From Trichococcus alkaliphilus (GTDB lineage Bacteria > Bacillota > Bacilli > Lactobacillales > Aerococcaceae): a stretch of DNA of 64,000 nucleotides. Positions 1-64,000 of this stretch are shown here, piece by piece. The translations under genes were made by a program, and so were the position numbers. How positions within the stretch are numbered: position 1 is the first letter of the stretch; each line of letters opens with the position of its first letter. A model generated the notes under the pieces. That model was not told the DNA's origin and did not search any database. It saw only the letters and a list, made by a program, of their open reading frames with translations. The stretch is taken from the NCBI RefSeq assembly GCF_003008695.1, contig NZ_PXZT01000002.1, positions 248,001 to 312,000 of the forward strand, in the 5' to 3' direction.

Positions 1-693
1 ATCGAAGAAATGACTACTGTTACTGACCCTGAAACACAAGAAATCCGTCGCCCACAAAACTTCGTATTCAACGCAATCCTTACAGTGGGCTTGATTGGTT
101 GGTTGGTTGCTGGGTCATTCATCGAAGCTATCTCAATGCCACCTTTGATGTTGTTCTTGGTTGGTACGTGTATCGCTTTGATGGTTAACTACCCTGCTCT
201 TAAAGATCAATCTTCCCGTATCGGTGCAAACGGCGGCGACGCTGTTCAAGTAGTAATCTTAGTATTCGCAGCTGGCGTATTCATGGGCTTGTTCCAAGGT
301 TCCGGAATGGCTACTGCTTTGGCAGAAAGCTTCGCAACAATCATTCCTAAACAATTGGCAGGTTTCTGGGGAATCATCATCGCCCTTATCTCTGCACCAG
401 GTACTTTCTTCATCTCCAATGATGGCTTCTACTTCGGTGTTTTGCCTGTATTGGCTGAAGCTGGTCGTTCTTACGGATTCACAAACATGCAAATGGCTTT
501 GGCTTCCCTTATGGGTCAAGCGTTCCACTTACTTAGCCCATTGGTAGCATTCATCTACCTGTTGCTTCGTTTGACTGGTTTGGACATGGGCGCTTGGCAG
601 AAAGAATCTGCGAAATATGCGCTAGGAATTTTCGTAATCTTCCTAGTGACAATCGTATTGTTCGGCCAAATGCCGCTTTACATCCCACAATAA
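1..693 (+). CDS. Citrate carrier, CitMHS family (C-terminal part, cut by window edge)
   Basis: The reading frame is open from base 1, so the gene starts upstream of the window. About 230 C-terminal residues of a membrane protein remain, with at least five hydrophobic segments. The block around SNDGFYFGVLPVLAEAG followed by GQAFHLLSPL matches the C-terminal half of CitMHS carriers such as Bacillus CitM, which import citrate complexed with divalent metal together with protons. The GntR regulator and citG just downstream support a citrate role. Codon use is strongly biased (GGT, CGT, TTC, AAC), as in highly expressed genes. The gene ends at a hairpin terminator. Family assignment is strong; the exact ion and metal preference cannot be read. 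Confidence 0.88.
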   Translation: MEEMTTVTDPETQEIRRPQNFVFNAILTVGLIGWLVAGSFIEAISMPPLMLFLVGTCIALMVNYPALKDQSSRIGANGGDAVQVVILVFAAGVFMGLFQGSGMATALAESFATIIPKQLAGFWGIIIALISAPGTFFISNDGFYFGVLPVLAEAGRSYGFTNMQMALASLMGQAFHLLSPLVAFIYLLLRLTGLDMGAWQKESAKYALGIFVIFLVTIVLFGQMPLYIPQ

Positions 694-718
694 AAAAACG
701 TATAATCCTTATAAGGAA

Positions 719-752
719 TGGAAAGCCGGGCGACTCTGCTCGGCTTTTTAGT
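719..752 (+). terminator. Rho-independent terminator after the citrate carrier
   Basis: The GC-rich stem AAGCCGGGC / GCTCGGCTT is followed by TTTTTAG. It closes the carrier transcript before the GntR gene. Confidence 0.75.
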
Positions 753-823
753 ATAAAAGAAATCGCTCTCATTTAGAACTAACCAACAGTTAACCAAAAA
801 ATAATAGGATGAAGGGGAAAAAG

Positions 824-1534
824 ATGAGCACTATAATCAAAGCAGTCAGCAAAAATTTGGACCTTAGCCAAAACAAGCCACTTAAAGACCTGATTTACGA
901 GGCTTTCCGCAAGACCGTCATTTTAGGCGAAATCCCAGCTGGAGAACGCATCAACGAAAAAGAGTTCTCCGAAAACATGAACATCAGCCGCACACCCATC
1001 CGCTACGCTCTGAAAAAGTTGACCGAAGAAGATTTAGTGAAACACGTCCCTGGAGTCGGCGTCGTCGTAAAAGGCATCAGCATCAAAGATGCGTACGAAA
1101 TTTACGATATCCGCAAAGCGCTGGATACCCTCGCTACAACAACAGCCATGAAGCTGATGACAGCCGAGGATTTCAAAGTGATGCGACTGCATTTGGAATA
1201 CTGCGAAATGCTGAATCAGGAAGATAAAGTTGATGAATTGCAGCAGAAATTTTTTGAATTCAATGATTTCATATACGAAAAAAGCCAGATGCAACGCTTG
1301 AAGTCCATCGTTTTGAAGCTATCGGAATACTTGATGTACTTCAGGGACATTTCGATCAGTTCGAAGGAACGGCGTGATTTTGCATTGGCGGAACACTGGT
1401 TGATCTACCGCGGGATGAAGACACAGGATGCTCTCCAGATCCAACTCATCACCCACGAACATTTGGATCGTTCGCTGAATTTTATCGTCAAAGAAATGGA
1501 GAAACGTAAAATTGACTTTGAAACCAATGAATGA
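824..1534 (+). CDS. GntR-family transcriptional regulator (FadR/FCD type), CitO-like
   Basis: A regulator of about 236 residues. The N-terminal winged helix contains the GntR signature NEKEFSENMNISRTPIRYAL, and an all-helical FCD-type ligand domain follows. ATG at 824 is preferred over 809 because AAGGGG lies six bases upstream of it. The end overlaps citG by 23 bases, so the two are translationally linked. In enterococci a GntR regulator (CitO) activates citrate genes in response to citrate; the position between a CitMHS carrier and citG makes the same job likely here, but that is inference. The ligand cannot be read from sequence. Confidence 0.85.
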   Translation: MSTIIKAVSKNLDLSQNKPLKDLIYEAFRKTVILGEIPAGERINEKEFSENMNISRTPIRYALKKLTEEDLVKHVPGVGVVVKGISIKDAYEIYDIRKALDTLATTTAMKLMTAEDFKVMRLHLEYCEMLNQEDKVDELQQKFFEFNDFIYEKSQMQRLKSIVLKLSEYLMYFRDISISSKERRDFALAEHWLIYRGMKTQDALQIQLITHEHLDRSLNFIVKEMEKRKIDFETNE

Positions 1535-2384
1535 GCTACTTGTCGAAATTGCCGGGCAAGCCGAGAAAGCTCTCCTTTATGAGGTAGCATTGACACCAAA
1601 ACCCGGTCTGGTGGACCGCAACAACAGCGGTGCCCACTCCGACATGGATTTCTTTACTTTCTTGGACAGCATCGTCAGCCTGAGCCCTTACCTTTATCAA
1701 TATGTAAAATTAGGGATGGAACATGAAGGAACCGCAAAAGAGCTATTCCATAAAGTCCGCTCAATGGGCGTCCATGCCGAAAAAGCGATGCTGGCTGCCA
1801 CCAAAAACATCAATACGCACAAAGGCGCGAACTTCTCTTTCGCTGTACTGTTGGGAGCGACCGGTGCTTGCATCGGTCGGGGTCTGCAGCCTCCTTTCAC
1901 ACAAAATGATACGCAAGAAGTACTCTCCTATGCCCAAGAAATGAGCCATGGATTGGTGACGGATGATTTTGCTGATCTCGCTGCCAAAACCTCCTTGACG
2001 TATGGAGAAAAATTATACCTCGGCTATGGCATCACCGGTATCCGCGGCGAAGCCGAAGCCGGCTACCCTGCCTTGAGCGAACTGATTTTGCCGTTTTTAA
2101 GAGCAAATCAAAGTCAGCCCATTGAATCACTATTATTAAAGGCGCTGCTCCTGTTGATGAGCCAAGTTGAAGATGGCAACATCATACACCGCGGAGGCAT
2201 CGACGCCTGGCAGACAATCAAAATGGAAGCAAAACAACTCCTGCAAGATTCACATGAAGGAAACCTGAAAGAGTTGATGTACAGCTATGACCTGGTCTTG
2301 ATAGAAAGACACTTGAGCCCAGGCGGAGCTGCCGATCTTTTATCCTTAGGTATCTTTTTTGCAAAATTGGAAAATTTGTTCTGA
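1512..2384 (+). CDS. citG: Triphosphoribosyl-dephospho-CoA synthase CitG
   Basis: CitG makes the precursor of the prosthetic group of citrate lyase from ATP and dephospho-CoA. The N-terminal block EVALTPKPGLVDRNNSGAHS and the internal HKGANFSFA and GIRGEAEAGYP motifs are typical of the family, and the 290-residue length is normal. The start is a TTG at 1512 with GGAG about 10 bases upstream; ATG at 1527 is the alternative. It overlaps the GntR gene. Citrate lyase subunits (citDEF) are not in this window, so they should lie upstream of base 1 if the pathway is complete. Confidence 0.9.
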   Translation: MTLKPMNELLVEIAGQAEKALLYEVALTPKPGLVDRNNSGAHSDMDFFTFLDSIVSLSPYLYQYVKLGMEHEGTAKELFHKVRSMGVHAEKAMLAATKNINTHKGANFSFAVLLGATGACIGRGLQPPFTQNDTQEVLSYAQEMSHGLVTDDFADLAAKTSLTYGEKLYLGYGITGIRGEAEAGYPALSELILPFLRANQSQPIESLLLKALLLLMSQVEDGNIIHRGGIDAWQTIKMEAKQLLQDSHEGNLKELMYSYDLVLIERHLSPGGAADLLSLGIFFAKLENLF

Positions 2385-2386
2385 TC

Positions 2387-3097
2387 TTACTCGCCGTCTG
2401 GGCTGAACGTATAGCCGATTCCCCAGACGGTCTTCAAATAACGCGGCTTTTTCGAGTCATCCTCAATCTTGTTGCGCAGATAGCTGATGTAAACCATAAT
2501 CAGGTTATTGTCCATCTCTCCATCATTCCATACATTCGCATAGATCTGCTCCTTCGAAAAAACTTGATTCGGATTTTCCAGGAAAAACAGCATCAATTGG
2601 ATTTCTTTGGATGACAGGGCGATATCCTGCCCCCGCTTCTGCAGTTGGTACAGGTTTTTATCGAAAGTAAAATCGCCCACTTTGAGGACACGGCTGGTTG
2701 GATTTGATTGTTGTGACTGGATGGTCTTCATTCTTTGCAACGTGCTCAAAATTTGAGCACGCAAAAGATTTGGCGAAAAAGGCTTCGTAATATAATAGTC
2801 CGCCCCTGTTTCGAGACCATTGATGATATCGGTCTCGCTTTTTTTGCCGCTTATAAATATAATAGGGGTCAACGGGTAGTCAGCGCGGATCAGCTGCGCT
2901 AGATGGTAACCGTCATTCTCATATTCCAGACTGATATCCAACAGAAAAAGATCAAAAGTCACACGGGTCATGATATCCAGTGTTTTTTCGATGGAATCAC
3001 TTTGGTAAATAAGAACGCCCGTTGATTGCAGCGACTTCCAAATCAGCCGCCGAATTGCGATATCGTCATCAACGACGAGTATTTTTTGATTGTTCAT
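2387..3097 (-). CDS. Response regulator, OmpR/PhoB family
   Basis: The receiver domain carries the acidic pocket at D10-D12, predicted phospho-acceptor D54 (in FLLDISLEYE) and conserved K105 in ITKPFSP. A winged-helix DNA-binding domain ending in RNKIEDDSKKPRYLKTVWGIGY-type sequence follows. Length is 236 residues from ATG 3097, chosen because GAGGAGG lies 6-7 bases upstream; an earlier in-frame codon at 3139 lacks a ribosome binding site. It is divergent from the kinase at 3193 and convergent with citG, whose stop is two bases away. Together with the kinase it forms a two-component system that may sense citrate or another carboxylate, judged by position only. Confidence 0.92.
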   Translation of the reverse strand: MNNQKILVVDDDIAIRRLIWKSLQSTGVLIYQSDSIEKTLDIMTRVTFDLFLLDISLEYENDGYHLAQLIRADYPLTPIIFISGKKSETDIINGLETGADYYITKPFSPNLLRAQILSTLQRMKTIQSQQSNPTSRVLKVGDFTFDKNLYQLQKRGQDIALSSKEIQLMLFFLENPNQVFSKEQIYANVWNDGEMDNNLIMVYISYLRNKIEDDSKKPRYLKTVWGIGYTFSPDGE

Positions 3098-3192
3098 ATT
3101 TTTCCTCCTCAATGTTCTATAGTTTCGCAAGTGGAACATCGTTTTGTCAACTGATAATTTACATACTGTGTATTTTTTAAGAAAGGGTTCTT

Positions 3193-5007
3193 ATGATGGA
3201 AAATAAACCAACGACACGTATCATCAACATCATCATGGCAGGATTATTCATCATCATCGCAATTACCTTGGTCACGATCGCCGGCAGCTTCTACACCGTC
3301 GAACAGAATGCCAAGAAAAGCGGCCAGGAACAACTGATGCGCACCTTGAATTATGTGACGAACAACCTGAAGCTTGTCATCGAAAACCGGTCCTTATCGC
3401 TTCAGCAATTTTCCCAGAAACTTACTTCCGAAGACCTTCCCGAAGAGACCCTCACTGCTTATCTCGGCTCCCATGAAGATCAAATAAATCTGTTGATCCA
3501 ACTTGATGCTGAAGGTAGTTTTTCGGAGGCTTGGCAGTTCAACAATGGATCCGTTCAGGAACTTTCCGAAGATCGAGTCGAAACTTATCTGATTGCGGAC
3601 CCGAGTCTAAAATCGTTGATCGGAAGTGGCTCGCTCGTCCAAAACAGCAGCGATTATTTTCTGGAAAACCAATCTTTCGTGAATCTTTATGCCCCCATCG
3701 TTGCCGCCGATGGACAAATCACCGGATATTTTATCGCACCGTTGAACCTTGAAAATATGTTCAAGGAGGAAATATTCAGCGACACCAGCGTCTACAGCGG
3801 CTATCCTTTGGTGAAGAATGCCGATATGGAAGTCGTAATCCATCCGGTCGAGAGCCAAGTCGGACTTGATATCATCTCCGATCGTCAAGAGCAGTTCCCA
3901 GATCTGGATCTTTCCGATCTGAAGCGCTTGGAGGAAGCCCAGCTTACTCAAGAAGAAGGGACGCTCAGTTATTATTCCTATTGGTGGAACGAAGAAAACC
4001 CGACCAAAGTCCTGAAATTGGGTGCCTTTGAATGGATAGATATCGGTGCAGCCCACTGGGTAATCGCCCTCAACTCGGATTTCTACGAGCACAACCGCGT
4101 ACCTATACAAAACAATTATATCCTATTAAGTCTGTTATTGCTGATTTCTGCTATAATTCTCATCTTCATCCTTTTGATCAGGGGTTACAACAAAAAGAAC
4201 CAGGCTTACGAAGAAAGCCAACGCCTCATCGAAAAACAAAAATTCGAAAATGAGCGCCATCAACTGGAAAAACGGATCCTGAAAGAAAGCAAACTGGAAG
4301 CAATCGGACTTTTGACCACGACCATCGTTCACGACATGAACAATTTCCTGACGCCTATCCTGGGGAATGCCCAGTTGTTGATGGAAGACTACGCCGAGAA
4401 CGAGGACTTGGTCAGCGAGCTGAAGGAAATCTACCTTGCTGCGGAAAAAGGCAAGGATCTCTCAACGAACGTATTGCGTTTTTCAAAAGTCAGTGAAGGA
4501 CAACAAGATACCGTGCATGACCTTTCGCAAGTGCTCAAGGACACCATTTCCGAAATCACAATCCTGACGCCGAAGAGCATCAAAGTCGATAGTGACATCG
4601 CTCCGAACATCCTGGTTGAAGGCTTCGACAAGCAGGACTTGCAGGTGGTCCTGTATAACCTTCTGACAAACGCCTTCCAAGCGATCGACAAACGTCCCGG
4701 AAATGTCAGGATCAGGCTGAAAAAAGCTGATGCTGAATGCAATGCCGATTTGCAGAAGCGCTCGATTGTGACGAAGGACAAAGAATATGCGGTCCTGTCC
4801 ATCACAGACGATGGCCCCGGAATCGCGGAAGGATTAGAGAGCAATGACCTGTTCGATCCTTTCTTCACCACCAAAGGCATCAACGGGTCAGGATTGGGAT
4901 TGTTTGTGGTTTCTTCCATCGCTGACAAATATGATTGGCAAATCAGACTGGATAGAGCCCAAAAAGGCTTGACTGTCTGCATCAATATTCCACTCCAAAA
5001 AAGCTGA
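3193..5007 (+). CDS. Membrane sensor histidine kinase with large extracellular domain
   Basis: Predicted order: a membrane helix at about residues 10-30, an extracytoplasmic region at about 35-305 resembling a double-CACHE ligand sensor, a second helix at about 309-330, a coiled-coil linker, a dimerisation domain with H380 in IVHDMNNFLTPILGNAQLL, and an ATPase domain with N-box NLLTNAFQAI, G1 DDGPGIA and G2 GSGLGLFVVS. The H-box with HDMNN is of the NtrB-like HPK4 type, not the HE-type usual for OmpR-family partners. A large extracellular domain suggests a small soluble ligand such as an organic acid. The gene is divergent from the response regulator. The start ATG 3193 follows AGAAAGGG; 3196 is an alternative. 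Confidence 0.9.
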   Translation: MMENKPTTRIINIIMAGLFIIIAITLVTIAGSFYTVEQNAKKSGQEQLMRTLNYVTNNLKLVIENRSLSLQQFSQKLTSEDLPEETLTAYLGSHEDQINLLIQLDAEGSFSEAWQFNNGSVQELSEDRVETYLIADPSLKSLIGSGSLVQNSSDYFLENQSFVNLYAPIVAADGQITGYFIAPLNLENMFKEEIFSDTSVYSGYPLVKNADMEVVIHPVESQVGLDIISDRQEQFPDLDLSDLKRLEEAQLTQEEGTLSYYSYWWNEENPTKVLKLGAFEWIDIGAAHWVIALNSDFYEHNRVPIQNNYILLSLLLLISAIILIFILLIRGYNKKNQAYEESQRLIEKQKFENERHQLEKRILKESKLEAIGLLTTTIVHDMNNFLTPILGNAQLLMEDYAENEDLVSELKEIYLAAEKGKDLSTNVLRFSKVSEGQQDTVHDLSQVLKDTISEITILTPKSIKVDSDIAPNILVEGFDKQDLQVVLYNLLTNAFQAIDKRPGNVRIRLKKADAECNADLQKRSIVTKDKEYAVLSITDDGPGIAEGLESNDLFDPFFTTKGINGSGLGLFVVSSIADKYDWQIRLDRAQKGLTVCINIPLQKS

Positions 5008-5021
5008 TACGACAACAAATG

Positions 5022-5076
5022 AAAACCAACAGCATTATTCCTGACTTACGGGGACAATGCTGTTGGTTTTTTATTT
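5022..5076. terminator. Bidirectional terminator between kinase and pckA
   Basis: A 15-bp stem AAAACCAACAGCATT / AATGCTGTTGGTTTT is flanked by A- and T-runs, serving both converging genes. Confidence 0.85.
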
Positions 5077-5107
5077 TCAGATCAGCGCTCTACCGATCTG
5101 CTGGTAT

Positions 5108-6751
5108 TCACAGAGATTGGACAATCTGGTCAAATGCATGGATAGCCTCATCCGGAAGCGGGAAGTCCGGATGTTCTTGGTTGAACGTCTGCAAGAAATC
5201 AATCCGCATCGTCATCCGTTCCTTCACCAGCTTTTTATAGCTCTCGTCTTCCAGAGGTGGTTCATAGCCAGGCACATCCAAGTACGCCAAGCCGGTGCCG
5301 TCCCCGAAAGGTTTGAATGTGGCTGTCTCTTCGACGATGCTTTCGATCACGCCGAGGGTGACATCCTTGGTGATGTCCTTGTCCAGGAAAGCGCCGGTGT
5401 TGATGATATAGCAGTCCACTGCCTCTTTGCTCAGCAAGGCTTTAAAATCTTCGTAATCTTCGATCAGCGGATAGACGCGGAACGGATTGGCATAAGGCTC
5501 GATAACCAATCGGTCTCTGTCCTCGCCCTTTCTGGCGGTTTCCGCAGTCGACCGTTTCGTCGCCAAGGTAGCTCCAAAAGTGGCAGCCAGGATCGGATCC
5601 TCGATTTTGACGAGCGGCGGCAAGGCGTCATCTTTCATGATCCAGTAGATGCCTTCGATTGCCGAATGGAACTTGTCCACTCGGTCAGGCGTCACGTATC
5701 GCGACTTGACGGTACGGCCATTGCCGTTGCGGATATCTTCCGTCACCAAGACACGTTTCCCGTCCACGTCCTTCGTCACGCCTACGTTCTGTGCCGTCAG
5801 GAAATATTCCTGCTCAGGATGATCTGCCGGATAGTCCTGAGTCTTGTCGAAGTAAGCCGGTTCCAATGCAATCGAGGAGCCGTCGAGCAGATCGATGATG
5901 AAGGCATCATCATGCAATACTTTCACTTTGTACTTTCCGTTGTGCTTCGAATGCGTCAGCGTCGACTTGCCCGAACCGGACAGGCCGAAGAACGCAAAGA
6001 CGCGCTTCTTGTCTTTCAACACAAATTTCTTCAGACCGCCGTGGCAGGAAGCGTAGCCGTTGCGATGCGCAGTACCCCAGGCAAGGGATAGCGTGCCTTT
6101 CTTGAATTCCCCAAAATACTGCATGCCCAAAATGCAGGCGACGTTATGATCAGGTTCAAAGTAAGCCAGCCCCAGTGGATAATCGGGATGACGCCAGTCA
6201 GGATCCGTATAGATGTAGATATCCCCTTCATCATATTTTTTTGAATGCGCGTACAATTCGTTGTACATGTCATTGGTCCACTGGAAGTTCAACAACCAGG
6301 AATAAAGGTTATTTTCGTTGCCTTCCGGAAAGGCGATGTGCGCTTTGATGATGAACTCTTCATCCAATCCGACATAGCCGGTTGTCTGGTGGTATTTCTT
6401 CGTGCGGTTCTGGTAGATGACTTCACGGACCAGCGCTATCAATTGTTCGTCTTCCGTTTTGTCCTCGCCAACGATCCTTCTTGCTTTAGCCGTCCGTCCG
6501 ACTATCTTGCCACCGTTTTCGACCAACACTTTGGCATCTTCAGGCAGGCCCAACTTATCCGTCTCTTTGATGGGAAGGTCGGTCACGATGACCCCTGGGG
6601 ATGTTTTCGCCAATTCATAGGCTTCGGCAAGTGTCGTCACTTCATGCATATTGCTGCCGTAGAAAGCAGTTTCGACTGTCGTGCGTAATTTGGTTAACAA
6701 TGGATTGGATTTCTTCAATGCGGATCTTTGGTACGTTTCAATTGTTGCCAT
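5108..6751 (-). CDS. pckA: Phosphoenolpyruvate carboxykinase (ATP), divergent subtype
   Basis: Interconverts oxaloacetate plus ATP with PEP, CO2 and ADP. P-loop GLSGSGKST lies at about residues 256-264, and a downstream acidic pair is in LHDDAF. Key family blocks (YFGEFKKG, the arginine/lysine-rich C-terminal RSTAETARKG, and EPYANPFRVYP) are present. ATG 6751 is chosen because GGAGGT lies five bases upstream; length is 547 residues, slightly longer than E. coli-type enzymes. The region before the P-loop (AWGTAHRNGYASCHGG) and the kinase-2 region differ from the E. coli type, so this is a diverged branch. Beside citrate genes it could draw off oxaloacetate from citrate cleavage. Confidence 0.88.
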   Translation of the reverse strand: MATIETYQRSALKKSNPLLTKLRTTVETAFYGSNMHEVTTLAEAYELAKTSPGVIVTDLPIKETDKLGLPEDAKVLVENGGKIVGRTAKARRIVGEDKTEDEQLIALVREVIYQNRTKKYHQTTGYVGLDEEFIIKAHIAFPEGNENNLYSWLLNFQWTNDMYNELYAHSKKYDEGDIYIYTDPDWRHPDYPLGLAYFEPDHNVACILGMQYFGEFKKGTLSLAWGTAHRNGYASCHGGLKKFVLKDKKRVFAFFGLSGSGKSTLTHSKHNGKYKVKVLHDDAFIIDLLDGSSIALEPAYFDKTQDYPADHPEQEYFLTAQNVGVTKDVDGKRVLVTEDIRNGNGRTVKSRYVTPDRVDKFHSAIEGIYWIMKDDALPPLVKIEDPILAATFGATLATKRSTAETARKGEDRDRLVIEPYANPFRVYPLIEDYEDFKALLSKEAVDCYIINTGAFLDKDITKDVTLGVIESIVEETATFKPFGDGTGLAYLDVPGYEPPLEDESYKKLVKERMTMRIDFLQTFNQEHPDFPLPDEAIHAFDQIVQSL

Positions 6752-6849
6752 ATGCGACCTCCGTAGTTTTAATGCCTTCATTATAGTATGCTTTTCTGTA
6801 TTTGTGCCGATAATGAGGTGTACTTATGATGTGCTTGATATTTTGAACA

Positions 6850-6907
6850 GAAAAAAAACACTTGCTTGGTATATGAGACTTTTTTGCATCCGCGAAGTGT
6901 TTTTTCA
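6850..6907. promoter_or_regulatory. Inverted repeat in the pckA / HTH-gene divergent promoter region
   Basis: Arms AAAACACTT (near 6853) and AAGTGTTTT (near 6896) are about 35 bp apart, lying between the start of pckA and the divergent HTH gene. The spacing suits a paired operator bound by a looped or tetrameric regulator; a long-loop hairpin is the alternative. A TATAAT box for pckA lies nearer its start. No binding protein can be named; the neighbouring HTH protein is a candidate. Confidence 0.35.
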
Positions 6908-7005
6908 CTGTACTATGTTTAGGAGTACACAAAAGAAACACCACATCCTGAAAGCTTAATGCTACTATAGAGTCAACTAAACAAGTAATAACGGAGGAAT
7001 GAATA

Positions 7006-7602
7006 GTGCTTACCGTAGCCGAAGCAGTCAAAATACTCAGCAAAAAAAATATTACCCATTCAGAAGAAATGGTGCGCAGATGGATCCGTAAAGGGAAAAT
7101 CAAGGATGCCGTGAAATTCAGCAACAAAGAAGGCTGGTTGATTCCTGAAGATTCATTGGAAGAAGTCATCGCAGCCAAAACCTACATGAACAGCGGCATC
7201 AAATCCACTAAGGAATACCGCAAAGGATACCAGGATGCCTTGGCTTACATAAAGGAACGGGATTACGAGCTCATTAAGCAATCCCCTCCTGTATATGAGA
7301 AAGAATTCACGATTTATCGGGATGATGCCTTGGACTTGGCAGAGGACATGCTGCCGGAAACGCAACTGGCCAATCCTTTCAAAAAATTTGTGGATGATAC
7401 GCTTTTCAAGTGCAGCAATGCAGAGCCGTTGTCCTCCATCGTCGTGAAGGTATTGAACAATTGGGTGCTCGTGGAAGATACAAACGACATCTACAATATC
7501 GCAAAACTGCCGAATCTGAACGTGACTTTTGAAGACCATCTGACGCGCGCCCTGTTGCGCGACCAGTTCAACACATTCAAAAGAACGAGTTTGGCGATCT
7601 GA
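7006..7602 (+). CDS. Helix-turn-helix protein of unknown role
   Basis: 198 residues from a GTG start with GGAGG eight bases upstream. Residues 1-60 look like an excisionase/MerR-type DNA-binding domain (LTVAEAVKILSKK ... EEMVRRWIRKGKI ... GWLIPEDSLEEVI). The remaining 140 residues contain no family I recognise. They are mixed charged/hydrophobic without membrane segments, so a cytoplasmic regulator is likely. It is divergent from pckA. There is no integrase nearby, so a phage excisionase role is unlikely. Confidence 0.7.
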   Translation: MLTVAEAVKILSKKNITHSEEMVRRWIRKGKIKDAVKFSNKEGWLIPEDSLEEVIAAKTYMNSGIKSTKEYRKGYQDALAYIKERDYELIKQSPPVYEKEFTIYRDDALDLAEDMLPETQLANPFKKFVDDTLFKCSNAEPLSSIVVKVLNNWVLVEDTNDIYNIAKLPNLNVTFEDHLTRALLRDQFNTFKRTSLAI

Positions 7603-7760
7603 TTTCAATTCCATAAAATGGTGTCAGTTAACCCGTCAAAAGCGGTTTGGCGGGGAGAAACGTCCGCGGACACCACGAGATTCCCCTTCTAAACCCTTTT
7701 GGAGGGGAATTCCGCCACGAACTTGAACCCCAGAACAAACAATCATAGCACCGAACCACA

Positions 7761-7808
7761 AAAAACATGGAGTTGCCTCGTTTCGAGGCAACTCCATGTT
7801 TTTTTTTG
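7761..7808. terminator. Bidirectional terminator
   Basis: A long perfect stem (AACATGGAGTTGCCTCG / CGAGGCAACTCCATGTT) followed by a run of nine T. It serves the HTH gene on + and the SHOCT gene on -. The preceding gap, about 7620-7740, holds a weaker hairpin (TTCCCCT / AGGGGAA) and nothing else recognisable. Confidence 0.85.
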
Positions 7809-7846
7809 CTATTAAGTATCACGACTCCGCGGAACCGACTGCATGA

Positions 7847-8344
7847 TTACATTTCCGACAGTCTGTCCTTCACGCTCTCGTATTCTTCCTGCGAGATGAG
7901 GCCTTCCGCCAATATTTCTTTTAAGCAGTTGATCTCCGCATCTAGATAATCCGGCAAAACGGGTTGCGGATTATCTATGGAAGTTTCTATTTCCTCAGGA
8001 CGCAAGCCTTGGATTTTGTCCAACACGACATGGAAATGAGGCTCTTTTTTTGCGGCGGAGTGGGTGGACATTTCCACAAACCAGCCATCAAACTTCATCC
8101 GTAATTCCTCTTTCCGCATCTGCGTGTACTGGATGCTGAACACATCCTCTTTATGCTTGTCCTCAGCCGTCGCTTTGGATTTGATCAGGTATATTTTTTC
8201 GTCGGTGACCAACACATATTTTTTCGGATTCTCTTTCATCCCGAAATGAAGGTACTCCCCTTCAGAACAATATTGCTCAGCTAATTGCAGAATAACATCT
8301 TGGCACGTTACGGACACAACTGTCTTTTCACCAATCTTCACCAT
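7847..8344 (-). CDS. Hypothetical protein with C-terminal SHOCT motif
   Basis: 165 residues from ATG 8344 (AGGGGTGG just upstream). The middle (KYVLVTDEKIYLIKSKA ... VFSIQYTQM) resembles the PH-like/bPH strand pattern common in SHOCT proteins. The last 28 residues (INCLKEILAEGLISQEEYESVKDRL) are a clear SHOCT motif, a short helical oligomerisation module often found at protein C-termini. No signal peptide or membrane helix is seen. Function unknown. Confidence 0.72.
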   Translation of the reverse strand: MVKIGEKTVVSVTCQDVILQLAEQYCSEGEYLHFGMKENPKKYVLVTDEKIYLIKSKATAEDKHKEDVFSIQYTQMRKEELRMKFDGWFVEMSTHSAAKKEPHFHVVLDKIQGLRPEEIETSIDNPQPVLPDYLDAEINCLKEILAEGLISQEEYESVKDRLSEM

Positions 8345-8542
8345 GTTACCACCCCTTCTGCTTAATCCCCCGGAACCATACAATCCAATCATTCATTTGC
8401 TAGACCTGCAGGCTACGCGAATCAGTATTTACGGCTGAAATGCTATACCCCTATTATCGCATCCGGAGCGGCAAAAGTGCTGTTCTTCCGGTGTGCTTCG
8501 GCAAGTATTTACGCCGCGGGACACTGCGCTTTCCATCAAAAA

Positions 8543-8588
8543 AAACAGCAGCGCCGAGGACCGGAAAGGGACCTTCGCGCTGCTGTTC
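8543..8588 (-). terminator. Terminator of the M20 peptidase gene
   Basis: Stem AACAGCAGCGC / GCGCTGCTGTT followed on the minus strand by eight T. Confidence 0.8.
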
Positions 8589-8622
8589 TATATATAGTTT
8601 TTCATGTCTGAATCGTTGCGGT

Positions 8623-9786
8623 TCACATTATGGAAAGATGATCTGCGCTTTCGCAGAACATCTTCCGCCGGCTCATTTCTGCTATGACCGCCGTCAAAAG
8701 ATCCAAGCGCTGCAGGATGGAACCCAGCTCCACATATTCATGGTCGGTATGGAAAGCGCCGCCGATCAGACCGATGCTACAGACCGTCGGAACCCCGACA
8801 CTGGTAGTGAAGTTGGCATCGGATACGCCTCCCGATTTCTTGAACGAAACGACCGTGTCCATTTGCTTGCCGACATCCTCGAAGACGCTCCGTAACTCTT
8901 TCGCTCCGGGAACATCGACCATAGGCGGCCGCTTGCCGATGACTTCGATGTCGATGCCGATTTCCATTTTGGCTGCATGGGCCTGCAGTTCCTTCAGCAT
9001 ATCAAAGAAGGCTGTGACGTCCGCGGGATTTGAATATCGGTAGTCCAATTCCATCTGGGCATGCTCGGGGACAACATTCGGCACGCTGCCGCCCTGGATC
9101 GTGCCCGCATTGACTGACACACCGGCAGCGTAATCGATCAAAGTATTCATGCGAACGATCCAATGAGCCAGTTCGTTGATGGCGCTGCGCCCTTCCTGGG
9201 GAGCGTCGCCGGCGTGGGAGGGCCGGCCCTTGAAATGGATCTTCAGTTTTTCGATGCCTTTCCTTTCCTTGATCATCGAACCGTCCGCTGAACTCGGCTC
9301 CATGACGAAGGCGAACTTGGCCGTTTTCGCTTTCTCGATGATCACTTCGCGGGAATAAAAGGAACTGATCTCCTCATCCGGATTGTGGATCACACAGATG
9401 TTGAGCCCTTGCTTCAGTTCTCCAGGTAAGTTTTCCAGCAAATAGGCCGTCAACAGGCTGCAGCCTTTCATGTCATAGACGCCAGGCCCATAGAGCCGCT
9501 CTCCCTCTATCTTGAAAGGCCGTCTGCTCGCTTCGCCATCCAGGAACACAGTATCAGTGTGGCCGATGAAGAGCAGATCGATGGGTTCGTCCGGAGCATT
9601 CGTTGCCACCAGTACCGGCCCCACCTCCGGACCGACCGAAACCAGCTCGGTCAGAAAACCTTGCTGCCTATATTTCTCTTCCAAAAACGCCGCCACTTCT
9701 CGTGTGCCCACAGGATTTCTGCTGCCACTGTCGATATTGACGATCGTCTCCAATTCACGTAAATACTGATTCCTATCGAAGCCCAT
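8623..9786 (-). CDS. M20 family metallopeptidase, carboxypeptidase G2-like
   Basis: A zinc-dependent exopeptidase of about 387 residues. Metal ligands and catalytic residues are readable in order: GHTDTV, GVYDMKG, HNPDEEISS, FVMEPSS and C-terminal GAFHTDHEYV. The dimerisation domain sits between (KGRPSHAGDAPQEGRSAINELA). This arrangement matches the glutamate carboxypeptidase/CPG2 branch, which removes C-terminal glutamate or similar residues. ATG 9786 is preferred over 9792 because GGGGGA is seven bases upstream. An extended -10 (TGCTATAAT; TATAAT box at 9807-9812 on the complement) lies just upstream. Substrate not readable. Confidence 0.86.
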   Translation of the reverse strand: MGFDRNQYLRELETIVNIDSGSRNPVGTREVAAFLEEKYRQQGFLTELVSVGPEVGPVLVATNAPDEPIDLLFIGHTDTVFLDGEASRRPFKIEGERLYGPGVYDMKGCSLLTAYLLENLPGELKQGLNICVIHNPDEEISSFYSREVIIEKAKTAKFAFVMEPSSADGSMIKERKGIEKLKIHFKGRPSHAGDAPQEGRSAINELAHWIVRMNTLIDYAAGVSVNAGTIQGGSVPNVVPEHAQMELDYRYSNPADVTAFFDMLKELQAHAAKMEIGIDIEVIGKRPPMVDVPGAKELRSVFEDVGKQMDTVVSFKKSGGVSDANFTTSVGVPTVCSIGLIGGAFHTDHEYVELGSILQRLDLLTAVIAEMSRRKMFCESADHLSIM

Positions 9787-9991
9787 AGCCATTCCCCCTT
9801 GGCAAAATTATAGCATCCACCCTAGCTTAAAATATACTGTTATTTTCAAGCGCTATCAAATTAACCCTGACATTGGTTGTATCCTTACCTGACTAAGCCA
9901 GACTAATTAGCTTGTTTGCAAACAAATACCGGAAGCTGTTGCTCGCCTATAATCGCGGCTGCAGCGCCCGGTAATCTTTCAATAAAAGGAT

Positions 9992-12853
9992 TTACTTGAT
10001 GGAAAGTTCCGGTTCAAACTCCTGATACAATTCCCAAGGCACTTCCTTTTCCAATTTGTATTGGATTTCGATCGGTTTTTCGTTCCGATGGGATATTGGT
10101 GTGATTTCACCGAGATAGATGAACTTAGAAGTGACATTGTCTATCTGTTTGAATTTGCGGGCAAACAGATGCAACGTCACGCCTCGGTTTTCGGGATTGA
10201 CGAAATCCTGCCCGCGATCCGTAGCAACTTTTGTGTTGTTTGGCGATTCCCATTGGAATTGCTTGGTGCTGATGAATTTATCTTTATAGTTGACTCGTTC
10301 CTCTACATCCTCACCTTTATGAAGGTCGACAAAATAGAAGTAATGATTGATTTCATCATTCTTCAGGACGCCTTGTCCCCGGAAAGAAGAGTGTATTTTT
10401 TTATAGTTTGACACAATAGCGATATCCTTCATTGTATACTCTTCGTACAGTTTTAAATGCGGAATACCATAGTTTAGTGAGCCAAATGTTTTTAAATAGC
10501 GCATTCTGCCGTAATGCAGGACATCTTCGATAAAAGGACGATACTGTTCATCCGCCAAGATGATTGAAAATTCTTCCGTCCGATGCAACACATTCCTATC
10601 ATCCAAAGTCACCAATGGTCTGGCAGATTTCAATTCCCCTTTATCAGAAAATTCCATATTCAAGGTACGGAAAGCATGCAGAATGGTCTCGTCATCGACT
10701 GTATCCAAATACTCCAGTAATTCTGCTCTTGCTGTCTCCAAACTACATGTTTCATTTGTCAGCAAATAGTTTAAGATCATATTTTCATGCAGCCGAACTA
10801 GAGGTAATTTTTGAGACAAATCAGTCAACATAGCCATGAATAAAGGATTACCTTGCAATTCCATCACTAGTTCATTATTCGGCTCGACTTTATCCAAAAA
10901 TTCGATGTAGTTCTTCGCTTTAAATTTACCCGATCTGGAGAAGAATTTAACCGGGTCTGGTGCGGCATCGACTTTTAAATAATCCTGCAATAGCCAAGGA
11001 ATTCTTCCGCTATTCAAGTTTTTGAATTCATTGTACGTATTCTTTAAATAGGCCAGTGTAGAGAAGTTCTCAAAATCAATTTGCTCTAGAATCTGTTGTT
11101 TGCTGATTTCGTCCAACTGGATATGGGTCGCTCCCGGCAAATCCGAGAAATTGCGCTTCACTGACGTTTTGACGCTGTCCTTGTCGTAAAAGCGGCGCCC
11201 GTTCAGAGCAATCGCGATCAGGAAGCTTTTGCTGTAGTTGCCGATGAAGTCCAAGACCGTCAGGAATTCCTTGTTGTCTTTTTTGCGCAAGCCACGGCCC
11301 AATTGCTGGGTGAAGATGATAGAAGATTGGGTCGGCCGCAGCATCATAACCAGATTGACGCCGGGAATGTCGATGCCTTCATTGAAGATGTCAACGGTGA
11401 AGATTACTTCCAGATCTGACTCTTCCGCTTCCAGTAATTTCGTGTAGGATTCTCTTTTTGACACCTTATCGCCTCCGGATAAAGCGATGCTCGGGATACC
11501 CCGTTTATTGAATTCCGCCGCCATAAATTCAGCATGGGCAATCGTCATGCAGAAACCTAACCCTTTGCGTTTCAAGCCATCATGCCCATAGTAGTTCATT
11601 TTTTCGATGATGAAGTCTACCCGCCGATGAACGCTGAGGCGTTGAGCAATTTGATCAGGCGTCAGATTTTCTGCATCCCGTAAGTCGACACCAGATTCAT
11701 CTGTGATGCCAAAATAATGGAATGGCACCAGCAAATCGTATTCCAATGCCTCCCGCAGACGGATTTCAACCGGCACATTGTTATCGAATAAGTCAAAGAT
11801 ATTGCCGCCATCCGTCCGCTCCGGCGTCGCAGTCATCCCTAATAGGAATTTGGGATTAAAATGCTCGAGAACCTCCATATATCTCGGACTGGTCGCATGA
11901 TGCGCCTCATCCACGATGATATAGTCGAAATGTCCCGGGTCATATTCTGCATAAATATTCTTCATGCTCTGGATCGTCGCAAATAAATAATCAGACTGAT
12001 GCTCTTTGGAAGTTCCGGATAAAATACCGGTCGATTTATCCTTCAGATTGATGATTTTTTTGAACGATGACATCGCACTGTGCAGAATGTCTTCCCGATG
12101 CACCAAGAACAGCAGCCGTTCTGGTTTTGTTTGTTTCACATCAAAAGCGGCCATGTAGGTTTTACCGCTGCCCGTCGCAGCGATCACTAACGCCTTCTCC
12201 TGGTGCTTTTCACGCAGCCGCATCAGTTTTTCCATCGCCAATTCCTGCATCATGTTTGGTTTAATCGAGGGTCCGCGCGTGAACTGAAAAACCATGGGAT
12301 ATGACTCTTGGACAACGAGATCTTTTTTGCGGTCCTTCAAGAAGCTTGCGTAATCGTCGATGAAGGCGTCATCCAATATTTCGCTGCTCTCCCAAATCAT
12401 TGAATAGGCTTCCATAATTTCCGAAATGAATTCCTCGTCCTCATTGCCGTCCTTGGTGATGATCTGAAGATTCCATTCAATGTTGCTCTTTAAGGCGTTT
12501 TGAGTGATATTGGAAGAGCCGACGATGATTTTATAATAATTGGTGTATTCAAAAATATAGGCTTTAGGGTGAAATCCGGTTTGTTTAGTGGCAACAAAAA
12601 TGCGCGTATCAATATGCTGAAATGCTTTTAAGCGGGTCAACGCATAGGGTTCCGTAAAATTCAGGTAGGTCCCGGTCAGTATTTTTCCTGACGCACCATT
12701 CTCCGCCGCTTTTTGGATCGGATCCAACAATAATTGCAGGCCGGAAAAGTTGATGAAGGCCACGTTCAGGTAAAAGCGTTGGCACGTTTCCAAAGATTGA
12801 ACTAATTCATCCAACAAGGTCCCTTTTTTACTGTTGGTTATTAATGAATACAT
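9992..12853 (-). CDS. PLD-nuclease / superfamily II helicase fusion with DUF3427-like C-terminus
   Basis: 953 residues from ATG 12853 (AGGTGGAG upstream). Residues 1-130 form a phospholipase-D-type nuclease domain with HPK at 95-97, an acidic residue five positions later and GSSNIT at 112-117. Residues 200-560 are an SF2 helicase: Walker A AATGSGKT at about 225-232, DEAH at 315-318, TATPER at 341-346, and a helicase C domain ending in QQLGRGLRK. The rest fits the DUF3427 region. One HKD half-site implies dimerisation. Such fusions are found alone or near restriction-modification genes and are suspected anti-phage or DNA-repair factors. No methylase or other defence gene is nearby, so the role is unproven. 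Confidence 0.87.
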   Translation of the reverse strand: MYSLITNSKKGTLLDELVQSLETCQRFYLNVAFINFSGLQLLLDPIQKAAENGASGKILTGTYLNFTEPYALTRLKAFQHIDTRIFVATKQTGFHPKAYIFEYTNYYKIIVGSSNITQNALKSNIEWNLQIITKDGNEDEEFISEIMEAYSMIWESSEILDDAFIDDYASFLKDRKKDLVVQESYPMVFQFTRGPSIKPNMMQELAMEKLMRLREKHQEKALVIAATGSGKTYMAAFDVKQTKPERLLFLVHREDILHSAMSSFKKIINLKDKSTGILSGTSKEHQSDYLFATIQSMKNIYAEYDPGHFDYIIVDEAHHATSPRYMEVLEHFNPKFLLGMTATPERTDGGNIFDLFDNNVPVEIRLREALEYDLLVPFHYFGITDESGVDLRDAENLTPDQIAQRLSVHRRVDFIIEKMNYYGHDGLKRKGLGFCMTIAHAEFMAAEFNKRGIPSIALSGGDKVSKRESYTKLLEAEESDLEVIFTVDIFNEGIDIPGVNLVMMLRPTQSSIIFTQQLGRGLRKKDNKEFLTVLDFIGNYSKSFLIAIALNGRRFYDKDSVKTSVKRNFSDLPGATHIQLDEISKQQILEQIDFENFSTLAYLKNTYNEFKNLNSGRIPWLLQDYLKVDAAPDPVKFFSRSGKFKAKNYIEFLDKVEPNNELVMELQGNPLFMAMLTDLSQKLPLVRLHENMILNYLLTNETCSLETARAELLEYLDTVDDETILHAFRTLNMEFSDKGELKSARPLVTLDDRNVLHRTEEFSIILADEQYRPFIEDVLHYGRMRYLKTFGSLNYGIPHLKLYEEYTMKDIAIVSNYKKIHSSFRGQGVLKNDEINHYFYFVDLHKGEDVEERVNYKDKFISTKQFQWESPNNTKVATDRGQDFVNPENRGVTLHLFARKFKQIDNVTSKFIYLGEITPISHRNEKPIEIQYKLEKEVPWELYQEFEPELSIK

Positions 12854-12985
12854 GGCTCCACCTCGCTTTTTATCTCTACTCATGAGTTTATCATACTGGT
12901 AATATATTACTAGATCATATAGAGATAATTATTCTATATACGCATATTTGATTTGTGTCTCTTTTGGCCTTTCGAGTTATATTCT

Positions 12986-13035
12986 TTTACATCCGATCCC
13001 AATTGTTCTAAACTGAATAATAGTAAACGTTATCA
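12986..13035 (+). promoter_or_regulatory. Promoter and candidate cre site of the aldo/keto reductase
   Basis: -35 TTTACA (12986-12991), 17-bp spacer, -10 TAAACT (13009-13014). Directly after it, AGTAAACGTTATCA (13022-13035) matches the CcpA cre consensus TGWNANCGNTNWCA at all but the first base, in a repressing position. Confidence 0.55.
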
Positions 13036-13052
13036 TATCAGGAGGTTATTTA

Positions 13053-13871
13053 ATGACAGATAAAAATGTATTCACTTTTTACAATGGTGTAACAATTCCC
13101 TCAATCGGTTTCGGAACTTGGCAAATCCCAAATGAAGAAGCCTACGAAGCGGTGACGATGGCTTTGAAGAATGGCTATACGCACATCGATACGGCGCATG
13201 CCTATCACAACGAAGAAAATGTCGGGAAAGCGATCCGCGATTTCGGCATAGCCCGCGAAGAAGTCTTCGTGACCAGCAAGCTGCCTGCGCAAATAAAAGA
13301 TTTCGACGGTGCGCTGCAGCACTTCGAGGAAACCATGAGCAATCTCGGTTTGGATTATTTGGACCTTTACTTAATCCATGCGCCATGGCCATGGGATGAA
13401 ATCGGCAAGGACTGCACCGAAGGCAATATCCAAGTTTGGAAAGCCATGGAACAGCTCTATGACGAAGGCCGGATCCGCGCAATCGGGGTTTCGAACTTCT
13501 CCATCAAAGACCTGCAAGCGATCCTGGACAACTGCGACATCGTACCGATGGCGAACCAGATTCCTTTCTACATCGGCCGTGACCAAAAAGACCTGCTGAC
13601 TTTCTGCAAGACGCACAAAATCGTTGTCGAAGCCTATTCACCTTTAGCTACAGGTGCTATTCTGGATAGCCCGGAAATCAAGCAAATGGCTGAAAAATAC
13701 GGCGTGACGCCGGCGCAATTATCCATCCGTTACTGCCTGGAGAAGGATACGTTGCCTTTGCCGAAGTCCACGCACGAAGCACGCATCATCGAAAATGCAC
13801 AGCTTGACTTCACCATTTCGCCGGAAGATGTGGCCATTTTGGATGCGATGAAAGATGTCCGCGAAAACTAA
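13053..13871 (+). CDS. Aldo/keto reductase
   Basis: NAD(P)H-dependent carbonyl reductase with a (beta/alpha)8 fold, 272 residues, normal length. The catalytic tetrad is readable: D and Y in HIDTAHAYHNE, K in TSKLP and H in YLIHAPWPW. Cofactor-binding signatures GVSNFS and PLPKSTHEARI are present. The start follows GGAGG. It is monocistronic between its own promoter and a bidirectional terminator. It resembles the YtbE/2,5-diketogluconate reductase group; the substrate cannot be told. Confidence 0.92.
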   Translation: MTDKNVFTFYNGVTIPSIGFGTWQIPNEEAYEAVTMALKNGYTHIDTAHAYHNEENVGKAIRDFGIAREEVFVTSKLPAQIKDFDGALQHFEETMSNLGLDYLDLYLIHAPWPWDEIGKDCTEGNIQVWKAMEQLYDEGRIRAIGVSNFSIKDLQAILDNCDIVPMANQIPFYIGRDQKDLLTFCKTHKIVVEAYSPLATGAILDSPEIKQMAEKYGVTPAQLSIRYCLEKDTLPLPKSTHEARIIENAQLDFTISPEDVAILDAMKDVREN

Positions 13872-13883
13872 ATAACCAACAAA

Positions 13884-13929
13884 AAAAATCCTTAAAATGG
13901 GTACGTAACGCCCATTTTAAGGATTTTTC
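13884..13929. terminator. Bidirectional terminator (aldo/keto reductase and MFS)
   Basis: Stem AAATCCTTAAAATGGG / CCCATTTTAAGGATTT with A-run before and T-run after. Confidence 0.85.
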
Positions 13930-13934
13930 TATTT

Positions 13935-15125
13935 TTACAAATGATAATTTTTACGGGCCGGCATAAGGCCGAAGGAGACAAGCCCCACGACGACAGCAAC
14001 TGCTAACGATGCAGCCCCTGTCCACATGATTGCCATGATCGACGCGCTGCCCACGACAATCCCACCGATGGCAGCGCCAGCAGCAAATCCGAATTGGATG
14101 AAAGTACTGTTCAGACTCAGCATGATTCCGGACGCTTCGGGAGCGATGGAAACCAAATTAAAGTTCAGCGTCGGTCCGCAAGCCCAGGCGGCGATGGACC
14201 AGATCATCAGCATGGAAACGATGAGAACCACCGATCCGGAAAAGATCGGGATCAGCAGCAAGGCCACAGCTTGGGCTATGATGCCGCCCACCAATGTGTG
14301 GGCGGCACCAAAACGATCCGCCAAAAAGCCTCCCAGTTTGGACCCTATCAGACTGGCGATTCCTAAGAAAAGGAGAATCATACTGATGCGGGATTCCATC
14401 GACGGCATGACCTCAAGTAAGAAAGGCGTTGTGTACGAATTGACCACCGAATAAGCGAAAAACATGAAGAACGACACGCTGAGTGCCATAAATATTTTCG
14501 GGTTCTTCAGCAGCGCCAGTTGTGCGCTGAGCGGAATCGGCGCTTCTCCTGCCGCAGCCGGAATCATCCGAATGACGGCGAGTATGGAAAGCAGCAGCAG
14601 GACACCGATAACTATAAATATTATCCTCCAGTCATATGCAGCAACCACAACACGGGCAATCGGAACACCAATAACCAGAGCGGCGCTGGCTCCCATCGCC
14701 AAGTTCGACAAAGCCATCGCTTGTCGTCCCGGAGGAGTCATCTTGGCAATGATAGCATAAGCGCTTATGTTGTAAATCCCGGTCCCAACACCTAGCAGGA
14801 TCCGGGAACCCATCAGGAATCCAAACCCGGGCAGAGCTACCGTGGAAATCGTGCTGATCAGCACTGCAGCAAGGCCGATCAGCAGTTGCTTGCGTCTGTC
14901 CATCTTCGCGGTCGCCATCATGAAAATCGGCGTGCCGATGGCGGCGGCCAGTGAAAAGGCTGTAATGACCTGCCCCACTGTCGATACCGAAACGCCTACC
15001 GACAAGGCCACTTTATCCAAGATACCCCCGATGACGAACTGCAATGTGCCGACCAGGAAACTGATGAACGTCAGCAAATAGATTTTGCCTCTAATATCCG
15101 TTGTATTTTCAATTGTTTTTTCCAT
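13935..15125 (-). CDS. MFS transporter, DHA1/AraJ-like efflux type
   Basis: About 396 residues with roughly 12 membrane helices. The loop 2-3 signature is present in diverged form (MATAKMDRRKQLLIG), and helix 5 has the efflux-type pattern GMxxGxxxG-like ALSNLAMGASAALVIGVPIAR. The group includes arabinose/purine and drug exporters. The start is uncertain: AAAGGAG lies 14 bases before ATG 15125, while GTG at 15140 overlaps that AAAGGAG. It is divergent from a MerR regulator and carries a MerR-type promoter, so expression is probably induced by the stress or compound that the regulator senses. Confidence 0.85.
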   Translation of the reverse strand: MEKTIENTTDIRGKIYLLTFISFLVGTLQFVIGGILDKVALSVGVSVSTVGQVITAFSLAAAIGTPIFMMATAKMDRRKQLLIGLAAVLISTISTVALPGFGFLMGSRILLGVGTGIYNISAYAIIAKMTPPGRQAMALSNLAMGASAALVIGVPIARVVVAAYDWRIIFIVIGVLLLLSILAVIRMIPAAAGEAPIPLSAQLALLKNPKIFMALSVSFFMFFAYSVVNSYTTPFLLEVMPSMESRISMILLFLGIASLIGSKLGGFLADRFGAAHTLVGGIIAQAVALLLIPIFSGSVVLIVSMLMIWSIAAWACGPTLNFNLVSIAPEASGIMLSLNSTFIQFGFAAGAAIGGIVVGSASIMAIMWTGAASLAVAVVVGLVSFGLMPARKNYHL

Positions 15126-15227
15126 CGTATTTTTGATCACTCCTTTGGTTGTATTGGTATTAGTGCAATTATGGAAATGAGTCTACCAAAAAAGCGTTAT
15201 CAAAATTTCGCATTGACAGTATCGCTT

Positions 15228-15236
15228 TGATATAAT
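15228..15236 (+). promoter_or_regulatory. Extended -10 of the merR gene
   Basis: TGATATAAT has both the TG extension and a consensus -10. The predicted start of transcription falls at the edge of the dyad operator, so the regulator should repress its own gene. Confidence 0.6.
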
Positions 15237-15237
15237 G

Positions 15238-15268
15238 ACTTTACCACCTTCGAGTAACACGAAGTCAA
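15238..15268 (-). promoter_or_regulatory. MerR-type promoter with 19-bp spacer and dyad operator
   Basis: Read on the minus strand: -35 TTGACT, 19-bp spacer, -10 TAAAGT. A dyad CTTCGaGTaACaCGAAG (15248-15264 on +) fills the spacer. A long spacer carrying a dyad is the hallmark of promoters twisted open by MerR-family activators, and the CTTCG/CGAAG arms resemble NmlR/AdhR-type sites. It points to the MFS gene. Confidence 0.8.
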
Positions 15269-15301
15269 GGCGTTTTAAATATTTTTGCAGGAGGCGTAAA
15301 A

Positions 15302-15694
15302 ATGTATACCGTCAAAGAAGTTTCCGAAATACTCGATATGACTGAACATACGGTCAGATTCTATACGGACAAAGGGCTCGTACCAAGTCTGAAGCGCGAC
15401 AAAAACAACAACCGGATTTTTGACGAGAGATCGATCCATTGGCTGAAAGGCGCACAAAACCTCAGGGGCTGCGGAATGACGATAGAAGCGATCAAGGAAT
15501 ACGTCGACCTGTGTCTTCAAGGAGATTCTACCATAATTGAGCGCTACGAGATAATTTTGAAGCAGAAAGAAATCATGGACGCCAAGCGGATTGACATCAC
15601 CCAAAAAGCCGAGTACCTCAGAACCAAAGCGAACAATTACGAAGATATCATCAACCATCTTGTTCCCGATACCAGCAATCCGAACAAATGGTGA
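15302..15694 (+). CDS. MerR-family transcriptional regulator
   Basis: 130 residues from ATG 15302 with AGGAGG upstream. The N-terminus has the MerR winged-helix signature MYTVKEVSEILDMTEHTVRFYTDKGL, followed by a recognition wing and a long dimerisation coiled coil (about 80-115). There is no cysteine pair for metal binding; the only cysteines are in LRGCGMT and DLCLQG. This fits the aldehyde/redox or drug-sensing branch rather than metal sensors. It very likely controls the divergent MFS gene through the 15248-15264 dyad. Confidence 0.88.
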   Translation: MYTVKEVSEILDMTEHTVRFYTDKGLVPSLKRDKNNNRIFDERSIHWLKGAQNLRGCGMTIEAIKEYVDLCLQGDSTIIERYEIILKQKEIMDAKRIDITQKAEYLRTKANNYEDIINHLVPDTSNPNKW

Positions 15695-15774
15695 GGGAGA
15701 TACTGAAAACATGGATAATTCACGCGCATCCATATTTCCGGGTCTGTTTCCATCGAAAAAAGCAATACGCGTGC

Positions 15775-15908
15775 GCAGCTCCGGTGAGGCGTACGTCCAC
15801 CGAAGAACTTCGGTAACTTTCCAGCCGCAACTCCGGCTAGGCTGCGCTCGTCGGAGGACGCAAACGGAATGTTGGCCGAACTCCTGTGAACAGTGCCTTC
15901 GCAGGAGC
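15775..15908. repeat. Intergenic CTCCGG/CCGGAG multi-hairpin repeat, copy A
   Basis: Successive segments of the form CTCCGG...CGGAG or CTCC...GGAG (GCTCCGGTGAGG ... CCACCGAAG; CAACTCCGG ... TCGGAGGAC; GAACTCC ... GCAGGAGC). The order and several linker words (ATGTTGGC, CGAACTCC) are shared with the element at 25.6-25.75 kb. It lies between the convergent merR and Gfo/Idh genes. It fills most of the 336-bp gap; no ORF is convincing. Confidence 0.65.
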
Positions 15909-15961
15909 TGGGGCCCCCGCTGACCTCAAAACCTTCGAAAAGACGATTACCGGACAATCGA

Positions 15962-16017
15962 AAAAAAACAAAGAACCCAGTATCCGCCTCCCTATGAGGC
16001 CGACACTGGGTTCTTTC
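15962..16017 (-). terminator. Terminator of the Gfo/Idh oxidoreductase gene
   Basis: Stem AAAGAACCCAGT / ACTGGGTTCTTT; the minus-strand exit is followed by a run of eight T. Confidence 0.8.
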
Positions 16018-16030
16018 ACTATCATACTCT

Positions 16031-17047
16031 TTAGACCATACCCGCTATCCCTGTTTCGATGATTTCCATCTGCAGCAGGGTCTGCTCGTCCTTGGTGACT
16101 TTTTCCGCACCGTTCACGATTGCGTTGTATAGATCATCATAGACTCTGGCGTAATCGCCTTTCTCGGAGACAACCTTTTCTTCGTGGTAGACGCCTTCAT
16201 CATCCATGTACGTCAGAACCCCGTAATGTTCCGGCAGGTCGACACCGAAATCGGAATTGTTCGGCATGTGGAACAGTTTTAGATGCTCTTCTTGACGGTC
16301 TCGGGTCTGTTTCACGAACATGCCCTTTTTGCCGTAAGCGACAAAGCTCGGACGCTCCTTCAGCCTGAAGAAGCTGGATTTGATGGAAACCTTCAGATTC
16401 TGATAGTGGAAATCCAAATCGAAGTAATCATTCATCCGGCCCGGCCCCAACAATTGCCGTACGTCATAATGGATTTTGTCCGGCTTGCCGAAATAGGAAA
16501 GGACCTGATCGATGGTATGGCTGCCGATACCGTACAGGTAGCTGGTATCCTTGGTGAAGCTGTCGATCGCTAAAGGAATTTCCGGGCGATAGTAATCGAT
16601 GGCTATCTCGACTTCCAACAGATCGCCTAATTTGCCACTTTCGATGACTTTCTGCGTCGTCAGGAAGTCCGAATCGTAGCGTCTGTTCTGGTAGCATTGG
16701 ACCAGCAAGCCCTTTTCTTTTGCATAGGCAAAAATGGCGGCCGCTTCTTCGGAAGTTGGCATGAACGGTTTTTCGACCAGCACATTTTTGCCGTGATCCA
16801 AAGCTTGTTTGGCGAACTCATAGTGGGAATTCGTATGCGTGCAGACGACCACCAACTGGATTTCATCATCCTCCAGCACATCTTCAATATTTCCGGTGTA
16901 GTGGATGCCCTCGATTTTTTCCCAATCGCTTGTCTCCGGATTCCGGCTATAGATTGTTTTGACTTTGATGTTGCTTCTTGATAAAGAAAACGGCAGATGA
17001 TAACGGTTGGTGCTTTTCCCGTTTCCGATGTATCCGATTGTCAGCAT
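16031..17047 (-). CDS. Gfo/Idh/MocA-family oxidoreductase
   Basis: NAD(P)-dependent dehydrogenase, 338 residues. The N-terminal Rossmann fold starts GYIGNGKSTNRYHLPF, a variant of the usual G-x-G-x-x-G. The conserved VLVEKPF at about residue 90 contains the catalytic-site lysine. The C-terminal domain carries GIGSHTIDQ with the usual histidine. It resembles the YdgJ/YulF-like group that acts on sugar or inositol derivatives; the substrate cannot be read. Monocistronic with its own terminator. Confidence 0.88.
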   Translation of the reverse strand: MLTIGYIGNGKSTNRYHLPFSLSRSNIKVKTIYSRNPETSDWEKIEGIHYTGNIEDVLEDDEIQLVVVCTHTNSHYEFAKQALDHGKNVLVEKPFMPTSEEAAAIFAYAKEKGLLVQCYQNRRYDSDFLTTQKVIESGKLGDLLEVEIAIDYYRPEIPLAIDSFTKDTSYLYGIGSHTIDQVLSYFGKPDKIHYDVRQLLGPGRMNDYFDLDFHYQNLKVSIKSSFFRLKERPSFVAYGKKGMFVKQTRDRQEEHLKLFHMPNNSDFGVDLPEHYGVLTYMDDEGVYHEEKVVSEKGDYARVYDDLYNAIVNGAEKVTKDEQTLLQMEIIETGIAGMV

Positions 17048-17255
17048 ATTTTCTCCCCCTAAATGATTGTATCTTCCTCTCTATATTGTAGCGGTATATA
17101 TCGGAATGTAAACAAATCCGAGCTGAATCGGTACAAAAGTGCGGTCTTTTTTGGATCGGGTGCTGCCTTTTGGACCAAATGTTCAGCGCAGATTGTTCCG
17201 TTTGTGTATTTCCTGTTGCAATATTAGTGGATTTTAGTAAAGTTGAAAATAAATA

Positions 17256-17307
17256 TTGTGAGAGTCGCTCCCGCCCTGTATAATTAAATGTAAGTTACCG
17301 TTTACAT
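17256..17307 (+). promoter_or_regulatory. Promoter and cre-like site of the DUF1576 gene
   Basis: -35 TTGTGA (17256-17261), 17-bp spacer, -10 TATAAT (17279-17284). Immediately after lies the near-palindrome ATGTAAGTTACCGTTTACAT (17288-17307). Its minus strand TGTAAACGGTAACT fits the CcpA cre consensus except for the last base. This position blocks promoter clearance, so glucose repression is likely. The rest of the 357-bp gap shows nothing else. Confidence 0.62.
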
Positions 17308-17405
17308 GAGTTTGTCAGATTGGGTTCTTTCCGTAGCGACAAACAGCAATTTCCATACTCCATTTTCATTTACTTTTTTCAACACTATAAGATTGGGGGA
17401 AACTT

Positions 17406-18746
17406 ATGATACAGAAAAGACAGCCTACTATGAGTGGCGCAGAGGAACTCTACGAGCGATTAAAATTTGGGTTATTAGCCGGCTTCGCCTTATTGATGGG
17501 CGGTGTGGCTTTCCTGTTCAACAGCCCACGCGAAATTTATGAAGGCAACCTCACCATCCTGGCCTCTCCGGCTAATCTCTTTACGGATTACATGGCGTTG
17601 ACGAACGTCGGCGCGGCGTTGTTCAACGTTGCCTTGATGACTTTGCAGGCTCTTTGGATCGTCCGGATGGCGGATGCCAAGATTAACGGTCCGGTCATAG
17701 CCGGCATTTTGACGATTGCTGGATTCGCTTTTTTTGGCAAGAACTTATTCAATTCCATGCCGATCAGCATCGGTGCCTTCACATATGCAAAAGTCACAAA
17801 AGTACCGATGCACAAATCTTTGCTGGCCGCCCTTTTCGGGACAGCCTTGGCACCGCTGGTCAGTGAACTCTCCTTCAGCCTCGGCATCGGTCAACCCTAT
17901 GGTGTACTTCTGGGGCTGGGCGCCGGTTTCATTTCTGGCTTCCTGATTCCCCCACTGGCGCATCATTTCGTTACCTTCACAAGAGGATTCAGCCTCTATA
18001 ACGTCGGCTTCACCTGCGGCATCATCGGAACGGTTTTCATCTCTTTGATGCGCAATTTCGGTTTCGAGATAAAAACAGCAAATATCCTTGCCAGCGGCTA
18101 CAACGGCCCATTTTCAGTGATGCTCTATTCACTTTTCAGCGGCATGTTCCTGATTGGCTTGTGGCTCAACGGATGGAGCTTCAAGGGGTTAAAGCGGATC
18201 ATGCGCCATTCGGGCCAATTGTCCACTGATTACCTGGAACTTGGCGGTTTGGGTGCGACACTCATCAACATGTCTTTGCTTGGATTCCTGTCTACGACTT
18301 ACATTCTTTTGATGGGTGGAGAGATCAACGGTCCCGTTTTGGGTGGAATCTTCACAGTCATAGGCTTCGGAGCCTTCGGGAAAAACGTCAAGAATGTCTT
18401 GCCGATTCTGATTGGGGTCACGCTGATGGGCCGACTCAATTATCAGGACAATCAATCCACCATCGTTTTGATTTCGGCACTGTTCGGAACAACCCTGGCG
18501 CCGTTGGCCGGTCGCTACGGGAACATAGCGGGCATCATCGCCGGAGCCATGCATCTGACATTGGTCATGAATATCGGCTATCTCCATGGTGGCGTCAACC
18601 TCTACAATAATGGCTTTTCAGGCGGGCTTGTCGCTTCGATATTGGTTCCGATCCTGGAAGCATTCCACCTTCACCGGGCCAACCAACGCGCTTTGCGTGG
18701 GCCAGTCGATCCGGCTGATGAAGTTGAAATCGAACACACCAAGTAA
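17406..18746 (+). CDS. DUF1576 multi-pass membrane protein, internally duplicated
   Basis: 446 residues, many membrane helices, no signal peptide. Two halves repeat: INGPVIAGILTIAGFAFFGKN at about 93-113 with INGPVLGGIFTVIGFGAFGKN at about 307-327, LFGTALAP (143-150) with LFGTTLAP (359-366), and GFSLYNVGFTCG (194-205) with GVNLYNNGFSGG (396-407). The invariant Asn/Gly/Pro-rich motifs suggest a transport or channel core made of two homologous halves. Function of the family is unknown to me. A cre-like site at its promoter suggests a link to carbon supply. Confidence 0.85.
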   Translation: MIQKRQPTMSGAEELYERLKFGLLAGFALLMGGVAFLFNSPREIYEGNLTILASPANLFTDYMALTNVGAALFNVALMTLQALWIVRMADAKINGPVIAGILTIAGFAFFGKNLFNSMPISIGAFTYAKVTKVPMHKSLLAALFGTALAPLVSELSFSLGIGQPYGVLLGLGAGFISGFLIPPLAHHFVTFTRGFSLYNVGFTCGIIGTVFISLMRNFGFEIKTANILASGYNGPFSVMLYSLFSGMFLIGLWLNGWSFKGLKRIMRHSGQLSTDYLELGGLGATLINMSLLGFLSTTYILLMGGEINGPVLGGIFTVIGFGAFGKNVKNVLPILIGVTLMGRLNYQDNQSTIVLISALFGTTLAPLAGRYGNIAGIIAGAMHLTLVMNIGYLHGGVNLYNNGFSGGLVASILVPILEAFHLHRANQRALRGPVDPADEVEIEHTK

Positions 18747-18775
18747 CAGAAATATTTAACCTGATTTTTCAGAAA

Positions 18776-18829
18776 ACAAAAGCGATGCCTGATGAACGGA
18801 GTAAACTCGTTCATCAGGTATCGCTTTTT
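18776..18829. terminator. Bidirectional terminator
   Basis: Stem AAAAGCGAT-CCTGATGAACG / CGTTCATCAGG-ATCGCTTTT, T-run on both exits, between DUF1576 and TauE genes. Confidence 0.85.
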
Positions 18830-19568
18830 AGATGAATAGACGGATCGCCGCAATCGCGGTCATGATCATGATGATGCGCTTGTACCAGACTTCGTTTATC
18901 TTTCTGACGAAAGTGATTCCCATCCAACTGCCGATTGCGATGAACGGAATCATCAGCAGCATGTACCGGAGTGTTCCCCAAGTGATGGTCCCCCACATGA
19001 AGATATGAAAAGGCAATTTCACAATATTCATCACCAGAAAGAACCAGGCCGTCGTTCCGATCATTTTGTTCTTGGTTAGATCCTGCGACAGCACATAAAC
19101 ATTGAAAATAGGCCCAGCGGCATTCCCTACCATCGAAGAAAAGCCGCTGACAGCCCCGACCATCCAGTGGAAAATCGGATTTTTCGGAAGCGGCAACACT
19201 CTTTTGGCCACCTCCCGGTAGACCAACAACCCCAGACAAACCAATACGACGACACCCAACAAGGATTTGAACTGCTTGTCATCGAGATAATTACCCATGA
19301 TGGCTCCACTGATGATGCCGATTACGGCTGCAGGCAACAGTTTCAGGACATCACTGAATTTGCCCTGTTTGCTGTATTGAAAGATGGCGATCAAATCCCC
19401 CAACATCAGCATCGGCAACATAATTCCGGCTGAAGCCTTCCCGCCGAACAGTACCGCAAGGAGTGCCACTGCCGGTATTGTCGCGCCTTGTATGCCTGTT
19501 TTTGAAAAACCGATGATGACGGCCGCGACAATCAGCATCATCCATTCAATTCCGTTCAAACCCAACAT
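18828..19568 (-). CDS. TauE/SafE-family sulfite/organosulfur exporter-like permease
   Basis: 246 residues with about eight helices. The TauE fold is shown by the start (MLIVAAVIIGFSKTGIQGATIPAVALLA, with its conserved FSKTG) and the mid-protein GFSSMVGNAAGPIF repeat of the same pattern. Members export sulfite, sulfoacetate or related anions across the membrane, but many are uncharacterised. It has its own promoter at 19601-19629 and is convergent with DUF1576. Confidence 0.85.
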   Translation of the reverse strand: MLGLNGIEWMMLIVAAVIIGFSKTGIQGATIPAVALLAVLFGGKASAGIMLPMLMLGDLIAIFQYSKQGKFSDVLKLLPAAVIGIISGAIMGNYLDDKQFKSLLGVVVLVCLGLLVYREVAKRVLPLPKNPIFHWMVGAVSGFSSMVGNAAGPIFNVYVLSQDLTKNKMIGTTAWFFLVMNIVKLPFHIFMWGTITWGTLRYMLLMIPFIAIGSWMGITFVRKINEVWYKRIIMIMTAIAAIRLFI

Positions 19569-19600
19569 TCTGATATATGCCCCCTCCCGTGATTCCTTTC

Positions 19601-19629
19601 ATTTTACCGATTATCACAAAAAATGACAA
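19601..19629 (-). promoter_or_regulatory. Promoter of the TauE gene
   Basis: Minus strand: -35 TTGTCA, 17-bp spacer, -10 TAAAAT, giving a leader of about 25 bases before the start, with GGGAGGGGG as ribosome binding site. Confidence 0.65.
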
Positions 19630-19639
19630 TGACTCAGGG

Positions 19640-19990
19640 ACCACAATCCAGAAAACGCTTAATCTCTTTACCCAATTGAAAAAAAGTGCTCGTTAATTGG
19701 GTTTGGCGGGCATCCAAACCTCGCAATTACCCTCAAAAAGTGTTAAAATGTAACCAAAGACGAATGCCCGCAGTGACTGTTTCCCCCACCCATCGCTCTT
19801 CAACGAGCCCACTTTTGTCTTTACCACCTATGTAACCGCCTTCAAAACAAGACTTCTGACTACTATACAAGGTATTTCCACCTCTGAGAGACTTTCTGGA
19901 ACACGTTCGACTGTGCATCAAGATGGCCTTTCTTTGTATATTTTTCAGATCCATCACCTTTCTTGCGCCCAAAACTCAAAAAAAATTTGT
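19640..19990. other. Gene-free region with two linked inverted repeats
   Basis: This 350-bp stretch separates the TauE promoter from the ROK gene. It contains ACCCAATT ... AATTGGGT (about 19671-19701) overlapping GGTTTGG ... CCAAACC (about 19697-19717), then about 250 bp that are pyrimidine-rich on +. Minus-strand frames contain the fragment GGYIGGKDK, faintly like an IS1595-type transposase motif, but there is no continuous ORF. It may be a decayed element or an untranslated RNA; I cannot decide. Confidence 0.3.
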
Positions 19991-19994
19991 AAAG

Positions 19995-20007
19995 GGTGTG
20001 ACACACC
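19995..20007 (+). promoter_or_regulatory. Palindrome covering the ROK gene ribosome binding site
   Basis: GGTGTGACACACC is a perfect 6-1-6 palindrome. It overlaps the AAAGGG ribosome binding site and ends at the base before ATG 20008. It could be an autoregulatory operator. Confidence 0.5.
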
Positions 20008-21165
20008 ATGATCGTCAACCGTAACACAATCAGGGAACAAAACGAGACCATCGTTTTGACAGCAATCATCAATCATCCCAATACTTCACGAGCGGCCATC
20101 TCTCATGATTCCGGACTCAATAAGGCAACCGTATCCGAAATTGTCAAAAAACTGCTTAAGGAAAAACTTGTCGTCGAACTCGGTACAGGTCAAAGTTCCG
20201 TCGTTGGCGGGAGAAAACCGGTGTTGTTGAAGGTGAATGCGAATGGCGGATACGCGATGAGTTTGACCATTACACAAACAAAGATTTCTTCTCTCGTCTG
20301 CAATCTTCAAGGCAGGATCGTTGCGCAGTACGATTTGGTCAGAAAAGTGGAAGCCAGCAATATCATAGACAGCATCGAGGAAGTGGTTCTTTACCATAGG
20401 AAGAGCCTCAATAAGACGCCGTTCCGCTTCGTAGGTATTGTTGTGTCCATCGACGGCTTTGTGCATGAGGATGAGATAGTATCATCAACTAACAAAATGT
20501 TAGAGCATCTGACTGCCAAACATCTGGAGAGCGACGCCATCGACTGCCCGATCTTTCTGGAGAACCAGAATAATCTGGCGGTTATCGCCGAAGCTGTATT
20601 CGCCCACTCTCCGGGGAACATCATCAGCATCGATCTGGATGAAGGCATCGGTTCCGGAATCCTGTTGCAGAACCGGTTGTTCCGCAGCAAAAACAGCTTG
20701 GCCGGTAATCTGGGGCACACAATCCTCTATCCATTCGGGAAAGACTGCGACTGCGGCAAACAAGGTTGCCTGAACCAATATTGTTCAACGGGTGCTTTGG
20801 TTGCAGAAATCAGGGACCTGAAGAAGGATTCCGCACTTCAGTTGGCCGATCTCATTGCCTTGTACAAAACAGGCGATGAAGATGCCAAAAATGTAGTGGA
20901 CCATCTCGTGCTGCATATGAGCATCGCAATCAGCAACGTCGTCAGCCTGTTCGATCCGGAAAAAGTCTATCTGAATGGCGATCTCTTCCGTACATTGCCG
21001 GAATGTGTGACAGCAATCCAAACAGAATTGAACCGAAAATCCGGGCAAAACGTTCCAGTGAGTTTGTCCTCACTGGGTAAAAACGGAGCTCTTCTGGGTG
21101 GGATCGCATTGGCACTCCAGCATTTCTTCCAGGTCCCGCAATTGCAGCTGCATTTTGAAGATTAA
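20008..21165 (+). CDS. ROK-family transcriptional repressor (NagC/XylR type)
   Basis: 385 residues. The N-terminal winged helix (residues 10-65: NHPNTSRAAISHDSGLNKATVSEIV-type) is followed by a ROK sugar-binding domain with DLDEGIGSGILL and a zinc cluster CDCGKQGCLNQYC. Two kinase features are altered. The catalytic Asp normally in END.N is Gln (ENQNN), and the Glu after the zinc motif is Asn. It therefore looks like a pure regulator, without sugar kinase activity. It is followed by a terminator and an MFS gene, its likely target. The effector is unknown. Confidence 0.88.
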   Translation: MIVNRNTIREQNETIVLTAIINHPNTSRAAISHDSGLNKATVSEIVKKLLKEKLVVELGTGQSSVVGGRKPVLLKVNANGGYAMSLTITQTKISSLVCNLQGRIVAQYDLVRKVEASNIIDSIEEVVLYHRKSLNKTPFRFVGIVVSIDGFVHEDEIVSSTNKMLEHLTAKHLESDAIDCPIFLENQNNLAVIAEAVFAHSPGNIISIDLDEGIGSGILLQNRLFRSKNSLAGNLGHTILYPFGKDCDCGKQGCLNQYCSTGALVAEIRDLKKDSALQLADLIALYKTGDEDAKNVVDHLVLHMSIAISNVVSLFDPEKVYLNGDLFRTLPECVTAIQTELNRKSGQNVPVSLSSLGKNGALLGGIALALQHFFQVPQLQLHFED

Positions 21166-21218
21166 ATTTTCTTATGCATGGCGCGTAATCCAAAAAAATT
21201 GATCAGCCTCTTTCTGTC

Positions 21219-21248
21219 GTCACATCCTCACGGGTGTGACGTTTTTTT
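21219..21248 (+). terminator. Terminator after the ROK gene
   Basis: Stem CGTCACA / TGTGACG, then eight T. Confidence 0.75.
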
Positions 21249-21412
21249 TGACACACTATTGCTTTTTGTTGATTATTAATATAATATTTTATATGCAGAG
21301 ACATGTATTCGATTTCATGAAACGACATTCCATATTGTGGGATGCCTTTTTGTTATACAGAAATCTGACAAGAATCATATTTGACCTATTTGATGTAGAG
21401 AGGAATTATCAT

Positions 21413-22651
21413 ATGACCTTACGCCACTATCTATCCTTTTTTTCTGCGGCCTTCTTGATCATGGCCATGTACATTGCCGGGAATGCGGTCGGTTTCTTCG
21501 TCGAGCCCATCACCGCGGAATTAGGCTTCACGCGCAGTGCCTTTTCGCTTTACATCAGCCTGTCGACTTTGACCGGCGTTTTCGTACTTCCCCTGATTGG
21601 ACAATTTCTCCCTAAATTTGGCGCAAAGCGCTTGCTGATCGGAGGAGGACTCTGGGTTTCGCTTGGATTTGTTTGGCTGGCATTCGCCACTCGTTTATGG
21701 CAATTTTATCTGGGAGGCATCTTCCTCGGTTTGTTCATGATGCCGATCACCATGTTTCTGGCGATTTTATTGATCAACAATTGGTTCACCGCCAAAAAAG
21801 GATTGATGATGGGCTTGTTGAATGCCTCCGGAGGACTTGCGGGAGCCATCGTTTCGATGATCATGCCGACATTTCTGGATAACTTCGGTTGGCGCATGGG
21901 TTACTTTTTGATTGCAGGACTTTTCGCGCTCCTGACTGTCCCGAACGGCCTCTTTTTGTTGGTGGAAAATCCGGGTACTATCGGCCTGAACGCTTATGGA
22001 GACGAACTGTCCGCTCGAAACCAAAGCGATCAACCTATACATGATCTGTCCATCACTTATGAAGATGCCAAAAAGATGAAACCGTTTTATATTTTGTTCA
22101 TAGGCATTTTCCTTTCCGCTTTCGGAGGCGGGATGATGCAACATTTGCCAGCGCACTTCAGCGGGATGAACTTCACATCCGGACAGGTCGGCACATTGTT
22201 TTCGCTCGTCATGGCCGGCATGATCATCGCCAACATTTCGGTGGGAGCCATCAATGACAAAATCGATTCGACCATCACCCTTACAGTTGTTGTTGTCTGC
22301 ATGGTGATCGCTTTGTTCTTCCTTGCGACCACCCGCTCTTTCCTGGCCTTGTCGATCGTGATGTTCATCCTCGCTTTCGGCCTAGGCGGACCAGCGGTAT
22401 TGACCCCATTGGTCGTGAGCGAAGTCTTCGGTATCGGGGATTACCCGCGCATCTGGTCCATTCTCGGCATGGCGCCTTCCATCGGAATGTCCATCTCCGG
22501 CCCGCTATGGGGAGCGGTTTATGACGTGACCGGCTCATATGCAATCGGCATGTATGCAATGATGGGCTTGGCCATCATCTACGGCATCTGTTACCTTTTC
22601 GCACTGAAAAGAGGACCGTTAAAACGTCCGCTGAACGTAACCAGCATCTAA
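21413..22651 (+). CDS. MFS transporter, monocarboxylate/oxalate-formate (OFA/MCT-like) type
   Basis: About 412 residues from ATG 21413 (GAGAGG about 10 bases upstream); a longer frame from 21236 is rejected because it starts in the preceding terminator. Twelve predicted helices. The first begins SAAFLIMAMYIAGNAVGFFVEPI, and an arginine-containing loop follows. The overall pattern resembles OFA-like carriers of organic anions. It lies downstream of the ROK regulator on the same strand but after a terminator, so it is probably a separate, regulated unit. Confidence 0.82.
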   Translation: MTLRHYLSFFSAAFLIMAMYIAGNAVGFFVEPITAELGFTRSAFSLYISLSTLTGVFVLPLIGQFLPKFGAKRLLIGGGLWVSLGFVWLAFATRLWQFYLGGIFLGLFMMPITMFLAILLINNWFTAKKGLMMGLLNASGGLAGAIVSMIMPTFLDNFGWRMGYFLIAGLFALLTVPNGLFLLVENPGTIGLNAYGDELSARNQSDQPIHDLSITYEDAKKMKPFYILFIGIFLSAFGGGMMQHLPAHFSGMNFTSGQVGTLFSLVMAGMIIANISVGAINDKIDSTITLTVVVVCMVIALFFLATTRSFLALSIVMFILAFGLGGPAVLTPLVVSEVFGIGDYPRIWSILGMAPSIGMSISGPLWGAVYDVTGSYAIGMYAMMGLAIIYGICYLFALKRGPLKRPLNVTSI

Positions 22652-22667
22652 AATCAGATATGTTGAA

Positions 22668-22701
22668 AAAACGCACAGTCGGCTGACTGTGCGTTTTTGT
22701 G
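22668..22701. terminator. Bidirectional terminator
   Basis: Stem AAAACGCACAGTC / GACTGTGCGTTTT with A- and T-runs, between MFS and GTPase genes. Confidence 0.85.
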
Positions 22702-22703
22702 TT

Positions 22704-23894
22704 CTATTTTTTCAGCCATTTTTTCAATGGACTGCTCTTCTTCAGATTATCCAGGATTTCTTTGACATCCTGATCCTTGGTCCCCATTTTGAGGCGCTCC
22801 TGCATTTTTTCGCGCATCAGCTTCTCGATGTTGCTGAGGTCCGGATACTTGCCGTCCTTTTCACCTTTTGCCACGACCGTCAGCACCTCGATGTAGCTCA
22901 TCGCCAACGCGGTCGTCAGCACGGCAGCCGTCGCGCCGCTGATGACCCCGCCGACGATCGTCCCCGCACCTGGAATCAGCTTCAGCAAGTTGGATACGAT
23001 GTACCGCCCTAAATAAGTGGCTCCCCCTGTCCCGCCGACAGCACCGATCACACTGGTGATTGTGGCTTTATCCATTGAAATGCCGAATATCGCAGTGATG
23101 TGGGCCAGCATGCCGATCTGCATCGGCACCAGGACAGTCGCATCGGAAAAAGGGATCGGTGTGAACCCGACACCGAATGTCGTCACGATGTATTTGGTCG
23201 CCCAACTTCGGGATGCTTTCGCTTTACGCGCGATATCCACCTGTTGGGCGTTGTTAAAAGCCTCTTTCGTCTCCTCCGGCAGCAGCGCAAACGTCCGCTC
23301 GATCAATTCCTTCAATCCGCTCTGCGGAAGCACCAGCTCATCCGTGATGGCATACGGTTCCGCCATCACGCTCAGCACCCCGGCGATCGGCAAGTTCAGG
23401 TTTTCAATGTATTTCTTCAGCTCGGTAGCAGGCTGTCCGACCGATTGCGTCAGGACGACCAACACCGGCAGCAAGCCGGCAAGTTCTTCCATGAAGGCGA
23501 TCTCGGATTCCTCGATGCGGGAAGAATGCGCATTGATGCAATAATAGACCAAATGGATCGCCTGATCGGACCCTTCCTTTTGGCTCTGCTTGATGGCCTC
23601 GATGATTTCCCGCTTGACTTCGGTTTGGATCGGATGGCCCAATTCCAGCCCGCGCGTATCGTACAGCACGATCGGCATGCCTTCCTTCGCGATCCGCCGC
23701 AGATGTTTCGTCACAGGTTTCCCGATGCCGGTCTCAGCCATCCGCTCCCGGAAGACGTTGTTGATCAGCGTACTTTTCCCGACACCCGTCTTCCCCGCCA
23801 ACAGGATATTGACGGGATGCATGTTCTCCACTTCTTCTTTTGTCTTGTTCAGTATCTCCTGGACCACATTCAAATCAAGGTTTCCTCTTCCCAT
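22704..23894 (-). CDS. Dynamin/Era-like GTPase with C-terminal DUF697-type membrane domain
   Basis: 396 residues. The G domain has G1 GKTGVGKST at about 34-42 and G3 DTRG, and a G4 position reading LTQS instead of NKxD, so base specificity may be relaxed. The C-terminal half contains two glycine-rich hydrophobic segments (VIGAVGGTGGATYLGRYIV and LIPGAGTIVGGVISGATAAVL), as in DUF697 proteins, pointing to membrane attachment. Role unknown; relatives are suspected in envelope stress. The gene follows a TetR regulator by 49 bases on the same strand. Confidence 0.82.
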   Translation of the reverse strand: MGRGNLDLNVVQEILNKTKEEVENMHPVNILLAGKTGVGKSTLINNVFRERMAETGIGKPVTKHLRRIAKEGMPIVLYDTRGLELGHPIQTEVKREIIEAIKQSQKEGSDQAIHLVYYCINAHSSRIEESEIAFMEELAGLLPVLVVLTQSVGQPATELKKYIENLNLPIAGVLSVMAEPYAITDELVLPQSGLKELIERTFALLPEETKEAFNNAQQVDIARKAKASRSWATKYIVTTFGVGFTPIPFSDATVLVPMQIGMLAHITAIFGISMDKATITSVIGAVGGTGGATYLGRYIVSNLLKLIPGAGTIVGGVISGATAAVLTTALAMSYIEVLTVVAKGEKDGKYPDLSNIEKLMREKMQERLKMGTKDQDVKEILDNLKKSSPLKKWLKK

Positions 23895-23942
23895 GACGCT
23901 TCCTCCTGTCGCTTGACCGCAAGCACACTTTTTATGGAACGA

Positions 23943-24548
23943 TCACGTCCCTCTGGTTATTTCCACCACGCTTTGGGAAATGAAATAATACCCATACTCC
24001 CCCATCCGTTCCGGCGAGTCTTTCATACCGTTCGTCACCCAGGAGTAGATCATCCCTTGATAGGCGAAGGAAACGGCGGTGATCCAGTGTTCATTAGGTA
24101 TTACGGTTTTTTTCGACCGGAGCTGTTCCTCCAACCGCCCCCTCAGATAGGTATTGAATTTGAGCGGAAAGGAGTAGCTGCTTCGCCCGTTGAAAAGAAC
24201 ACTGAAGAAGCGCTCATTTTCTTTGATGTAGCTGAATATATCCGTGAACGCCTCAACCGTTATTTGCCTGAATTCTATTTCTGCTGCATCGGATAAAACC
24301 GTTGTCGTGATGGCTTTTCCTCTGTCCTGGAGTTCCAGAATCAGCGCATCGATATTTTTCTCCAACAGATCATGTTTATCTACGTAATGCAGGTAAAAAG
24401 TTCCCCGATTCACTTTTGCCCGTCCGGTTAGTTCCCTCACCGTCACCTCTTCGATGGATTTCTCTTCCAGCAAGGTTATCAACGCATGCAAAAGATTTTT
24501 CTTTGTGGCTATAACGCGCTTGTCTTGCGATTGTTTATTAGGATTCAT
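23943..24548 (-). CDS. TetR-family transcriptional regulator
   Basis: About 201 residues from ATG 24548 (GGGAGC upstream). The N-terminal HTH reads ATKKNLLHALITLLEEKSIEEVTVRELTGRAKVNRGTFYLHYVDK in pattern, characteristic of TetR proteins. The C-terminal ligand domain (TYLRGRLEEQL ... FAYQGMIYSWVTNGM) resembles the TetR_C_7/DhaS-like branch. It is likely co-transcribed with the downstream GTPase and may repress it. Confidence 0.86.
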   Translation of the reverse strand: MNPNKQSQDKRVIATKKNLLHALITLLEEKSIEEVTVRELTGRAKVNRGTFYLHYVDKHDLLEKNIDALILELQDRGKAITTTVLSDAAEIEFRQITVEAFTDIFSYIKENERFFSVLFNGRSSYSFPLKFNTYLRGRLEEQLRSKKTVIPNEHWITAVSFAYQGMIYSWVTNGMKDSPERMGEYGYYFISQSVVEITRGT

Positions 24549-24681
24549 TGTTAGCTCCCGCTTCCAGAGTCTTATTTGGAATTCTTTTCTGATATAGACT
24601 TCCAAAATGCTAATATGATTATAGTATAGCCACCCCGAGATAACAAGTTTAATGGCCGCCTTTCAGGGGATCCAGCACAAC

Positions 24682-24730
24682 AAAAAAAAGCTGCTCTGGT
24701 CCGTTGGAATGGACCGAAGCAGCTTTTTCG
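24682..24730. terminator. Terminator between the YugP-type and TetR genes
   Basis: Stem AAAAGCTGCT-GGTCC / GGACC-AGCAGCTTTT with A8 on one side and T5 on the other. On the minus strand it ends the protease gene at 24764. Confidence 0.82.
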
Positions 24731-24763
24731 GATGGAAGGCGGACTAATCCTCGCTCCTGTTGG

Positions 24764-25462
24764 TTAATCGTCGTTGCTTCCGCCGCCGAAAAGCATCAGC
24801 AGACGGAGCAGTTGCAGGAAGCTCATGAAGGCCGCTGCGACATATGTCATGGCGGCTGCGACAAGAACTTTGCGGGCTTTCGGTACTTCTTGCGCATTCA
24901 GGATGCCGCCGTTAGACAGGATCTTCAGGGCGCGGCCGGATGCATTGAATTCGACAGGCAAGGTGACCACCTGGAACAGGAAGCTGAACGAGAAAAAGAG
25001 GATCCCCAAATTGAGGAACGTCTGGTTCATGCCTGCGAACACACCAATCATGATCATCGGCATGGAAACCATCTGACCAAAATTGGCGGCGGGGACCAAA
25101 CCGGCACGCATGCGCAACGGAATGTAATTTTTTTGATCCTGGATCGCGTGACCGACTTCATGGGCAGCGACGCCGATAGCCGCAACCGAAGTCGAGTTGG
25201 CTGTCGTGTCGGAAAGACGCAGCACTTTGGCGCGCGAGTCGTAGTGGTCCGTCAGATCCCCGCGGACGCGCTCGATCTGCACATCATGGATGCCCGATTG
25301 CTCCAGGATGAAGCGTGCTGCATCCGTAGCGGTGTAACCGTTCTGGCTTTTCACTTTGTTATAGGTAATGAAGGTACGTTTGACGAATCCCGAAGCGATC
25401 ATGGAAACCACGATACCGAGGATGATCAATATATAGGTGCTATCGAAGAATGGATACAACAT
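24764..25462 (-). CDS. YugP-type membrane zinc metallopeptidase
   Basis: 232 residues. An N-terminal membrane helix (about 8-26) is followed by a cytoplasmic domain with the zinc motif AAHEVGHAIQ (HExxH) near residue 100 and a conserved LRLSDTTANSTSVAAIGVA lead-in. Two to three membrane helices make the C-terminus. The whole matches the neutral zinc metallopeptidase_2/YugP family, present in most Firmicutes and of unproven substrate. Monocistronic. Confidence 0.88.
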   Translation of the reverse strand: MLYPFFDSTYILIILGIVVSMIASGFVKRTFITYNKVKSQNGYTATDAARFILEQSGIHDVQIERVRGDLTDHYDSRAKVLRLSDTTANSTSVAAIGVAAHEVGHAIQDQKNYIPLRMRAGLVPAANFGQMVSMPMIMIGVFAGMNQTFLNLGILFFSFSFLFQVVTLPVEFNASGRALKILSNGGILNAQEVPKARKVLVAAAMTYVAAAFMSFLQLLRLLMLFGGGSNDD

Positions 25463-25585
25463 GTCTCATCAACCTTTCTTTTATTTACTCTACAGTATAG
25501 CATCCGATTGTGAAGAAAGGATGAAGGATGCTTACGGTTGTGTAATTTTATCAAATTCTTTAGATATTCGTTATTTTCGAAATTG

Positions 25586-25756
25586 GACTCCGGTTGGCCG
25601 GAGGAAAACAGCTCTAGATGGCCCCTGCTCCGGCGAGGGTCCGCCCACCGGAGGACGCCAGTGACTTCCGGGCGCAGCTCCGGGGAAGTTGTCCTCATCG
25701 GAGAACAAAAAAAAATGTTGGCTGAACTCCGGCCAAGCCTGCGTTCACCGGAGCAG
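25586..25756. repeat. Intergenic CTCCGG/CCGGAG multi-hairpin repeat, copy B
   Basis: Four hairpins in a row, each opened by CTCCGG and closed by CCGGAG or TCGGAG: 25588-25603, 25628-25653, 25678-25703, 25727-25753. Linkers include ATGTTGGCTGAA, as in copy A. It fills the gap between the starts/stops of the YugP and PatB genes (25463-25835), which holds no convincing ORF. Confidence 0.75.
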
Positions 25757-25835
25757 CACAAGTTGCTGCTGCAATCTACGTTTACTCCAAATCAAAGGCT
25801 GCCTCAACGAGACAGCCCCAGTTGCTCTATTGATT

Positions 25836-27026
25836 TTATTTCCGGTATTTTTTCATGACTGTGACTAGGCGTTCCATCGCTTCCATCAGCGTTTTCGTAG
25901 GGGCACCTAGGCTGATTCTCTCATATCCGCGACCCTCGTCCCCGAATATGTAGCCTTCATCCAGGAACACTTGCGCTTCTTGCTCTGTGATGGTTTCCAA
26001 TTGCTTGTGCGACAAACCGAAGGCACTGAAGTCCATCCATTGCAGATAGGTCCCTTCCAGATCGAAGACGGTCACTTCAGGCAGTTCCTTCGCCAAGAAA
26101 TCCTTTAACGTCTCGTGGTTGTGCCAAATCAAAGCTTTGAATTCTTCCAACCAGTCCTCGGCTGCCGTATAGGCGATTTCTGTCGCCTTCAAGCCAATCA
26201 CGTTGGTTCCTCCGCCGATGCCGGTCATTTCCATATCCATCTTGAATGCCGTGTGGAGCTCCGGATTCGAAATGATGACATTGGAATTGCGCAGGCCCGC
26301 GATATTGAAGGACTTGCTGGCGGCAGTTGCCGTGATGCAGATGTCCGCTGCAGCTTCGGATATGGCTGCCATCGGGGTGAACACATGGCCGGGCATGATC
26401 AGATCGTGGTGGATTTCATCCGCCAAAATCACGATATCGTTAGCGGCGCAGATGTCGACGACCCGCTCCAATTCCGCTCTCGTCCAGACGCGGCCGACCG
26501 GATTATGCGGGTTGCTGAACAGCATCAGTTTGATGTTCGGATCTTTGGCTTTTTCGGCCAAGCCATCGAAATCGATTTCGTAGCGATCGCCGTTTCGGAT
26601 CAATGAATTGTTGATCAACGTCCGTTTCGTGTTCTTGATCGACTTCATGAACGGATAATAGACCGGCCCCATGTAAAGAACGCCGTCGCCCGGCTCGGTG
26701 TATGCCCGGATAGCGGAATAGAACGCTGCAATGATGCCCGGTGTGCAGATGATCCATTCCTTCTTGATTTCCCAAGAATGGCGGTTCCCCATCCAATTGA
26801 TGATTGCCCGGTAATAGTCTTCGGTCGGCAGATCATAGCCCATCACGGCTGTTTCGATATATTCCTGCAGTCCTTTGACGATCTCAGGTGCTGTCTTTAT
26901 GTCCAAATCCGCTACAGAAAACGGAAAAACATCTTTTCCCACCTGCGGATTGCTTCTGTACATTGCTGCCCATTTTTCGGACCCGGTGTTGCTCCGGTTG
27001 ACGGGCGTTTCAAAATCATAATTCAT
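25836..27026 (-). CDS. PatB/MalY-type PLP-dependent C-S lyase (cystathionine beta-lyase)
   Basis: 396 residues, fold type I aminotransferase class I/II. The opening FPFSVADLDIKTAPEI, the aspartate region ILADEIHHDL and PLP lysine in ASKSFNIAGL identify the MalY/PatB group. These enzymes cleave cystathionine or cysteine S-conjugates to a thiol, pyruvate and ammonia. With metY and the MetE-like synthase elsewhere in the window, it may complete transsulfuration toward homocysteine, though it is not next to them. Start ATG 27026 follows GGGAGG. Confidence 0.88.
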   Translation of the reverse strand: MNYDFETPVNRSNTGSEKWAAMYRSNPQVGKDVFPFSVADLDIKTAPEIVKGLQEYIETAVMGYDLPTEDYYRAIINWMGNRHSWEIKKEWIICTPGIIAAFYSAIRAYTEPGDGVLYMGPVYYPFMKSIKNTKRTLINNSLIRNGDRYEIDFDGLAEKAKDPNIKLMLFSNPHNPVGRVWTRAELERVVDICAANDIVILADEIHHDLIMPGHVFTPMAAISEAAADICITATAASKSFNIAGLRNSNVIISNPELHTAFKMDMEMTGIGGGTNVIGLKATEIAYTAAEDWLEEFKALIWHNHETLKDFLAKELPEVTVFDLEGTYLQWMDFSAFGLSHKQLETITEQEAQVFLDEGYIFGDEGRGYERISLGAPTKTLMEAMERLVTVMKKYRK

Positions 27027-27109
27027 TTATGCATCCTCCCAAACATTTGACTTACTTTTCATTCTATCACTCGTTCTTATAATTGCCACCCTTAATCAGA
27101 TTTTAATGA

Positions 27110-27139
27110 AAAAAAAAGAAGAATCCATTTCGGATTCTC
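27110..27139 (-). terminator. Terminator of the acr3 operon
   Basis: Stem AGAATCC / GGATTCT followed on the minus strand by nine T. Confidence 0.7.
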
Positions 27140-27174
27140 CATTTTTTCGCATGCATACAGCAGCGACTCATCTT

Positions 27175-28842
27175 TTAGCTTTTTCTCTTCAGCATTTTGA
27201 GGTAATTTTGATAATTTTTATTGCCGCCCGAAAGGTTGTAGACTTCCTGGAAGCCTAAATTGATCAAGACATTCTGTCCTGCATTTCCGGTGACCCCTTT
27301 GTTGCAATAGGTAACTGTCGGGATATCTTTCGAAAGCTCACCGGCACGGGTCCGCAGTTCCCCTAACGGGATGTGGATCGCGTCTTGGACGTGGCCCTTC
27401 TCGAAGTCCTTGGCGGAACGCGTATCGACCACCTGGATCGATTCGCCTTTTTGCTGCGTTTCGACCAACTGGGTCGGGGTCATCAAAGGATTTTTGTGCA
27501 AGGCGTTATCCAATGCCATGCCTGTATATAATATAGGATCTTTTGTCGTTGCGAACGGCGGTGCATAGGCCAGATCCAAGTGAAATAGATCTTCAGCTTT
27601 TGCCTTGAAGGTGATGGCCGTGGCGAGGACATCGATTCGTTTGTCCACTCCTTGGAATCCCACGATTTGAGCGCCCAAGACTCGTCCAGTGGCTTTATCG
27701 GCCAATGCCTTGATGATCAGTTCTTTCCCGCCAAGGTATTCAGCGTGGTCAGGCTTGATATTAAAGATGATTTCCACAAAATAACCTGCTGCCTTCGCTT
27801 CTTTTTCGGTCAAACCTGTCTGGCCGACATGGAGATTGAACAAGCGGAAAATACTGGTACCCAATACCCCGCGGTGTTCCAGATTTCCACCTGTAATCAC
27901 ATCGCCGGCAATCCGTCCCATCTTGTTGGCCGTAGAGCCCAATGGACGGTAAATCGGTTTGCCTGTGATGACGGAGAAGCTTTCGGCCACATCACCGACT
28001 GCATAAACATCCGGAAGGTTCGTCTGCATTTTACTGTTAACGGCAATAGCACCTGTCGCTCCGATCGTGACGCCGATTTCCTTCGCCAATTGGGTATTCG
28101 GACTTACTCCGGCAGCGAGGATAACAATATCCGTTTCGATGGTGGCGCCTTTTGTAGTCACCACTTTTTTGATGGCTCCATCCCCTTCGATGGTTTTGAC
28201 CGTATCCCCCAGGTGCAAATGCACCCCATTGGCCATCAGCACTTCTTCCACCCGGAAAGCCATATCTGCATCCATCGGCGGCATCACTTGATTTTCCAAC
28301 TGAACGATGGTGACATCCCAGCCTTTATGCACAAGCTGTTCAGCCATTTCCAGACCGATAAACCCGGCACCGATGAGGAGCGCTTTTTTCGGCTGGTTCG
28401 CTTCTGAATAACTTTCTATGTCACGAAGGTCCTGGATGTTGCGGACATGAAAGACATTCTTATATTCTGCCTGATCGAACGGTGGAGGCGTAATCGAAAC
28501 CGCACCTGTCGCGAAAACCAAAACATCATAAGGGTCCTCTTTGATTTCACCGGTCTTTAGATCCTTTACTTGAAGCTTCTTGGCTTCATGATTCACCTTT
28601 GTCACTTTGTGTTCAGTATAGATGGAGACATCATATCTCTTTTTGAACCATTTTGCATCCCGCGGCGTCAGGCGATCCACTGAATCGACTTCCCCACCGA
28701 TTTTATAAGGGATACCGCAGCCAGAATAGGAGATATCCTTCCCTTGGTCATAGATGACGATTTCTGCTTCCTCTGAGTTTCTGCGCGCTTTGGCTGCAAC
28801 AGAGGTGCCCGCTGCTACCGAACCGATTACGATGATTTTCAT
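27175..28842 (-). CDS. CoA-disulfide reductase/NADH oxidase-like flavoprotein fused to rhodanese
   Basis: 555 residues. FAD-binding start IVIGSVAAGTSVAAKARR, single redox cysteine in SGCGIPY (about residue 43), NAD-binding GAGFIGLEMAE, and second FAD motif VYAVGDVAE. Residues about 460-550 are a rhodanese domain with active-site cysteine in TYCNKGVTG. Such CoADR-Rhd proteins reduce CoA disulfide, CoA persulfide or polysulfide with NAD(P)H. It is the last gene of arsR1-acr3 (29 bases after acr3), so it may supply reduced thiol for arsenite handling or relieve thiol stress. Confidence 0.9.
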   Translation of the reverse strand: MKIIVIGSVAAGTSVAAKARRNSEEAEIVIYDQGKDISYSGCGIPYKIGGEVDSVDRLTPRDAKWFKKRYDVSIYTEHKVTKVNHEAKKLQVKDLKTGEIKEDPYDVLVFATGAVSITPPPFDQAEYKNVFHVRNIQDLRDIESYSEANQPKKALLIGAGFIGLEMAEQLVHKGWDVTIVQLENQVMPPMDADMAFRVEEVLMANGVHLHLGDTVKTIEGDGAIKKVVTTKGATIETDIVILAAGVSPNTQLAKEIGVTIGATGAIAVNSKMQTNLPDVYAVGDVAESFSVITGKPIYRPLGSTANKMGRIAGDVITGGNLEHRGVLGTSIFRLFNLHVGQTGLTEKEAKAAGYFVEIIFNIKPDHAEYLGGKELIIKALADKATGRVLGAQIVGFQGVDKRIDVLATAITFKAKAEDLFHLDLAYAPPFATTKDPILYTGMALDNALHKNPLMTPTQLVETQQKGESIQVVDTRSAKDFEKGHVQDAIHIPLGELRTRAGELSKDIPTVTYCNKGVTGNAGQNVLINLGFQEVYNLSGGNKNYQNYLKMLKRKS

Positions 28843-28871
28843 AATAAATTCTCCTTTTCAGTTAAGGTGGC

Positions 28872-29957
28872 TTATTTTACCATTTTTACAGGATTCACTA
28901 CACTATTGTCTTTTCCGGGAAACCAGTGTCTCGTCGAATTGGCGATCTTCACCAAAATCAACATCACCGGCACTTCCGTCAGGACGCCTACCACCGTAGC
29001 CAATGCTGCTGGAGAATCCATTCCGAACAACGCGATGGCAACCGCGACAGATAATTCAAAAAAGTTCGATGCGCCGATCATTCCGGCTGGTGCGGAGATT
29101 GCATGCGGAAGCTTCAGCGCTTTGCTTGCAAAATAGGCAATGAAGAAAATCAGGAATGTCTGCAGGATCAAAGGTACGGCGATCATCAAAATGTGCAGCG
29201 GATTCTCCAGAATGACCTCTCCTTGGAAAGAGAACAACAAGATCAGCATCAACAACAGCCCCGCGGTAGTCGCGCCATCAAATTTCGAAAGAAAATCCTT
29301 CTCGAAATAAGTGACTCCTTTTTTCTTTGTGACGAAGATCCGCGTCAAAACGCCACCCACCAACGGAATCACCACGAACAACACGACGGACAGGATCAAG
29401 GTGTCCCAAGGAACCGTAACATTGCTGACGCCCAATAAAAATTTGACGATGGGAATGAACGCAACCAAGATGATCAGATCATTGGTCGCAACCTGAACGA
29501 CAGTGTACGCCGGATTGCCTTTTGTCAATTGGCTCCAGACAAAAACCATCGCTGTACAAGGTGCAGCTCCCAAGAGAATAGCACCGGCCAAATATTCCGT
29601 CGCCAACTCCTGCGTAATGAAATTCTTGAAGACGACAAAGAAGAAGAAAGCGGAAATCGCGTACATGGTAAAAGGTTTGATCAGCCAGTTCACTGCCCAG
29701 GTGACATAAAGTCCTTTCGGATTTTTCCTGACGTCCCGGACGCTTTGGAAATCCACCTTCATCATCATCGGGTAGATCATGACCCAGATCAATACAGCCG
29801 TCGGGATCGAGACGTTCGCATATTCGAATTTCCCAAAGAAATCAGGTATGGCCGGCAAATATTTACCGATCAAAACCCCCACCACCATACAGATTGCTAC
29901 CCAGACACTCAGGTATTTATTGAAGAACGAGATGCTTGTTTGCTCTTTTCCACTCAT
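28872..29957 (-). CDS. acr3: Arsenite efflux permease, ACR3 family
   Basis: 361 residues with ten predicted helices. Family marks are VLIWVMIYPMMMKVDF in helix 2 and the conserved cysteine in LGAAPCTAMVFVWSQLTKG (helix 4), essential for As(III) export in characterised members, plus APAGMIGASNFFELSVAVAI. It extrudes arsenite (often antimonite) using the proton gradient, without the ArsA ATPase. It lies 53 bases after arsR1 and 29 bases before the reductase, clearly one operon. Confidence 0.95.
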   Translation of the reverse strand: MSGKEQTSISFFNKYLSVWVAICMVVGVLIGKYLPAIPDFFGKFEYANVSIPTAVLIWVMIYPMMMKVDFQSVRDVRKNPKGLYVTWAVNWLIKPFTMYAISAFFFFVVFKNFITQELATEYLAGAILLGAAPCTAMVFVWSQLTKGNPAYTVVQVATNDLIILVAFIPIVKFLLGVSNVTVPWDTLILSVVLFVVIPLVGGVLTRIFVTKKKGVTYFEKDFLSKFDGATTAGLLLMLILLFSFQGEVILENPLHILMIAVPLILQTFLIFFIAYFASKALKLPHAISAPAGMIGASNFFELSVAVAIALFGMDSPAALATVVGVLTEVPVMLILVKIANSTRHWFPGKDNSVVNPVKMVK

Positions 29958-30010
29958 TTTTATTATACCCCCATTTATTGTTTTGCGCTCTTTACAGCAC
30001 TATTATTGCG

Positions 30011-30355
30011 TCATTTGACCTTTTCTTTTCCTTCCGTTCCGCACACAACTTTTGACCGTACCGGTTCGCAGATGCATGCCGGTGTATTGGCCATCAATTC
30101 CGCTGTATCCACCTTGAATTTTTCGAAGGCATCTTTATTCAGGTCGTAATAATGCCACGTGCCGGATTTTTCCGTCGTCACCAGTCCTGCCTTCACCAAC
30201 AGATTAATGTGATGGGATAAAGTTGGCTGGGTAAAATCGAAATGTTCCAGTATGTCGCAAGCACACATGGCCCCGCAGGAAAGCATATCGACAATTTTGA
30301 CGCGCTTAGGGTCGGCCAAAGCCTTTGCGATTTTTGCATAATTTTCATAATCCAT
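30011..30355 (-). CDS. arsR: ArsR-family metalloid-responsive repressor (first copy)
   Basis: 114 residues with winged helix TQPTLSHHINLLVKAGLV. Cysteines in SCGAMCACDILEHF sit at the alpha-3 arsenic site, and another set CICEPVRSKVVC is at the C-terminus, giving several possible As(III)/Sb(III) ligands. It heads the arsR-acr3-reductase operon and should bind the ATAGA-N6-TCTAT operator just upstream of its own start. Confidence 0.93.
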   Translation of the reverse strand: MDYENYAKIAKALADPKRVKIVDMLSCGAMCACDILEHFDFTQPTLSHHINLLVKAGLVTTEKSGTWHYYDLNKDAFEKFKVDTAELMANTPACICEPVRSKVVCGTEGKEKVK

Positions 30356-30377
30356 GATTGCTGATGCCCCTTTTTAT

Positions 30378-30393
30378 ATAGACGTTTTTCTAT
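30378..30393 (-). promoter_or_regulatory. ArsR operator of the arsR1-acr3 operon
   Basis: Core ATAGACGTTTTTCTAT: ATAGA, six bases, TCTAT. The same core recurs at 32526 and 33301. It overlaps the TATATA -10 region on the minus strand, so bound repressor excludes polymerase. Confidence 0.72.
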
Positions 30394-30400
30394 CTATGCC

Positions 30401-30447
30401 AGAAAAAGAAACTCGAGCCGGAGTATCCCGAGACACGAGTCTTTTTT
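30401..30447. terminator. Terminator of the arsD-like gene
   Basis: Stem AGA-ACTCG / CGAGT-CTTTTTT with T/A runs on both exits; it separates the arsD-like gene from the arsR1 promoter. Confidence 0.65.
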
Positions 30448-30454
30448 ATGGGTG

Positions 30455-31042
30455 CTAGCAACAGCCGCCCTGCCCACAACCGCATGAGCCCTTACCTGCT
30501 GTAGCAGCTTCCTCATGCTTGTGGTGATGGTGTCCATGACCGCCGCAACAAGATTCTTTTGCTTGAGTTGTTTCTTCCTGATGATGATGGCCCTGGCCAC
30601 CGCAGCCACAGCCGCCTTTTTCGCCATTGCCGCCGCAGCAGCCGGATTCTTCTTTTTCTTCTTTTTCTACTTTATTTTCTTCGGAAAATTCCTCCGAACC
30701 GCCACAACCACAGCCGCCGCAGCCACAAGAGCCTTCGGTGTCTTCTATGAAGCGGACGCCGATGTAGCTTGTGATTTCATCGTTGGTCGGATAGCTTCCA
30801 CTTTTGACGATTTCTCCGTCCACAATAGTGATTGGCAACACGCTATTCCCTTCCGCCTCGATTTTTTCATTAACGGCCTTGTTGAGCGTGAATTGATCCG
30901 CATCATCGGTCAAATTAAAAAGCAATGCCTCGTAGTTCTCCAAATCCGCCAAGGCCTCCATTACTGCTGCAATGCGCAGGGCATCCTGGCTGCTGAACAA
31001 GCTGCTGCTTGTTTCCGGTTCAAAAATAGTGATGTTCGTCAT
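30455..31042 (-). CDS. ArsD-like protein without the arsenic-site cysteines, with Cys/His-rich tail
   Basis: 195 residues against about 120 for usual ArsD. Residues 1-100 follow the ArsD thioredoxin-like fold (ITIFEPET at the start, LPITIVDGEIVKSGSYPTNDEI near 70-90). The canonical metal site FDPAMCCSTGVCG is replaced by FEPETSSSLFSSQ: all three cysteines align with serine, and the domain has no cysteine. Residues 104-195 form a low-complexity tail with 14 Cys (mostly CGC and CC) and 9 His (HHH, HHHH), separated by Glu/Lys stretches. ArsD passes As(III) to ArsA; no arsA is in the window. A buffer or new-type metallochaperone is possible. Own promoter at 31115-31143. Confidence 0.85.
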   Translation of the reverse strand: MTNITIFEPETSSSLFSSQDALRIAAVMEALADLENYEALLFNLTDDADQFTLNKAVNEKIEAEGNSVLPITIVDGEIVKSGSYPTNDEITSYIGVRFIEDTEGSCGCGGCGCGGSEEFSEENKVEKEEKEESGCCGGNGEKGGCGCGGQGHHHQEETTQAKESCCGGHGHHHHKHEEAATAGKGSCGCGQGGCC

Positions 31043-31114
31043 GATTCATTTCCCCTTAGCTTGTTTGTATTTTGAATAGCTTTTGATAGCTTAAAATTTT
31101 TTTGTTACCTTTAC

Positions 31115-31143
31115 AATATAGGACTTCTTCGATCTACAGTCAA
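31115..31143 (-). promoter_or_regulatory. Promoter of the arsD-like gene
   Basis: Minus strand: -35 TTGACT, 17-bp spacer, -10 TATATT. Two direct repeats AAGCTATCAAAA / AAGCTATTCAAAA lie downstream in the leader; the ATAGA-N6-TCTAT core of the other ars promoters is absent here. Confidence 0.7.
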
Positions 31144-31166
31144 ACACAAAATAGAATTTGTGCAAA

Positions 31167-31208
31167 GAAAGTGCCGGACAGAGAATAATTCCCCACCCGG
31201 CACTTTCG
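31167..31208 (-). terminator. Terminator of the permease-trx1 operon
   Basis: Stem AAAGTGCCGG / CCGGCACTTT with loop of about 20 bases; T-rich exit on minus. Confidence 0.65.
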
Positions 31209-31215
31209 AAAATTT

Positions 31216-31449
31216 TTATTTTTTCAACAATTCTGTGATTTCTTCCGTACTGGCGACTTTACCGTAGGAAACGACTTTCTCATCGATGACCAATCCCGGA
31301 GTGCGCATGATGCCGTATTTGGCTATGTCCTTCATGTCGGTCACTTTTGTGATGGTCGCTTCCATTCCCAGTTCCTTCAATGCCTCTTCCGTATTCTTAG
31401 CCAAATTCACACAATTTTTGCAGCCTATACCCAAAATTTTGATTTCCAT
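31216..31449 (-). CDS. Small thioredoxin-fold protein (redox-active disulfide protein 2 type), trx1
   Basis: 77 residues, starting IKILGIGCKNC with a CxxC motif at the first helix and the cis-proline motif RTPGLVIDE. This is the TM0996/MTH895-like miniature thioredoxin group. It follows the permease gene by 30 bases in one operon. It is a paralogue of trx2 at 32683-32916. Its role may be thiol delivery or reduction for the permease substrate; not established. Confidence 0.86.
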   Translation of the reverse strand: MEIKILGIGCKNCVNLAKNTEEALKELGMEATITKVTDMKDIAKYGIMRTPGLVIDEKVVSYGKVASTEEITELLKK

Positions 31450-31479
31450 GATAATATTCCTCCTGCTTATTATTTTTGA

Positions 31480-32484
31480 TCACATAAATATTGGTCCCAA
31501 GAAATTGAACAGATAGCCGATGATGATGATGCCGACTGCCACGATTCCGAAGAAGAGGCCCAACAATTTCGGTTTAACGACCTGCTTCAGCATGACCATC
31601 GATGGCAAGGACAATGCTGTTACGCCCATCATGAAGGAAAGCACAGTTCCCAATCCGACACCCTTTGCGACAAGCGCTTCGGAAATGGGCAGTGTCCCAA
31701 AAATATCCGCGTACATTGGAATGCCGACGAACGTCGCCACCAATACCGAATACCATTTATCCTGGCCCAACAGAGCCGTGATGACCGATTCGGGGATCCA
31801 GTTGTGGATGGCAGCCCCGATGCCGACCCCAAGAAGTACGTACAGCCATACTTTCTGGACGACTTCCTTCACCTGATCGACCGCATAATCGACACGGTCT
31901 TTCCTTGTCAACTCGGCTTCCTCCAGTTCAATTGTAGGGCTGCCGAACACAAACGATTCGACCTGGTCCTCCAGATGCGCTTTCCCGATGAAGGTTCCGC
32001 CGACAACCGCAAGGATCAGTCCCACAACGACATAGGCGATGGCGATTTTCCAGTTGAAGATGCTGGCCAAGAGGATGATGGATGCCAGATCAACCAACGG
32101 CGAGGAGATCAGGAACGAAAACGTCACGCCCAACGGCAATCCTGATCCGGTGAAGCCGATGAAAAGCGGAATCGAAGAGCACGAACAGAACGGTGTGATC
32201 GTCCCAAGCAACGCCGCCAGGATATTGGCGGTAATTCCATCAAATCGGCCCAGGATTTTCTTCGTCCGCTCAGGCGGGAAGAAACTTTGCACATAAGAAA
32301 TACCGAAAATCAACACCGACAACAGGATGAAGATTTTGATGACGTCGTAGATGAAGAAATGGATGCTGCCCCCCACCCTGCTGGCGAGGTCCAATCCGAA
32401 GACATCCCGGACAAGCATGCCGACCAAATCGCTTAGCCACTGCATTTTTAATAACTGATCATTTAACCATTGAAAAATTCCCAT
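31480..32484 (-). CDS. ArsP/DUF318-like permease
   Basis: About 334 residues, eight or more helices. The signature TPFCSCSSIPLFIG with two cysteines and the second-half motif GIPMYADIFGTLPI define the permease family that includes ArsP, an exporter of trivalent organoarsenicals, and related metal-stress permeases. A soluble loop (about 175-215) carries charged residues. GTG 32496 overlaps its ribosome binding site, so ATG 32484 is preferred. It lies behind an ArsR-type operator and heads the permease-trx1 operon. Substrate (methylarsenite, antimony or another metal) cannot be read. Confidence 0.85.
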   Translation of the reverse strand: MGIFQWLNDQLLKMQWLSDLVGMLVRDVFGLDLASRVGGSIHFFIYDVIKIFILLSVLIFGISYVQSFFPPERTKKILGRFDGITANILAALLGTITPFCSCSSIPLFIGFTGSGLPLGVTFSFLISSPLVDLASIILLASIFNWKIAIAYVVVGLILAVVGGTFIGKAHLEDQVESFVFGSPTIELEEAELTRKDRVDYAVDQVKEVVQKVWLYVLLGVGIGAAIHNWIPESVITALLGQDKWYSVLVATFVGIPMYADIFGTLPISEALVAKGVGLGTVLSFMMGVTALSLPSMVMLKQVVKPKLLGLFFGIVAVGIIIIGYLFNFLGPIFM

Positions 32485-32520
32485 GATGAACTGCACCTTC
32501 TAGTTTGTATTTTTCCACCT

Positions 32521-32577
32521 ATCACATAGATGTTTATCTATGTGATAGTATACGCTCACACATAGATGAATGTCAAT
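32521..32577 (-). promoter_or_regulatory. Promoter and double ArsR operator of the permease operon
   Basis: Minus strand: -35 TTGACA (32571-32576), 18-bp spacer, -10 TATACT (32547-32552). Operator 1 is a perfect repeat ATCACATAGAT-GTTT-ATCTATGTGAT (32521-32546) just after the -10, with core ATAGA-N6-TCTAT. Operator 2, weaker (ATAGA-N6-TCAAT, 32562-32577), overlaps the -35. Confidence 0.8.
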
Positions 32578-32605
32578 GTGTGGTTTTCGGGTAGTGAAAG
32601 GCTTA

Positions 32606-32651
32606 AAAAAGCTGCAATCATGCCGGAGCAGCACCCCGGTTTTCGCAGCTT
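32606..32651 (-). terminator. Terminator of arsR2-trx2
   Basis: Stem AAGCTGC / GCAGCTT with inner CCGG/CCGG and a T-run on the minus-strand exit. Confidence 0.72.
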
Positions 32652-32682
32652 GTTCATTCAAGGATAGGCTTTACTCTTTTTA

Positions 32683-32916
32683 TCACTTTTGCAGCAGTTC
32701 TGCAATGTGTTTGGGCGTCAGAATCCGCCCATATGAGACGACCTTTTCGTTGATGACCAGCCCCGGAGTCTGCATGATGCCGTACTTTGCGATTTCTTTC
32801 GGGTCTTCCACTTTGATGATTGTTGCATCCATGCCGATCTTCTTGAGCGCCTCGGCTGTATTTGCTTGCAATTTCTCGCAGTTCCGGCAGCCCGGTCCCA
32901 AAATTTTGATTTCCAT
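32683..32916 (-). CDS. Small thioredoxin-fold protein, trx2
   Basis: 77 residues from ATG 32916 (AGGGG six bases upstream; the ATG at 32922 is too close). CxxC in LGPGCRNCEKL and cis-proline motif QTPGLVINEKVVSYGR. It matches trx1 in length and in most positions, so the two arose by duplication. Co-transcribed with arsR2. Confidence 0.86.
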   Translation of the reverse strand: MEIKILGPGCRNCEKLQANTAEALKKIGMDATIIKVEDPKEIAKYGIMQTPGLVINEKVVSYGRILTPKHIAELLQK

Positions 32917-32940
32917 TTCCATCCCCTGCTTTCGAATGAA

Positions 32941-33231
32941 TTATACAGTGGTGTTTTGTTTGGCCATAGTCTGGAAAAAGTCCTTCAACTCATCCAACTT
33001 TTCGTGATTCACGGAGTATTTGACCCAAATGCCGTCTTTTCTACTGTCCACAAGGCCGCAGTCCTTCATCATCTTCATGTGGTAGGACAAAGTCGGTTGT
33101 GTGATCGAAAACTGATCCAACAGCGCACAGGCGCACATTTCGCCTTCCGACAATAAATCCATGATTTCCAATCTGGTTTCGTCCGACAACACTTTCAGAC
33201 ATTTTGCATAGGTTTTGTATTCGATCGCCAT
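32941..33231 (-). CDS. ArsR-family metalloid-responsive repressor (second copy)
   Basis: 96 residues, winged helix TQPTLSYHMKMMKDCGLV and metal site EGEMCACALLDQF (CxC at alpha-3). It lacks the C-terminal cysteine cluster of the first copy. The gene starts after GAGGAA and heads the arsR2-trx2 unit. The shared operator core implies cross-talk between the two repressors. Confidence 0.92.
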   Translation of the reverse strand: MAIEYKTYAKCLKVLSDETRLEIMDLLSEGEMCACALLDQFSITQPTLSYHMKMMKDCGLVDSRKDGIWVKYSVNHEKLDELKDFFQTMAKQNTTV

Positions 33232-33295
33232 ATTCAGTTCCTCTTTTCCTGATGTCTATTGAGGCACTTCAGCCCGCTCTGGCGCTATTGTCGCT

Positions 33296-33349
33296 TTCAC
33301 ATAGACATCTATCTATATGAAGTATATACCCTCACAGGATGAATTGCAA
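33296..33349 (-). promoter_or_regulatory. Promoter and operator of arsR2-trx2
   Basis: Minus strand: -35 TTGCAA (33344-33349), 17-bp spacer, -10 TATACT (33321-33326), then the repeat TTCACATAGA-N6-TCTATATGAA (33296-33321) holding the ATAGA-N6-TCTAT core. The layout is the same as at the permease promoter. Confidence 0.78.
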
Positions 33350-33416
33350 TTCCGTTCTTGTACAGAAAAAAATGCGTGTCAAAATGAAACAAGATGAAAA
33401 ATTAATGAAAAAAGGT

Positions 33417-33445
33417 TTGACTCATTCTTATCCGCTTGTTATTAT
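33417..33445 (+). promoter_or_regulatory. Promoter of the Met T-box / metE-like unit
   Basis: -35 TTGACT, 17-bp spacer, -10 TATTAT. Confidence 0.7.
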
Positions 33446-33479
33446 GTATATAAATTTCAAAATAAATTCACATTGAAAA

Positions 33480-33765
33480 GATAAGTACGGATGGACGAAA
33501 TGCACAGAGAGCCTCGGCAGTTGAGAAGAGGACAGGGATGCTATCCGGAAAATGGTCTTCGAGTGAGTGGACGGCGAACGCTCTGCAAGGAACCTTAGCC
33601 CTCCACGGGAATGCCCGTTACAGCATCACAGTATCCCGGAACAGCGATTTGCTGCGGCGTACTGGTTAAGGGGAAAATCGAGAGGTTTTTCTGAACCAAG
33701 GTGGTAACACGATGAATCTTTCATACGTCCTTGCGCAGCACAATGCGCAAGGACGTATTTTTTTA
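33480..33765 (+). promoter_or_regulatory. T-box leader, probably methionine-specific
   Basis: Stem I has the typical AGAGAG and GGCAGTTGAGA apical motifs. The likely specifier is ATG at 33552-33554 after GGAAA. The T-box AACCAAGGTGGTAACACG lies at 33694-33711, followed by terminator stem TACGTCCTTGCGC / GCGCAAGGACGTA and a T-run (33724-33763). Uncharged tRNA-Met should switch on the downstream MetE-like synthase. An in-frame ATG at 33712 falls inside the leader and is not the start. Confidence 0.88.
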
Positions 33766-33795
33766 CAAAAAAACAAACGAGAGAAGGAAACTATC

Positions 33796-34914
33796 ATGAC
33801 AACCCAAACAACTTTAAGCAGAACGAAAGCGCCCTTCCGCGCAGACCACGTGGGAAGCTTCTTGCGTCCCGAAAGCATCAAAAAAGCCCGCAAAGAGCTG
33901 GCTGAAGGCACAATCACGAAGGAAGCCCTGCGCGAAATCGAAAATGTTGAGATCACACGCATCGTCGACAAACAGATTGAACTTGGCTACAAAGGCATCA
34001 CGGACGGAGAATTCAGACGCTCTTATTGGCATTTCGATTTTCTTGAAAACCTCTTGGGATTTGAAGGTTACCTTGCGGCGCAAGGCAAACAATTCCACAA
34101 TGTTGTGACGAGTGCCCATAGCGTGCGCAACATCGGCAAGATCGCTTTTAATCCGGAACATCCTTTCTTTGCTGACTATGCCTTTTTGGCTGAAGCTGTG
34201 GGCGACAGGGCTGTTGCGAAAGTATCGATTCCAAGCCCGAACCAATTGATCCGCCTTGGTTTCCGCAATGAAGAAATCTATCCTACCTTGGAAGGGTACG
34301 CTGCCGACCTGCAGCAGGCATACCGCGACACGATCCTGCACTTCTACTCGTTGGGTAACCGTTACATCCAGATCGATGACACCTTCTGGGGCGACCTTTG
34401 TTCGGATAAAGCGCTGGAAATTTTCGGTTCTCAGGAAACTTACGATGAATTGAAGCGAGTCGCTACTGAAAACGTCAAAAACATCCAAATCGGGCTGCCT
34501 GAAGATTTGGTCGTCACGACGCATATCTGCCGCGGTAACTTTCGCTCGTCCTACTCGCAGGAAGGCGCTTATGAGCCTGTTGCGAAAGAACTGTTCGGCG
34601 AAACCGGCTTTGACGGCTTCTTCCTGGAATATGATACTGACCGTGCTGGTGGGTTCGAACCATTGCGCCACTACAAAGGCGACGGCCAAATCATCCTTGG
34701 TCTGATCACTTCAAAAACACCGGAATTGGAAGATATCGCCGAAGTCAAAGCGCGAATCGCCGAAGCCGCTAAATTCGTGCCTTTGGAACAATTATGCCTG
34801 AGCCCGCAATGCGGTTTCGCTTCGACTGAAGAAGGCAACAATCTGACGGAAGAACAACAATGGGCAAAATTAACTTTGGTCAAGCAGATCGCTGACGAAT
34901 TCTGGGGCGACTGA
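33796..34914 (+). CDS. MetE-like (YxjG/YxjH) methionine synthase, C-terminal-domain-only type
   Basis: 372 residues from ATG 33796 (GAAGGA upstream). It corresponds to the catalytic half of cobalamin-independent methionine synthase: FRADHVGSFLRP, TDGEFRRSYWHFDF, THICRGNFRSS with the zinc His and Cys, EYDTDRAGGFEPLRH and LCLSPQCGFAS with the second zinc Cys. It transfers a methyl group to homocysteine; the methyl donor for YxjG/H-type enzymes is not firmly settled. The Met T-box in front supports the methionine role. Confidence 0.9.
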   Translation: MTTQTTLSRTKAPFRADHVGSFLRPESIKKARKELAEGTITKEALREIENVEITRIVDKQIELGYKGITDGEFRRSYWHFDFLENLLGFEGYLAAQGKQFHNVVTSAHSVRNIGKIAFNPEHPFFADYAFLAEAVGDRAVAKVSIPSPNQLIRLGFRNEEIYPTLEGYAADLQQAYRDTILHFYSLGNRYIQIDDTFWGDLCSDKALEIFGSQETYDELKRVATENVKNIQIGLPEDLVVTTHICRGNFRSSYSQEGAYEPVAKELFGETGFDGFFLEYDTDRAGGFEPLRHYKGDGQIILGLITSKTPELEDIAEVKARIAEAAKFVPLEQLCLSPQCGFASTEEGNNLTEEQQWAKLTLVKQIADEFWGD

Positions 34915-34961
34915 TAATTAGTTGGATTGTTGGGTCGGAGCACCCAACAATCCCGACAACA

Positions 34962-35008
34962 AAAAAACGCATCACCACTCAATTTATGAGTAGCGATGCG
35001 TTTTTTTG
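34962..35008 (+). terminator. Terminator after the metE-like gene
   Basis: Stem AAAACGCATC / GATGCGTTTT with imperfect middle, T7 exit. A second hairpin TTGTTGGGT / ACCCAACAA at 34927-34951 precedes it. Confidence 0.75.
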
Positions 35009-35115
35009 CATGACATTTAGCGGGCGTTGACTGTTCACGAGAGTATCATTGTTAAGTTTCATGTGAAATTTTTCATTTACTACTTTCCAAAATTTTAATA
35101 AGCTGTCATACTATA

Positions 35116-35141
35116 TTCAGAGTATCACTGTATACTCTGAA
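35116..35141. repeat. Orphan perfect inverted repeat
   Basis: TTCAGAGTAT, six bases, ATACTCTGAA: ten-base perfect arms, operator-like, but between the converging ends of metE-like and serine hydrolase genes. The rest of the 366-bp gap holds terminators and no ORF I trust. Confidence 0.5.
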
Positions 35142-35249
35142 GTTACTGAGAGAATTTACTCTTTTTCTTTAGACCTCCGAACCGGATCGGTGAAGCTGCA
35201 ACTTCGCCGTCCACTTTCTAAAGGATATGGTCCATCAAAGGACAGCAAA

Positions 35250-35281
35250 AAAACGCCACCCAAAAAGTGGCATTTTTTTGT
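35250..35281. terminator. Terminator at the serine hydrolase end
   Basis: Stem AAACGCCAC / GTGGCaTTT with A- and T-runs. Confidence 0.7.
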
Positions 35282-36303
35282 TATTTCATTTTCCCCTCAT
35301 TGGCTTCCTTCAGATAAATTGCAATCAGCTCATCGCGGACCGCTATCCATTCGGGCCTGCGGTCTTCGAGGTGGACCCGGTTCGAAAGCAGCAGGAATGC
35401 TTTTTGCCGGTTCGGATCCAGTATCATGAAGGTGCCGGTGTAGCCGGTATGCCACAAAACAAAGTCTTTCCCCTCCTGAAACAGGTTCCACCCCAAGGAA
35501 CGCGGCTGGCCCGGAACGATTCCCCAATCCCGCAGCAAGGCTTGGACAGTCTCATTGCGCAAAATCCGTCGGCCTTCCCACTCCCCGAAATGCAGCAGCA
35601 TCTGCGAGAACCGGATCAGATCATTCATCGGTGCAAACAACCCAGCGCTCCCACAATGTCCACCCAAAACAAGCGCTTTGGGATCATGCACGCGACCGCG
35701 GATCACTCCTCTGGTCGGATGGTTTTGCGTCGGAACGCAACGCATCGGATCAATTGGCTGATAGCTGCTCTCCGTCATGGCAAGCGGACGCTTGGTGCGT
35801 TCCTCAAAGTTTTCCTCTACCGATTTCCCGGTCATCTTCTCGATGATGAAGCCTGCCAAAATCAATCCGGTGTCGGTATAGACCACTTTTTTGCCGAGAT
35901 TTTCTCCCGGCTCAAGAGCGATCAAGGCAGCCGTGAGTTCTTCGGCCGACAACGCATCGCGGTTTTTGATGTAGCCTTTCAGGTCTGATGTGTGCGTCAG
36001 CAGGTGCCGGATCGTTACCGCAGCGGAAGGGAATGCCGGCAGATACGCCTGCACCGGATCTTCGAAGCTGAATTTCCCTTCCTCATGGAGCTGGAGTAGC
36101 AGTGTCGTCGTGACGATCACCTTCGTCAAAGACGCCACATCATAGAGCATGCCCTCCCGCAAGGCTTCCCGCTCGGGCAAGATCGCCGCCGATCCGATCA
36201 GACGGGTTTCCGTTTTTTCCTTATCGATAAAGGTATAAGTCGCCCCTGGAAAAACAGCATCTTTCAGCATCTCGGCGATTTTCTTTTGGGTTTCTGGATA
36301 CAT
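35281..36303 (-). CDS. Serine hydrolase, beta-lactamase class C/EstB-like
   Basis: About 340 residues. The SxxK motif is in DVASLTKV near residue 60, the Tyr motif is YTDTG (YxN variant) and the third motif is HTGYTG (HxG in place of KTG). No signal peptide is visible, so the enzyme is likely cytoplasmic and an esterase or D-amino peptidase rather than a resistance beta-lactamase. Start ATG 36303 with GAAGG about 10 bases upstream is preferred over 36327, which has none. Physiological substrate unknown. Confidence 0.83.
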   Translation of the reverse strand: MYPETQKKIAEMLKDAVFPGATYTFIDKEKTETRLIGSAAILPEREALREGMLYDVASLTKVIVTTTLLLQLHEEGKFSFEDPVQAYLPAFPSAAVTIRHLLTHTSDLKGYIKNRDALSAEELTAALIALEPGENLGKKVVYTDTGLILAGFIIEKMTGKSVEENFEERTKRPLAMTESSYQPIDPMRCVPTQNHPTRGVIRGRVHDPKALVLGGHCGSAGLFAPMNDLIRFSQMLLHFGEWEGRRILRNETVQALLRDWGIVPGQPRSLGWNLFQEGKDFVLWHTGYTGTFMILDPNRQKAFLLLSNRVHLEDRRPEWIAVRDELIAIYLKEANEGKMK

Positions 36304-36517
36304 CAGCAAGCGCCTTCTTTCCATCATTGTAGTTGTCTATCATTATAACGCATCCAAAGCCTGATGCGCGGCACCTTTCGAACGCTTTTTACAATTTCGG
36401 AGAAGAATGGCGTGAGATTTGCGAAGCACTTTTCAATTTAAGAAAGAAACAGCTTTATCAGCGGATCATGTGTTAGAATATTGTATACTAGTGAACTTAT
36501 TGGGGGAATGTAATTCG

Positions 36518-37708
36518 ATGGGGTATTTTAAGGAGCGTCTGTATCAGCAATACGTGATATTATTCATCTTCTACTTTATGTCCATGGCGGCTTTATCATC
36601 GTTGATCACCGTCTACATGCGCGACCTGGGGAAAAGCGGGTCGGAAATTTCATTCATCCTTATCCTTTCAAACATAATCGCACTCATCATCCAAGGACTT
36701 ATCGGATATTCAAATGAAAAGTGGGGAACCCGCAAAACGGTCACCATCTATGTGTTGATTTCAGCTGTCATCAGCAGTGGGCTTTTTTTCTTCACAGGCA
36801 ACTGGCTCTTCGGGCTCGTTTATGGTTTGGCGAACGCCATCACCTTGGGACTAGCACCGCTGTTCGATGTGCTTGCGGCCAACAGCCCTTACAGATTCGG
36901 CCAAATTCGTCTCTGGGGAACAATCGGCTATGCGGCCGGGCAACAGATTTCCGGGATTATTTACGATTTTGTATCGCCGAAATCGATTTTCGTGTTCTAT
37001 CTCGCCTGTTATTTTGCAAGCATCGTGTTCCTTTATCTCTTGCCTAAACCGGAGCAAGCGGCTTCCGCTCCAGAGCATGCATCCGAGAAGCAGGAGGATA
37101 CTTCCGGAGGCAATACACTCAAGAACATCTTCCAGAACAAACTTTTCATCACCTATCTGCTTTTGGCGTTCATCATTTTCGGCACGAACACGGTCAACAC
37201 CAGTTATCTGCCGTTGCTTTTGACAGATACGGGCGCTCCAGTCGCACTTGTCAGCACGACCCTGACAGTGGCGCTGTTTGCGGAAGTCATCGCGATGGCT
37301 TTGTCGCACCGCTTCATGGACCATTTCACGAACAAGCAGCTGCTTCTGGCCATTCTGTTCCTGTCGGGGACAGAATATCTGATCAATTTCCTTTCGAGCG
37401 ACTTTCTGGTGCTTTCCATTGCGACAGTCCTGACCAAGTTTTTCGCTTCCGGTACTTTCATCATGCTGAACCTCAAGATGGTCTCCACCTTGTTGAACCG
37501 GAAACTGATCGCCACTGGAACAGCTGTGGTCGCCATGCTCTCCAGGAACATCGGCACCATCTTCTTCCAATTGATGGCCGGCCCCATCATCGACACAATC
37601 GGGCTGAATTACCTTTACCTGCTCCTTTTGGTCTTTACGGTCATCGCTGCGGTGATCGCCTTGCTGTTCAAAGTGCCGGCACAGCCGAAAGAACGACTTT
37701 TTTCTTGA
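36518..37708 (+). CDS. MFS transporter, LacY/nucleoside-permease-like (MFS_1_like)
   Basis: 396 residues from ATG 36518, with GGGGGA about 10 bases upstream; an upstream frame from a non-ATG codon is rejected. Twelve helices split by a charged central loop (about residues 180-205, EHASEKQEDTSGG). YSNEKWGTRKTV is a loop 2-3 motif variant, and RFGQIRLWGTIGYAAG in helix 5 matches the LacY/YcaD-like sugar symporter group. Substrate unknown. Confidence 0.82.
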   Translation: MGYFKERLYQQYVILFIFYFMSMAALSSLITVYMRDLGKSGSEISFILILSNIIALIIQGLIGYSNEKWGTRKTVTIYVLISAVISSGLFFFTGNWLFGLVYGLANAITLGLAPLFDVLAANSPYRFGQIRLWGTIGYAAGQQISGIIYDFVSPKSIFVFYLACYFASIVFLYLLPKPEQAASAPEHASEKQEDTSGGNTLKNIFQNKLFITYLLLAFIIFGTNTVNTSYLPLLLTDTGAPVALVSTTLTVALFAEVIAMALSHRFMDHFTNKQLLLAILFLSGTEYLINFLSSDFLVLSIATVLTKFFASGTFIMLNLKMVSTLLNRKLIATGTAVVAMLSRNIGTIFFQLMAGPIIDTIGLNYLYLLLLVFTVIAAVIALLFKVPAQPKERLFS

Positions 37709-37721
37709 TGACAGCTTTAAT

Positions 37722-37764
37722 CGCAAAACGGCCAGGGAATCCAATTTCCCCGGCCGTTTTTTTA
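37722..37764. terminator. Bidirectional terminator
   Basis: Stem AAAACGGCC-GGGAA / TTCCC-GGCCGTTTT, T7 exit, between the MFS and P-type ATPase genes. Confidence 0.85.
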
Positions 37765-37778
37765 TTTTTATACGCTAA

Positions 37779-40502
37779 TCAGTTCCTGACTCGTTTAATG
37801 ATCAGCTTCGTCGCTTCCATCAATGCGACCGAGGCCAAGGCCAATCCTGCCGCCATCCCGAAATGCACCAAACCGAAGTCGGCCGGTATCGAGAAGATGC
37901 CGCGCACCGCCGGCAGCAAAGTCGTTGCGTAGAGTGTGCTGCAGAATGCTACGGCATAGAGGACATATTTGTTCGCAAAGAAGCCTGCTCCGATGGCCGT
38001 CTGGGAATTCGAACGGGCCGGGAATGTCTGCAAAGTGCGCGCGATGATCAAGGTAGAGAAAGCCATGGCTACGCTCATCTCAGCCGAGTAGCCGCGTCCG
38101 ATGTATTGCGAAAGGATGACGGCTGCCCCGATCAGCACTCCGCGGTAGATGACCGAAACGAGAGTATCGCCAGAGAAGATTCCCTCGTTCGGATCCCTTG
38201 GTTTGCGGGACATTACGTCAGGCTCGCCCTTCTCCATCCCTAAAGCAATCGCGGGAATGGAATCATTGACCAAGTTGATGAACAGCAGCTGCAGGGCGGT
38301 GAATGGATTCACCCAATCCATCAAGAGCGCCGCGACGATTGCGATGATCGCCCCTAGATTACCCGAGAAGAGATAGGCGATGGCTTTTTTGATGTTGTCG
38401 TAGACGTTGCGGCCGACACCGACTGCGCTGACGATGGAAACGAAATTGTCGTCGGTCAACACCATCGCTGCCGCCTCTTTCGCTACATCCGTCCCACTGC
38501 CCATGGCGATGCCGATGTCCGCCTGCTTCAAAGCCGGCGCGTCATTCACCCCGTCGCCCGTCATCGCAGTGACATGGCCTTTGTTCTGCCATGCGCGGAC
38601 AATCCGGATTTTATTCTCGGGGGATACCCGGGCATAAACGGATACCCGCTCTAGGATGCCGTCCAATTCCCGATCACTGAGGTTGTCCAGCTCCTGGCCA
38701 GTCAAAGCGAGGTCCTCCTCATCCGCAATGCCGATGTCGCGGGCAATTGCGCGCGCCGTTGTTTTGTGGTCGCCGGTGATCATCACAGTCTTGATGCCGG
38801 CCTTCTTCGCTTCCTCAACCGCGGCGTATACCGCTTCGCGTGGCGGATCGATCATCGCCATAAGTCCGACCAGGATCAGATCGTGCTCCACGTTGAAATC
38901 GAGCGCCTCTTTTTCCTCCAGCGGCCTGTAGGCGAAAGCCAACACTCGCAGGGCGCGGCTTGAAAAATGTTCGTTCTGTTCCTTGATTCTTCCCAGCAGT
39001 TCCTTCGTCAACGGCGACACCTCACCGTTGATCAATATTTTGGTGCTGCGCCCAAACACGACATCAGGGCCGCCTTTAGTCAACAGCAAGCGTTCGCCGT
39101 CGATCGTATGGACCGTTGACATCAGCTTCCGTTCCGAATCGAAAGGCAACTCTGCTTCGCGGGGATAGGTTTCCCGCAGCTCGCCAAACGGCTGGTTTAT
39201 TTTGTTACTGAAGGCGACCATGGCAACTTCCGTGGGATCCCCCAATTCCTGCCCTTCAGTGTTGATGCTTGCATCGTTGGCTAAGACAGCGATCTGCATC
39301 AGTCGTTGCTCATCGAATGACCACATCCGCGGCTGATCGTTTAAGGTGCCGGATTGGCCGTTCGCCAGATAGTGGTCGACGATCGTCATCTTGTTCTGCG
39401 TCAAAGTTCCGGTCTTGTCGGTGGCGATGATGCTGGTCGATCCCAACGTTTCCACTGCTGGCAATTTGCGGATGATCGCGTTTTGCTTGGCCATCTTTTT
39501 CGTCCCTATCGAAAGGACGATCGTAACGATCGATTGTAGGGCTTCCGGGATGGCGGCAACAGCCACAGCTACAGCGAACATGAAGGCGCTCAACATGCCT
39601 GCGCCCATATCAGTTGTGCCTTCTCCCAGCATGCGGATGAACTGGATACCGAAAATGAGGCCGGAAAGCATCAGGATGCCCACGCCCAATTTTTTGCTGA
39701 AATGCTCCAGATTCTTTTGCAGCGGCGTTTGCTTGGCCAACGCATTTTCCAACAGGTTCGCTACTTTACCGATTTCCGTGTCATTGGCGATGCCTGTGAC
39801 GACGAACTCGCCGCGGCCGTATACCGTCAGCGTCCCACTGTGCACCATATTGGCGCGATCCCCTATCGGGACGGCGCCGTTGATATCCTTCACCTCTTTG
39901 TCAGCAGGAAGGGACTCCCCGGTCAGCATCCCTTCATCCACCTTCAGCGACCCGGCTTCAACCAGGCGGCCGTCCGCAGGGACATAATCGCCGGCGTCGA
40001 GGCTGACGATGTCGCCGACAACCAATTCCCTTGCCGGAATGGTCAGCCTTGCGCCAGCCCTCCTTACCTTAGCCATCGGAGCGGACAGGCTCTTCAAGGC
40101 ATCCAAAGAACCTTCTGCTTTGCGGGTCTGGATGACGCTGACGACCGCATTGATCATCAGAACAGCAAAGATAATCAAAGATTCCGCCGCATGCCCCATG
40201 ACCATCTGAATCGCGGCGACAGCCAGTAAGACCATGACCATCGCATCCTTGAAAGTCTCAACAAACAACTTCAGGACCGAATCCCGTTCTTTTGTCTCCA
40301 GTTCGTTGAATCCATGTTCTGCCTGTCTGGTTTCGACGACCTGCTGATCGAGCCCTTCCCTGGTGCTGCCAGTTTCCGCAAAGATCGTCTCCAGGCTTTT
40401 CTGGTATGCCGCCAAGGAAGCTCCCCCCGGCTTGTTCTTGTGCGGATGGCCCGCATTCCGTTTTGCTTCTAGCGTTTTTGTGCTTATTCTTTCGTTTTCC
40501 AT
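37779..40502 (-). CDS. P-type cation-exporting ATPase (P2A, Ca/Mn type)
   Basis: About 907 residues from ATG 40502 (AGGAGG seven bases upstream). In order: N-terminal cation ATPase domain, TGES (LTGESLPAD) dephosphorylation motif, helix 4 AAIPEALQ, phosphorylation site DKTGTLTQN, nucleotide-binding KGGPDVV, hinge TGDGVNDAPAL, helix 6 NLVNDSIPAIALG. These residues fit PMR1/SERCA-type pumps for Ca2+ or Mn2+. The yybP-ykoY riboswitch in its leader argues for manganese export. The leader is too well matched to be chance, so this pump probably protects against Mn excess. Confidence 0.92.
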   Translation of the reverse strand: MENERISTKTLEAKRNAGHPHKNKPGGASLAAYQKSLETIFAETGSTREGLDQQVVETRQAEHGFNELETKERDSVLKLFVETFKDAMVMVLLAVAAIQMVMGHAAESLIIFAVLMINAVVSVIQTRKAEGSLDALKSLSAPMAKVRRAGARLTIPARELVVGDIVSLDAGDYVPADGRLVEAGSLKVDEGMLTGESLPADKEVKDINGAVPIGDRANMVHSGTLTVYGRGEFVVTGIANDTEIGKVANLLENALAKQTPLQKNLEHFSKKLGVGILMLSGLIFGIQFIRMLGEGTTDMGAGMLSAFMFAVAVAVAAIPEALQSIVTIVLSIGTKKMAKQNAIIRKLPAVETLGSTSIIATDKTGTLTQNKMTIVDHYLANGQSGTLNDQPRMWSFDEQRLMQIAVLANDASINTEGQELGDPTEVAMVAFSNKINQPFGELRETYPREAELPFDSERKLMSTVHTIDGERLLLTKGGPDVVFGRSTKILINGEVSPLTKELLGRIKEQNEHFSSRALRVLAFAYRPLEEKEALDFNVEHDLILVGLMAMIDPPREAVYAAVEEAKKAGIKTVMITGDHKTTARAIARDIGIADEEDLALTGQELDNLSDRELDGILERVSVYARVSPENKIRIVRAWQNKGHVTAMTGDGVNDAPALKQADIGIAMGSGTDVAKEAAAMVLTDDNFVSIVSAVGVGRNVYDNIKKAIAYLFSGNLGAIIAIVAALLMDWVNPFTALQLLFINLVNDSIPAIALGMEKGEPDVMSRKPRDPNEGIFSGDTLVSVIYRGVLIGAAVILSQYIGRGYSAEMSVAMAFSTLIIARTLQTFPARSNSQTAIGAGFFANKYVLYAVAFCSTLYATTLLPAVRGIFSIPADFGLVHFGMAAGLALASVALMEATKLIIKRVRN

Positions 40503-40625
40503 TCGTAAGCCTCCTGTTTTGGTCATCTGTTCTCATCTATTTTTATGGTTCACCGTTGTATCGTTTTCCCCATCCTTGCATCACGTTTCTGCCGCTCTCA
40601 CCCCGCTTTCTTCCGCAATTGAGAA

Positions 40626-40682
40626 ATAAAAAAGAGACTTACGCGCTACCGTTTCTCTTAAGAAACGGTAGGCGTAAGTCTC
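40626..40682 (-). terminator. Riboswitch-coupled terminator
   Basis: Stem GAGACTTACGC-CTACCGTTTCT / AGAAACGGTAG-GCGTAAGTCTC (one bulged base) with T6 on the minus-strand exit. Its 5' arm is the 3' end of the yybP-ykoY aptamer, so ligand binding and termination are mutually exclusive. Confidence 0.88.
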
Positions 40683-40770
40683 ACTATTTAAGGCAAAGCC
40701 AGAAGGCCCTCTCGGATCTACTTATTGTTGGCATTGCCGCAGCTCGGCTGCTAGTTACTCCCCTACGGAA
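40667..40770 (-). promoter_or_regulatory. yybP-ykoY manganese riboswitch aptamer
   Basis: Read on minus: GGGGAGTAACTAGCAGCC, then GCGGCAATGCCAACA, then CTTTGCC and the hallmark 3' end GAGACTTACGCCTACC. The promoter on minus is TTGCTT, 17-bp spacer, TATAGT (40793-40821). Mn2+ binding should free the P-type ATPase transcript from the terminator. The 338-bp gap is thus fully used. Confidence 0.88.
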
Positions 40771-40840
40771 AACTTCTATTCAATTCCTATTCACTATAAA
40801 CGACAGGTCAGCAGAAAGCAAATTTGAAGCCTTGGCGTTT

Positions 40841-42079
40841 TTATTTCTTTTTGCGGATCATATCGAAGCGTTCGACCACGAAAGGAACCTTCATCTTCAC
40901 AGTCATCATGGCGTTAGGCGCACGATCGATCGCTTCGTCGTGTTCGTTCCAGATGGCTTCCACAGTCAGTATGTTGTGGCGCAGGCCTGGTCCGTAGAAT
41001 TCGATTTCGTCACCGACGCCGAAATTGTTCCGTTGTTGGATCGTAGCAATCTGCGTTTCCGGATCGTATGCCATCACTTGACCGATGAAACCGTAGCGCG
41101 GAATTTTGCGGCGCTGGCCGAAGAGCTGTTCATCCTCGGTCGGATCTTTATAGAAGAAACCGGTCGCCAATTCGCGTTGCGCTACTTTCCATAATTCATC
41201 CACCCATTCCTGCTTCAATTCGTAATGGTCCGGATCTGCGCAGTAGGCATCCACGGCTTTGCGGTAGACGTTGACTACAGTCGACACGTAGTGGATCGAT
41301 TTCATGCGCCCTTCGATTTTCAGGCTGTCGACGCCGCTCTCGATCAGATCGGGCAGGTGCTCCAGCATCGACAGATCGACGGCGCTCATGGAGAATTTTT
41401 CTTCGATGCCTTCTTCGCCGGCACCTACAGGGTTCTGTTGTCCCAACAATGGCATGTCGAACAGGCCGTATTTCCAACGGCAAGACTGCGCGCAGCCTCC
41501 GCGGTTGGCATCACGGTTCGACATGTGGTTGGAAAGGACACAACGGCCCGAGTAAGAGATGCACATCGCCCCATGGACGAAGGCCTCGATTTCGACATCG
41601 GTCTTCTCGTTCATTTCCTGAATTTCTGCCATCGATACTTCACGGGCCAACACGACGCGCTCCAAGCCTTCGTTCGCCCAAAAATTGAGCGTCTGGTAGT
41701 TGGTCGCTGATGCCTGTGTCGACAAATGGATCGGCAAGCCGGGCGCGTCGGTCACAGCGATTTCCATCAGCGCGGGATCCGAAATCAGGACCGCATCGAT
41801 GCCGATATCGCGAATCGTGCGGAAGAATTCGCCTGCGCCTTCCTCGTTGCCTTCATGGGTGACCATATTCGCTGCGACATAGATTTTCGAACCGTGGCTA
41901 TGCGCAAAAGCGGCTGCTTCCGCCATTTCCTCATAGTCGAAATTGCCTGCGCGGCTGCGCAACCCGTACGCTTCTCCGCCGATATAGACGGCGTCAGCTC
42001 CGTAGTGGATGGCTGTCTTAAATTTTTCCAATGTTCCGCCCGGGGCCAAGACCTCGGGCTTCTTTGTTATTGTTCGCAT
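40841..42079 (-). CDS. U32-family tRNA hydroxylase subunit TrhP2 (YrrO-like)
   Basis: About 412 residues from ATG 42079. U32 signature EAFVHGAMCISYSGRCVLSNH in the middle with conserved cysteines, and the 4Fe-4S-type cysteine motif GGCAQSCRW downstream; C-terminal barrel domain VMAYDPETQIATIQQRNNFGVGDEIE. Together with the upstream paralogue it is expected to form 5-hydroxyuridine at the tRNA wobble position using prephenate. Old annotations call it a collagenase-like peptidase, but no protease site is present. Confidence 0.88.
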   Translation of the reverse strand: MRTITKKPEVLAPGGTLEKFKTAIHYGADAVYIGGEAYGLRSRAGNFDYEEMAEAAAFAHSHGSKIYVAANMVTHEGNEEGAGEFFRTIRDIGIDAVLISDPALMEIAVTDAPGLPIHLSTQASATNYQTLNFWANEGLERVVLAREVSMAEIQEMNEKTDVEIEAFVHGAMCISYSGRCVLSNHMSNRDANRGGCAQSCRWKYGLFDMPLLGQQNPVGAGEEGIEEKFSMSAVDLSMLEHLPDLIESGVDSLKIEGRMKSIHYVSTVVNVYRKAVDAYCADPDHYELKQEWVDELWKVAQRELATGFFYKDPTEDEQLFGQRRKIPRYGFIGQVMAYDPETQIATIQQRNNFGVGDEIEFYGPGLRHNILTVEAIWNEHDEAIDRAPNAMMTVKMKVPFVVERFDMIRKKK

Positions 42080-42115
42080 GTGTATGTACACTCTCTTTCT
42101 TTCAGTATCAAAGTA

Positions 42116-43039
42116 TCAGACGACTTCGTTCGGGTCCTTGGAATAGAATCCGGTATCCAGCTCACGGTTGGCGGGATGCAAAGCACGCAGTTCGGCATCC
42201 AAGCGTTCCGCCAATTCATCCGTCCAGATCCCTTCCGCGAAGGCTTCACGCGCTTCCACGAACAGTTTCGCGATAGCCACAAAATTTCCTCCCGGTGTGA
42301 ACAAGCCATCCAGCATCCATTGCGAGACGCCGATAGCCGTCAGTTCGCCCAGATGGGGCATCAGATCAAGGTCATTGTTGGCGAAGATGTGCGTCCCGTT
42401 GCGGTCCTGATAGATGGAATAATGGGAATCCACTTTTTTCGGCTCCGAAATGAACAATCCGCGTTCTTTGTTCACAGCTTCCTCTTTCTCGATGAAATTG
42501 AAATAATTTTCAAGCAGGTTGCGTTTCGATTGATGGATGCAAGTGGCTCCGTACACCAATACTTCTACCGGTACCAATGCACCCGGGATCAACTTCTTCA
42601 TTTCCTCGAAAGGCACTTCACGAGCCAGCACGGAACCGACCGCTCCCCTTTTCTCCCAGAAATTGATCTGTCCGCTTGAAGTCACCATGACTTGTGCGTC
42701 ATAACGGTAAGGGATGAACAAATCCTGTTCCCGCATCACCTGCACTACGCCAGGGTCGCCCAACGTGATGCTGTCGACTTCCACTTCACGCAGGAAAGCC
42801 AAATATTCGGCCACTTGATTGATCCGATCATTATGGAAGATCGCATTCACCGCGGCACTGACCTGCGCGCCTTTCTCGTGCGCATAGGCTATGACCTCGC
42901 GCTGTTCCTCTCTGGTGAAGGAATACGGCAAACGAAGGCCGTACTCATCCTCTCCTATATATAGTATATCTACACCGCAATCCACCAATTCCTTGGCTTG
43001 CGCTACTGACTCGGCTGTTGCAATCAGCTCGATCATCAT
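42116..43039 (-). CDS. U32-family tRNA hydroxylase subunit TrhP1 (YrrN-like)
   Basis: 307 residues. Shares the fold of its downstream partner (LIATAESVAQAKELVDCGVDILYIGEDEYGLR; VLVYGATCIHQSKRNLL), but lacks the C-terminal barrel and most of the cysteine cluster, as in YrrN. Start ATG 43039 follows GGGAGG. The next gene (TrhP2) begins 37 bases downstream, one operon. In Bacillus the pair also sits together. Confidence 0.88.
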   Translation of the reverse strand: MMIELIATAESVAQAKELVDCGVDILYIGEDEYGLRLPYSFTREEQREVIAYAHEKGAQVSAAVNAIFHNDRINQVAEYLAFLREVEVDSITLGDPGVVQVMREQDLFIPYRYDAQVMVTSSGQINFWEKRGAVGSVLAREVPFEEMKKLIPGALVPVEVLVYGATCIHQSKRNLLENYFNFIEKEEAVNKERGLFISEPKKVDSHYSIYQDRNGTHIFANNDLDLMPHLGELTAIGVSQWMLDGLFTPGGNFVAIAKLFVEAREAFAEGIWTDELAERLDAELRALHPANRELDTGFYSKDPNEVV

Positions 43040-43225
43040 ACATTCCTCCCTTATTCGAGTTCCTTGATAAGATTATCACATTACTTATAAAAAGTGAATG
43101 ACTGTTTTCCCTAAGTTTTCAGAAAATTATTGTGCAGAATAGTCTCTTCTTGTTAAGGCAATCATTTTGTTTCCGCCTTGTATAAAGCTATATCAGGCTC
43201 CCCGTATTCTTTCCAGCACCAAGAA

Positions 43226-43234
43226 TGGTATAAT
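43226..43234 (+). promoter_or_regulatory. Extended -10 promoter of nnr
   Basis: TGGTATAAT with a weak ATTCTT at -35 (17-bp spacer) lies 51 bases before the nnr start. Confidence 0.6.
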
Positions 43235-43285
43235 ATCAATTGTGAAAATAGAATGACATCCACCAACCATCAGGAGGAATATTCA

Positions 43286-44833
43286 ATGAAAAAACTTGTC
43301 AACAGCCAACAGATGAAAAAAATCGACGCCTTTACGATCGATGAGATCGGCATCCCAGCCATGGTGCTGATGGAAAATGCGGCGAATCAGGTCGTCTCAG
43401 CCATGGAAGAGCGCATCTCAAGAGAGGACATCATCCTGGTTGTCTGCGGTTCAGGCAACAACGGCGGCGACGGAATGGCGGCAGCCCGCATTTTATTGAA
43501 CCACGGCTTCCAGGTGGATGTATTCCTGATTGGTGAACGCGAAAAATTGTCCGCTGAGTCCAGAAAGCAACTCGATATCATCGAAAACTTGGAAATGGTC
43601 ATCTGGGATGACGTCAGCGAAATCAATTTCAAAGGCTACACCGTCTTGGTCGATGCGATTTTCGGCATCGGCTTGGACAGGCCTGCAGAAGGGAAATACG
43701 CGGAAACGATCCAACTCATGAACGCGTTCCAAGGATATGTGTTTGCCGTCGACATCCCATCCGGCATCTCCGCCGACAATGGCCAAGTGCTGGGGACCGC
43801 TGTCCGGGCCGATGTGACCATCACTTTCGGAATCGAAAAAATCGGTCAGCTGCTTTATCCAGGTTCTTTGCACACCGGAAAACTGATCGTCAGCGATATC
43901 GGTTTCCCGCCGAGCGCCATGGATGTCATTTCTTCGAATGTGCTGTTCTATGACGAGAGCGATCTTTTTTCGCTGCCAAGACGCGCGGCTTATTCGAACA
44001 AAGGCACTTACGGCCGGGTCGTGATCATCGCCGGATCCGCAAACATGAGCGGGGCTGCCTTCTTGTCGGCAAAAGCCGCCTACCGTACCGGCGCAGGTCT
44101 GGTCCAGATCATCACACCGGATGAGAACCGCGCCATCCTTCAAATGCAGCTGCCTGAAGCAATCCTGACGACTTACAAGCCAGACGGATTGGATCAGGAG
44201 AGCGAACGCCTGAAAATCATCGCCGCATTGTCCTGCGCCGATGCGATTGTTGTCGGACCCGGAATCGGGAAGTCCGATGCAGCTCGCATGGTAGCCGATT
44301 TGGTTCTCGAAAACAGTCAGATCCCTTTGGTCATCGATGCGGATGCCTTGAATATCCTTTCCGATCGTTTCAACGACGCAGCTTTGCCGGGGAACGATTC
44401 CCGTGCCCGCATCAGCGCAGTGGCGCAGGCCGTTCCGGTGGGGAGCATCCTTACCCCTCATTTGAAAGAACTGGCGCGTCTTTTGGATAAGGACTTGGCG
44501 GAAATAAAAGCGGACCTTTTGGGGACTGCAGCGTTTTGCACGGCTGATTCGGATCTGACCTTTGTCATGAAGGATGCCCGGACTGTGGTGGCCCATCAGG
44601 ATGAGCACTACATCAACGCAACCGGCAACAACGGCATGGCGACAGGCGGTTCGGGCGATGCCCTGACCGGCATCATCGCCGGCTTGTTGGCTCAAGGCTT
44701 GGTCCCTTCCGAAGCGGCCAAATTGGGTGTCTACATCCACGGTTTGGCGGGCGATATCGCTGCCCAGGAAAAATCCGAATACAGCTTGATGGCTTCGGAT
44801 CTCATCGAAGCTTTGCCAGCGGTATTGCGCTGA
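43286..44833 (+). CDS. nnr: Bifunctional NAD(P)H-hydrate epimerase / ADP-dependent dehydratase
   Basis: 515 residues from ATG 43286 with AGGAGG eight bases upstream. Residues 1-215 are the YjeF epimerase (CGSGNNGGDGMAAAR, FAVDIPSGISADNG). Residues 225-515 are the ribokinase-like dehydratase (GTYGRVVIIAGSANMSGAA, NGMATGGSGDALTGIIAGLLAQG). It repairs hydrated NADH and NADPH. A fused arrangement is normal in bacteria. Monocistronic. Confidence 0.93.
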   Translation: MKKLVNSQQMKKIDAFTIDEIGIPAMVLMENAANQVVSAMEERISREDIILVVCGSGNNGGDGMAAARILLNHGFQVDVFLIGEREKLSAESRKQLDIIENLEMVIWDDVSEINFKGYTVLVDAIFGIGLDRPAEGKYAETIQLMNAFQGYVFAVDIPSGISADNGQVLGTAVRADVTITFGIEKIGQLLYPGSLHTGKLIVSDIGFPPSAMDVISSNVLFYDESDLFSLPRRAAYSNKGTYGRVVIIAGSANMSGAAFLSAKAAYRTGAGLVQIITPDENRAILQMQLPEAILTTYKPDGLDQESERLKIIAALSCADAIVVGPGIGKSDAARMVADLVLENSQIPLVIDADALNILSDRFNDAALPGNDSRARISAVAQAVPVGSILTPHLKELARLLDKDLAEIKADLLGTAAFCTADSDLTFVMKDARTVVAHQDEHYINATGNNGMATGGSGDALTGIIAGLLAQGLVPSEAAKLGVYIHGLAGDIAAQEKSEYSLMASDLIEALPAVLR

Positions 44834-44856
44834 TTCTTTACTGTTAAAATGAATGA

Positions 44857-44902
44857 AACGCACCAGGAACCCGGCAGCGGTCTGCCGGGTTCCTGGTGCG
44901 TT
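44857..44902 (+). terminator. Terminator after nnr with a perfect 21-bp stem
   Basis: Arms AACGCACCAGGAACCCGGCAG and its exact complement around a CGGT loop, then TATTGTTT. Unusually long and GC-rich for this window. Confidence 0.75.
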
Positions 44903-44933
44903 ATTGTTTGGAGCAATGTGTGGGTGCTTCCAG

Positions 44934-45061
44934 CTCCGGCGGGCGATCTGTTGGCCGGAGGAGACTTATTCCCAGAAGGCCGAACTCCGGCGGAGCCGCG
45001 TGGACCGGAGGTGATATTTTGGTGGGATTCTCTTCTCCGGCGAGAGTGCTTTTTCCAGGAG
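44934..45061. repeat. Intergenic CTCCGG/CCGGAG multi-hairpin repeat, copy C
   Basis: Three hairpins: 44934-44960, 44985-45010 and 45035-45061, opened by CTCCGG and closed by CCGGAG (last one CCAGGAG). Shares the GGCCGAACTCCGG word with copy A. It lies between the convergent nnr and adenosyltransferase genes. Confidence 0.72.
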
Positions 45062-45087
45062 GAAAAACCGATTCCTGGCCAACCCTT

Positions 45088-45693
45088 TTATTCCGGTTTC
45101 GCCTTGGAACTCTCATTATCTCCGGAAATGCGGAACACTTTTTCGCTGCGCTCGTACGGGACATCGGGAACGCCTTTGCGGGCATTGACGACCCGGGCCA
45201 CAACAAACAGATAGTCCGAAAGACGGTTGATGAACTTCAGCACAAACGGATTCACTTCATCCGGCTCCGCCTCCATGAAGGTGACGATCCGGCGTTCGGC
45301 ATCGCGGGTCGTCGTCCGCAAAATGTGGAACCAGCTTGCCAGTTCCGTTCCTCCAGGTATGATGAAGTACTGGATTTCCTCCGGTTCCTCACTGTAGCCG
45401 TCGATTTTCTGCTCCAACCAGTCGATGTGATCCTGTGCGAGCTTGTACTCCCTGTGCCCTTTCGGGATCGACAGATCCGAGGAACAATCGAACAGGAACT
45501 GTTGGATGAGCGCCATGTCCTCCTGAATATCCTCGCCGCAATCGTTCTTCGTGCGGACAAGCCCGAACCATGAGTTCAGCCCATCGAGCGTGCCGAAAGC
45601 TTCGATCCTTTCGGCATTTTTCGGAAGGGCCTTTCCGCCTCCGATGCGTGTGTTGCCTTTATCGCCGGTGCGTGTATAGATGCTGTATTTCAT
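45088..45693 (-). CDS. Cob(I)alamin adenosyltransferase, PduO type
   Basis: 201 residues. The ATP-binding opening YTRTGDKGNTRIGG and the later RTTTRDAERR and KFINRLSDYLFVVAR motifs define the PduO/MMAB enzymes that convert cob(I)alamin to adenosylcobalamin. No cobalamin-dependent enzyme is nearby, so the gene is stand-alone here; the users must be elsewhere. The extension after about residue 185 (ISGDNESSKAKPE) is variable. Confidence 0.9.
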   Translation of the reverse strand: MKYSIYTRTGDKGNTRIGGGKALPKNAERIEAFGTLDGLNSWFGLVRTKNDCGEDIQEDMALIQQFLFDCSSDLSIPKGHREYKLAQDHIDWLEQKIDGYSEEPEEIQYFIIPGGTELASWFHILRTTTRDAERRIVTFMEAEPDEVNPFVLKFINRLSDYLFVVARVVNARKGVPDVPYERSEKVFRISGDNESSKAKPE

Positions 45694-45902
45694 AAGGGTA
45701 TCTCCTTTAGTGCTGTATTTTGTTCTGTCATTCTAACACATTTCATTCCGGCACCCCCAAACCAGCAATCGAACGACAGAATTTTCCGGAAATAGGACCT
45801 TTGCAGTATGGCTTTCAAAGGGAACTCTGGTAAACTAAAAATAGAAAACCGCTATGCCGCTATACGGGCCAAATCCGGCTACGGCGTAAGAAAGGACAGC
45901 AT

Positions 45903-47183
45903 ATGCATAAGAAAGAAACGAAAATAACAATACCCGAAGATACGCGCCTCATCTCCTTTTTGGGCGGCAAGACAATCATCTATATCCTGTCCACCCTGAT
46001 CCTGATCGGTGTGCTCATCTTTACGATGGATACCATTTCATTCATTTTCAAACCGCTGCAGGTCATTTTTTCGACCATCGTGGCACCCGTAATTTTAGCA
46101 ATCGTCTTCTATTATATATTCAATCCGATGGTGACCTTCCTTGAAAGAAGGAAAATCAACCGGGGAATGGCGACATCAATCGTCTTTGTACTCTTCATTT
46201 TTATGCTGGTCTATGGGGTTGGCCTATTGGTTCCGATCTTGTCCAGCCAACTCACCAATCTGGTCAATGAATTCCCTACCTACATTGACCAGATGAATGC
46301 CTATTTCGACAAGCTGCTCGCGAACACTACCTTCAAGGATTATTATGAGCAAGCGCAAACTTGGCTGGACAGCACCGTGGGCAGTATCCCTGACATGATT
46401 CTGGCCTGGATCGGCAACTCGAGCGAAAAAATCATGAACATCTTTTCCACCATTTCCAGCGTAGTCGTCGTAACAGTCACTTTCCCTGTCATCCTTTTCT
46501 TCATGCTGAAGGACCAAGGAAAGTTCCAACCTTTTGTCATGAAGAACATCCCGCCTGTTTTCCGCCATGATATCGAAAAGATATCCAGACAGATGTCGCT
46601 TCAGGTCGGTTCCTATGTCCAAGGCCAGCTGCTCGTTGCCTTGAGTCTGGGTGCCTTGCTGATTGTCGGTTATTTGATCATCGGCCTGGATTATGCAGTC
46701 GTCCTTGCCTTGATCGCTACCTTGACGGCGGTCATCCCTTTCATCGGTGCGACAATCGGGGTCATCCCGGCTTTGTTCGTGGCTGCCTTCACGTCTCCGG
46801 CCATGCTCCTGAAAATGGCCGTCGTCTGGGCTTTGGCGCAATTTGTCCAAGGAAACATCATCGAACCGAGCATCATGGGCCGAAATTTGAAGATGCACCC
46901 GCTGACGATCATCATCGTTTTGCTGATCATGGGCAATTTGCTTGGCTTTATCGGCATGATTTTAGGTGTGCCGCTCTTCGCGATGCTGAAGATCCTGCTC
47001 GAGCATGTCCTCGAGAAATTCAAGCTGCGGTACAATCGTTACTTTGGCGAAGTGGCCGGTCCATTCGAGCTGGACGACGAAGAGCCTGTCTTGGTGAACG
47101 GCTCCACCCCCGTTAAGGATTTCGCCACCGTGGATGTGAAACGGGATGTTCCGGAAAACAATAACGATACAGAAGAAGAATAA
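45903..47183 (+). CDS. AI-2E family transporter
   Basis: 426 residues, about eight membrane helices. The family pattern is visible in VAPVILAIVFYYIFNPMVTFLERR (helices 2-3), a central amphipathic stretch (about 100-160) and PFIGATIGVIPALFVA with VQGNIIEPSIMGRNLKMHPL. Members include proposed AI-2 exporters and Na+/H+ antiporters, so the substrate is open. An acidic tail (DDEEPVL ... NNNDTEEE) is cytoplasmic. Start ATG follows AAAGGA. An extended -10 (TGGTAAACT) lies about 65 bases upstream. Confidence 0.87.
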   Translation: MHKKETKITIPEDTRLISFLGGKTIIYILSTLILIGVLIFTMDTISFIFKPLQVIFSTIVAPVILAIVFYYIFNPMVTFLERRKINRGMATSIVFVLFIFMLVYGVGLLVPILSSQLTNLVNEFPTYIDQMNAYFDKLLANTTFKDYYEQAQTWLDSTVGSIPDMILAWIGNSSEKIMNIFSTISSVVVVTVTFPVILFFMLKDQGKFQPFVMKNIPPVFRHDIEKISRQMSLQVGSYVQGQLLVALSLGALLIVGYLIIGLDYAVVLALIATLTAVIPFIGATIGVIPALFVAAFTSPAMLLKMAVVWALAQFVQGNIIEPSIMGRNLKMHPLTIIIVLLIMGNLLGFIGMILGVPLFAMLKILLEHVLEKFKLRYNRYFGEVAGPFELDDEEPVLVNGSTPVKDFATVDVKRDVPENNNDTEEE

Positions 47184-47184
47184 T

Positions 47185-47230
47185 AGAAAAAAGGTTCGTG
47201 GCCCTTGCGGGATCACGAACCTTTTTTATA
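47185..47230. terminator. Bidirectional terminator
   Basis: Stem AAAAAGGTTCGTG / CACGAACCTTTTT between AI-2E and CaCA genes. Confidence 0.85.
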
Positions 47231-48224
47231 TTAAGTAATTCCAAATCAAATAGGCTAGATAAAAAAACACTAAAATGCGCCCTTCTTTTCTGCTGATGAT
47301 TTCCCGTTTATTATTGTAGGAAAAATAACCCAGAACCGCCAGCAGAATAGCCAACGCCGGAAAATGGATCTGATAGAAATCCGGACTGACGACAATTCCT
47401 CCCGGGGTCATGCTGATCGCCGTTCCGAGGATAAGCAGCGTGTTCAAAAGGTTCGAGCCCATGATGTTCCCCATCGCTAATGCGCCATAGCCTTTTTTTA
47501 CGGAAACAATGGTCGTGCTTATTTCAGGCAATCCGGTCCCGAATGCCACAACCGTGGAAGCGATGATCGAATCAGGGATGCCGATTCGGGCAGCTCCAAT
47601 TTCAACAGTTATCACCATAACCGAGGCGCTCGCAATCACAAAGCCCGCGCTGACAAACAATTTTAAGAGTTTGATCAGAATCGGCTTGCCTTCCTCCTTA
47701 TCGGATGTAACGTCAGTGATTTCTTGAGGTTGTTGCTTCCCTTCCCTCAGCATCCACAGAAAATACAACGGGCTCAACAGCAAAAAGAGAAAGCCGATCC
47801 ACTGCGGAATCTTTCCCTGGCCGTCTGCATAGAAAAAAGGCAACGCGGACAGAATCAAAAACAAGGAGAGCCCGGACAACAGCGCATGCTTATTTGCCGT
47901 CTTCCGATTGACGGGAATGCTGCCGTAAATGGCACCGATTCCGAGGATAAAGCTGGTGTTCACGATAGTCGAACCTATGACATTTCCCAGAGCCACTATG
48001 CTGTTTCCCTGTAAAGCGGACAAAATGGACACGGCCAACTCCGGCAAGGAGGTCCCTAAGGAAACAATCGTGGCACCAATCACCAACTCGGATATTCCCC
48101 AGTCCAACGAGAGCGATATCGCTTCGTCCACCAAAATATCCGTCGCCTTGGACAACATCCAGATGCAGAGGATCAGCACTGCCACCAGTATATAACTGTC
48201 CGCTTGATCCAATATAGCAGTCAC
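47226..48224 (-). CDS. Calcium/sodium antiporter, CaCA family (YrbG-like)
   Basis: 332 residues, about ten helices in two homologous halves. Alpha-1 motif VSLGTSLPELAVSI with GNVIGSTIVNTSFILG, and alpha-2 motif VAFGTGLPEISTTIVS with GNIMGSNLLNTLLILG, carry the acidic ion-binding residues (E in LPE). It exchanges Ca2+ for Na+ or H+ across the membrane. Start is GTG with GGAGG four bases upstream. Confidence 0.9.
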   Translation of the reverse strand: MTAILDQADSYILVAVLILCIWMLSKATDILVDEAISLSLDWGISELVIGATIVSLGTSLPELAVSILSALQGNSIVALGNVIGSTIVNTSFILGIGAIYGSIPVNRKTANKHALLSGLSLFLILSALPFFYADGQGKIPQWIGFLFLLLSPLYFLWMLREGKQQPQEITDVTSDKEEGKPILIKLLKLFVSAGFVIASASVMVITVEIGAARIGIPDSIIASTVVAFGTGLPEISTTIVSVKKGYGALAMGNIMGSNLLNTLLILGTAISMTPGGIVVSPDFYQIHFPALAILLAVLGYFSYNNKREIISRKEGRILVFFYLAYLIWNYLI

Positions 48225-48265
48225 GTACCTCCACTTCCTTTCCTACGGAGAGCTAGTTGCTGCAA

Positions 48266-48988
48266 TCAGTAGGTCACTTGCTGATAGTCCGCTGGTATTT
48301 CAAAAGCATCCTCCGACACGTTATCGGACAATTCCAGTATTTCCATGACCGATTCAAATGATTCGTCGATCGTCTTGATTTTCTTCAGATCGGAGCCGTC
48401 AAAATAGTAGAAGATTTGTGTACCGTTCCCTGTACGATATTCCTCGTACACCAAACCATCTTCCTTGCCGCTGCCGACGTAAACGATGTCCTCCACTTCG
48501 ACAGGCTCGCTCGCTTCCGGAATTTTCGGAATGGTCTCTTCACCTTCCATCATTGTATTAGGCATAACCATCACCGTTTTGTTGGCATGGTCGACCGTGT
48601 AGATATTACCGTCCATCATCACTATTACGGTGTCGGTGTCTGCGGATTTTGATTGCATCGCGGTTCTGTCGCCAGAAACGGTCATCATCGTCTCGGATTC
48701 CATCATTTCGCCTTCAAATGTTGTTGTGGAACGGAAAGCCATATAGTAATTGCCGCTGCCCATAATGTCGATATAGCTTTTCGATAGTTTACCGAGACGA
48801 TGACCTACTTCAGTGGATTCAACCGAGGCTTCTTCTGTTTCACTGCTCGCTGTATTGGCTGCCGAACTGCTCTGCGCTGTCGCTTGAGAGGAACTTTCTT
48901 CTTCAGTTGTTTCCTGTGTTTGGTTGCAACTTGCCAGAAAAAGGCTGATCAGCAAGACTGTCCAATATTTTTTTCTATCCTTTAGCAT
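48266..48988 (-). CDS. Secreted lipoprotein of unknown function
   Basis: 240 residues from ATG 48988 (AAGGAG nine bases upstream). A signal peptide with lipobox LASC (cysteine near residue 21) predicts diacylglyceryl anchoring on the outer face. A Ser/Thr/Glu-rich linker (about 22-60) precedes a folded domain (about 65-240) with YYMAFRSTTTFEG and VIVMMDGNIYTVDHANKTVMVM, a repeated beta-strand pattern as in LolA/LppX-like or DUF4412-type proteins. I cannot name the family with confidence. Confidence 0.75.
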   Translation of the reverse strand: MLKDRKKYWTVLLISLFLASCNQTQETTEEESSSQATAQSSSAANTASSETEEASVESTEVGHRLGKLSKSYIDIMGSGNYYMAFRSTTTFEGEMMESETMMTVSGDRTAMQSKSADTDTVIVMMDGNIYTVDHANKTVMVMPNTMMEGEETIPKIPEASEPVEVEDIVYVGSGKEDGLVYEEYRTGNGTQIFYYFDGSDLKKIKTIDESFESVMEILELSDNVSEDAFEIPADYQQVTY

Positions 48989-49218
48989 CCTAAACAACTC
49001 CTTCGAATAGTGTTGATCCTGTCGCTGCATTTCCGATTGGCGAGGCGGTGTTACTGTCATCCTTATTATAGCTCATATCCAGTGGGTTTTGAAATTTGGT
49101 ATAAATAAGAAAAGTGGCTTCTGCATGGTATCCGACAACTGCTATGCCCTCACTTCAGCCTCGTTACAGGTGCGTGTTATACTGATAGAAATAAGATCAT
49201 TTTATTGGGGGAATAGCT

Positions 49219-49995
49219 ATGTGTCTGATTTCGATACAACTCAGCCAAAACGCTTCGTACAAATTGATACTCGTGGCCAATCGGGACGAGCAATATGACC
49301 GGCCATCCTTGCCTGCGCACTTCTGGCCGGATCATCCCGATCTGTTGGCCGGGAAAGACTTGAGCGCTCGCGGCACTTGGCTCGGGATCACCAAACAAGG
49401 CAGGATCGCCGCCGTGACCAACAGTTATTTGATGACCACCCAGGAATCCGACCAAAAATTGTCCCGCGGTAACTTGGTGATGGATTACTTGACCGGCACT
49501 ACTGGACCCGAGGACTACCTGAATCAGGTCAGACAACAGCGGACCGACTACAACGGCTTCAATCTGATCATCGGTTCGAGCCACAGCCTCCATCATTACA
49601 ACAATATTTTGGACGAAATCAACGTCCTTCAAACAGGCAACCATGCCGTCAGCAACGCCACGCTCGATACCCCATGGCCGAAAGTCACCCGAACAAAAGC
49701 GGCAATGGCCGAACTGGCGAGTTCACCCTTACTTGAAGAAGAGGCCATCTTCCGCATCATGGCGGACCGGACGCCCCCGCCGGATGACCAACTGCCGGAT
49801 TTGCCGCTGGATTTGCCGATTTTGCGCGCTGTCTCCGCCAATTTCATCCAGACGGAACGCTACGGCACCCGTTCCACGTCACTGATCCTCATCGACCATT
49901 CCGATCGGGTGACTTTTGTGGAAAGATCCTATCTGCCGGACGGAACCAGCAGTGACGTCCGTTTCAACTTTCAATTGATGGCTGAAAAAAAATGA
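49219..49995 (+). CDS. NRDE-family protein (TANGO2-like)
   Basis: 258 residues. The family name motif is present as VANRDEQYDRP near residues 20-30, with invariant N-terminal Cys2 and GTWLGITKQGRIAAVTN. The N-terminal Cys hints at an Ntn-hydrolase-like fold. Function in bacteria is unknown; the eukaryotic TANGO2 relatives affect lipid and haem handling. Monocistronic with a terminator at 50003-50046. Confidence 0.87.
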   Translation: MCLISIQLSQNASYKLILVANRDEQYDRPSLPAHFWPDHPDLLAGKDLSARGTWLGITKQGRIAAVTNSYLMTTQESDQKLSRGNLVMDYLTGTTGPEDYLNQVRQQRTDYNGFNLIIGSSHSLHHYNNILDEINVLQTGNHAVSNATLDTPWPKVTRTKAAMAELASSPLLEEEAIFRIMADRTPPPDDQLPDLPLDLPILRAVSANFIQTERYGTRSTSLILIDHSDRVTFVERSYLPDGTSSDVRFNFQLMAEKK

Positions 49996-50002
49996 CGCAA
50001 CA

Positions 50003-50048
50003 AAAGATGCGACCGGGAATCGAAATCCCAGCCGCATCTTTTTTATTA
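50003..50048. terminator. Bidirectional terminator
   Basis: Stem AAAGATGCG-GGGA / TCCC-CGCATCTTT with T6 exit. Confidence 0.82.
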
Positions 50049-50732
50049 TAGGTAGTATTTCCTGATGATCGTCAGGTCATCATTCAACTCATAGACCAAT
50101 GGTTGCCCTGTAGGGATTTCCAGTTGCATGATTTCATCATCGGGTATTTCTTCGATGTATTTTATCAAAGCCCGCAGTGAGTTCCCGTGGGCCGCCACCA
50201 AAATCGTCTTGCGGTCCAATACCGCCGGAGCGATCTGGTCTTCCCAGAATGGAATGACACGGTCCAAAGTGGTCTCCAAATTTTCCCCCATCGGAATGAC
50301 CCGTTTCTGCAGATTCGCATAGCGGCGATCCTTGACCGGCGACAGCGGATTATCAGGATCCATCAACGGCGGCAACGTGTTATAGGAGCGCCGCCATTTC
50401 AGAACCTGGTCTTCTCCATATTTTTCGGCTGTTTCTTCTTTATTCAGTCCCTGCAGATCGCCATAGTGCCGTTCATTGAGCCGCCAGCTTTTCACTTCCG
50501 GTATCCATAATTGATCCATTTCATCCAGAACAATATGGCAAGTCTTGATCGCTCGCTGCAGCACGGACGTGAACGCCATATCGAACTCAATCCCGGCTTC
50601 CTTGAGTTTTCGGCCAGCTTCTCTCGCTTCCGTGACACCCTGTTCACTCAAGTCGACATCTGTCCAGCCCGTAAACAGGTTCAATAAATTCCACTCGCTT
50701 GCGCCATGACGAATCAAAATGATTTTCCTCAT
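50046..50732 (-). CDS. gpmA: 2,3-bisphosphoglycerate-dependent phosphoglycerate mutase
   Basis: About 228 residues. Catalytic motifs: IRHGASEWN (phospho-histidine), [14 protein letters not shown] with the catalytic Glu, and [16 protein letters not shown]. It interconverts 3- and 2-phosphoglycerate in glycolysis. The start is uncertain: ATG 50732 gives the standard N-terminus, while GTG 50741 is closer to AGGAG. A TATAAT -10 (50766-50771 on the complement) between trpA and this gene suggests its own promoter. Confidence 0.92.
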
Positions 50733-50805
50733 CACCGTCACCACTTTCTCCTGTAGTTTTCTTTCATTATACTGCTACAGGCAGTGCGATTCACGTTTAA
50801 GGACT

Positions 50806-51582
50806 TCAGTTACCGCCGCGGATGGCTCCCACCATTTCCGCTACGAAGGCTCCGACCGGTTTGGGCGACTCTTTCCCGTACTGTTCCATGATGTTGATGA
50901 TTGCGGAACCGATGATGACGCCATCCCCGATTTCACTCATCGCTTTTGCTTGTTGCGCGTTGGAGATCCCGAAGCCGATGGCGCAGGGGATGTCGCTGAT
51001 TTTGCGGATTTCATCGAGGATGCTGCCGATATCGGTCGTGATATCGCTGCGGACGCCGGTGACGCCCAAGGAAGAAACGACGTAAAGGAAGCCTTCCGCT
51101 TCTTTGGCGATCATGGCGATCCGTTCCGCTGATGAAGGAGCCACCATGGAAATGTAGGTGATGCCATGTTTCCGACAGGCTTCCTGGATGAAGCCCTTCT
51201 CCTCGAACGGGACATCCGGGATGATGACGCCGTCGACGCCGGTCTCTTTGCAGCGCGCCATGAATTTATCGATCCCATATACGAACACCGGATTGATGTA
51301 GGTCATGAAGACGAAAGGCGTTTCGATTTCGGTGCGCAACTCAGCGACCATCCGGAAAATATCGTCCGTATTGATGCCGTTAGCCAAGGCCCGCTCATCC
51401 GCTTTTTGGATGGCAGGACCTTCCGCAACCGGATCGGAGAACGGGATGCCGATTTCGACGATGTCCGCTCCGTTCGCTACGATTTCCCTGATCAGTTCCT
51501 TTGTGGTTTCCAGGTCTGGATCCCCCGCTGTCACGAAAGGGATGAATGCCTTATGCTTGAAGGCAGCTGTGATTTTATTCAT
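50806..51582 (-). CDS. trpA: Tryptophan synthase alpha subunit
   Basis: 258 residues. Catalytic Glu in [15 protein letters not shown], with the Asp of the same motif, and phosphate-binding GVTGVR and [10 protein letters not shown]. It cleaves indole-glycerol phosphate to indole. The start ATG overlaps the end of trpB by eight bases; the longer upstream frame is a trpB shadow. Last gene of trpDCFBA. Confidence 0.95.
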
Positions 51583-52756
51583 GAATGTCCACTCCCTTGT
51601 ATCTTGCGATTGCAGCGACGTCCTTGTCCCCACGGCCCGATAGACAGATGACGATGATTTTTTCCGGATCCAACGTCGGTGCCAATACCATGGCATGCGC
51701 GATTGCATGCGAACTTTCGATGGCCGGGATGATCCCTTCCATCCGGGCCAGGTATTCAAAGGCAGCGACAGCCTCATCATCCGTCACAGAAACGTACTCG
51801 GCGCGGCCGCGGTCATAGAGATCCGCGTGTTCAGGCCCGATGCCCGGGTAGTCCAAACCTGCCGAAATCGAATAAACAGGAGCGATCTGGCCGTATTCAT
51901 CCTGGCAGAAATAGGATTTCATGCCGTGGAAAATGCCCGGTGTCCCGGTCGCGATCGTCGCGGCCGTGTCCTGCGTGTGGATGCCTCTGCCGGCAGCTTC
52001 GCAGCCGATCAGCCGCACACTTTCGTCGCCGATGAAGTCATAGAAAGTCCCGATCGCATTCGAACCGCCGCCGACGCAAGCCATCACGACATCCGGCAGC
52101 TTGCCTTCCGCCTCGGCCATCTGGGCTTTGGTCTCTTCCCCGATGATTTTCTGGAAATCGCGGACCATTGTAGGGAATGGATGCGGCCCCATGACCGACC
52201 CGATGCAGTAATGCGAATCTTCAAACGTGGAAGCCCAATCCTTCATCGCTTCGTTGACCGCATCCTTAAGGGTGGCTGTGCCGCTTGTCACGGGAATCAC
52301 TTTCGTGCCCAACAATTCCATCCTGAACACGTTCAAGGCTTGGCGTTGGGTGTCCTCTTCGCCCATGTAGACGACGCACTCCATATCCAAAAGCGCAGCT
52401 GCCGTGGCGGTCGCCACGCCGTGCTGGCCGGCGCCGGTCTCCGCGATGATCCTCTTCTTGCCCATCTTTTTGGCCAACAATACTTGGCCGAGCGCGTTAT
52501 TGATCTTATGTGAGCCCGTGTGGTTCAGGTCTTCGCGTTTCAGGTAGACTTTTGCCCCGCCCAGGTTCTTCGTCATCTTTTCCGCGAAATAGAGGCGGGA
52601 TGGCCGGCCTGCGTAGTTATCCAACAGATCGTTCAATTCTTTTTTGAATTCCGGATCCTCACTGAATCGGAAAAAAGCTTCCGACAGTTCCAAACAAGCG
52701 TTCATCAAGGTTTCGGGAATGAACTGTCCCCCGTGTGCTCCAAAATAACTTTTCAT
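51575..52756 (-). CDS. trpB: Tryptophan synthase beta subunit
   Basis: 393 residues of the TrpB1 type. PLP lysine in [18 protein letters not shown], substrate loop [13 protein letters not shown], and cofactor glycine loop [12 protein letters not shown]. It condenses indole with serine. It overlaps trpF by four bases and trpA by eight, giving translational coupling. Confidence 0.96.
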
Positions 52757-53364
52757 TTTATTGACCTCCCAATGATTTCCATTACTGATTTGATTTTTTC
52801 AAAATCCTTCACGCCGTCCGTTTCGACGCCGCTCGAGATGTCCACTGCGTAGGGCTGCACCTGTTGGATGGCCGCTTCGAGGTTTCCCGCATGCAGGCCG
52901 CCCGCCAAGAAGAATGGGCGCGTTACTTCTTTCAGCAAATCCCAGTTAAATGTCTTTCCTGTCCCGCCTGCCACGCCGCTCTGGTACGTGTCATAGAGGA
53001 GGATATCGGCAGCGTATTCCTTCTTGATATCAGAGGTGTCCTTGACCGCAACCGCTTTGATGATCGGAAGTGTGATCCGCTTGCCCAACTCTTCTATATA
53101 AGTGTTATCCTCATCGCCATGGAGCTGCACGATCTGGATTGCCCGGCTTTCCACGATGGAGACGATGTTTTCGATCGGTTCGTTGACGAAGACGCCGACT
53201 GCCGGAATGGCATCATCCAGGGCTGCCCTGATTTTCAGTGCTTGCTCCAACGAAATCTGGCGCTTGCTGGGTGCGAAAATGAAGCCTGCAAAATCCGGGC
53301 GCAGTTCATTCAGCATTTCAGCATCCTCGACTCGTTTCAGACCGCAGATTTTCACCTTGACCAT
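52753..53364 (-). CDS. trpF: Phosphoribosylanthranilate isomerase
   Basis: 203 residues, TIM barrel. Catalytic Cys in [21 protein letters not shown] and [15 protein letters not shown] phosphate site. Overlaps trpC by one base (TGATG junction) and trpB by four. Confidence 0.95.
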
Positions 53365-54146
53365 CAGCCGATTCCCCGCAGACGGTCCAGCATACCTTTT
53401 TTGTCCGGCGAGACCATCATCGTTTCGCCGATCAGGATGGCATCGACGTTGCCCTCTTCCAATTCGATGACTTGCTGTCTTTCCGAGATGCCGCTCTCGG
53501 CCACGAAAAGGATGTCATCCGGCACCAATGCACGCAGCATGATGGACTGCTGGATATCTACCTTAAAGGTTTTCAAGTCCCTGTTGTTGACTCCGACGAT
53601 TTTCGGGCTTGTCCGTAACGCTTTCAGGAGTTCTTCTTCGGTATGGGCCTCAACCAATGCCGAAAGCCCCAGTTCGCGGGCCATGCGTTGGAAAGCATCC
53701 AACTCTTCTTCCGTCAGGATGGTTGCGATCAACAGCACGGCATCCGCACCGATGACTTTCGCCTCATAAATCTGGTAGGCATCGATGATGAAATCTTTCC
53801 GGATGACCGGAAGCGATACGGCCTGTTTTATTTCCGTCAGGAAGCGGTTTTCGCCTTGGAAAAAATCGGGCTCGGTCAATACCGAAATTGCGGATGCCCC
53901 CGCATCTTCGTAGGCCTTGGCGATCTCGAGGTAAGGGAAATCCTCCACGATTACGCCTTTCGAAGGGGAAGCCTTCTTGCATTCGCAGATGAAGCGGATC
54001 CCTTCGCCGGTCAGCGCCTTTTCGAAGGGGAAATCCTGATTGATCGGCATCGCCAAGGCGGCTTGTTTCATTTCTTCCAACGGGATGGCCTGCTTGGCTT
54101 TTTCCACGCGTACCTTTGTCGCTGCTATGATGTCGTCCAATATCAT
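53364..54146 (-). CDS. trpC: Indole-3-glycerol phosphate synthase
   Basis: 260 residues. Catalytic lysines in CECKKASPSKG and VIRKDFIID; phosphate sites GVNNRDLKTF and AESGI. Overlaps trpD by four bases. Confidence 0.95.
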   Translation of the reverse strand: MILDDIIAATKVRVEKAKQAIPLEEMKQAALAMPINQDFPFEKALTGEGIRFICECKKASPSKGVIVEDFPYLEIAKAYEDAGASAISVLTEPDFFQGENRFLTEIKQAVSLPVIRKDFIIDAYQIYEAKVIGADAVLLIATILTEEELDAFQRMARELGLSALVEAHTEEELLKALRTSPKIVGVNNRDLKTFKVDIQQSIMLRALVPDDILFVAESGISERQQVIELEEGNVDAILIGETMMVSPDKKGMLDRLRGIG

Positions 54147-55213
54147 TTTGTCGCCTCCTGTGATGCCTTGATAAATTGCTCCAGTTTTTTCAAAGCCGCT
54201 CCGCTGTCTATGAGTTCGGCTGCGCGTTTGATGCCGTCAGCGATCGTATAGTCGTCGTTGGCCAAATAGATGGCCATGCCGGCATTCAACAGCACCGTGT
54301 CGCGCTTCGGTCCTTTTTCGCCGCTCAAGATAGCCAAGGCGATTGCGGCATTCTCGGCCGGTTCTCCGCCCACCAAATCTTCGCTCGTGCAGTACTCGAA
54401 ACCATAGTCTTTCGGATCGAACGTGAAGTGGGTGACCTTGCCGTCGCGGAGCTCCGCGACTTCCGATGTTGTGGTCAAAGTGATTTCATCCAGACCGTCA
54501 TTTCCGCCGAATACCAATGCTCGTTCCATATGCAATTGGTTCAGCACTTCAGCCATCGTGTCCACCAGTGCGACATCATACACGCCGAGCAATTGCATGT
54601 TCGCATTGGCCGGGTTCGCCAATGGCCCAAGAACGTTGAAGATCGTCCGGACACCCATTTCTTTCCTGACGGGTGCGGCGTGTTTCATCGATGGATGGTA
54701 TTTTTGGGCATACATGAAGCACATCCCGATTTCTTCCAACATCGCTTCGCTGTGTTGCGCGCTGGCTTCGATGTTCACACCTAATTCTTCCAGCACATCC
54801 GCGCTGCCGCATTTGCTAGATGAGCTGCGGTTGCCGTGCTTAGCCACCGGAATCCCTGCGGCTGCGATGACAAAGGATGAGACGGTTGAAATGTTGAAAG
54901 TGAAGGATTGATCGCCGCCGGTTCCGACGATGTCCAATGCCGTTGTTTTCGTCTGCACCTTATTTGAAAAATCGCGCATCACTTCAGCGGAAGCACTGAT
55001 TTCTCCGGCTGTTTCGCCTTTCATCCGCATAGCTGTCAGGTAAGATGCAATCTGGACCGGGCTGGCTTGACCGCTCATGATCTGGTGCATGATGGTCTTC
55101 GTCAATTGCGGAGAAAGTTCTTCTTTTTTCACTAGTTTATCGATAGCGGCTTTCATGCTGTCTTGCGGGAGAATTTCTTCGGTCTGTTTCGTCTCTTTTA
55201 TCTCTAGCATTTC
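54143..55213 (-). CDS. trpD: Anthranilate phosphoribosyltransferase
   Basis: 356 residues from ATG 55213, which has GAGGTG six bases upstream. The PRPP motif GTGGDQSFTFNIST, KHGNRSSSSKCGSADVLEELGV and NVLGPLANPA are canonical. The start gives a leader of about 20 residues before the usual N-terminus. First gene of trpDCFBA; trpE and trpG are missing, so anthranilate must come from elsewhere. Confidence 0.94.
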   Translation of the reverse strand, partial: EMLEIKETKQTEEILPQDSMKAAIDKLVKKEELSPQLTKTIMHQIMSGQASPVQIASYLTAMRMKGETAGEISASAEVMRDFSNKVQTKTTALDIVGTGGDQSFTFNISTVSSFVIAAAGIPVAKHGNRSSSSKCGSADVLEELGVNIEASAQHSEAMLEEIGMCFMYAQKYHPSMKHAAPVRKEMGVRTIFNVLGPLANPANANMQLLGVYDVALVDTMAEVLNQLHMERALVFGGNDGLDEITLTTTSEVAELRDGKVTHFTFDPKDYGFEYCTSEDLVGGEPAENAAIALAILSGEKGPKRDTVLLNAGMAIYLANDDYTIADGIKRAAELIDSGAALKKLEQFIKASQEATK

Positions 55214-55239
55214 ATTCACCTCATCATTTTTTGTGTACA

Positions 55240-55530
55240 AAAAAAGCCCTTGTCCCCCCTTTAAAGGGACAAGAGCTTGTATTCTCCTGCGATACCACCC
55301 AAATTGACGAAATTAATCGCCCACTCGTTCACATACCAACATATGTGCCTGTCTGTTAACGGATCAGGTTCCCCGTTTGCCCCTACTCTTTTCAAGGCAA
55401 CCCTCTCAAGTCCATTCGGCATCCCCTTTGCTATCGCACTCTCACTGGCGGCGACTCTCTGGAAACAAGGTATGATGCGTACTTCTCTTGATTATCGGTT
55501 TAATTAGATGGAAATGATTTTTCTAACGAT
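55240..55530 (-). promoter_or_regulatory. T-box leader, tryptophan-specific, with promoter
   Basis: Minus strand: specifier TGG after CCGAA (complement of 55412-55414), T-box TTTGGGTGGTATCGC (55289-55303), and terminator stem GCTCTTGTCCC / GGGACAAGGGC with T7 (about 55239-55278). The promoter TTGACG, 17-bp spacer, TAAAAT lies at 55548-55576. Uncharged tRNA-Trp should open the trp operon. Confidence 0.92.
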
Positions 55531-55665
55531 TTCTTAATGTTGGGATTATTTTAACGCATCGCTATCCTTCCGTCAACTGTTTTATTTAAAATTTTTAACA
55601 AGCTCGAATGTTTTCTGCTCCGGCGCGGTTTTGGTAGAATGGAGACACAATAACTTTGAAAGGAT

Positions 55666-56184
55666 GTGTTCCGACTGAAACAATCCGAAAAACTTTACTC
55701 GATGGCACCTGTCATCGAGTCCCAAGCCCACGTCCTGATTCTGGGATCGATGCCCGGCGCTAAGTCGCTGGAAGCACAGCATTACTATGGGAACCCGAGG
55801 AATCATTTCTGGGAAATTATTTTCTCACTGCTCAGGGAAGAGGATCCAGTGTCCTATGAGGAACGCCTATCACTGCTGAAAAAACATCATGTCGCCCTCT
55901 GGGATGTCATCCACTCCTGTTACCGGGAAGGCAGCCTCGATTCGGCCATCAAAGAGGAATATCCGAACGATTTGAACAGTCTTCTGCGCGAACATCCCCA
56001 GATCAAGGCCATCGCCTTCAACGGCGGGAAAGCTTACCGCAGCTACAAAAAGCACTTCGGTCTGGACGAGCAATCAGGATTGGTTTACCTCCCGCTCCCT
56101 TCGACCAGCCCGATGCGCGGCAAACATGTCAAAACGCTGCCCGAAAAACTGGAAGCTTGGTCGGTGTTGAAGGACTATCTTTGA
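55666..56184 (+). CDS. DNA glycosylase, uracil-DNA glycosylase superfamily (deoxyinosine type)
   Basis: About 172 residues. The family-6-type signatures HVLILGSMPGAKSLEAQHYYGNPRNHFW near the start and LPLPSTSPMRGK near the end match hypoxanthine/deoxyinosine glycosylases (HDG/MUG-like), which remove deaminated bases from DNA. The start is uncertain: GTG 55666 is only two bases from AAAGGA. Convergent with metY across a terminator at 56193-56235. Confidence 0.85.
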   Translation: MFRLKQSEKLYSMAPVIESQAHVLILGSMPGAKSLEAQHYYGNPRNHFWEIIFSLLREEDPVSYEERLSLLKKHHVALWDVIHSCYREGSLDSAIKEEYPNDLNSLLREHPQIKAIAFNGGKAYRSYKKHFGLDEQSGLVYLPLPSTSPMRGKHVKTLPEKLEAWSVLKDYL

Positions 56185-56191
56185 TCAAAGT

Positions 56192-56237
56192 AAAAAGCCT
56201 CCCTAGCAGAAATTGGTTTCTGCCGGGGAGGCTTTCG
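56192..56237. terminator. Bidirectional terminator
   Basis: Stem AAAGCCTCCC-GCAGAAA / TTTCTGC-GGGAGGCTTT. Confidence 0.82.
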
Positions 56238-56243
56238 CATGTT

Positions 56244-57524
56244 TTAGATTTGTTCGAAAGCTTGATCCAAGTCGGCGATGATGTCATCGGCATTTTCGAT
56301 CCCGATGGAAAGACGGATCATGTCCCCGGAAACGCCTGCAGCAATGAGGTCTTCGTCGCTCAGTTGCGCGTGGGTCGTGCTGGCTGGATGGATGACCAAG
56401 GATTTTGCATCAGCAACGTTCGCAAGCAGCGAGAACAACTCCAACTTATCGATCCACTCGATGCCGGCTTGCTTGCCGCCCTGGATGCCGAAAGTGAAGA
56501 TCGATCCGGTGCCTTTAGGGAAGTATTTGTCGGCAAGCGTCTTGTATTTGCTTTCCGGCAGTTCCGGATAATTCACCCAAGACACTTTCGGGTGATTCGC
56601 CAGATAAGCGACAACCTTGCGGGTGTTTTCCACATGGCGTTCAACGCGCAATGACAACGTTTCGATCCCTTGCAGCAACAGGAAGGAATCTATCGGCCCG
56701 ATGCAGGCTCCCGTGTCGCGCAGCAACTGCACGCGGATTTTGGTCGTGAAAGCTCCCGGTCCCAGATCGGTATAGACCAACCCGTTGTAATGCGCATCCG
56801 GCGTCGTGAAGCCAGGGTATCTTCCGCTGGCGGCGAAATCGAATTTACCTGATTCGACGATGACCCCGCCCATAGTTGTGCCATGCCCGCCCAGGAATTT
56901 CGTAGCTGAGTGAACCACAACATCGGCGCCGAATTCGAACGGACGGATCAGGTAAGGCGTGCCGAATGTGTTGTCCACGATCAAAATGATGCCGTGGTTA
57001 TGCGCGATTTCAGCGACTTTTTCGATATCGATCAGGTTGGTGCTCGGGTTTCCGATTGATTCGATGAAGATGGCTTTCGTCTTTTCCGTGATGGCAGCTT
57101 CGAAGTTAGCCGTATCTTCAGGATCAATGAAAGTTGTTTTGATGCCCAAATTAGGCAAGGTTGCGCTGAAAAGATTATAGGTTCCGCCATAAAGTGTGCT
57201 AGCAGCGACGATTTCATCGCCCGCATTCGCCACATTCAGGATGGCGTACGTGATTGCAGCTGAACCTGAAGCGACTGTAACTGCGGATGTGCCTCCTTCA
57301 AGTGCTGCAACCCGCGCATCCACGACTGCGGTTGTAGGGTTAGTCAAACGGGTGTAGACATTCCCGGCATCCGTCAAAGCGAAGCGGCCGGCAGCCTGTT
57401 CCGCGCTGTCGAACACGAAAGCGGTAGTCTGATAGATCGGTACCGCACGGGCTCCGGTAACGGGGTCCGGCACTTGGCCTGCATGTACTTGCAACGTTTC
57501 AAAACTGTAATTTTTCTCTGTCAT
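56244..57524 (-). CDS. metY: O-acetylhomoserine sulfhydrylase (MetY type)
   Basis: 426 residues, Cys/Met-metabolism PLP family. Opening [33 protein letters not shown] lysine in [16 protein letters not shown] and NYP..PESKY. Length above 420 and the extra insertions separate it from cystathionine synthases. It makes homocysteine from O-acetylhomoserine and sulfide. The Met T-box upstream confirms the pathway. The homocysteine made here could feed the MetE-like enzyme at 33.8 kb. Confidence 0.92.
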
Positions 57525-57637
57525 TTGTCATCTTTCCCTTCTAATTTTCGATATATTCTTGCATAGCAGTTGCTCTTCTGGGTCATTTCCGATTAGCCGA
57601 GGTTGCTTCTGTTCGTTACTCTGATATTGCAAAAAGC

Positions 57638-57930
57638 AAAAAAGCCCTCGTCCCTATATTCCAACTGATTGAAATACAGGGACGAAAGCTCTTCGTGTTA
57701 CCACCCATGTTCGTAGGGACCTCGCGATCCATACCTTAAAAAGTACGCAAGCTCCCGCTTGTTATACTCTTGTGCTTTATCGTGCACAAACCGAAGCAAC
57801 ACTATCCGCATTGCTTTGCTCCGAGACCATCTTCGCTTTTTTTCATCATACCCCTTTTCACCTGCCGGGGCTCTCTGGAATGACGATTGAAAGGTACTCT
57901 TCTCTTCATCGCTCTTCTGTTAAAATTTAA
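57638..57930 (-). promoter_or_regulatory. T-box leader, methionine-specific, in front of metY
   Basis: Minus strand: specifier ATG in GCGAAGATGGTCTC (complement of 57828-57830), T-box TGGGTGGTAACACG (57694-57707), then terminator with GTCCCTGTATTTC / GAATATAGGGAC and a T6 exit. A promoter of TTGACA, 17-bp spacer, TATATT sits at 57934-57962. It shares the GGTGGTAACACG T-box variant with the 33.7-kb Met leader. Confidence 0.92.
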
Positions 57931-58039
57931 TTAAATATAACATCTGATTCTCACCTTGTCAAACATTTTTATCAGGATGAGCATATTCGCTTTGTTTCGC
58001 GGCAGCATGTTCTATAATTAGTACAAGAGGTGATGGAAT

Positions 58040-58372
58040 ATGAAATTGATGTTTACTGAAAATGCCATGCAAAGACTGGGAAAATTGGGGATGGCCGAGG
58101 AACTCTCTTTGTATATGAGCACCATCTACGGCTGCGGCGGACCGGACAGCAGCATGTTCACGATCCGATCGTATGATACGGAAAACCCTTACTACGACAC
58201 TGTTCTGGACACCAACTTTGGCACGGTCAAAGCCACCAAGGATAGCCTGCAGCAACTGGACGAAGACAACATCATCGACTTCAACGACAGCAGCTTCTCT
58301 TTCGTCCTGAAAAGCAACCGCGGTCTGCTGAACCCGCACATGAACTACGAAAATATGAAATTGAAAGATTGA
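58040..58372 (+). CDS. Iron-sulfur cluster biosynthesis (IscA/HesB-like) small protein
   Basis: 110 residues from ATG 58040 with AGAGGTGATGG upstream. The fold resembles A-type scaffold proteins of lactic acid bacteria (MKLMFTENAMQRLGKL at the start; DTNFGTVKATKDSLQQL in the middle). Only one cysteine (IYGCGGPD) remains and the paired C-terminal cysteines of IscA are absent, so classical cluster binding is unlikely. Divergent from metY. Confidence 0.65.
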   Translation: MKLMFTENAMQRLGKLGMAEELSLYMSTIYGCGGPDSSMFTIRSYDTENPYYDTVLDTNFGTVKATKDSLQQLDEDNIIDFNDSSFSFVLKSNRGLLNPHMNYENMKLKD

Positions 58373-58410
58373 GAAAAGCGGCAATGGAATAAGTGCCTAT
58401 TCTTTTTGAC

Positions 58411-58452
58411 AAAAATTCCCGGCGAAATCATGCCTCGCCGGGAATTTTTTTG
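58411..58452. terminator. Terminator
   Basis: Stem AAATTCCCGGCG / CGCCGGGAATTT followed by T7. Confidence 0.8.
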
Positions 58453-58548
58453 TTTTCATTCGGAAAATACTAAGATCGGCAGTCCAAACCAATTGTATGG
58501 TCAGCGCTGCTGATCTTAGTCATTCAATATAGGGATTTTCGGAGGCAT

Positions 58549-60018
58549 TTATTCATCATCACTTGAAGCGTCTTGTTTCATTGCTGCAATTTTAATTTGA
58601 ATACTTTCCATTGTTTCTTTATCCAATGGGTAGAATTTCATGAATGTTAAAGCAATGAGTGTACCGACTAATGGTAAAACTGAAATCATTACAATACCAG
58701 CCATGCGCAATTGTGGCGAAAGTGGCGTGTCAGCCGTTGGATAAGCTTGCGCAAATCCTACAGCGGCTAAGATCCAACCAATGGACATTGGCGCAAAGGA
58801 TGACGCGACTGAGTCAGTCAAGGAGAACATGGTGCTCAACATTCCGGAAACATAACGTCCGGAAACACTTGTTTCGTAGTCAGAGACATCCGCTGCCATT
58901 GTCAAAGCCAAGCCTGACGGAGTGGACGCGAATCCTTTCGCACAAGCAAAAACGACTGTGAAGGCAACTGTCCATAACGATATGTTAGAGAAGCTCAAGT
59001 CACCTGGGTTCGCAAAGAAAAGCAAGCCGCCTAATAGGACCAATGAAACAACGGCACCCTGCAAGTAACGGACATAGGAGTAACGCAACCCTCTTTTTTG
59101 AGCAATAGTTGCCGCAAAGGTTGTAAACAAAAGGTTAGGCAAAATCAGAACTAACGAAATTGTTCCTGATAAACCAAAGTTACCGAAGATGATACCGAAC
59201 AGGATCATCAACATAACTTGGTCGCCGAACATTTGCGCATTGAACTTCACAAAAGCTGCTGCCATAGTCAACATTTGCAGAGGTTTGTTGCCTTTGATGA
59301 TTGCCCAGTAATCTTTGAACGACGTTTTGGTCGTTTTTTCGCCAATTCCGAAGAATTGTTTGTTGTCTTTCTGGGCAATACCGATAACTGCCAAAATTCC
59401 TAGGATAGCTGAGATGATCATGACTCCTGGGATAAACACTTTGAAGAATTCCGGTGTGAAACCGCCGTATTTTGGCGCTAAGAAGTTTGCGACAACAATT
59501 TGACCACCAGTAAACAGTAAAGTAGTAACCCAACCATCAACAATATTGAAGATAGGCCGTTGTTTTGGATCATTTGTCAAAGCAGCTTGACCGGCTTTTG
59601 TAACCGTCGCTTGCAAGGAATAACCGATTTTGTGCACGACTAACGCAAGCAGGAAAATCGGAATTTTCATTCCTTCACCCATTCCATGAATATTGAATAA
59701 TATCAGGAATGAAATAACAGTGATAATATTGCCTAAAACCATAATGGGACGATACTTACCGAATTTAGTATCCGTTTTATCAATCAAAACTCCGATAGCC
59801 GGATCAATGACCCCATCAAAGATACGGATGTACCCCATAATTTGACTGACGAACAGCGCGGTCAACCCTACAAGACCTGTGGCATAGTAGACGACAAAAC
59901 CAAAAGCGAACAAATAAATATTTGTTGATGAGTTATTCAAAGTGAATAACACGATCTGCCAAAGTTTAGCGCGATTGTATTTCGTCTCTTCTTGAAGCGT
60001 TGAAGTATTTTTTGACAT
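58549..60018 (-). CDS. GPH-family sugar/sugar-acid:cation symporter, copy 1
   Basis: 489 residues from ATG 60018 (GGAGGGG upstream). About twelve helices; the glycoside-pentoside-hexuronide signature appears as RIFDGVIDPAIGVLIDKTDTKFGKYRPIMVLGN. The C-terminal tail (MESIQIKIAAMKQDASSDDE) is soluble and acidic. It is nearly identical to the partial gene at 62893, so one is a recent duplicate. A cre-like box and a long inverted repeat precede it. Substrate unknown; pentosides, glycosides or uronates are typical. Confidence 0.9.
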   Translation of the reverse strand: MSKNTSTLQEETKYNRAKLWQIVLFTLNNSSTNIYLFAFGFVVYYATGLVGLTALFVSQIMGYIRIFDGVIDPAIGVLIDKTDTKFGKYRPIMVLGNIITVISFLILFNIHGMGEGMKIPIFLLALVVHKIGYSLQATVTKAGQAALTNDPKQRPIFNIVDGWVTTLLFTGGQIVVANFLAPKYGGFTPEFFKVFIPGVMIISAILGILAVIGIAQKDNKQFFGIGEKTTKTSFKDYWAIIKGNKPLQMLTMAAAFVKFNAQMFGDQVMLMILFGIIFGNFGLSGTISLVLILPNLLFTTFAATIAQKRGLRYSYVRYLQGAVVSLVLLGGLLFFANPGDLSFSNISLWTVAFTVVFACAKGFASTPSGLALTMAADVSDYETSVSGRYVSGMLSTMFSLTDSVASSFAPMSIGWILAAVGFAQAYPTADTPLSPQLRMAGIVMISVLPLVGTLIALTFMKFYPLDKETMESIQIKIAAMKQDASSDDE

Positions 60019-60082
60019 AAAAATCCCCTCCATATTATGGAATTCAAAACTTTTTTCACCAAGTTTTATTATCATATTATGA

Positions 60083-60131
60083 AACTCGGTTACCTAAAAA
60101 ATAATCGCAACAATCTGAATAAAACCGAGTT
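60083..60131 (-). promoter_or_regulatory. Spaced inverted repeat upstream of symporter copy 1
   Basis: AACTCGGTT (60083-60091) and AACCGAGTT (60123-60131), perfect nine-base arms 31 bp apart, within the promoter region. Suits two operator half-sites or a pair of binding sites for a sugar repressor. Confidence 0.5.
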
Positions 60132-60160
60132 ATAAGATCTAAAGAAATGATACCACCAGA

Positions 60161-60174
60161 AGTAACCGCTTACA
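60161..60174 (-). promoter_or_regulatory. Candidate cre (CcpA) site
   Basis: On the minus strand TGTAAGCGGTTACT fits TGWNANCGNTNWCA at all but the last base, upstream of symporter copy 1. Carbon catabolite repression is likely. Confidence 0.6.
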
Positions 60175-60253
60175 ACTTTTTTATTGTTAATACTTTGTGA
60201 ACGCTATTTATTCTTGGAAAAGCGATCTACACCCGCGTTTGACAATGGACAGA

Positions 60254-60292
60254 CAAAAAACTGCCCCCACATTACGGGGAGCAGTCTTTGAA
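60254..60292 (-). terminator. Terminator of the MFS-creatininase operon
   Basis: Stem ACTGC-CCCC / GGGG-GCAGT, T6 on the minus exit. Confidence 0.75.
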
Positions 60293-60297
60293 ACTGT

Positions 60298-61152
60298 TTA
60301 AATGTTTTTGTGTCTATTGTAGGCAGCCGGCACGTGCGGATAAAGCTTGTAAACCTCTTTAAGATACTCTTCTTGAATCGCCATTTCCTTCAGTAAAGTT
60401 GGAAAATCAATTGTATCCACCATCTTATTAAGCAGTACCAGTCCCTCTTCTGCCATGCGGTCTCGCGTTTCAATATCAGGTATGGCAGAGGTTGCCATAT
60501 GGTCTGAATGTTCCTTGAAATAATAACCTGTTGCTCCCGATTGAAAGGCTTGGGCACTCAGATTGCCAAAAACCGATGGGGTCTGGGTAACTGGTTCTGC
60601 ATAATCAGAGGTCAGCAATATATCATCCAAACGATTACGTAACTTGTAAGCCCCCAGAATCATCTTATCTAAATTTAGCATCATCTCTTTCGGGTCTGAA
60701 AAGACACCGGATTTCTGGGCTGTTATCATGCCGTCAATATAGAGAATAGCGATCCCTGTTTCATCAAAGAAATCTCGGACAACCGGGTTGATTGAGATAT
60801 GGGCTGGGCCGTGCAGGCTGAGATAGATTTGTTTTTTGAAGCCTGACCGCAGTAAGGAATGTGCCAGACCCTGCAACATATCAGCGCTTTCCCTAACGGT
60901 TAATTGGATGGTTCCCTTACCTGAGGCGGTTGCCCCTGAATAAATGTAAGGCACATGCGGAAGGACAAGTGAGTTTGTTCTTTCAGCCATCAACAAGGCA
61001 ATCCCTTCAGCCAATATTGTTTCGCAATCCAAGGGCAGCCCCCCGTGGAGTTCGGTTGGTCCAAAAGGCACGATGATGACATCGCTCTCCTTTAAGTAAG
61101 CCTCCACTTCATCATTGACCAAAACATTCAATAAGTGACTTCTTAATTTCAT
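60298..61152 (-). CDS. Creatininase-family amidohydrolase
   Basis: 284 residues. The metal-binding opening VIIVPFGPTELHGGLPLDCET carries Glu, His and Asp; the second His sits in YLSLHGPAH. The family hydrolyses amide bonds in creatinine, methylenediurea-like or related small cyclic amides; some members act in sugar-lactone or formamide pathways. It overlaps no gene but lies 15 bases after the GPH gene, so they form one operon. That suggests its substrate is brought in by that symporter. Confidence 0.83.
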   Translation of the reverse strand: MKLRSHLLNVLVNDEVEAYLKESDVIIVPFGPTELHGGLPLDCETILAEGIALLMAERTNSLVLPHVPYIYSGATASGKGTIQLTVRESADMLQGLAHSLLRSGFKKQIYLSLHGPAHISINPVVRDFFDETGIAILYIDGMITAQKSGVFSDPKEMMLNLDKMILGAYKLRNRLDDILLTSDYAEPVTQTPSVFGNLSAQAFQSGATGYYFKEHSDHMATSAIPDIETRDRMAEEGLVLLNKMVDTIDFPTLLKEMAIQEEYLKEVYKLYPHVPAAYNRHKNI

Positions 61153-61167
61153 AAGTGCACCTCGCTA

Positions 61168-62640
61168 TTATACTTCTGGTTCATCATTTTTCTTATCAAA
61201 TTCCTCAAGTCTTGCCAGACGAGCTGAAGTCATCGCCTCACGTGTTTCATCAGTAATGTTCCAAATGAATTTGAATGAAACCCATGATAATAAAGCACAA
61301 ACGGCTGGACCAACAAGGTTCATCAGAACTAATCCTTCAACAGCTTGAGCTGATTGCGCTTGACCAGCTTGAGCGGCCTGTTGGCTGTAACCAATCCAAC
61401 CAATCATCAAGACAACAAGGGATTGCGCCAACATTTGGCCAAGACGTCTTGTCAGCGAGAAGTTACCGTAGATGGAACCTTCGGAACGTTTGCCAGTGAT
61501 GTATTCGTTGTAGTCAATGGATTCTGAAACAAGACCCCATTGAAGTTGAACGGACATCAGCATGAAAGCAATACCGACGCTGGCAGAAACCATGTAGAAG
61601 AAAGGTGGTAAGTCACCCACTAATTTCCAGACGTACAAGCCAATAAAGATAGCGGCACTCAATAGTAAATAAGTACGGATTACTTTAACTGTAGATCCAA
61701 TGAATTTTACCAGGTATGGAGCGATAAGTAACAGCACTACTGGTAACCCTTGACCGATTAAAGCAGCAGTTCCCATTAAACCAATATCACCAAATACATC
61801 GCCATAAATATAAGGAAGCGTTGTATTGAATAAGGTTGAACCGAAAACGATTACAATCGAGTGTAAACAAAGTGACAAGAACGCTTTGTTTTTAGCTAAT
61901 GTAACAAAAATATCTGTGACTTTTGTCGGTTCTGTTTGTTCTTCTGCGGCAAGTTTCGCTGCAACATTCCGTTCTTCAGTTCCCCAATAGTGGAAGAAGA
62001 TCAGTGCACCACCTAAGATAGCCGCGAAGATACCTGAAACCATATAACCTGTTGTGTTTTCACCTAAACGCGAAAGAATCAACGGTATAATCATTGAACT
62101 GATTAAACCACCGACTGTTGATCCCATACCACGAGCCGAAGATAAAGTAGTTCTTTCTCTATCGTTTAAGGCCATTACCCCAAGAACTGATCCCATGGCA
62201 ATGTTCATCATAGTGTAACCTAATTCGTAGATAACTTTTAATAGAAAAATAGCTACTAAACGCATCATACCATCAAACATTGAAGGTACAGAGAAGAATG
62301 CAATAAGACCGATAACAATCAAAGGAATTGAGCGCAACATCCAAGGACGGAACTTATCTTTTTGGCCATGTGCCTTTGAGAAGGACTTATCCATGATAGT
62401 ACCCATCATCGGGTCATTGACCATATCCCAAATATTCCAAACGAGCAAAAGTATAGATAGCGTTGCAAATGGTATGCCTAATACGTTTGTAAGATATCGG
62501 TTCATAAATGTTCCGATCAAGACCAGGGTAGCAACCCCACCGGCATCTCCGGCACCATAACCCAATTTATGCTTCAGGGTTAGACTGCTTTTCATTTCGT
62601 TTGCTGAATTTTGCTGCTTAACAACTTTTTCTTCTGCCAT
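61168..62640 (-). CDS. GPH-family symporter, distinct paralogue
   Basis: 490 residues. Twelve helices, GPH signature NIWDMVNDPMMGTIMDKSF and RPWMLRSIPLI. The terminal stretch TSARLARLEEFDKKNDEPEV is soluble. It is only distantly related to the two near-identical copies flanking the operon. Start ATG 62640 follows AGAGGAAAATC. First gene of the operon with the creatininase-like enzyme. Confidence 0.88.
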   Translation of the reverse strand: MAEEKVVKQQNSANEMKSSLTLKHKLGYGAGDAGGVATLVLIGTFMNRYLTNVLGIPFATLSILLLVWNIWDMVNDPMMGTIMDKSFSKAHGQKDKFRPWMLRSIPLIVIGLIAFFSVPSMFDGMMRLVAIFLLKVIYELGYTMMNIAMGSVLGVMALNDRERTTLSSARGMGSTVGGLISSMIIPLILSRLGENTTGYMVSGIFAAILGGALIFFHYWGTEERNVAAKLAAEEQTEPTKVTDIFVTLAKNKAFLSLCLHSIVIVFGSTLFNTTLPYIYGDVFGDIGLMGTAALIGQGLPVVLLLIAPYLVKFIGSTVKVIRTYLLLSAAIFIGLYVWKLVGDLPPFFYMVSASVGIAFMLMSVQLQWGLVSESIDYNEYITGKRSEGSIYGNFSLTRRLGQMLAQSLVVLMIGWIGYSQQAAQAGQAQSAQAVEGLVLMNLVGPAVCALLSWVSFKFIWNITDETREAMTSARLARLEEFDKKNDEPEV

Positions 62641-62751
62641 AAGATTTTCCTCTTTTCTCTATAATAATTGGTGAACTATTCTATATAAGTTGAATTAATA
62701 TTTTTCAGATCAGCTAATTCTCCCACCAAGCATCATGGCATTAAATAAGAG

Positions 62752-62786
62752 AAGATGACCCCGATAGTTTATCGTCATCATCTTCT
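62752..62786 (-). terminator. Possible terminator after symporter copy 2
   Basis: Arms AGAAGATGA / TCATCTTCT flank a 17-base loop; T-rich sequence follows on the minus strand. The rest of 62641-62892 holds no recognised element. Confidence 0.45.
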
Positions 62787-62892
62787 CGGGCTACATGATA
62801 GAGTTATTTTTGGTGTCTAGTTTAGGCTGACTATCCACGAAATCGCTGACATTATTATTTTTCCTATTACTCAAAAATGAAAAGTCGTAGCT

Positions 62893-64000
62893 TTAGTCAT
62901 TCATTGCAGGGATTGTATTAGGGATTGCTTGAGGCATTTCTGCATCGCCATCACTTGGATCACCCTGTTTCATTTCTGCAATTTTAATTTGAATGCCTTC
63001 CATTGTTTCTTTATTCAATGGGTAGAATTTCATAAACGCTAGAGCAATCAGTGTACCGGCTAAAGGCAAAGCTGCAAGCAATACAATACCAGCCATACGC
63101 AATTGTGGCGAAAGTGGTGTGTCAGCCGTTGGAAATACTTTTGCAAAACCTACAGCGGCTAAGACCCAACCAATCGACATTGGCGCGAACGATGATGCGA
63201 CTGAATCGGTCAATGAGAACATGGTGCTCAACATTCCGGAAACATAACGTCCCGAAACACTTGTTTCGTAGTCGGAGACATCCGCTGCCATCGTCAAGGC
63301 CAAGCCTGTTGGTGTGGATGTAAATCCTTTCGCGCAAGCAAAAATGATTACGAAGGCAACTGTCCATAAGGATGGGTTAGAGAAGCTCAAATCACCTGGG
63401 TTCGCAAAGAAAAGCAAGCCGCCTAATAGGATTAATGAAATAACGCCACCTTGCAAATAACGAACATACGAGTAACGCAAGCCTCTTTTTTGAGCAATGG
63501 TTGCTGCAAAAGTAGTGAACATAAGGTTAGGCAAAATCAGCACTAAAGAGATCGTTCCGGATAGTCCGAAGTTACCAAAGATGATACCGAACAGGATCAT
63601 CAACACAATTTGGTCACCAAACATTGCTGAATTGAACTTCACAAAAGCTGCTGCCATGGTTAACATTTGCAAAGGTTTGTTGCCTTTGACAATTTCCCAG
63701 TAATCTTTAAATGATGTTTTAGTCGTTTTTTCACCAATACCAAAGTATTGTTTGTTGTCTTTTTCCGCAATACCGATAACTGCCAAAATTCCGAGGATAG
63801 CTGAGATGACCATAACGCCTGGGATAAACACTTTGAAGAATTCCGGAGTAAAACCGCCATATTTTGGCACTAAGAAGTTTGCGACAACAATTTGACCACC
63901 CGTGAACAATAAAGTCGTTACCCAACCATCAACGATATTGAAGATGGGACGTTGTTTTGGATCGCTTGTCAATGCTGCTTGACCGGCTTTTGTAACCGTC
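62893..64000 (-). CDS. GPH-family symporter, copy 2 (5' end beyond window)
   Basis: The frame is open to base 64000, so the start lies outside. About 369 C-terminal residues remain. Protein and DNA align with copy 1 almost throughout; I estimate about 85-90% identity by eye in the DNA. The tail differs (KQGDPSDGDAEMPQAIPNTIPAMND). It is probably a tandem duplicate with slightly diverged substrate or regulation. Confidence 0.9.
   Translation of the reverse strand, partial: TVTKAGQAALTSDPKQRPIFNIVDGWVTTLLFTGGQIVVANFLVPKYGGFTPEFFKVFIPGVMVISAILGILAVIGIAEKDNKQYFGIGEKTTKTSFKDYWEIVKGNKPLQMLTMAAAFVKFNSAMFGDQIVLMILFGIIFGNFGLSGTISLVLILPNLMFTTFAATIAQKRGLRYSYVRYLQGGVISLILLGGLLFFANPGDLSFSNPSLWTVAFVIIFACAKGFTSTPTGLALTMAADVSDYETSVSGRYVSGMLSTMFSLTDSVASSFAPMSIGWVLAAVGFAKVFPTADTPLSPQLRMAGIVLLAALPLAGTLIALAFMKFYPLNKETMEGIQIKIAEMKQGDPSDGDAEMPQAIPNTIPAMND

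Follow-up and report, generated by a model that had tools for sequence, protein, structure and literature searches.

A Trichococcus ArsD clade without Cys12-Cys13 carries a rewritten arsenic loop and a cysteine- and histidine-rich tail in genomes where no ArsA was found

Trichococcus possesses a conserved clade of ArsD proteins without Cys12-Cys13, here termed Ser forms, and the genomes that encode them have no ArsA over the family cut-off. ArsD delivers As(III) to ArsA via three cysteines. A 2025 review describes Cys12-Cys13 as the sole pair conserved in all ArsD homologs (PMC12607644). Sequence comparison of the Ser forms suggests an old carrier turned arsenic-induced sponge or sensor. Our preferred reading, to which we give not quite an even chance, is an ArsD freed from ArsA that persists as a Cys/His buffer induced by arsenite and would exchange As(III) with Acr3 export.

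Results

The window, a stretch of 64,000 nucleotides of Trichococcus alkaliphilus DNA, contains an ars locus whose genes read in minus-strand order ArsR1, Trx1, ArsP_1, Trx2, ArsD-Ser, ArsR2, Acr3 and a CoA-disulfide-reductase-like protein with rhodanese domain (Table 1). The ArsP_1 gene is flanked on each side by one for a small ArsE-family thioredoxin-like protein (window 31216-32922), an arrangement kept in L033-L041.

Table 1. Features of the ars locus, in window coordinates
Feature	Position	Strand	Basis
ArsR1, ArsR/SmtB metalloregulator	32941..33231	-	Pfam + NCBIfam
Trx1, MTH895/ArsE-family thioredoxin-like	32683..32922	-	Pfam + NCBIfam
ArsP_1 permease	31480..32496	-	Pfam
Trx2, MTH895/ArsE-family thioredoxin-like	31216..31449	-	Pfam + NCBIfam
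Terminator-like hairpin between Trx2 and arsD-Ser	31167..31207	-	strong, z -6.06
Promoter-like TTGACT-17-TATATT 5' of arsD-Ser	31115..31143	-	conserved in aligned loci
Putative ArsR-type box between the promoter hexamers	31116..31137	-	alignment, pattern search
ArsD-Ser, 195 aa: Cys-free ArsD domain, then Cys/His tail	30455..31042	-	ORF list, Pfam
Rewritten, shortened As(III) loop (P-ETSSSLFSSQ-D), codons 9-20	30983..31018	-	alignment
ArsD-Ser tail, residues 106-195, 14 Cys + 9 His	30458..30727	-	residue counts
Weaker terminator-like hairpin 3' of arsD-Ser	30403..30448	-	z -2.17; 4/200 shuffles fold as well
Same putative ArsR-type box 5' of arsR2-acr3	30376..30397	-	alignment, pattern search
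ArsR2, ArsR/SmtB metalloregulator	30011..30355	-	Pfam + NCBIfam
Acr3 arsenite efflux pump	28872..29957	-	378.3 bits, cut-off 282.8
CoA-disulfide-reductase-like flavoprotein with rhodanese domain	27175..28842	-	Pfam + NCBIfam

The original prediction had placed the protein in the ArsD family, and this was borne out: residues 1-114 match Pfam ArsD (PF06953) at profile positions 1-117 of 123, with 66.5 bits against a cut-off of 27. The sole other Pfam hit at E ≤0.1 was Thioredoxin_3, at a sub-threshold 14.8 bits. Five PDB sequences matched at E ≤1, the three with E <0.01 being the ArsD entries 3ktb, 3kgk and 3mwh. The protein misses, however, the cut-off of the ArsD metallochaperone equivalog NF033727 (54.9 bits versus 90). 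Our counts also agree with the predicted Cys-free domain and 90-residue tail: residues 1-105 hold neither Cys nor His, and the tail has the composition given in Table 1. Given that Cys makes up 0.76% of the residues encoded by 13 neighbouring genes, a count of at least 14 Cys in 90 residues has P ∼1e-14, and the lack of Cys in 105 residues is unremarkable (P 0.45). We found no second place in the genome with the tail sequence and no metallothionein family match for the protein (Pfam and NCBIfam, E ≤0.1). AlphaFold models, each built from a 10-row alignment of the window and L033-L041 proteins, were poor, with a mean pLDDT of 40.7 for the window protein and 42.1 for that of T. paludicola.

The tail is also rich in His, a composition more apt for Ni, Zn or Cu than for As(III), and this counts against an arsenite buffer. 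With its His and acidic residues it would suit a store or donor of these divalent metals largely unconnected with arsenic, as in SlyD, whose tail is also attached to a folded domain, contains many His, Cys, Asp and Glu residues and binds several Ni(II) (PMC7055735). The SlyD domain is an FKBP prolyl isomerase, unlike ArsD-Ser, in which no FKBP domain was detected (Pfam, E ≤0.1). Against such a role, ArsD-Ser is encoded in an ars locus with a box in common with arsR2-acr3, and the tail of one relative, L055, has 12 Cys and a single His. We regard a SlyD-type role as improbable.

The arsenic loop itself has been rewritten. Alignment of the nearest relative, FEPAMCCNTGVCGPSIDQDLLRI, with ArsD-Ser, FEPETSSSLFSSQDALRI, shows a five-residue deletion. 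The claim that all three arsenic cysteines had become serine thus holds in part: S12 and S13 lie opposite C12 and C13, but the third Cys maps to the gap or its edge, where no given Ser pairs with it. At codons 12 and 13 the two tailed Cys relatives read TGY and the Ser forms AGY. The predicted loss of the arsenic site stands, since the Cys12-Cys13-Cys18 site (CC..C) is missing from 11/11 Ser forms. Residues 7-20 are identical in all 11, though 8 of the 14 codons differ synonymously, and across the set no change is seen at 76 of the first 103 positions. Such tight constraint on the new loop may reflect a specific ligand or partner, which a simple sponge would not need; a plain sponge explains the invariance of the loop least, and this invariance argues for a loop partner.

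The ratio dN/dS between the window gene and the 10 other Ser forms was 0.055-0.146, and all 55 pairs of Ser forms gave a mean dN of 0.060 and a mean dS of 0.711, values indicating that purifying selection prevails among them. These ratios and the invariant loop disfavour a decaying arsD relic left after arsA loss, as do the conserved promoter region and a frame that is open in 11/11 Ser forms, one of them cut by a contig end. Decay would account for the loss of both functional site and partner and for the larger number of changes on the Ser branch; we nevertheless consider it very improbable indeed.

We surveyed 13 Trichococcus genomes, including that of the window, and found an ArsD-domain match in 13/13. 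Eleven carry the Ser loop, and CC..C occurs in the other two, G006 (T. paludicola) and G009. ArsA over the TIGR04291 cut-off was found in exactly these two CC..C carriers and was absent from all 11 Ser genomes. The missing arsA, first noted for the window, therefore extends to its whole genome, which is rated 100% complete and has no true ArsA, the best TIGR04291 match reaching 23.1 bits where the cut-off demands 650. A 254-aa frame in this genome barely passes Pfam ArsA_ATPase (25.8 versus 24.3, 58 positions), a profile that finds matches in all 14 control genomes. Acr3 over cut-off was present in 10/13 genomes, all of them Ser; the Ser genome lacking it, G007, has a completeness of 51% and an arsD cut off by the end of its contig. 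No Acr3 was found in G006 (63% complete, so unsure) or G009 (rated 100%), and ArsB exceeded its cut-off in 0/13. Absence of ArsA correlates better with the Ser loop than Acr3 presence does, the association comprising few events rather than 13 independent cases since the Ser clade has one origin. Acr3 alone does not go with the Ser loop because a Herbinix locus (L042) joins Acr3 to a CC..C ArsD, its genes being ArsR, Acr3 (80.6% identical to that of the window), the ArsD, an ArsA-like ORF and a CoA-disulfide-reductase-like gene.

These gene contents bear on a new type of chaperone, in which the tail would take As(III) and pass it directly to Acr3 or ArsP_1 with the Ser loop docking. Relative to ArsD-Ser, Acr3 is the second gene downstream and ArsP_1 the second upstream; Acr3 is present in 10/11 Ser genomes and the loop is invariant in 11/11. 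However, ArsP_1 is also present at the T. paludicola Cys-form locus and so leaves the loop change unexplained, and in Herbinix Acr3 adjoins a CC..C ArsD and an ArsA-like ORF, showing that Acr3 alone requires no Ser loop. Direct transfer is in our judgement rather unlikely.

In T. paludicola arsA is the next gene to the Cys-form arsD. In G009 the tailed Cys ArsD, L055, lies near a contig end away from arsA, and a second, tail-less Cys form (L056:9411-9749) lies just downstream of arsA. The G009 and T. paludicola loci L056 and L057 combine ArsA and a Cys-form ArsD with ArsP_1 nearby and without Acr3 or ArsB over cut-off, making both genomes candidates for an ArsA-ArsP pump. That ArsA can energize ArsP has been proposed from gene neighbourhoods and phylogeny (PMC2963123), and the two genomes would suit a test of it. 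Three further observations concern the genus. An aquaporin-like ORF (MIP, by eye) directly follows the CoA-disulfide-reductase gene of T. paludicola (L057:12160-12879). Six of the 13 genomes (G001, G002, G003, G005, G011, G012; L027-L032) encode a second, divergent ArsD-like protein of ∼109 residues with no CC..C and 33-34 bits to PF06953, the G005 copy (L153) not being beside ars genes. Finally, L035 (MUZD01000001.1), titled Sedimentibacter sp. SX930, has a Trichococcus-like ars locus and flanks and is probably mislabelled, its ArsP_1 and MetE-like proteins each being 97% identical to those of the window.

A profile of the Ser domain, searched in 398 Bacilli genomes including that of the window, matched 66 genomes at 72 places, all of which were read. 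Outside the window's own genome the Ser motif occurred in none of the 71 places, and 67 of them had CC-x4-C; in L138, L140 and L141 CC is kept and the third Cys is missing, and L090 lacks its N-terminus. The top score outside Trichococcus was 59.6 bits versus 223 for the window protein, and no long Cys/His tail was seen outside Trichococcus among the other Bacilli places read. L138, L140 and L141 (G240, G250) are paralogs in genomes that also hold a CC..C ArsD and ArsA; they share with ArsD-Ser an ArsD domain in which part of the site is missing and differ in keeping the Cys pair, in having no long tail and in the ArsA of their genomes. A full-protein scan of 84,980 species genomes, which reaches close relatives only, gave 10 loci, nine Trichococcus-type by synteny and the one from Herbinix. 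The 87 plasmid records matching at E ≤1e-5 were all <60% identical. No report of a Cys-less ArsD or of Trichococcus ars genes was met in literature titles and abstract openings, subscription papers being mostly outside this scope.

ArsA exceeded its cut-off in 56/73 ArsD-bearing genomes outside Trichococcus. Among the other 17, ArsA is split into two pieces in G074, ten genomes have ArsA matches of 286-302 bits, and the remaining six reach no more than 97 bits. Three of these six (G025, G041, G048) encode divergent ArsD-like proteins without CC..C, whose function may not be that of ArsD; the G058 protein contains stops and that of G084 lacks its N-terminus. In the sixth, G170, a shortened frame next to a remnant of ArsA retains CC..C, a case that breaks any strict rule and counts against the buffer reading. 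The divergent protein of G025 (L059:5324-5683), a genome from the same family as that of the window, ends in a short His/Cys tail; its neighbours show no ars genes by eye.

The original prediction had metal binding shifting from fold to tail and proposed checking whether Ser loop and tail always occur together. Comparison with the Cys forms does not support such a shift and gives a negative answer to the check. L041 and L055 each combine an intact CC..C loop with a tail of 12 Cys (6 and 1 His, respectively), and the L041 tail aligns so closely with that of the window that it is clearly the same tail. The tail therefore either predates the loss of the loop or is unconnected with it. Short Cys groups also end other ArsDs of the same family, for example L024, L004 and L026, and we infer that the tail is probably an enlargement of the ArsD C-terminal cysteines and no replacement for the loop. 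Ten complete Ser tails (L039, cut by a contig end, was excluded) contain 9-14 Cys and 5-18 His and extend 58-97 residues beyond GVRF; CC pairs number three in the window tail, none in L033 and 0-3 across the ten.

In a protein tree the Ser clade had support of 100/100, with L041 as its sister (99/91) and L055 next (96/91); removing the loop columns and two long-branched rows left the branch order unchanged (100/99, 97/89 and 99/93). The Ser form thus has one derived origin, nested inside the tailed Cys forms. With L055 as outgroup, we counted 19-22 residues unique to Ser forms versus 3-5 unique to L041, or 11-14 versus 1-3 without the loop. The flanks of L041, compared with the window in 150-base steps, were 0.84-0.96 identical, whereas arsD was 0.71-0.81 identical, and from window position ∼30600 to 28800 identity dropped to 0.37-0.57, recovering within the CoA-disulfide-reductase gene by 28350. 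Between L041 and the 11 Ser forms arsD dS was 1.1-1.8. In a tree with 9 Ser rows, the L041 ArsP_1 falls among them and groups with the window copy, at just 85/87, and a tree of the downstream flank left the branching unresolved. The T. paludicola locus, whose flanks are near those of the window while its arsD and following stretch diverge, makes it unlikely that ArsA was simply lost in situ, and the same pattern suggests that one cassette was exchanged for another.

In an alignment of nine Ser loci with L041, ten in all, TTGACT and TATATT occur upstream of arsD with the box RTAGATNGAAR...CTATAT between them. A strict pattern finds the arsD box in 10/11 Ser forms, L036 deviating near its start; among Cys forms the box of L041 is exact, and those of L055 and of the G009 arsA promoter are close. 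A similar box is seen ahead of arsR2-acr3 in an alignment of eight loci; L033, L037 and L040 deviate. In the genome of the window, 8 places match the box at ≤3 mismatches (3 for a reversed control) and only two at ≤2, both at the ars locus. A scan for promoters and terminators gave no more sites than shuffles did (9 versus 9.5 and 7 versus 7.2), and it missed both terminator-like hairpins at arsD-Ser, which are based on aligned loci and shuffle folding. From these elements we infer that arsD-Ser is probably a separate, ArsR-controlled transcript.

The common box is also consistent with the main rival reading, in which ArsD-Ser is an As(III)-responsive co-regulator that has lost the chaperone half and kept and enlarged repression through C-terminal Cys pairs, tuning the arsD and arsR2-acr3 boxes. 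In a published account of R773 ArsD, C-terminal Cys pairs are tied to regulation and C12/C13/C18 to chaperoning (PMC4562236), and it is only the latter set that the Ser form has lost. That account also reports that a Bacillus ArsD without the C-terminal pairs did not bind its promoter (PMC4562236), a test that says nothing for ArsD-Ser. Set against co-regulation are the absence of a fixed pair in the Ser tails and the lack of any DNA-binding domain besides ArsD, the only domain found in the protein (Pfam). We hold it to be unlikely, although it deserves the most attention among the alternatives.

Discussion

ArsD-Ser shares with E. coli R773 ArsD (PF06953; NF033727) the same domain at residues 1-114, an ars locus and Cys near the C-terminus. 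It differs in having no CC..C, a loop shorter by five residues, a score below the equivalog cut-off, no ArsA, a 90-residue Cys/His tail and an apparently separate transcription unit. The Cys forms L041 and L055 are its nearest kin in the gene tree, with a Cys-rich tail and a similar promoter box, and L041 occupies the same chromosomal place as the window gene; unlike ArsD-Ser, both have CC..C intact and ArsA in the genome, with no Acr3 found.

Were ArsD-Ser an arsenite-induced buffer, arsenite would release ArsR2 from both boxes and ArsD-Ser would be made alongside Acr3. The tail, probably disordered, would bind As(III) or Sb(III) exchangeably, and thiophilic metals perhaps as well, and this pool would limit free arsenite until export by Acr3. 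The Cys-free fold with its invariant Ser loop may then serve as a scaffold or docking surface, not as a binding site. The same tail is, however, also present on Cys forms in genomes with ArsA, and its role may be older and unrelated to loop loss.

A wider proposal, which we put forward as doubtful, is that across the genus a chaperone dependent on ArsA became an ArsA-independent component of Acr3-based resistance. A fixed Ser motif would have taken the place of the chaperone loop and gained a new binding partner, the enlarged tail would be the only metalloid site and the protein would act as an arsenite-induced buffer or sensor, with Cys-ArsD plus ArsA and Ser-ArsD plus Acr3 cassettes apparently swapping between species at one chromosomal place.

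The clade offers a natural variant that separates the chaperone and repressor activities of ArsD, which are assigned to different cysteines, with close sisters that keep both sets. It also provides, at one locus in related species, a paired comparison of the ArsA-type and Acr3-type arrangements.
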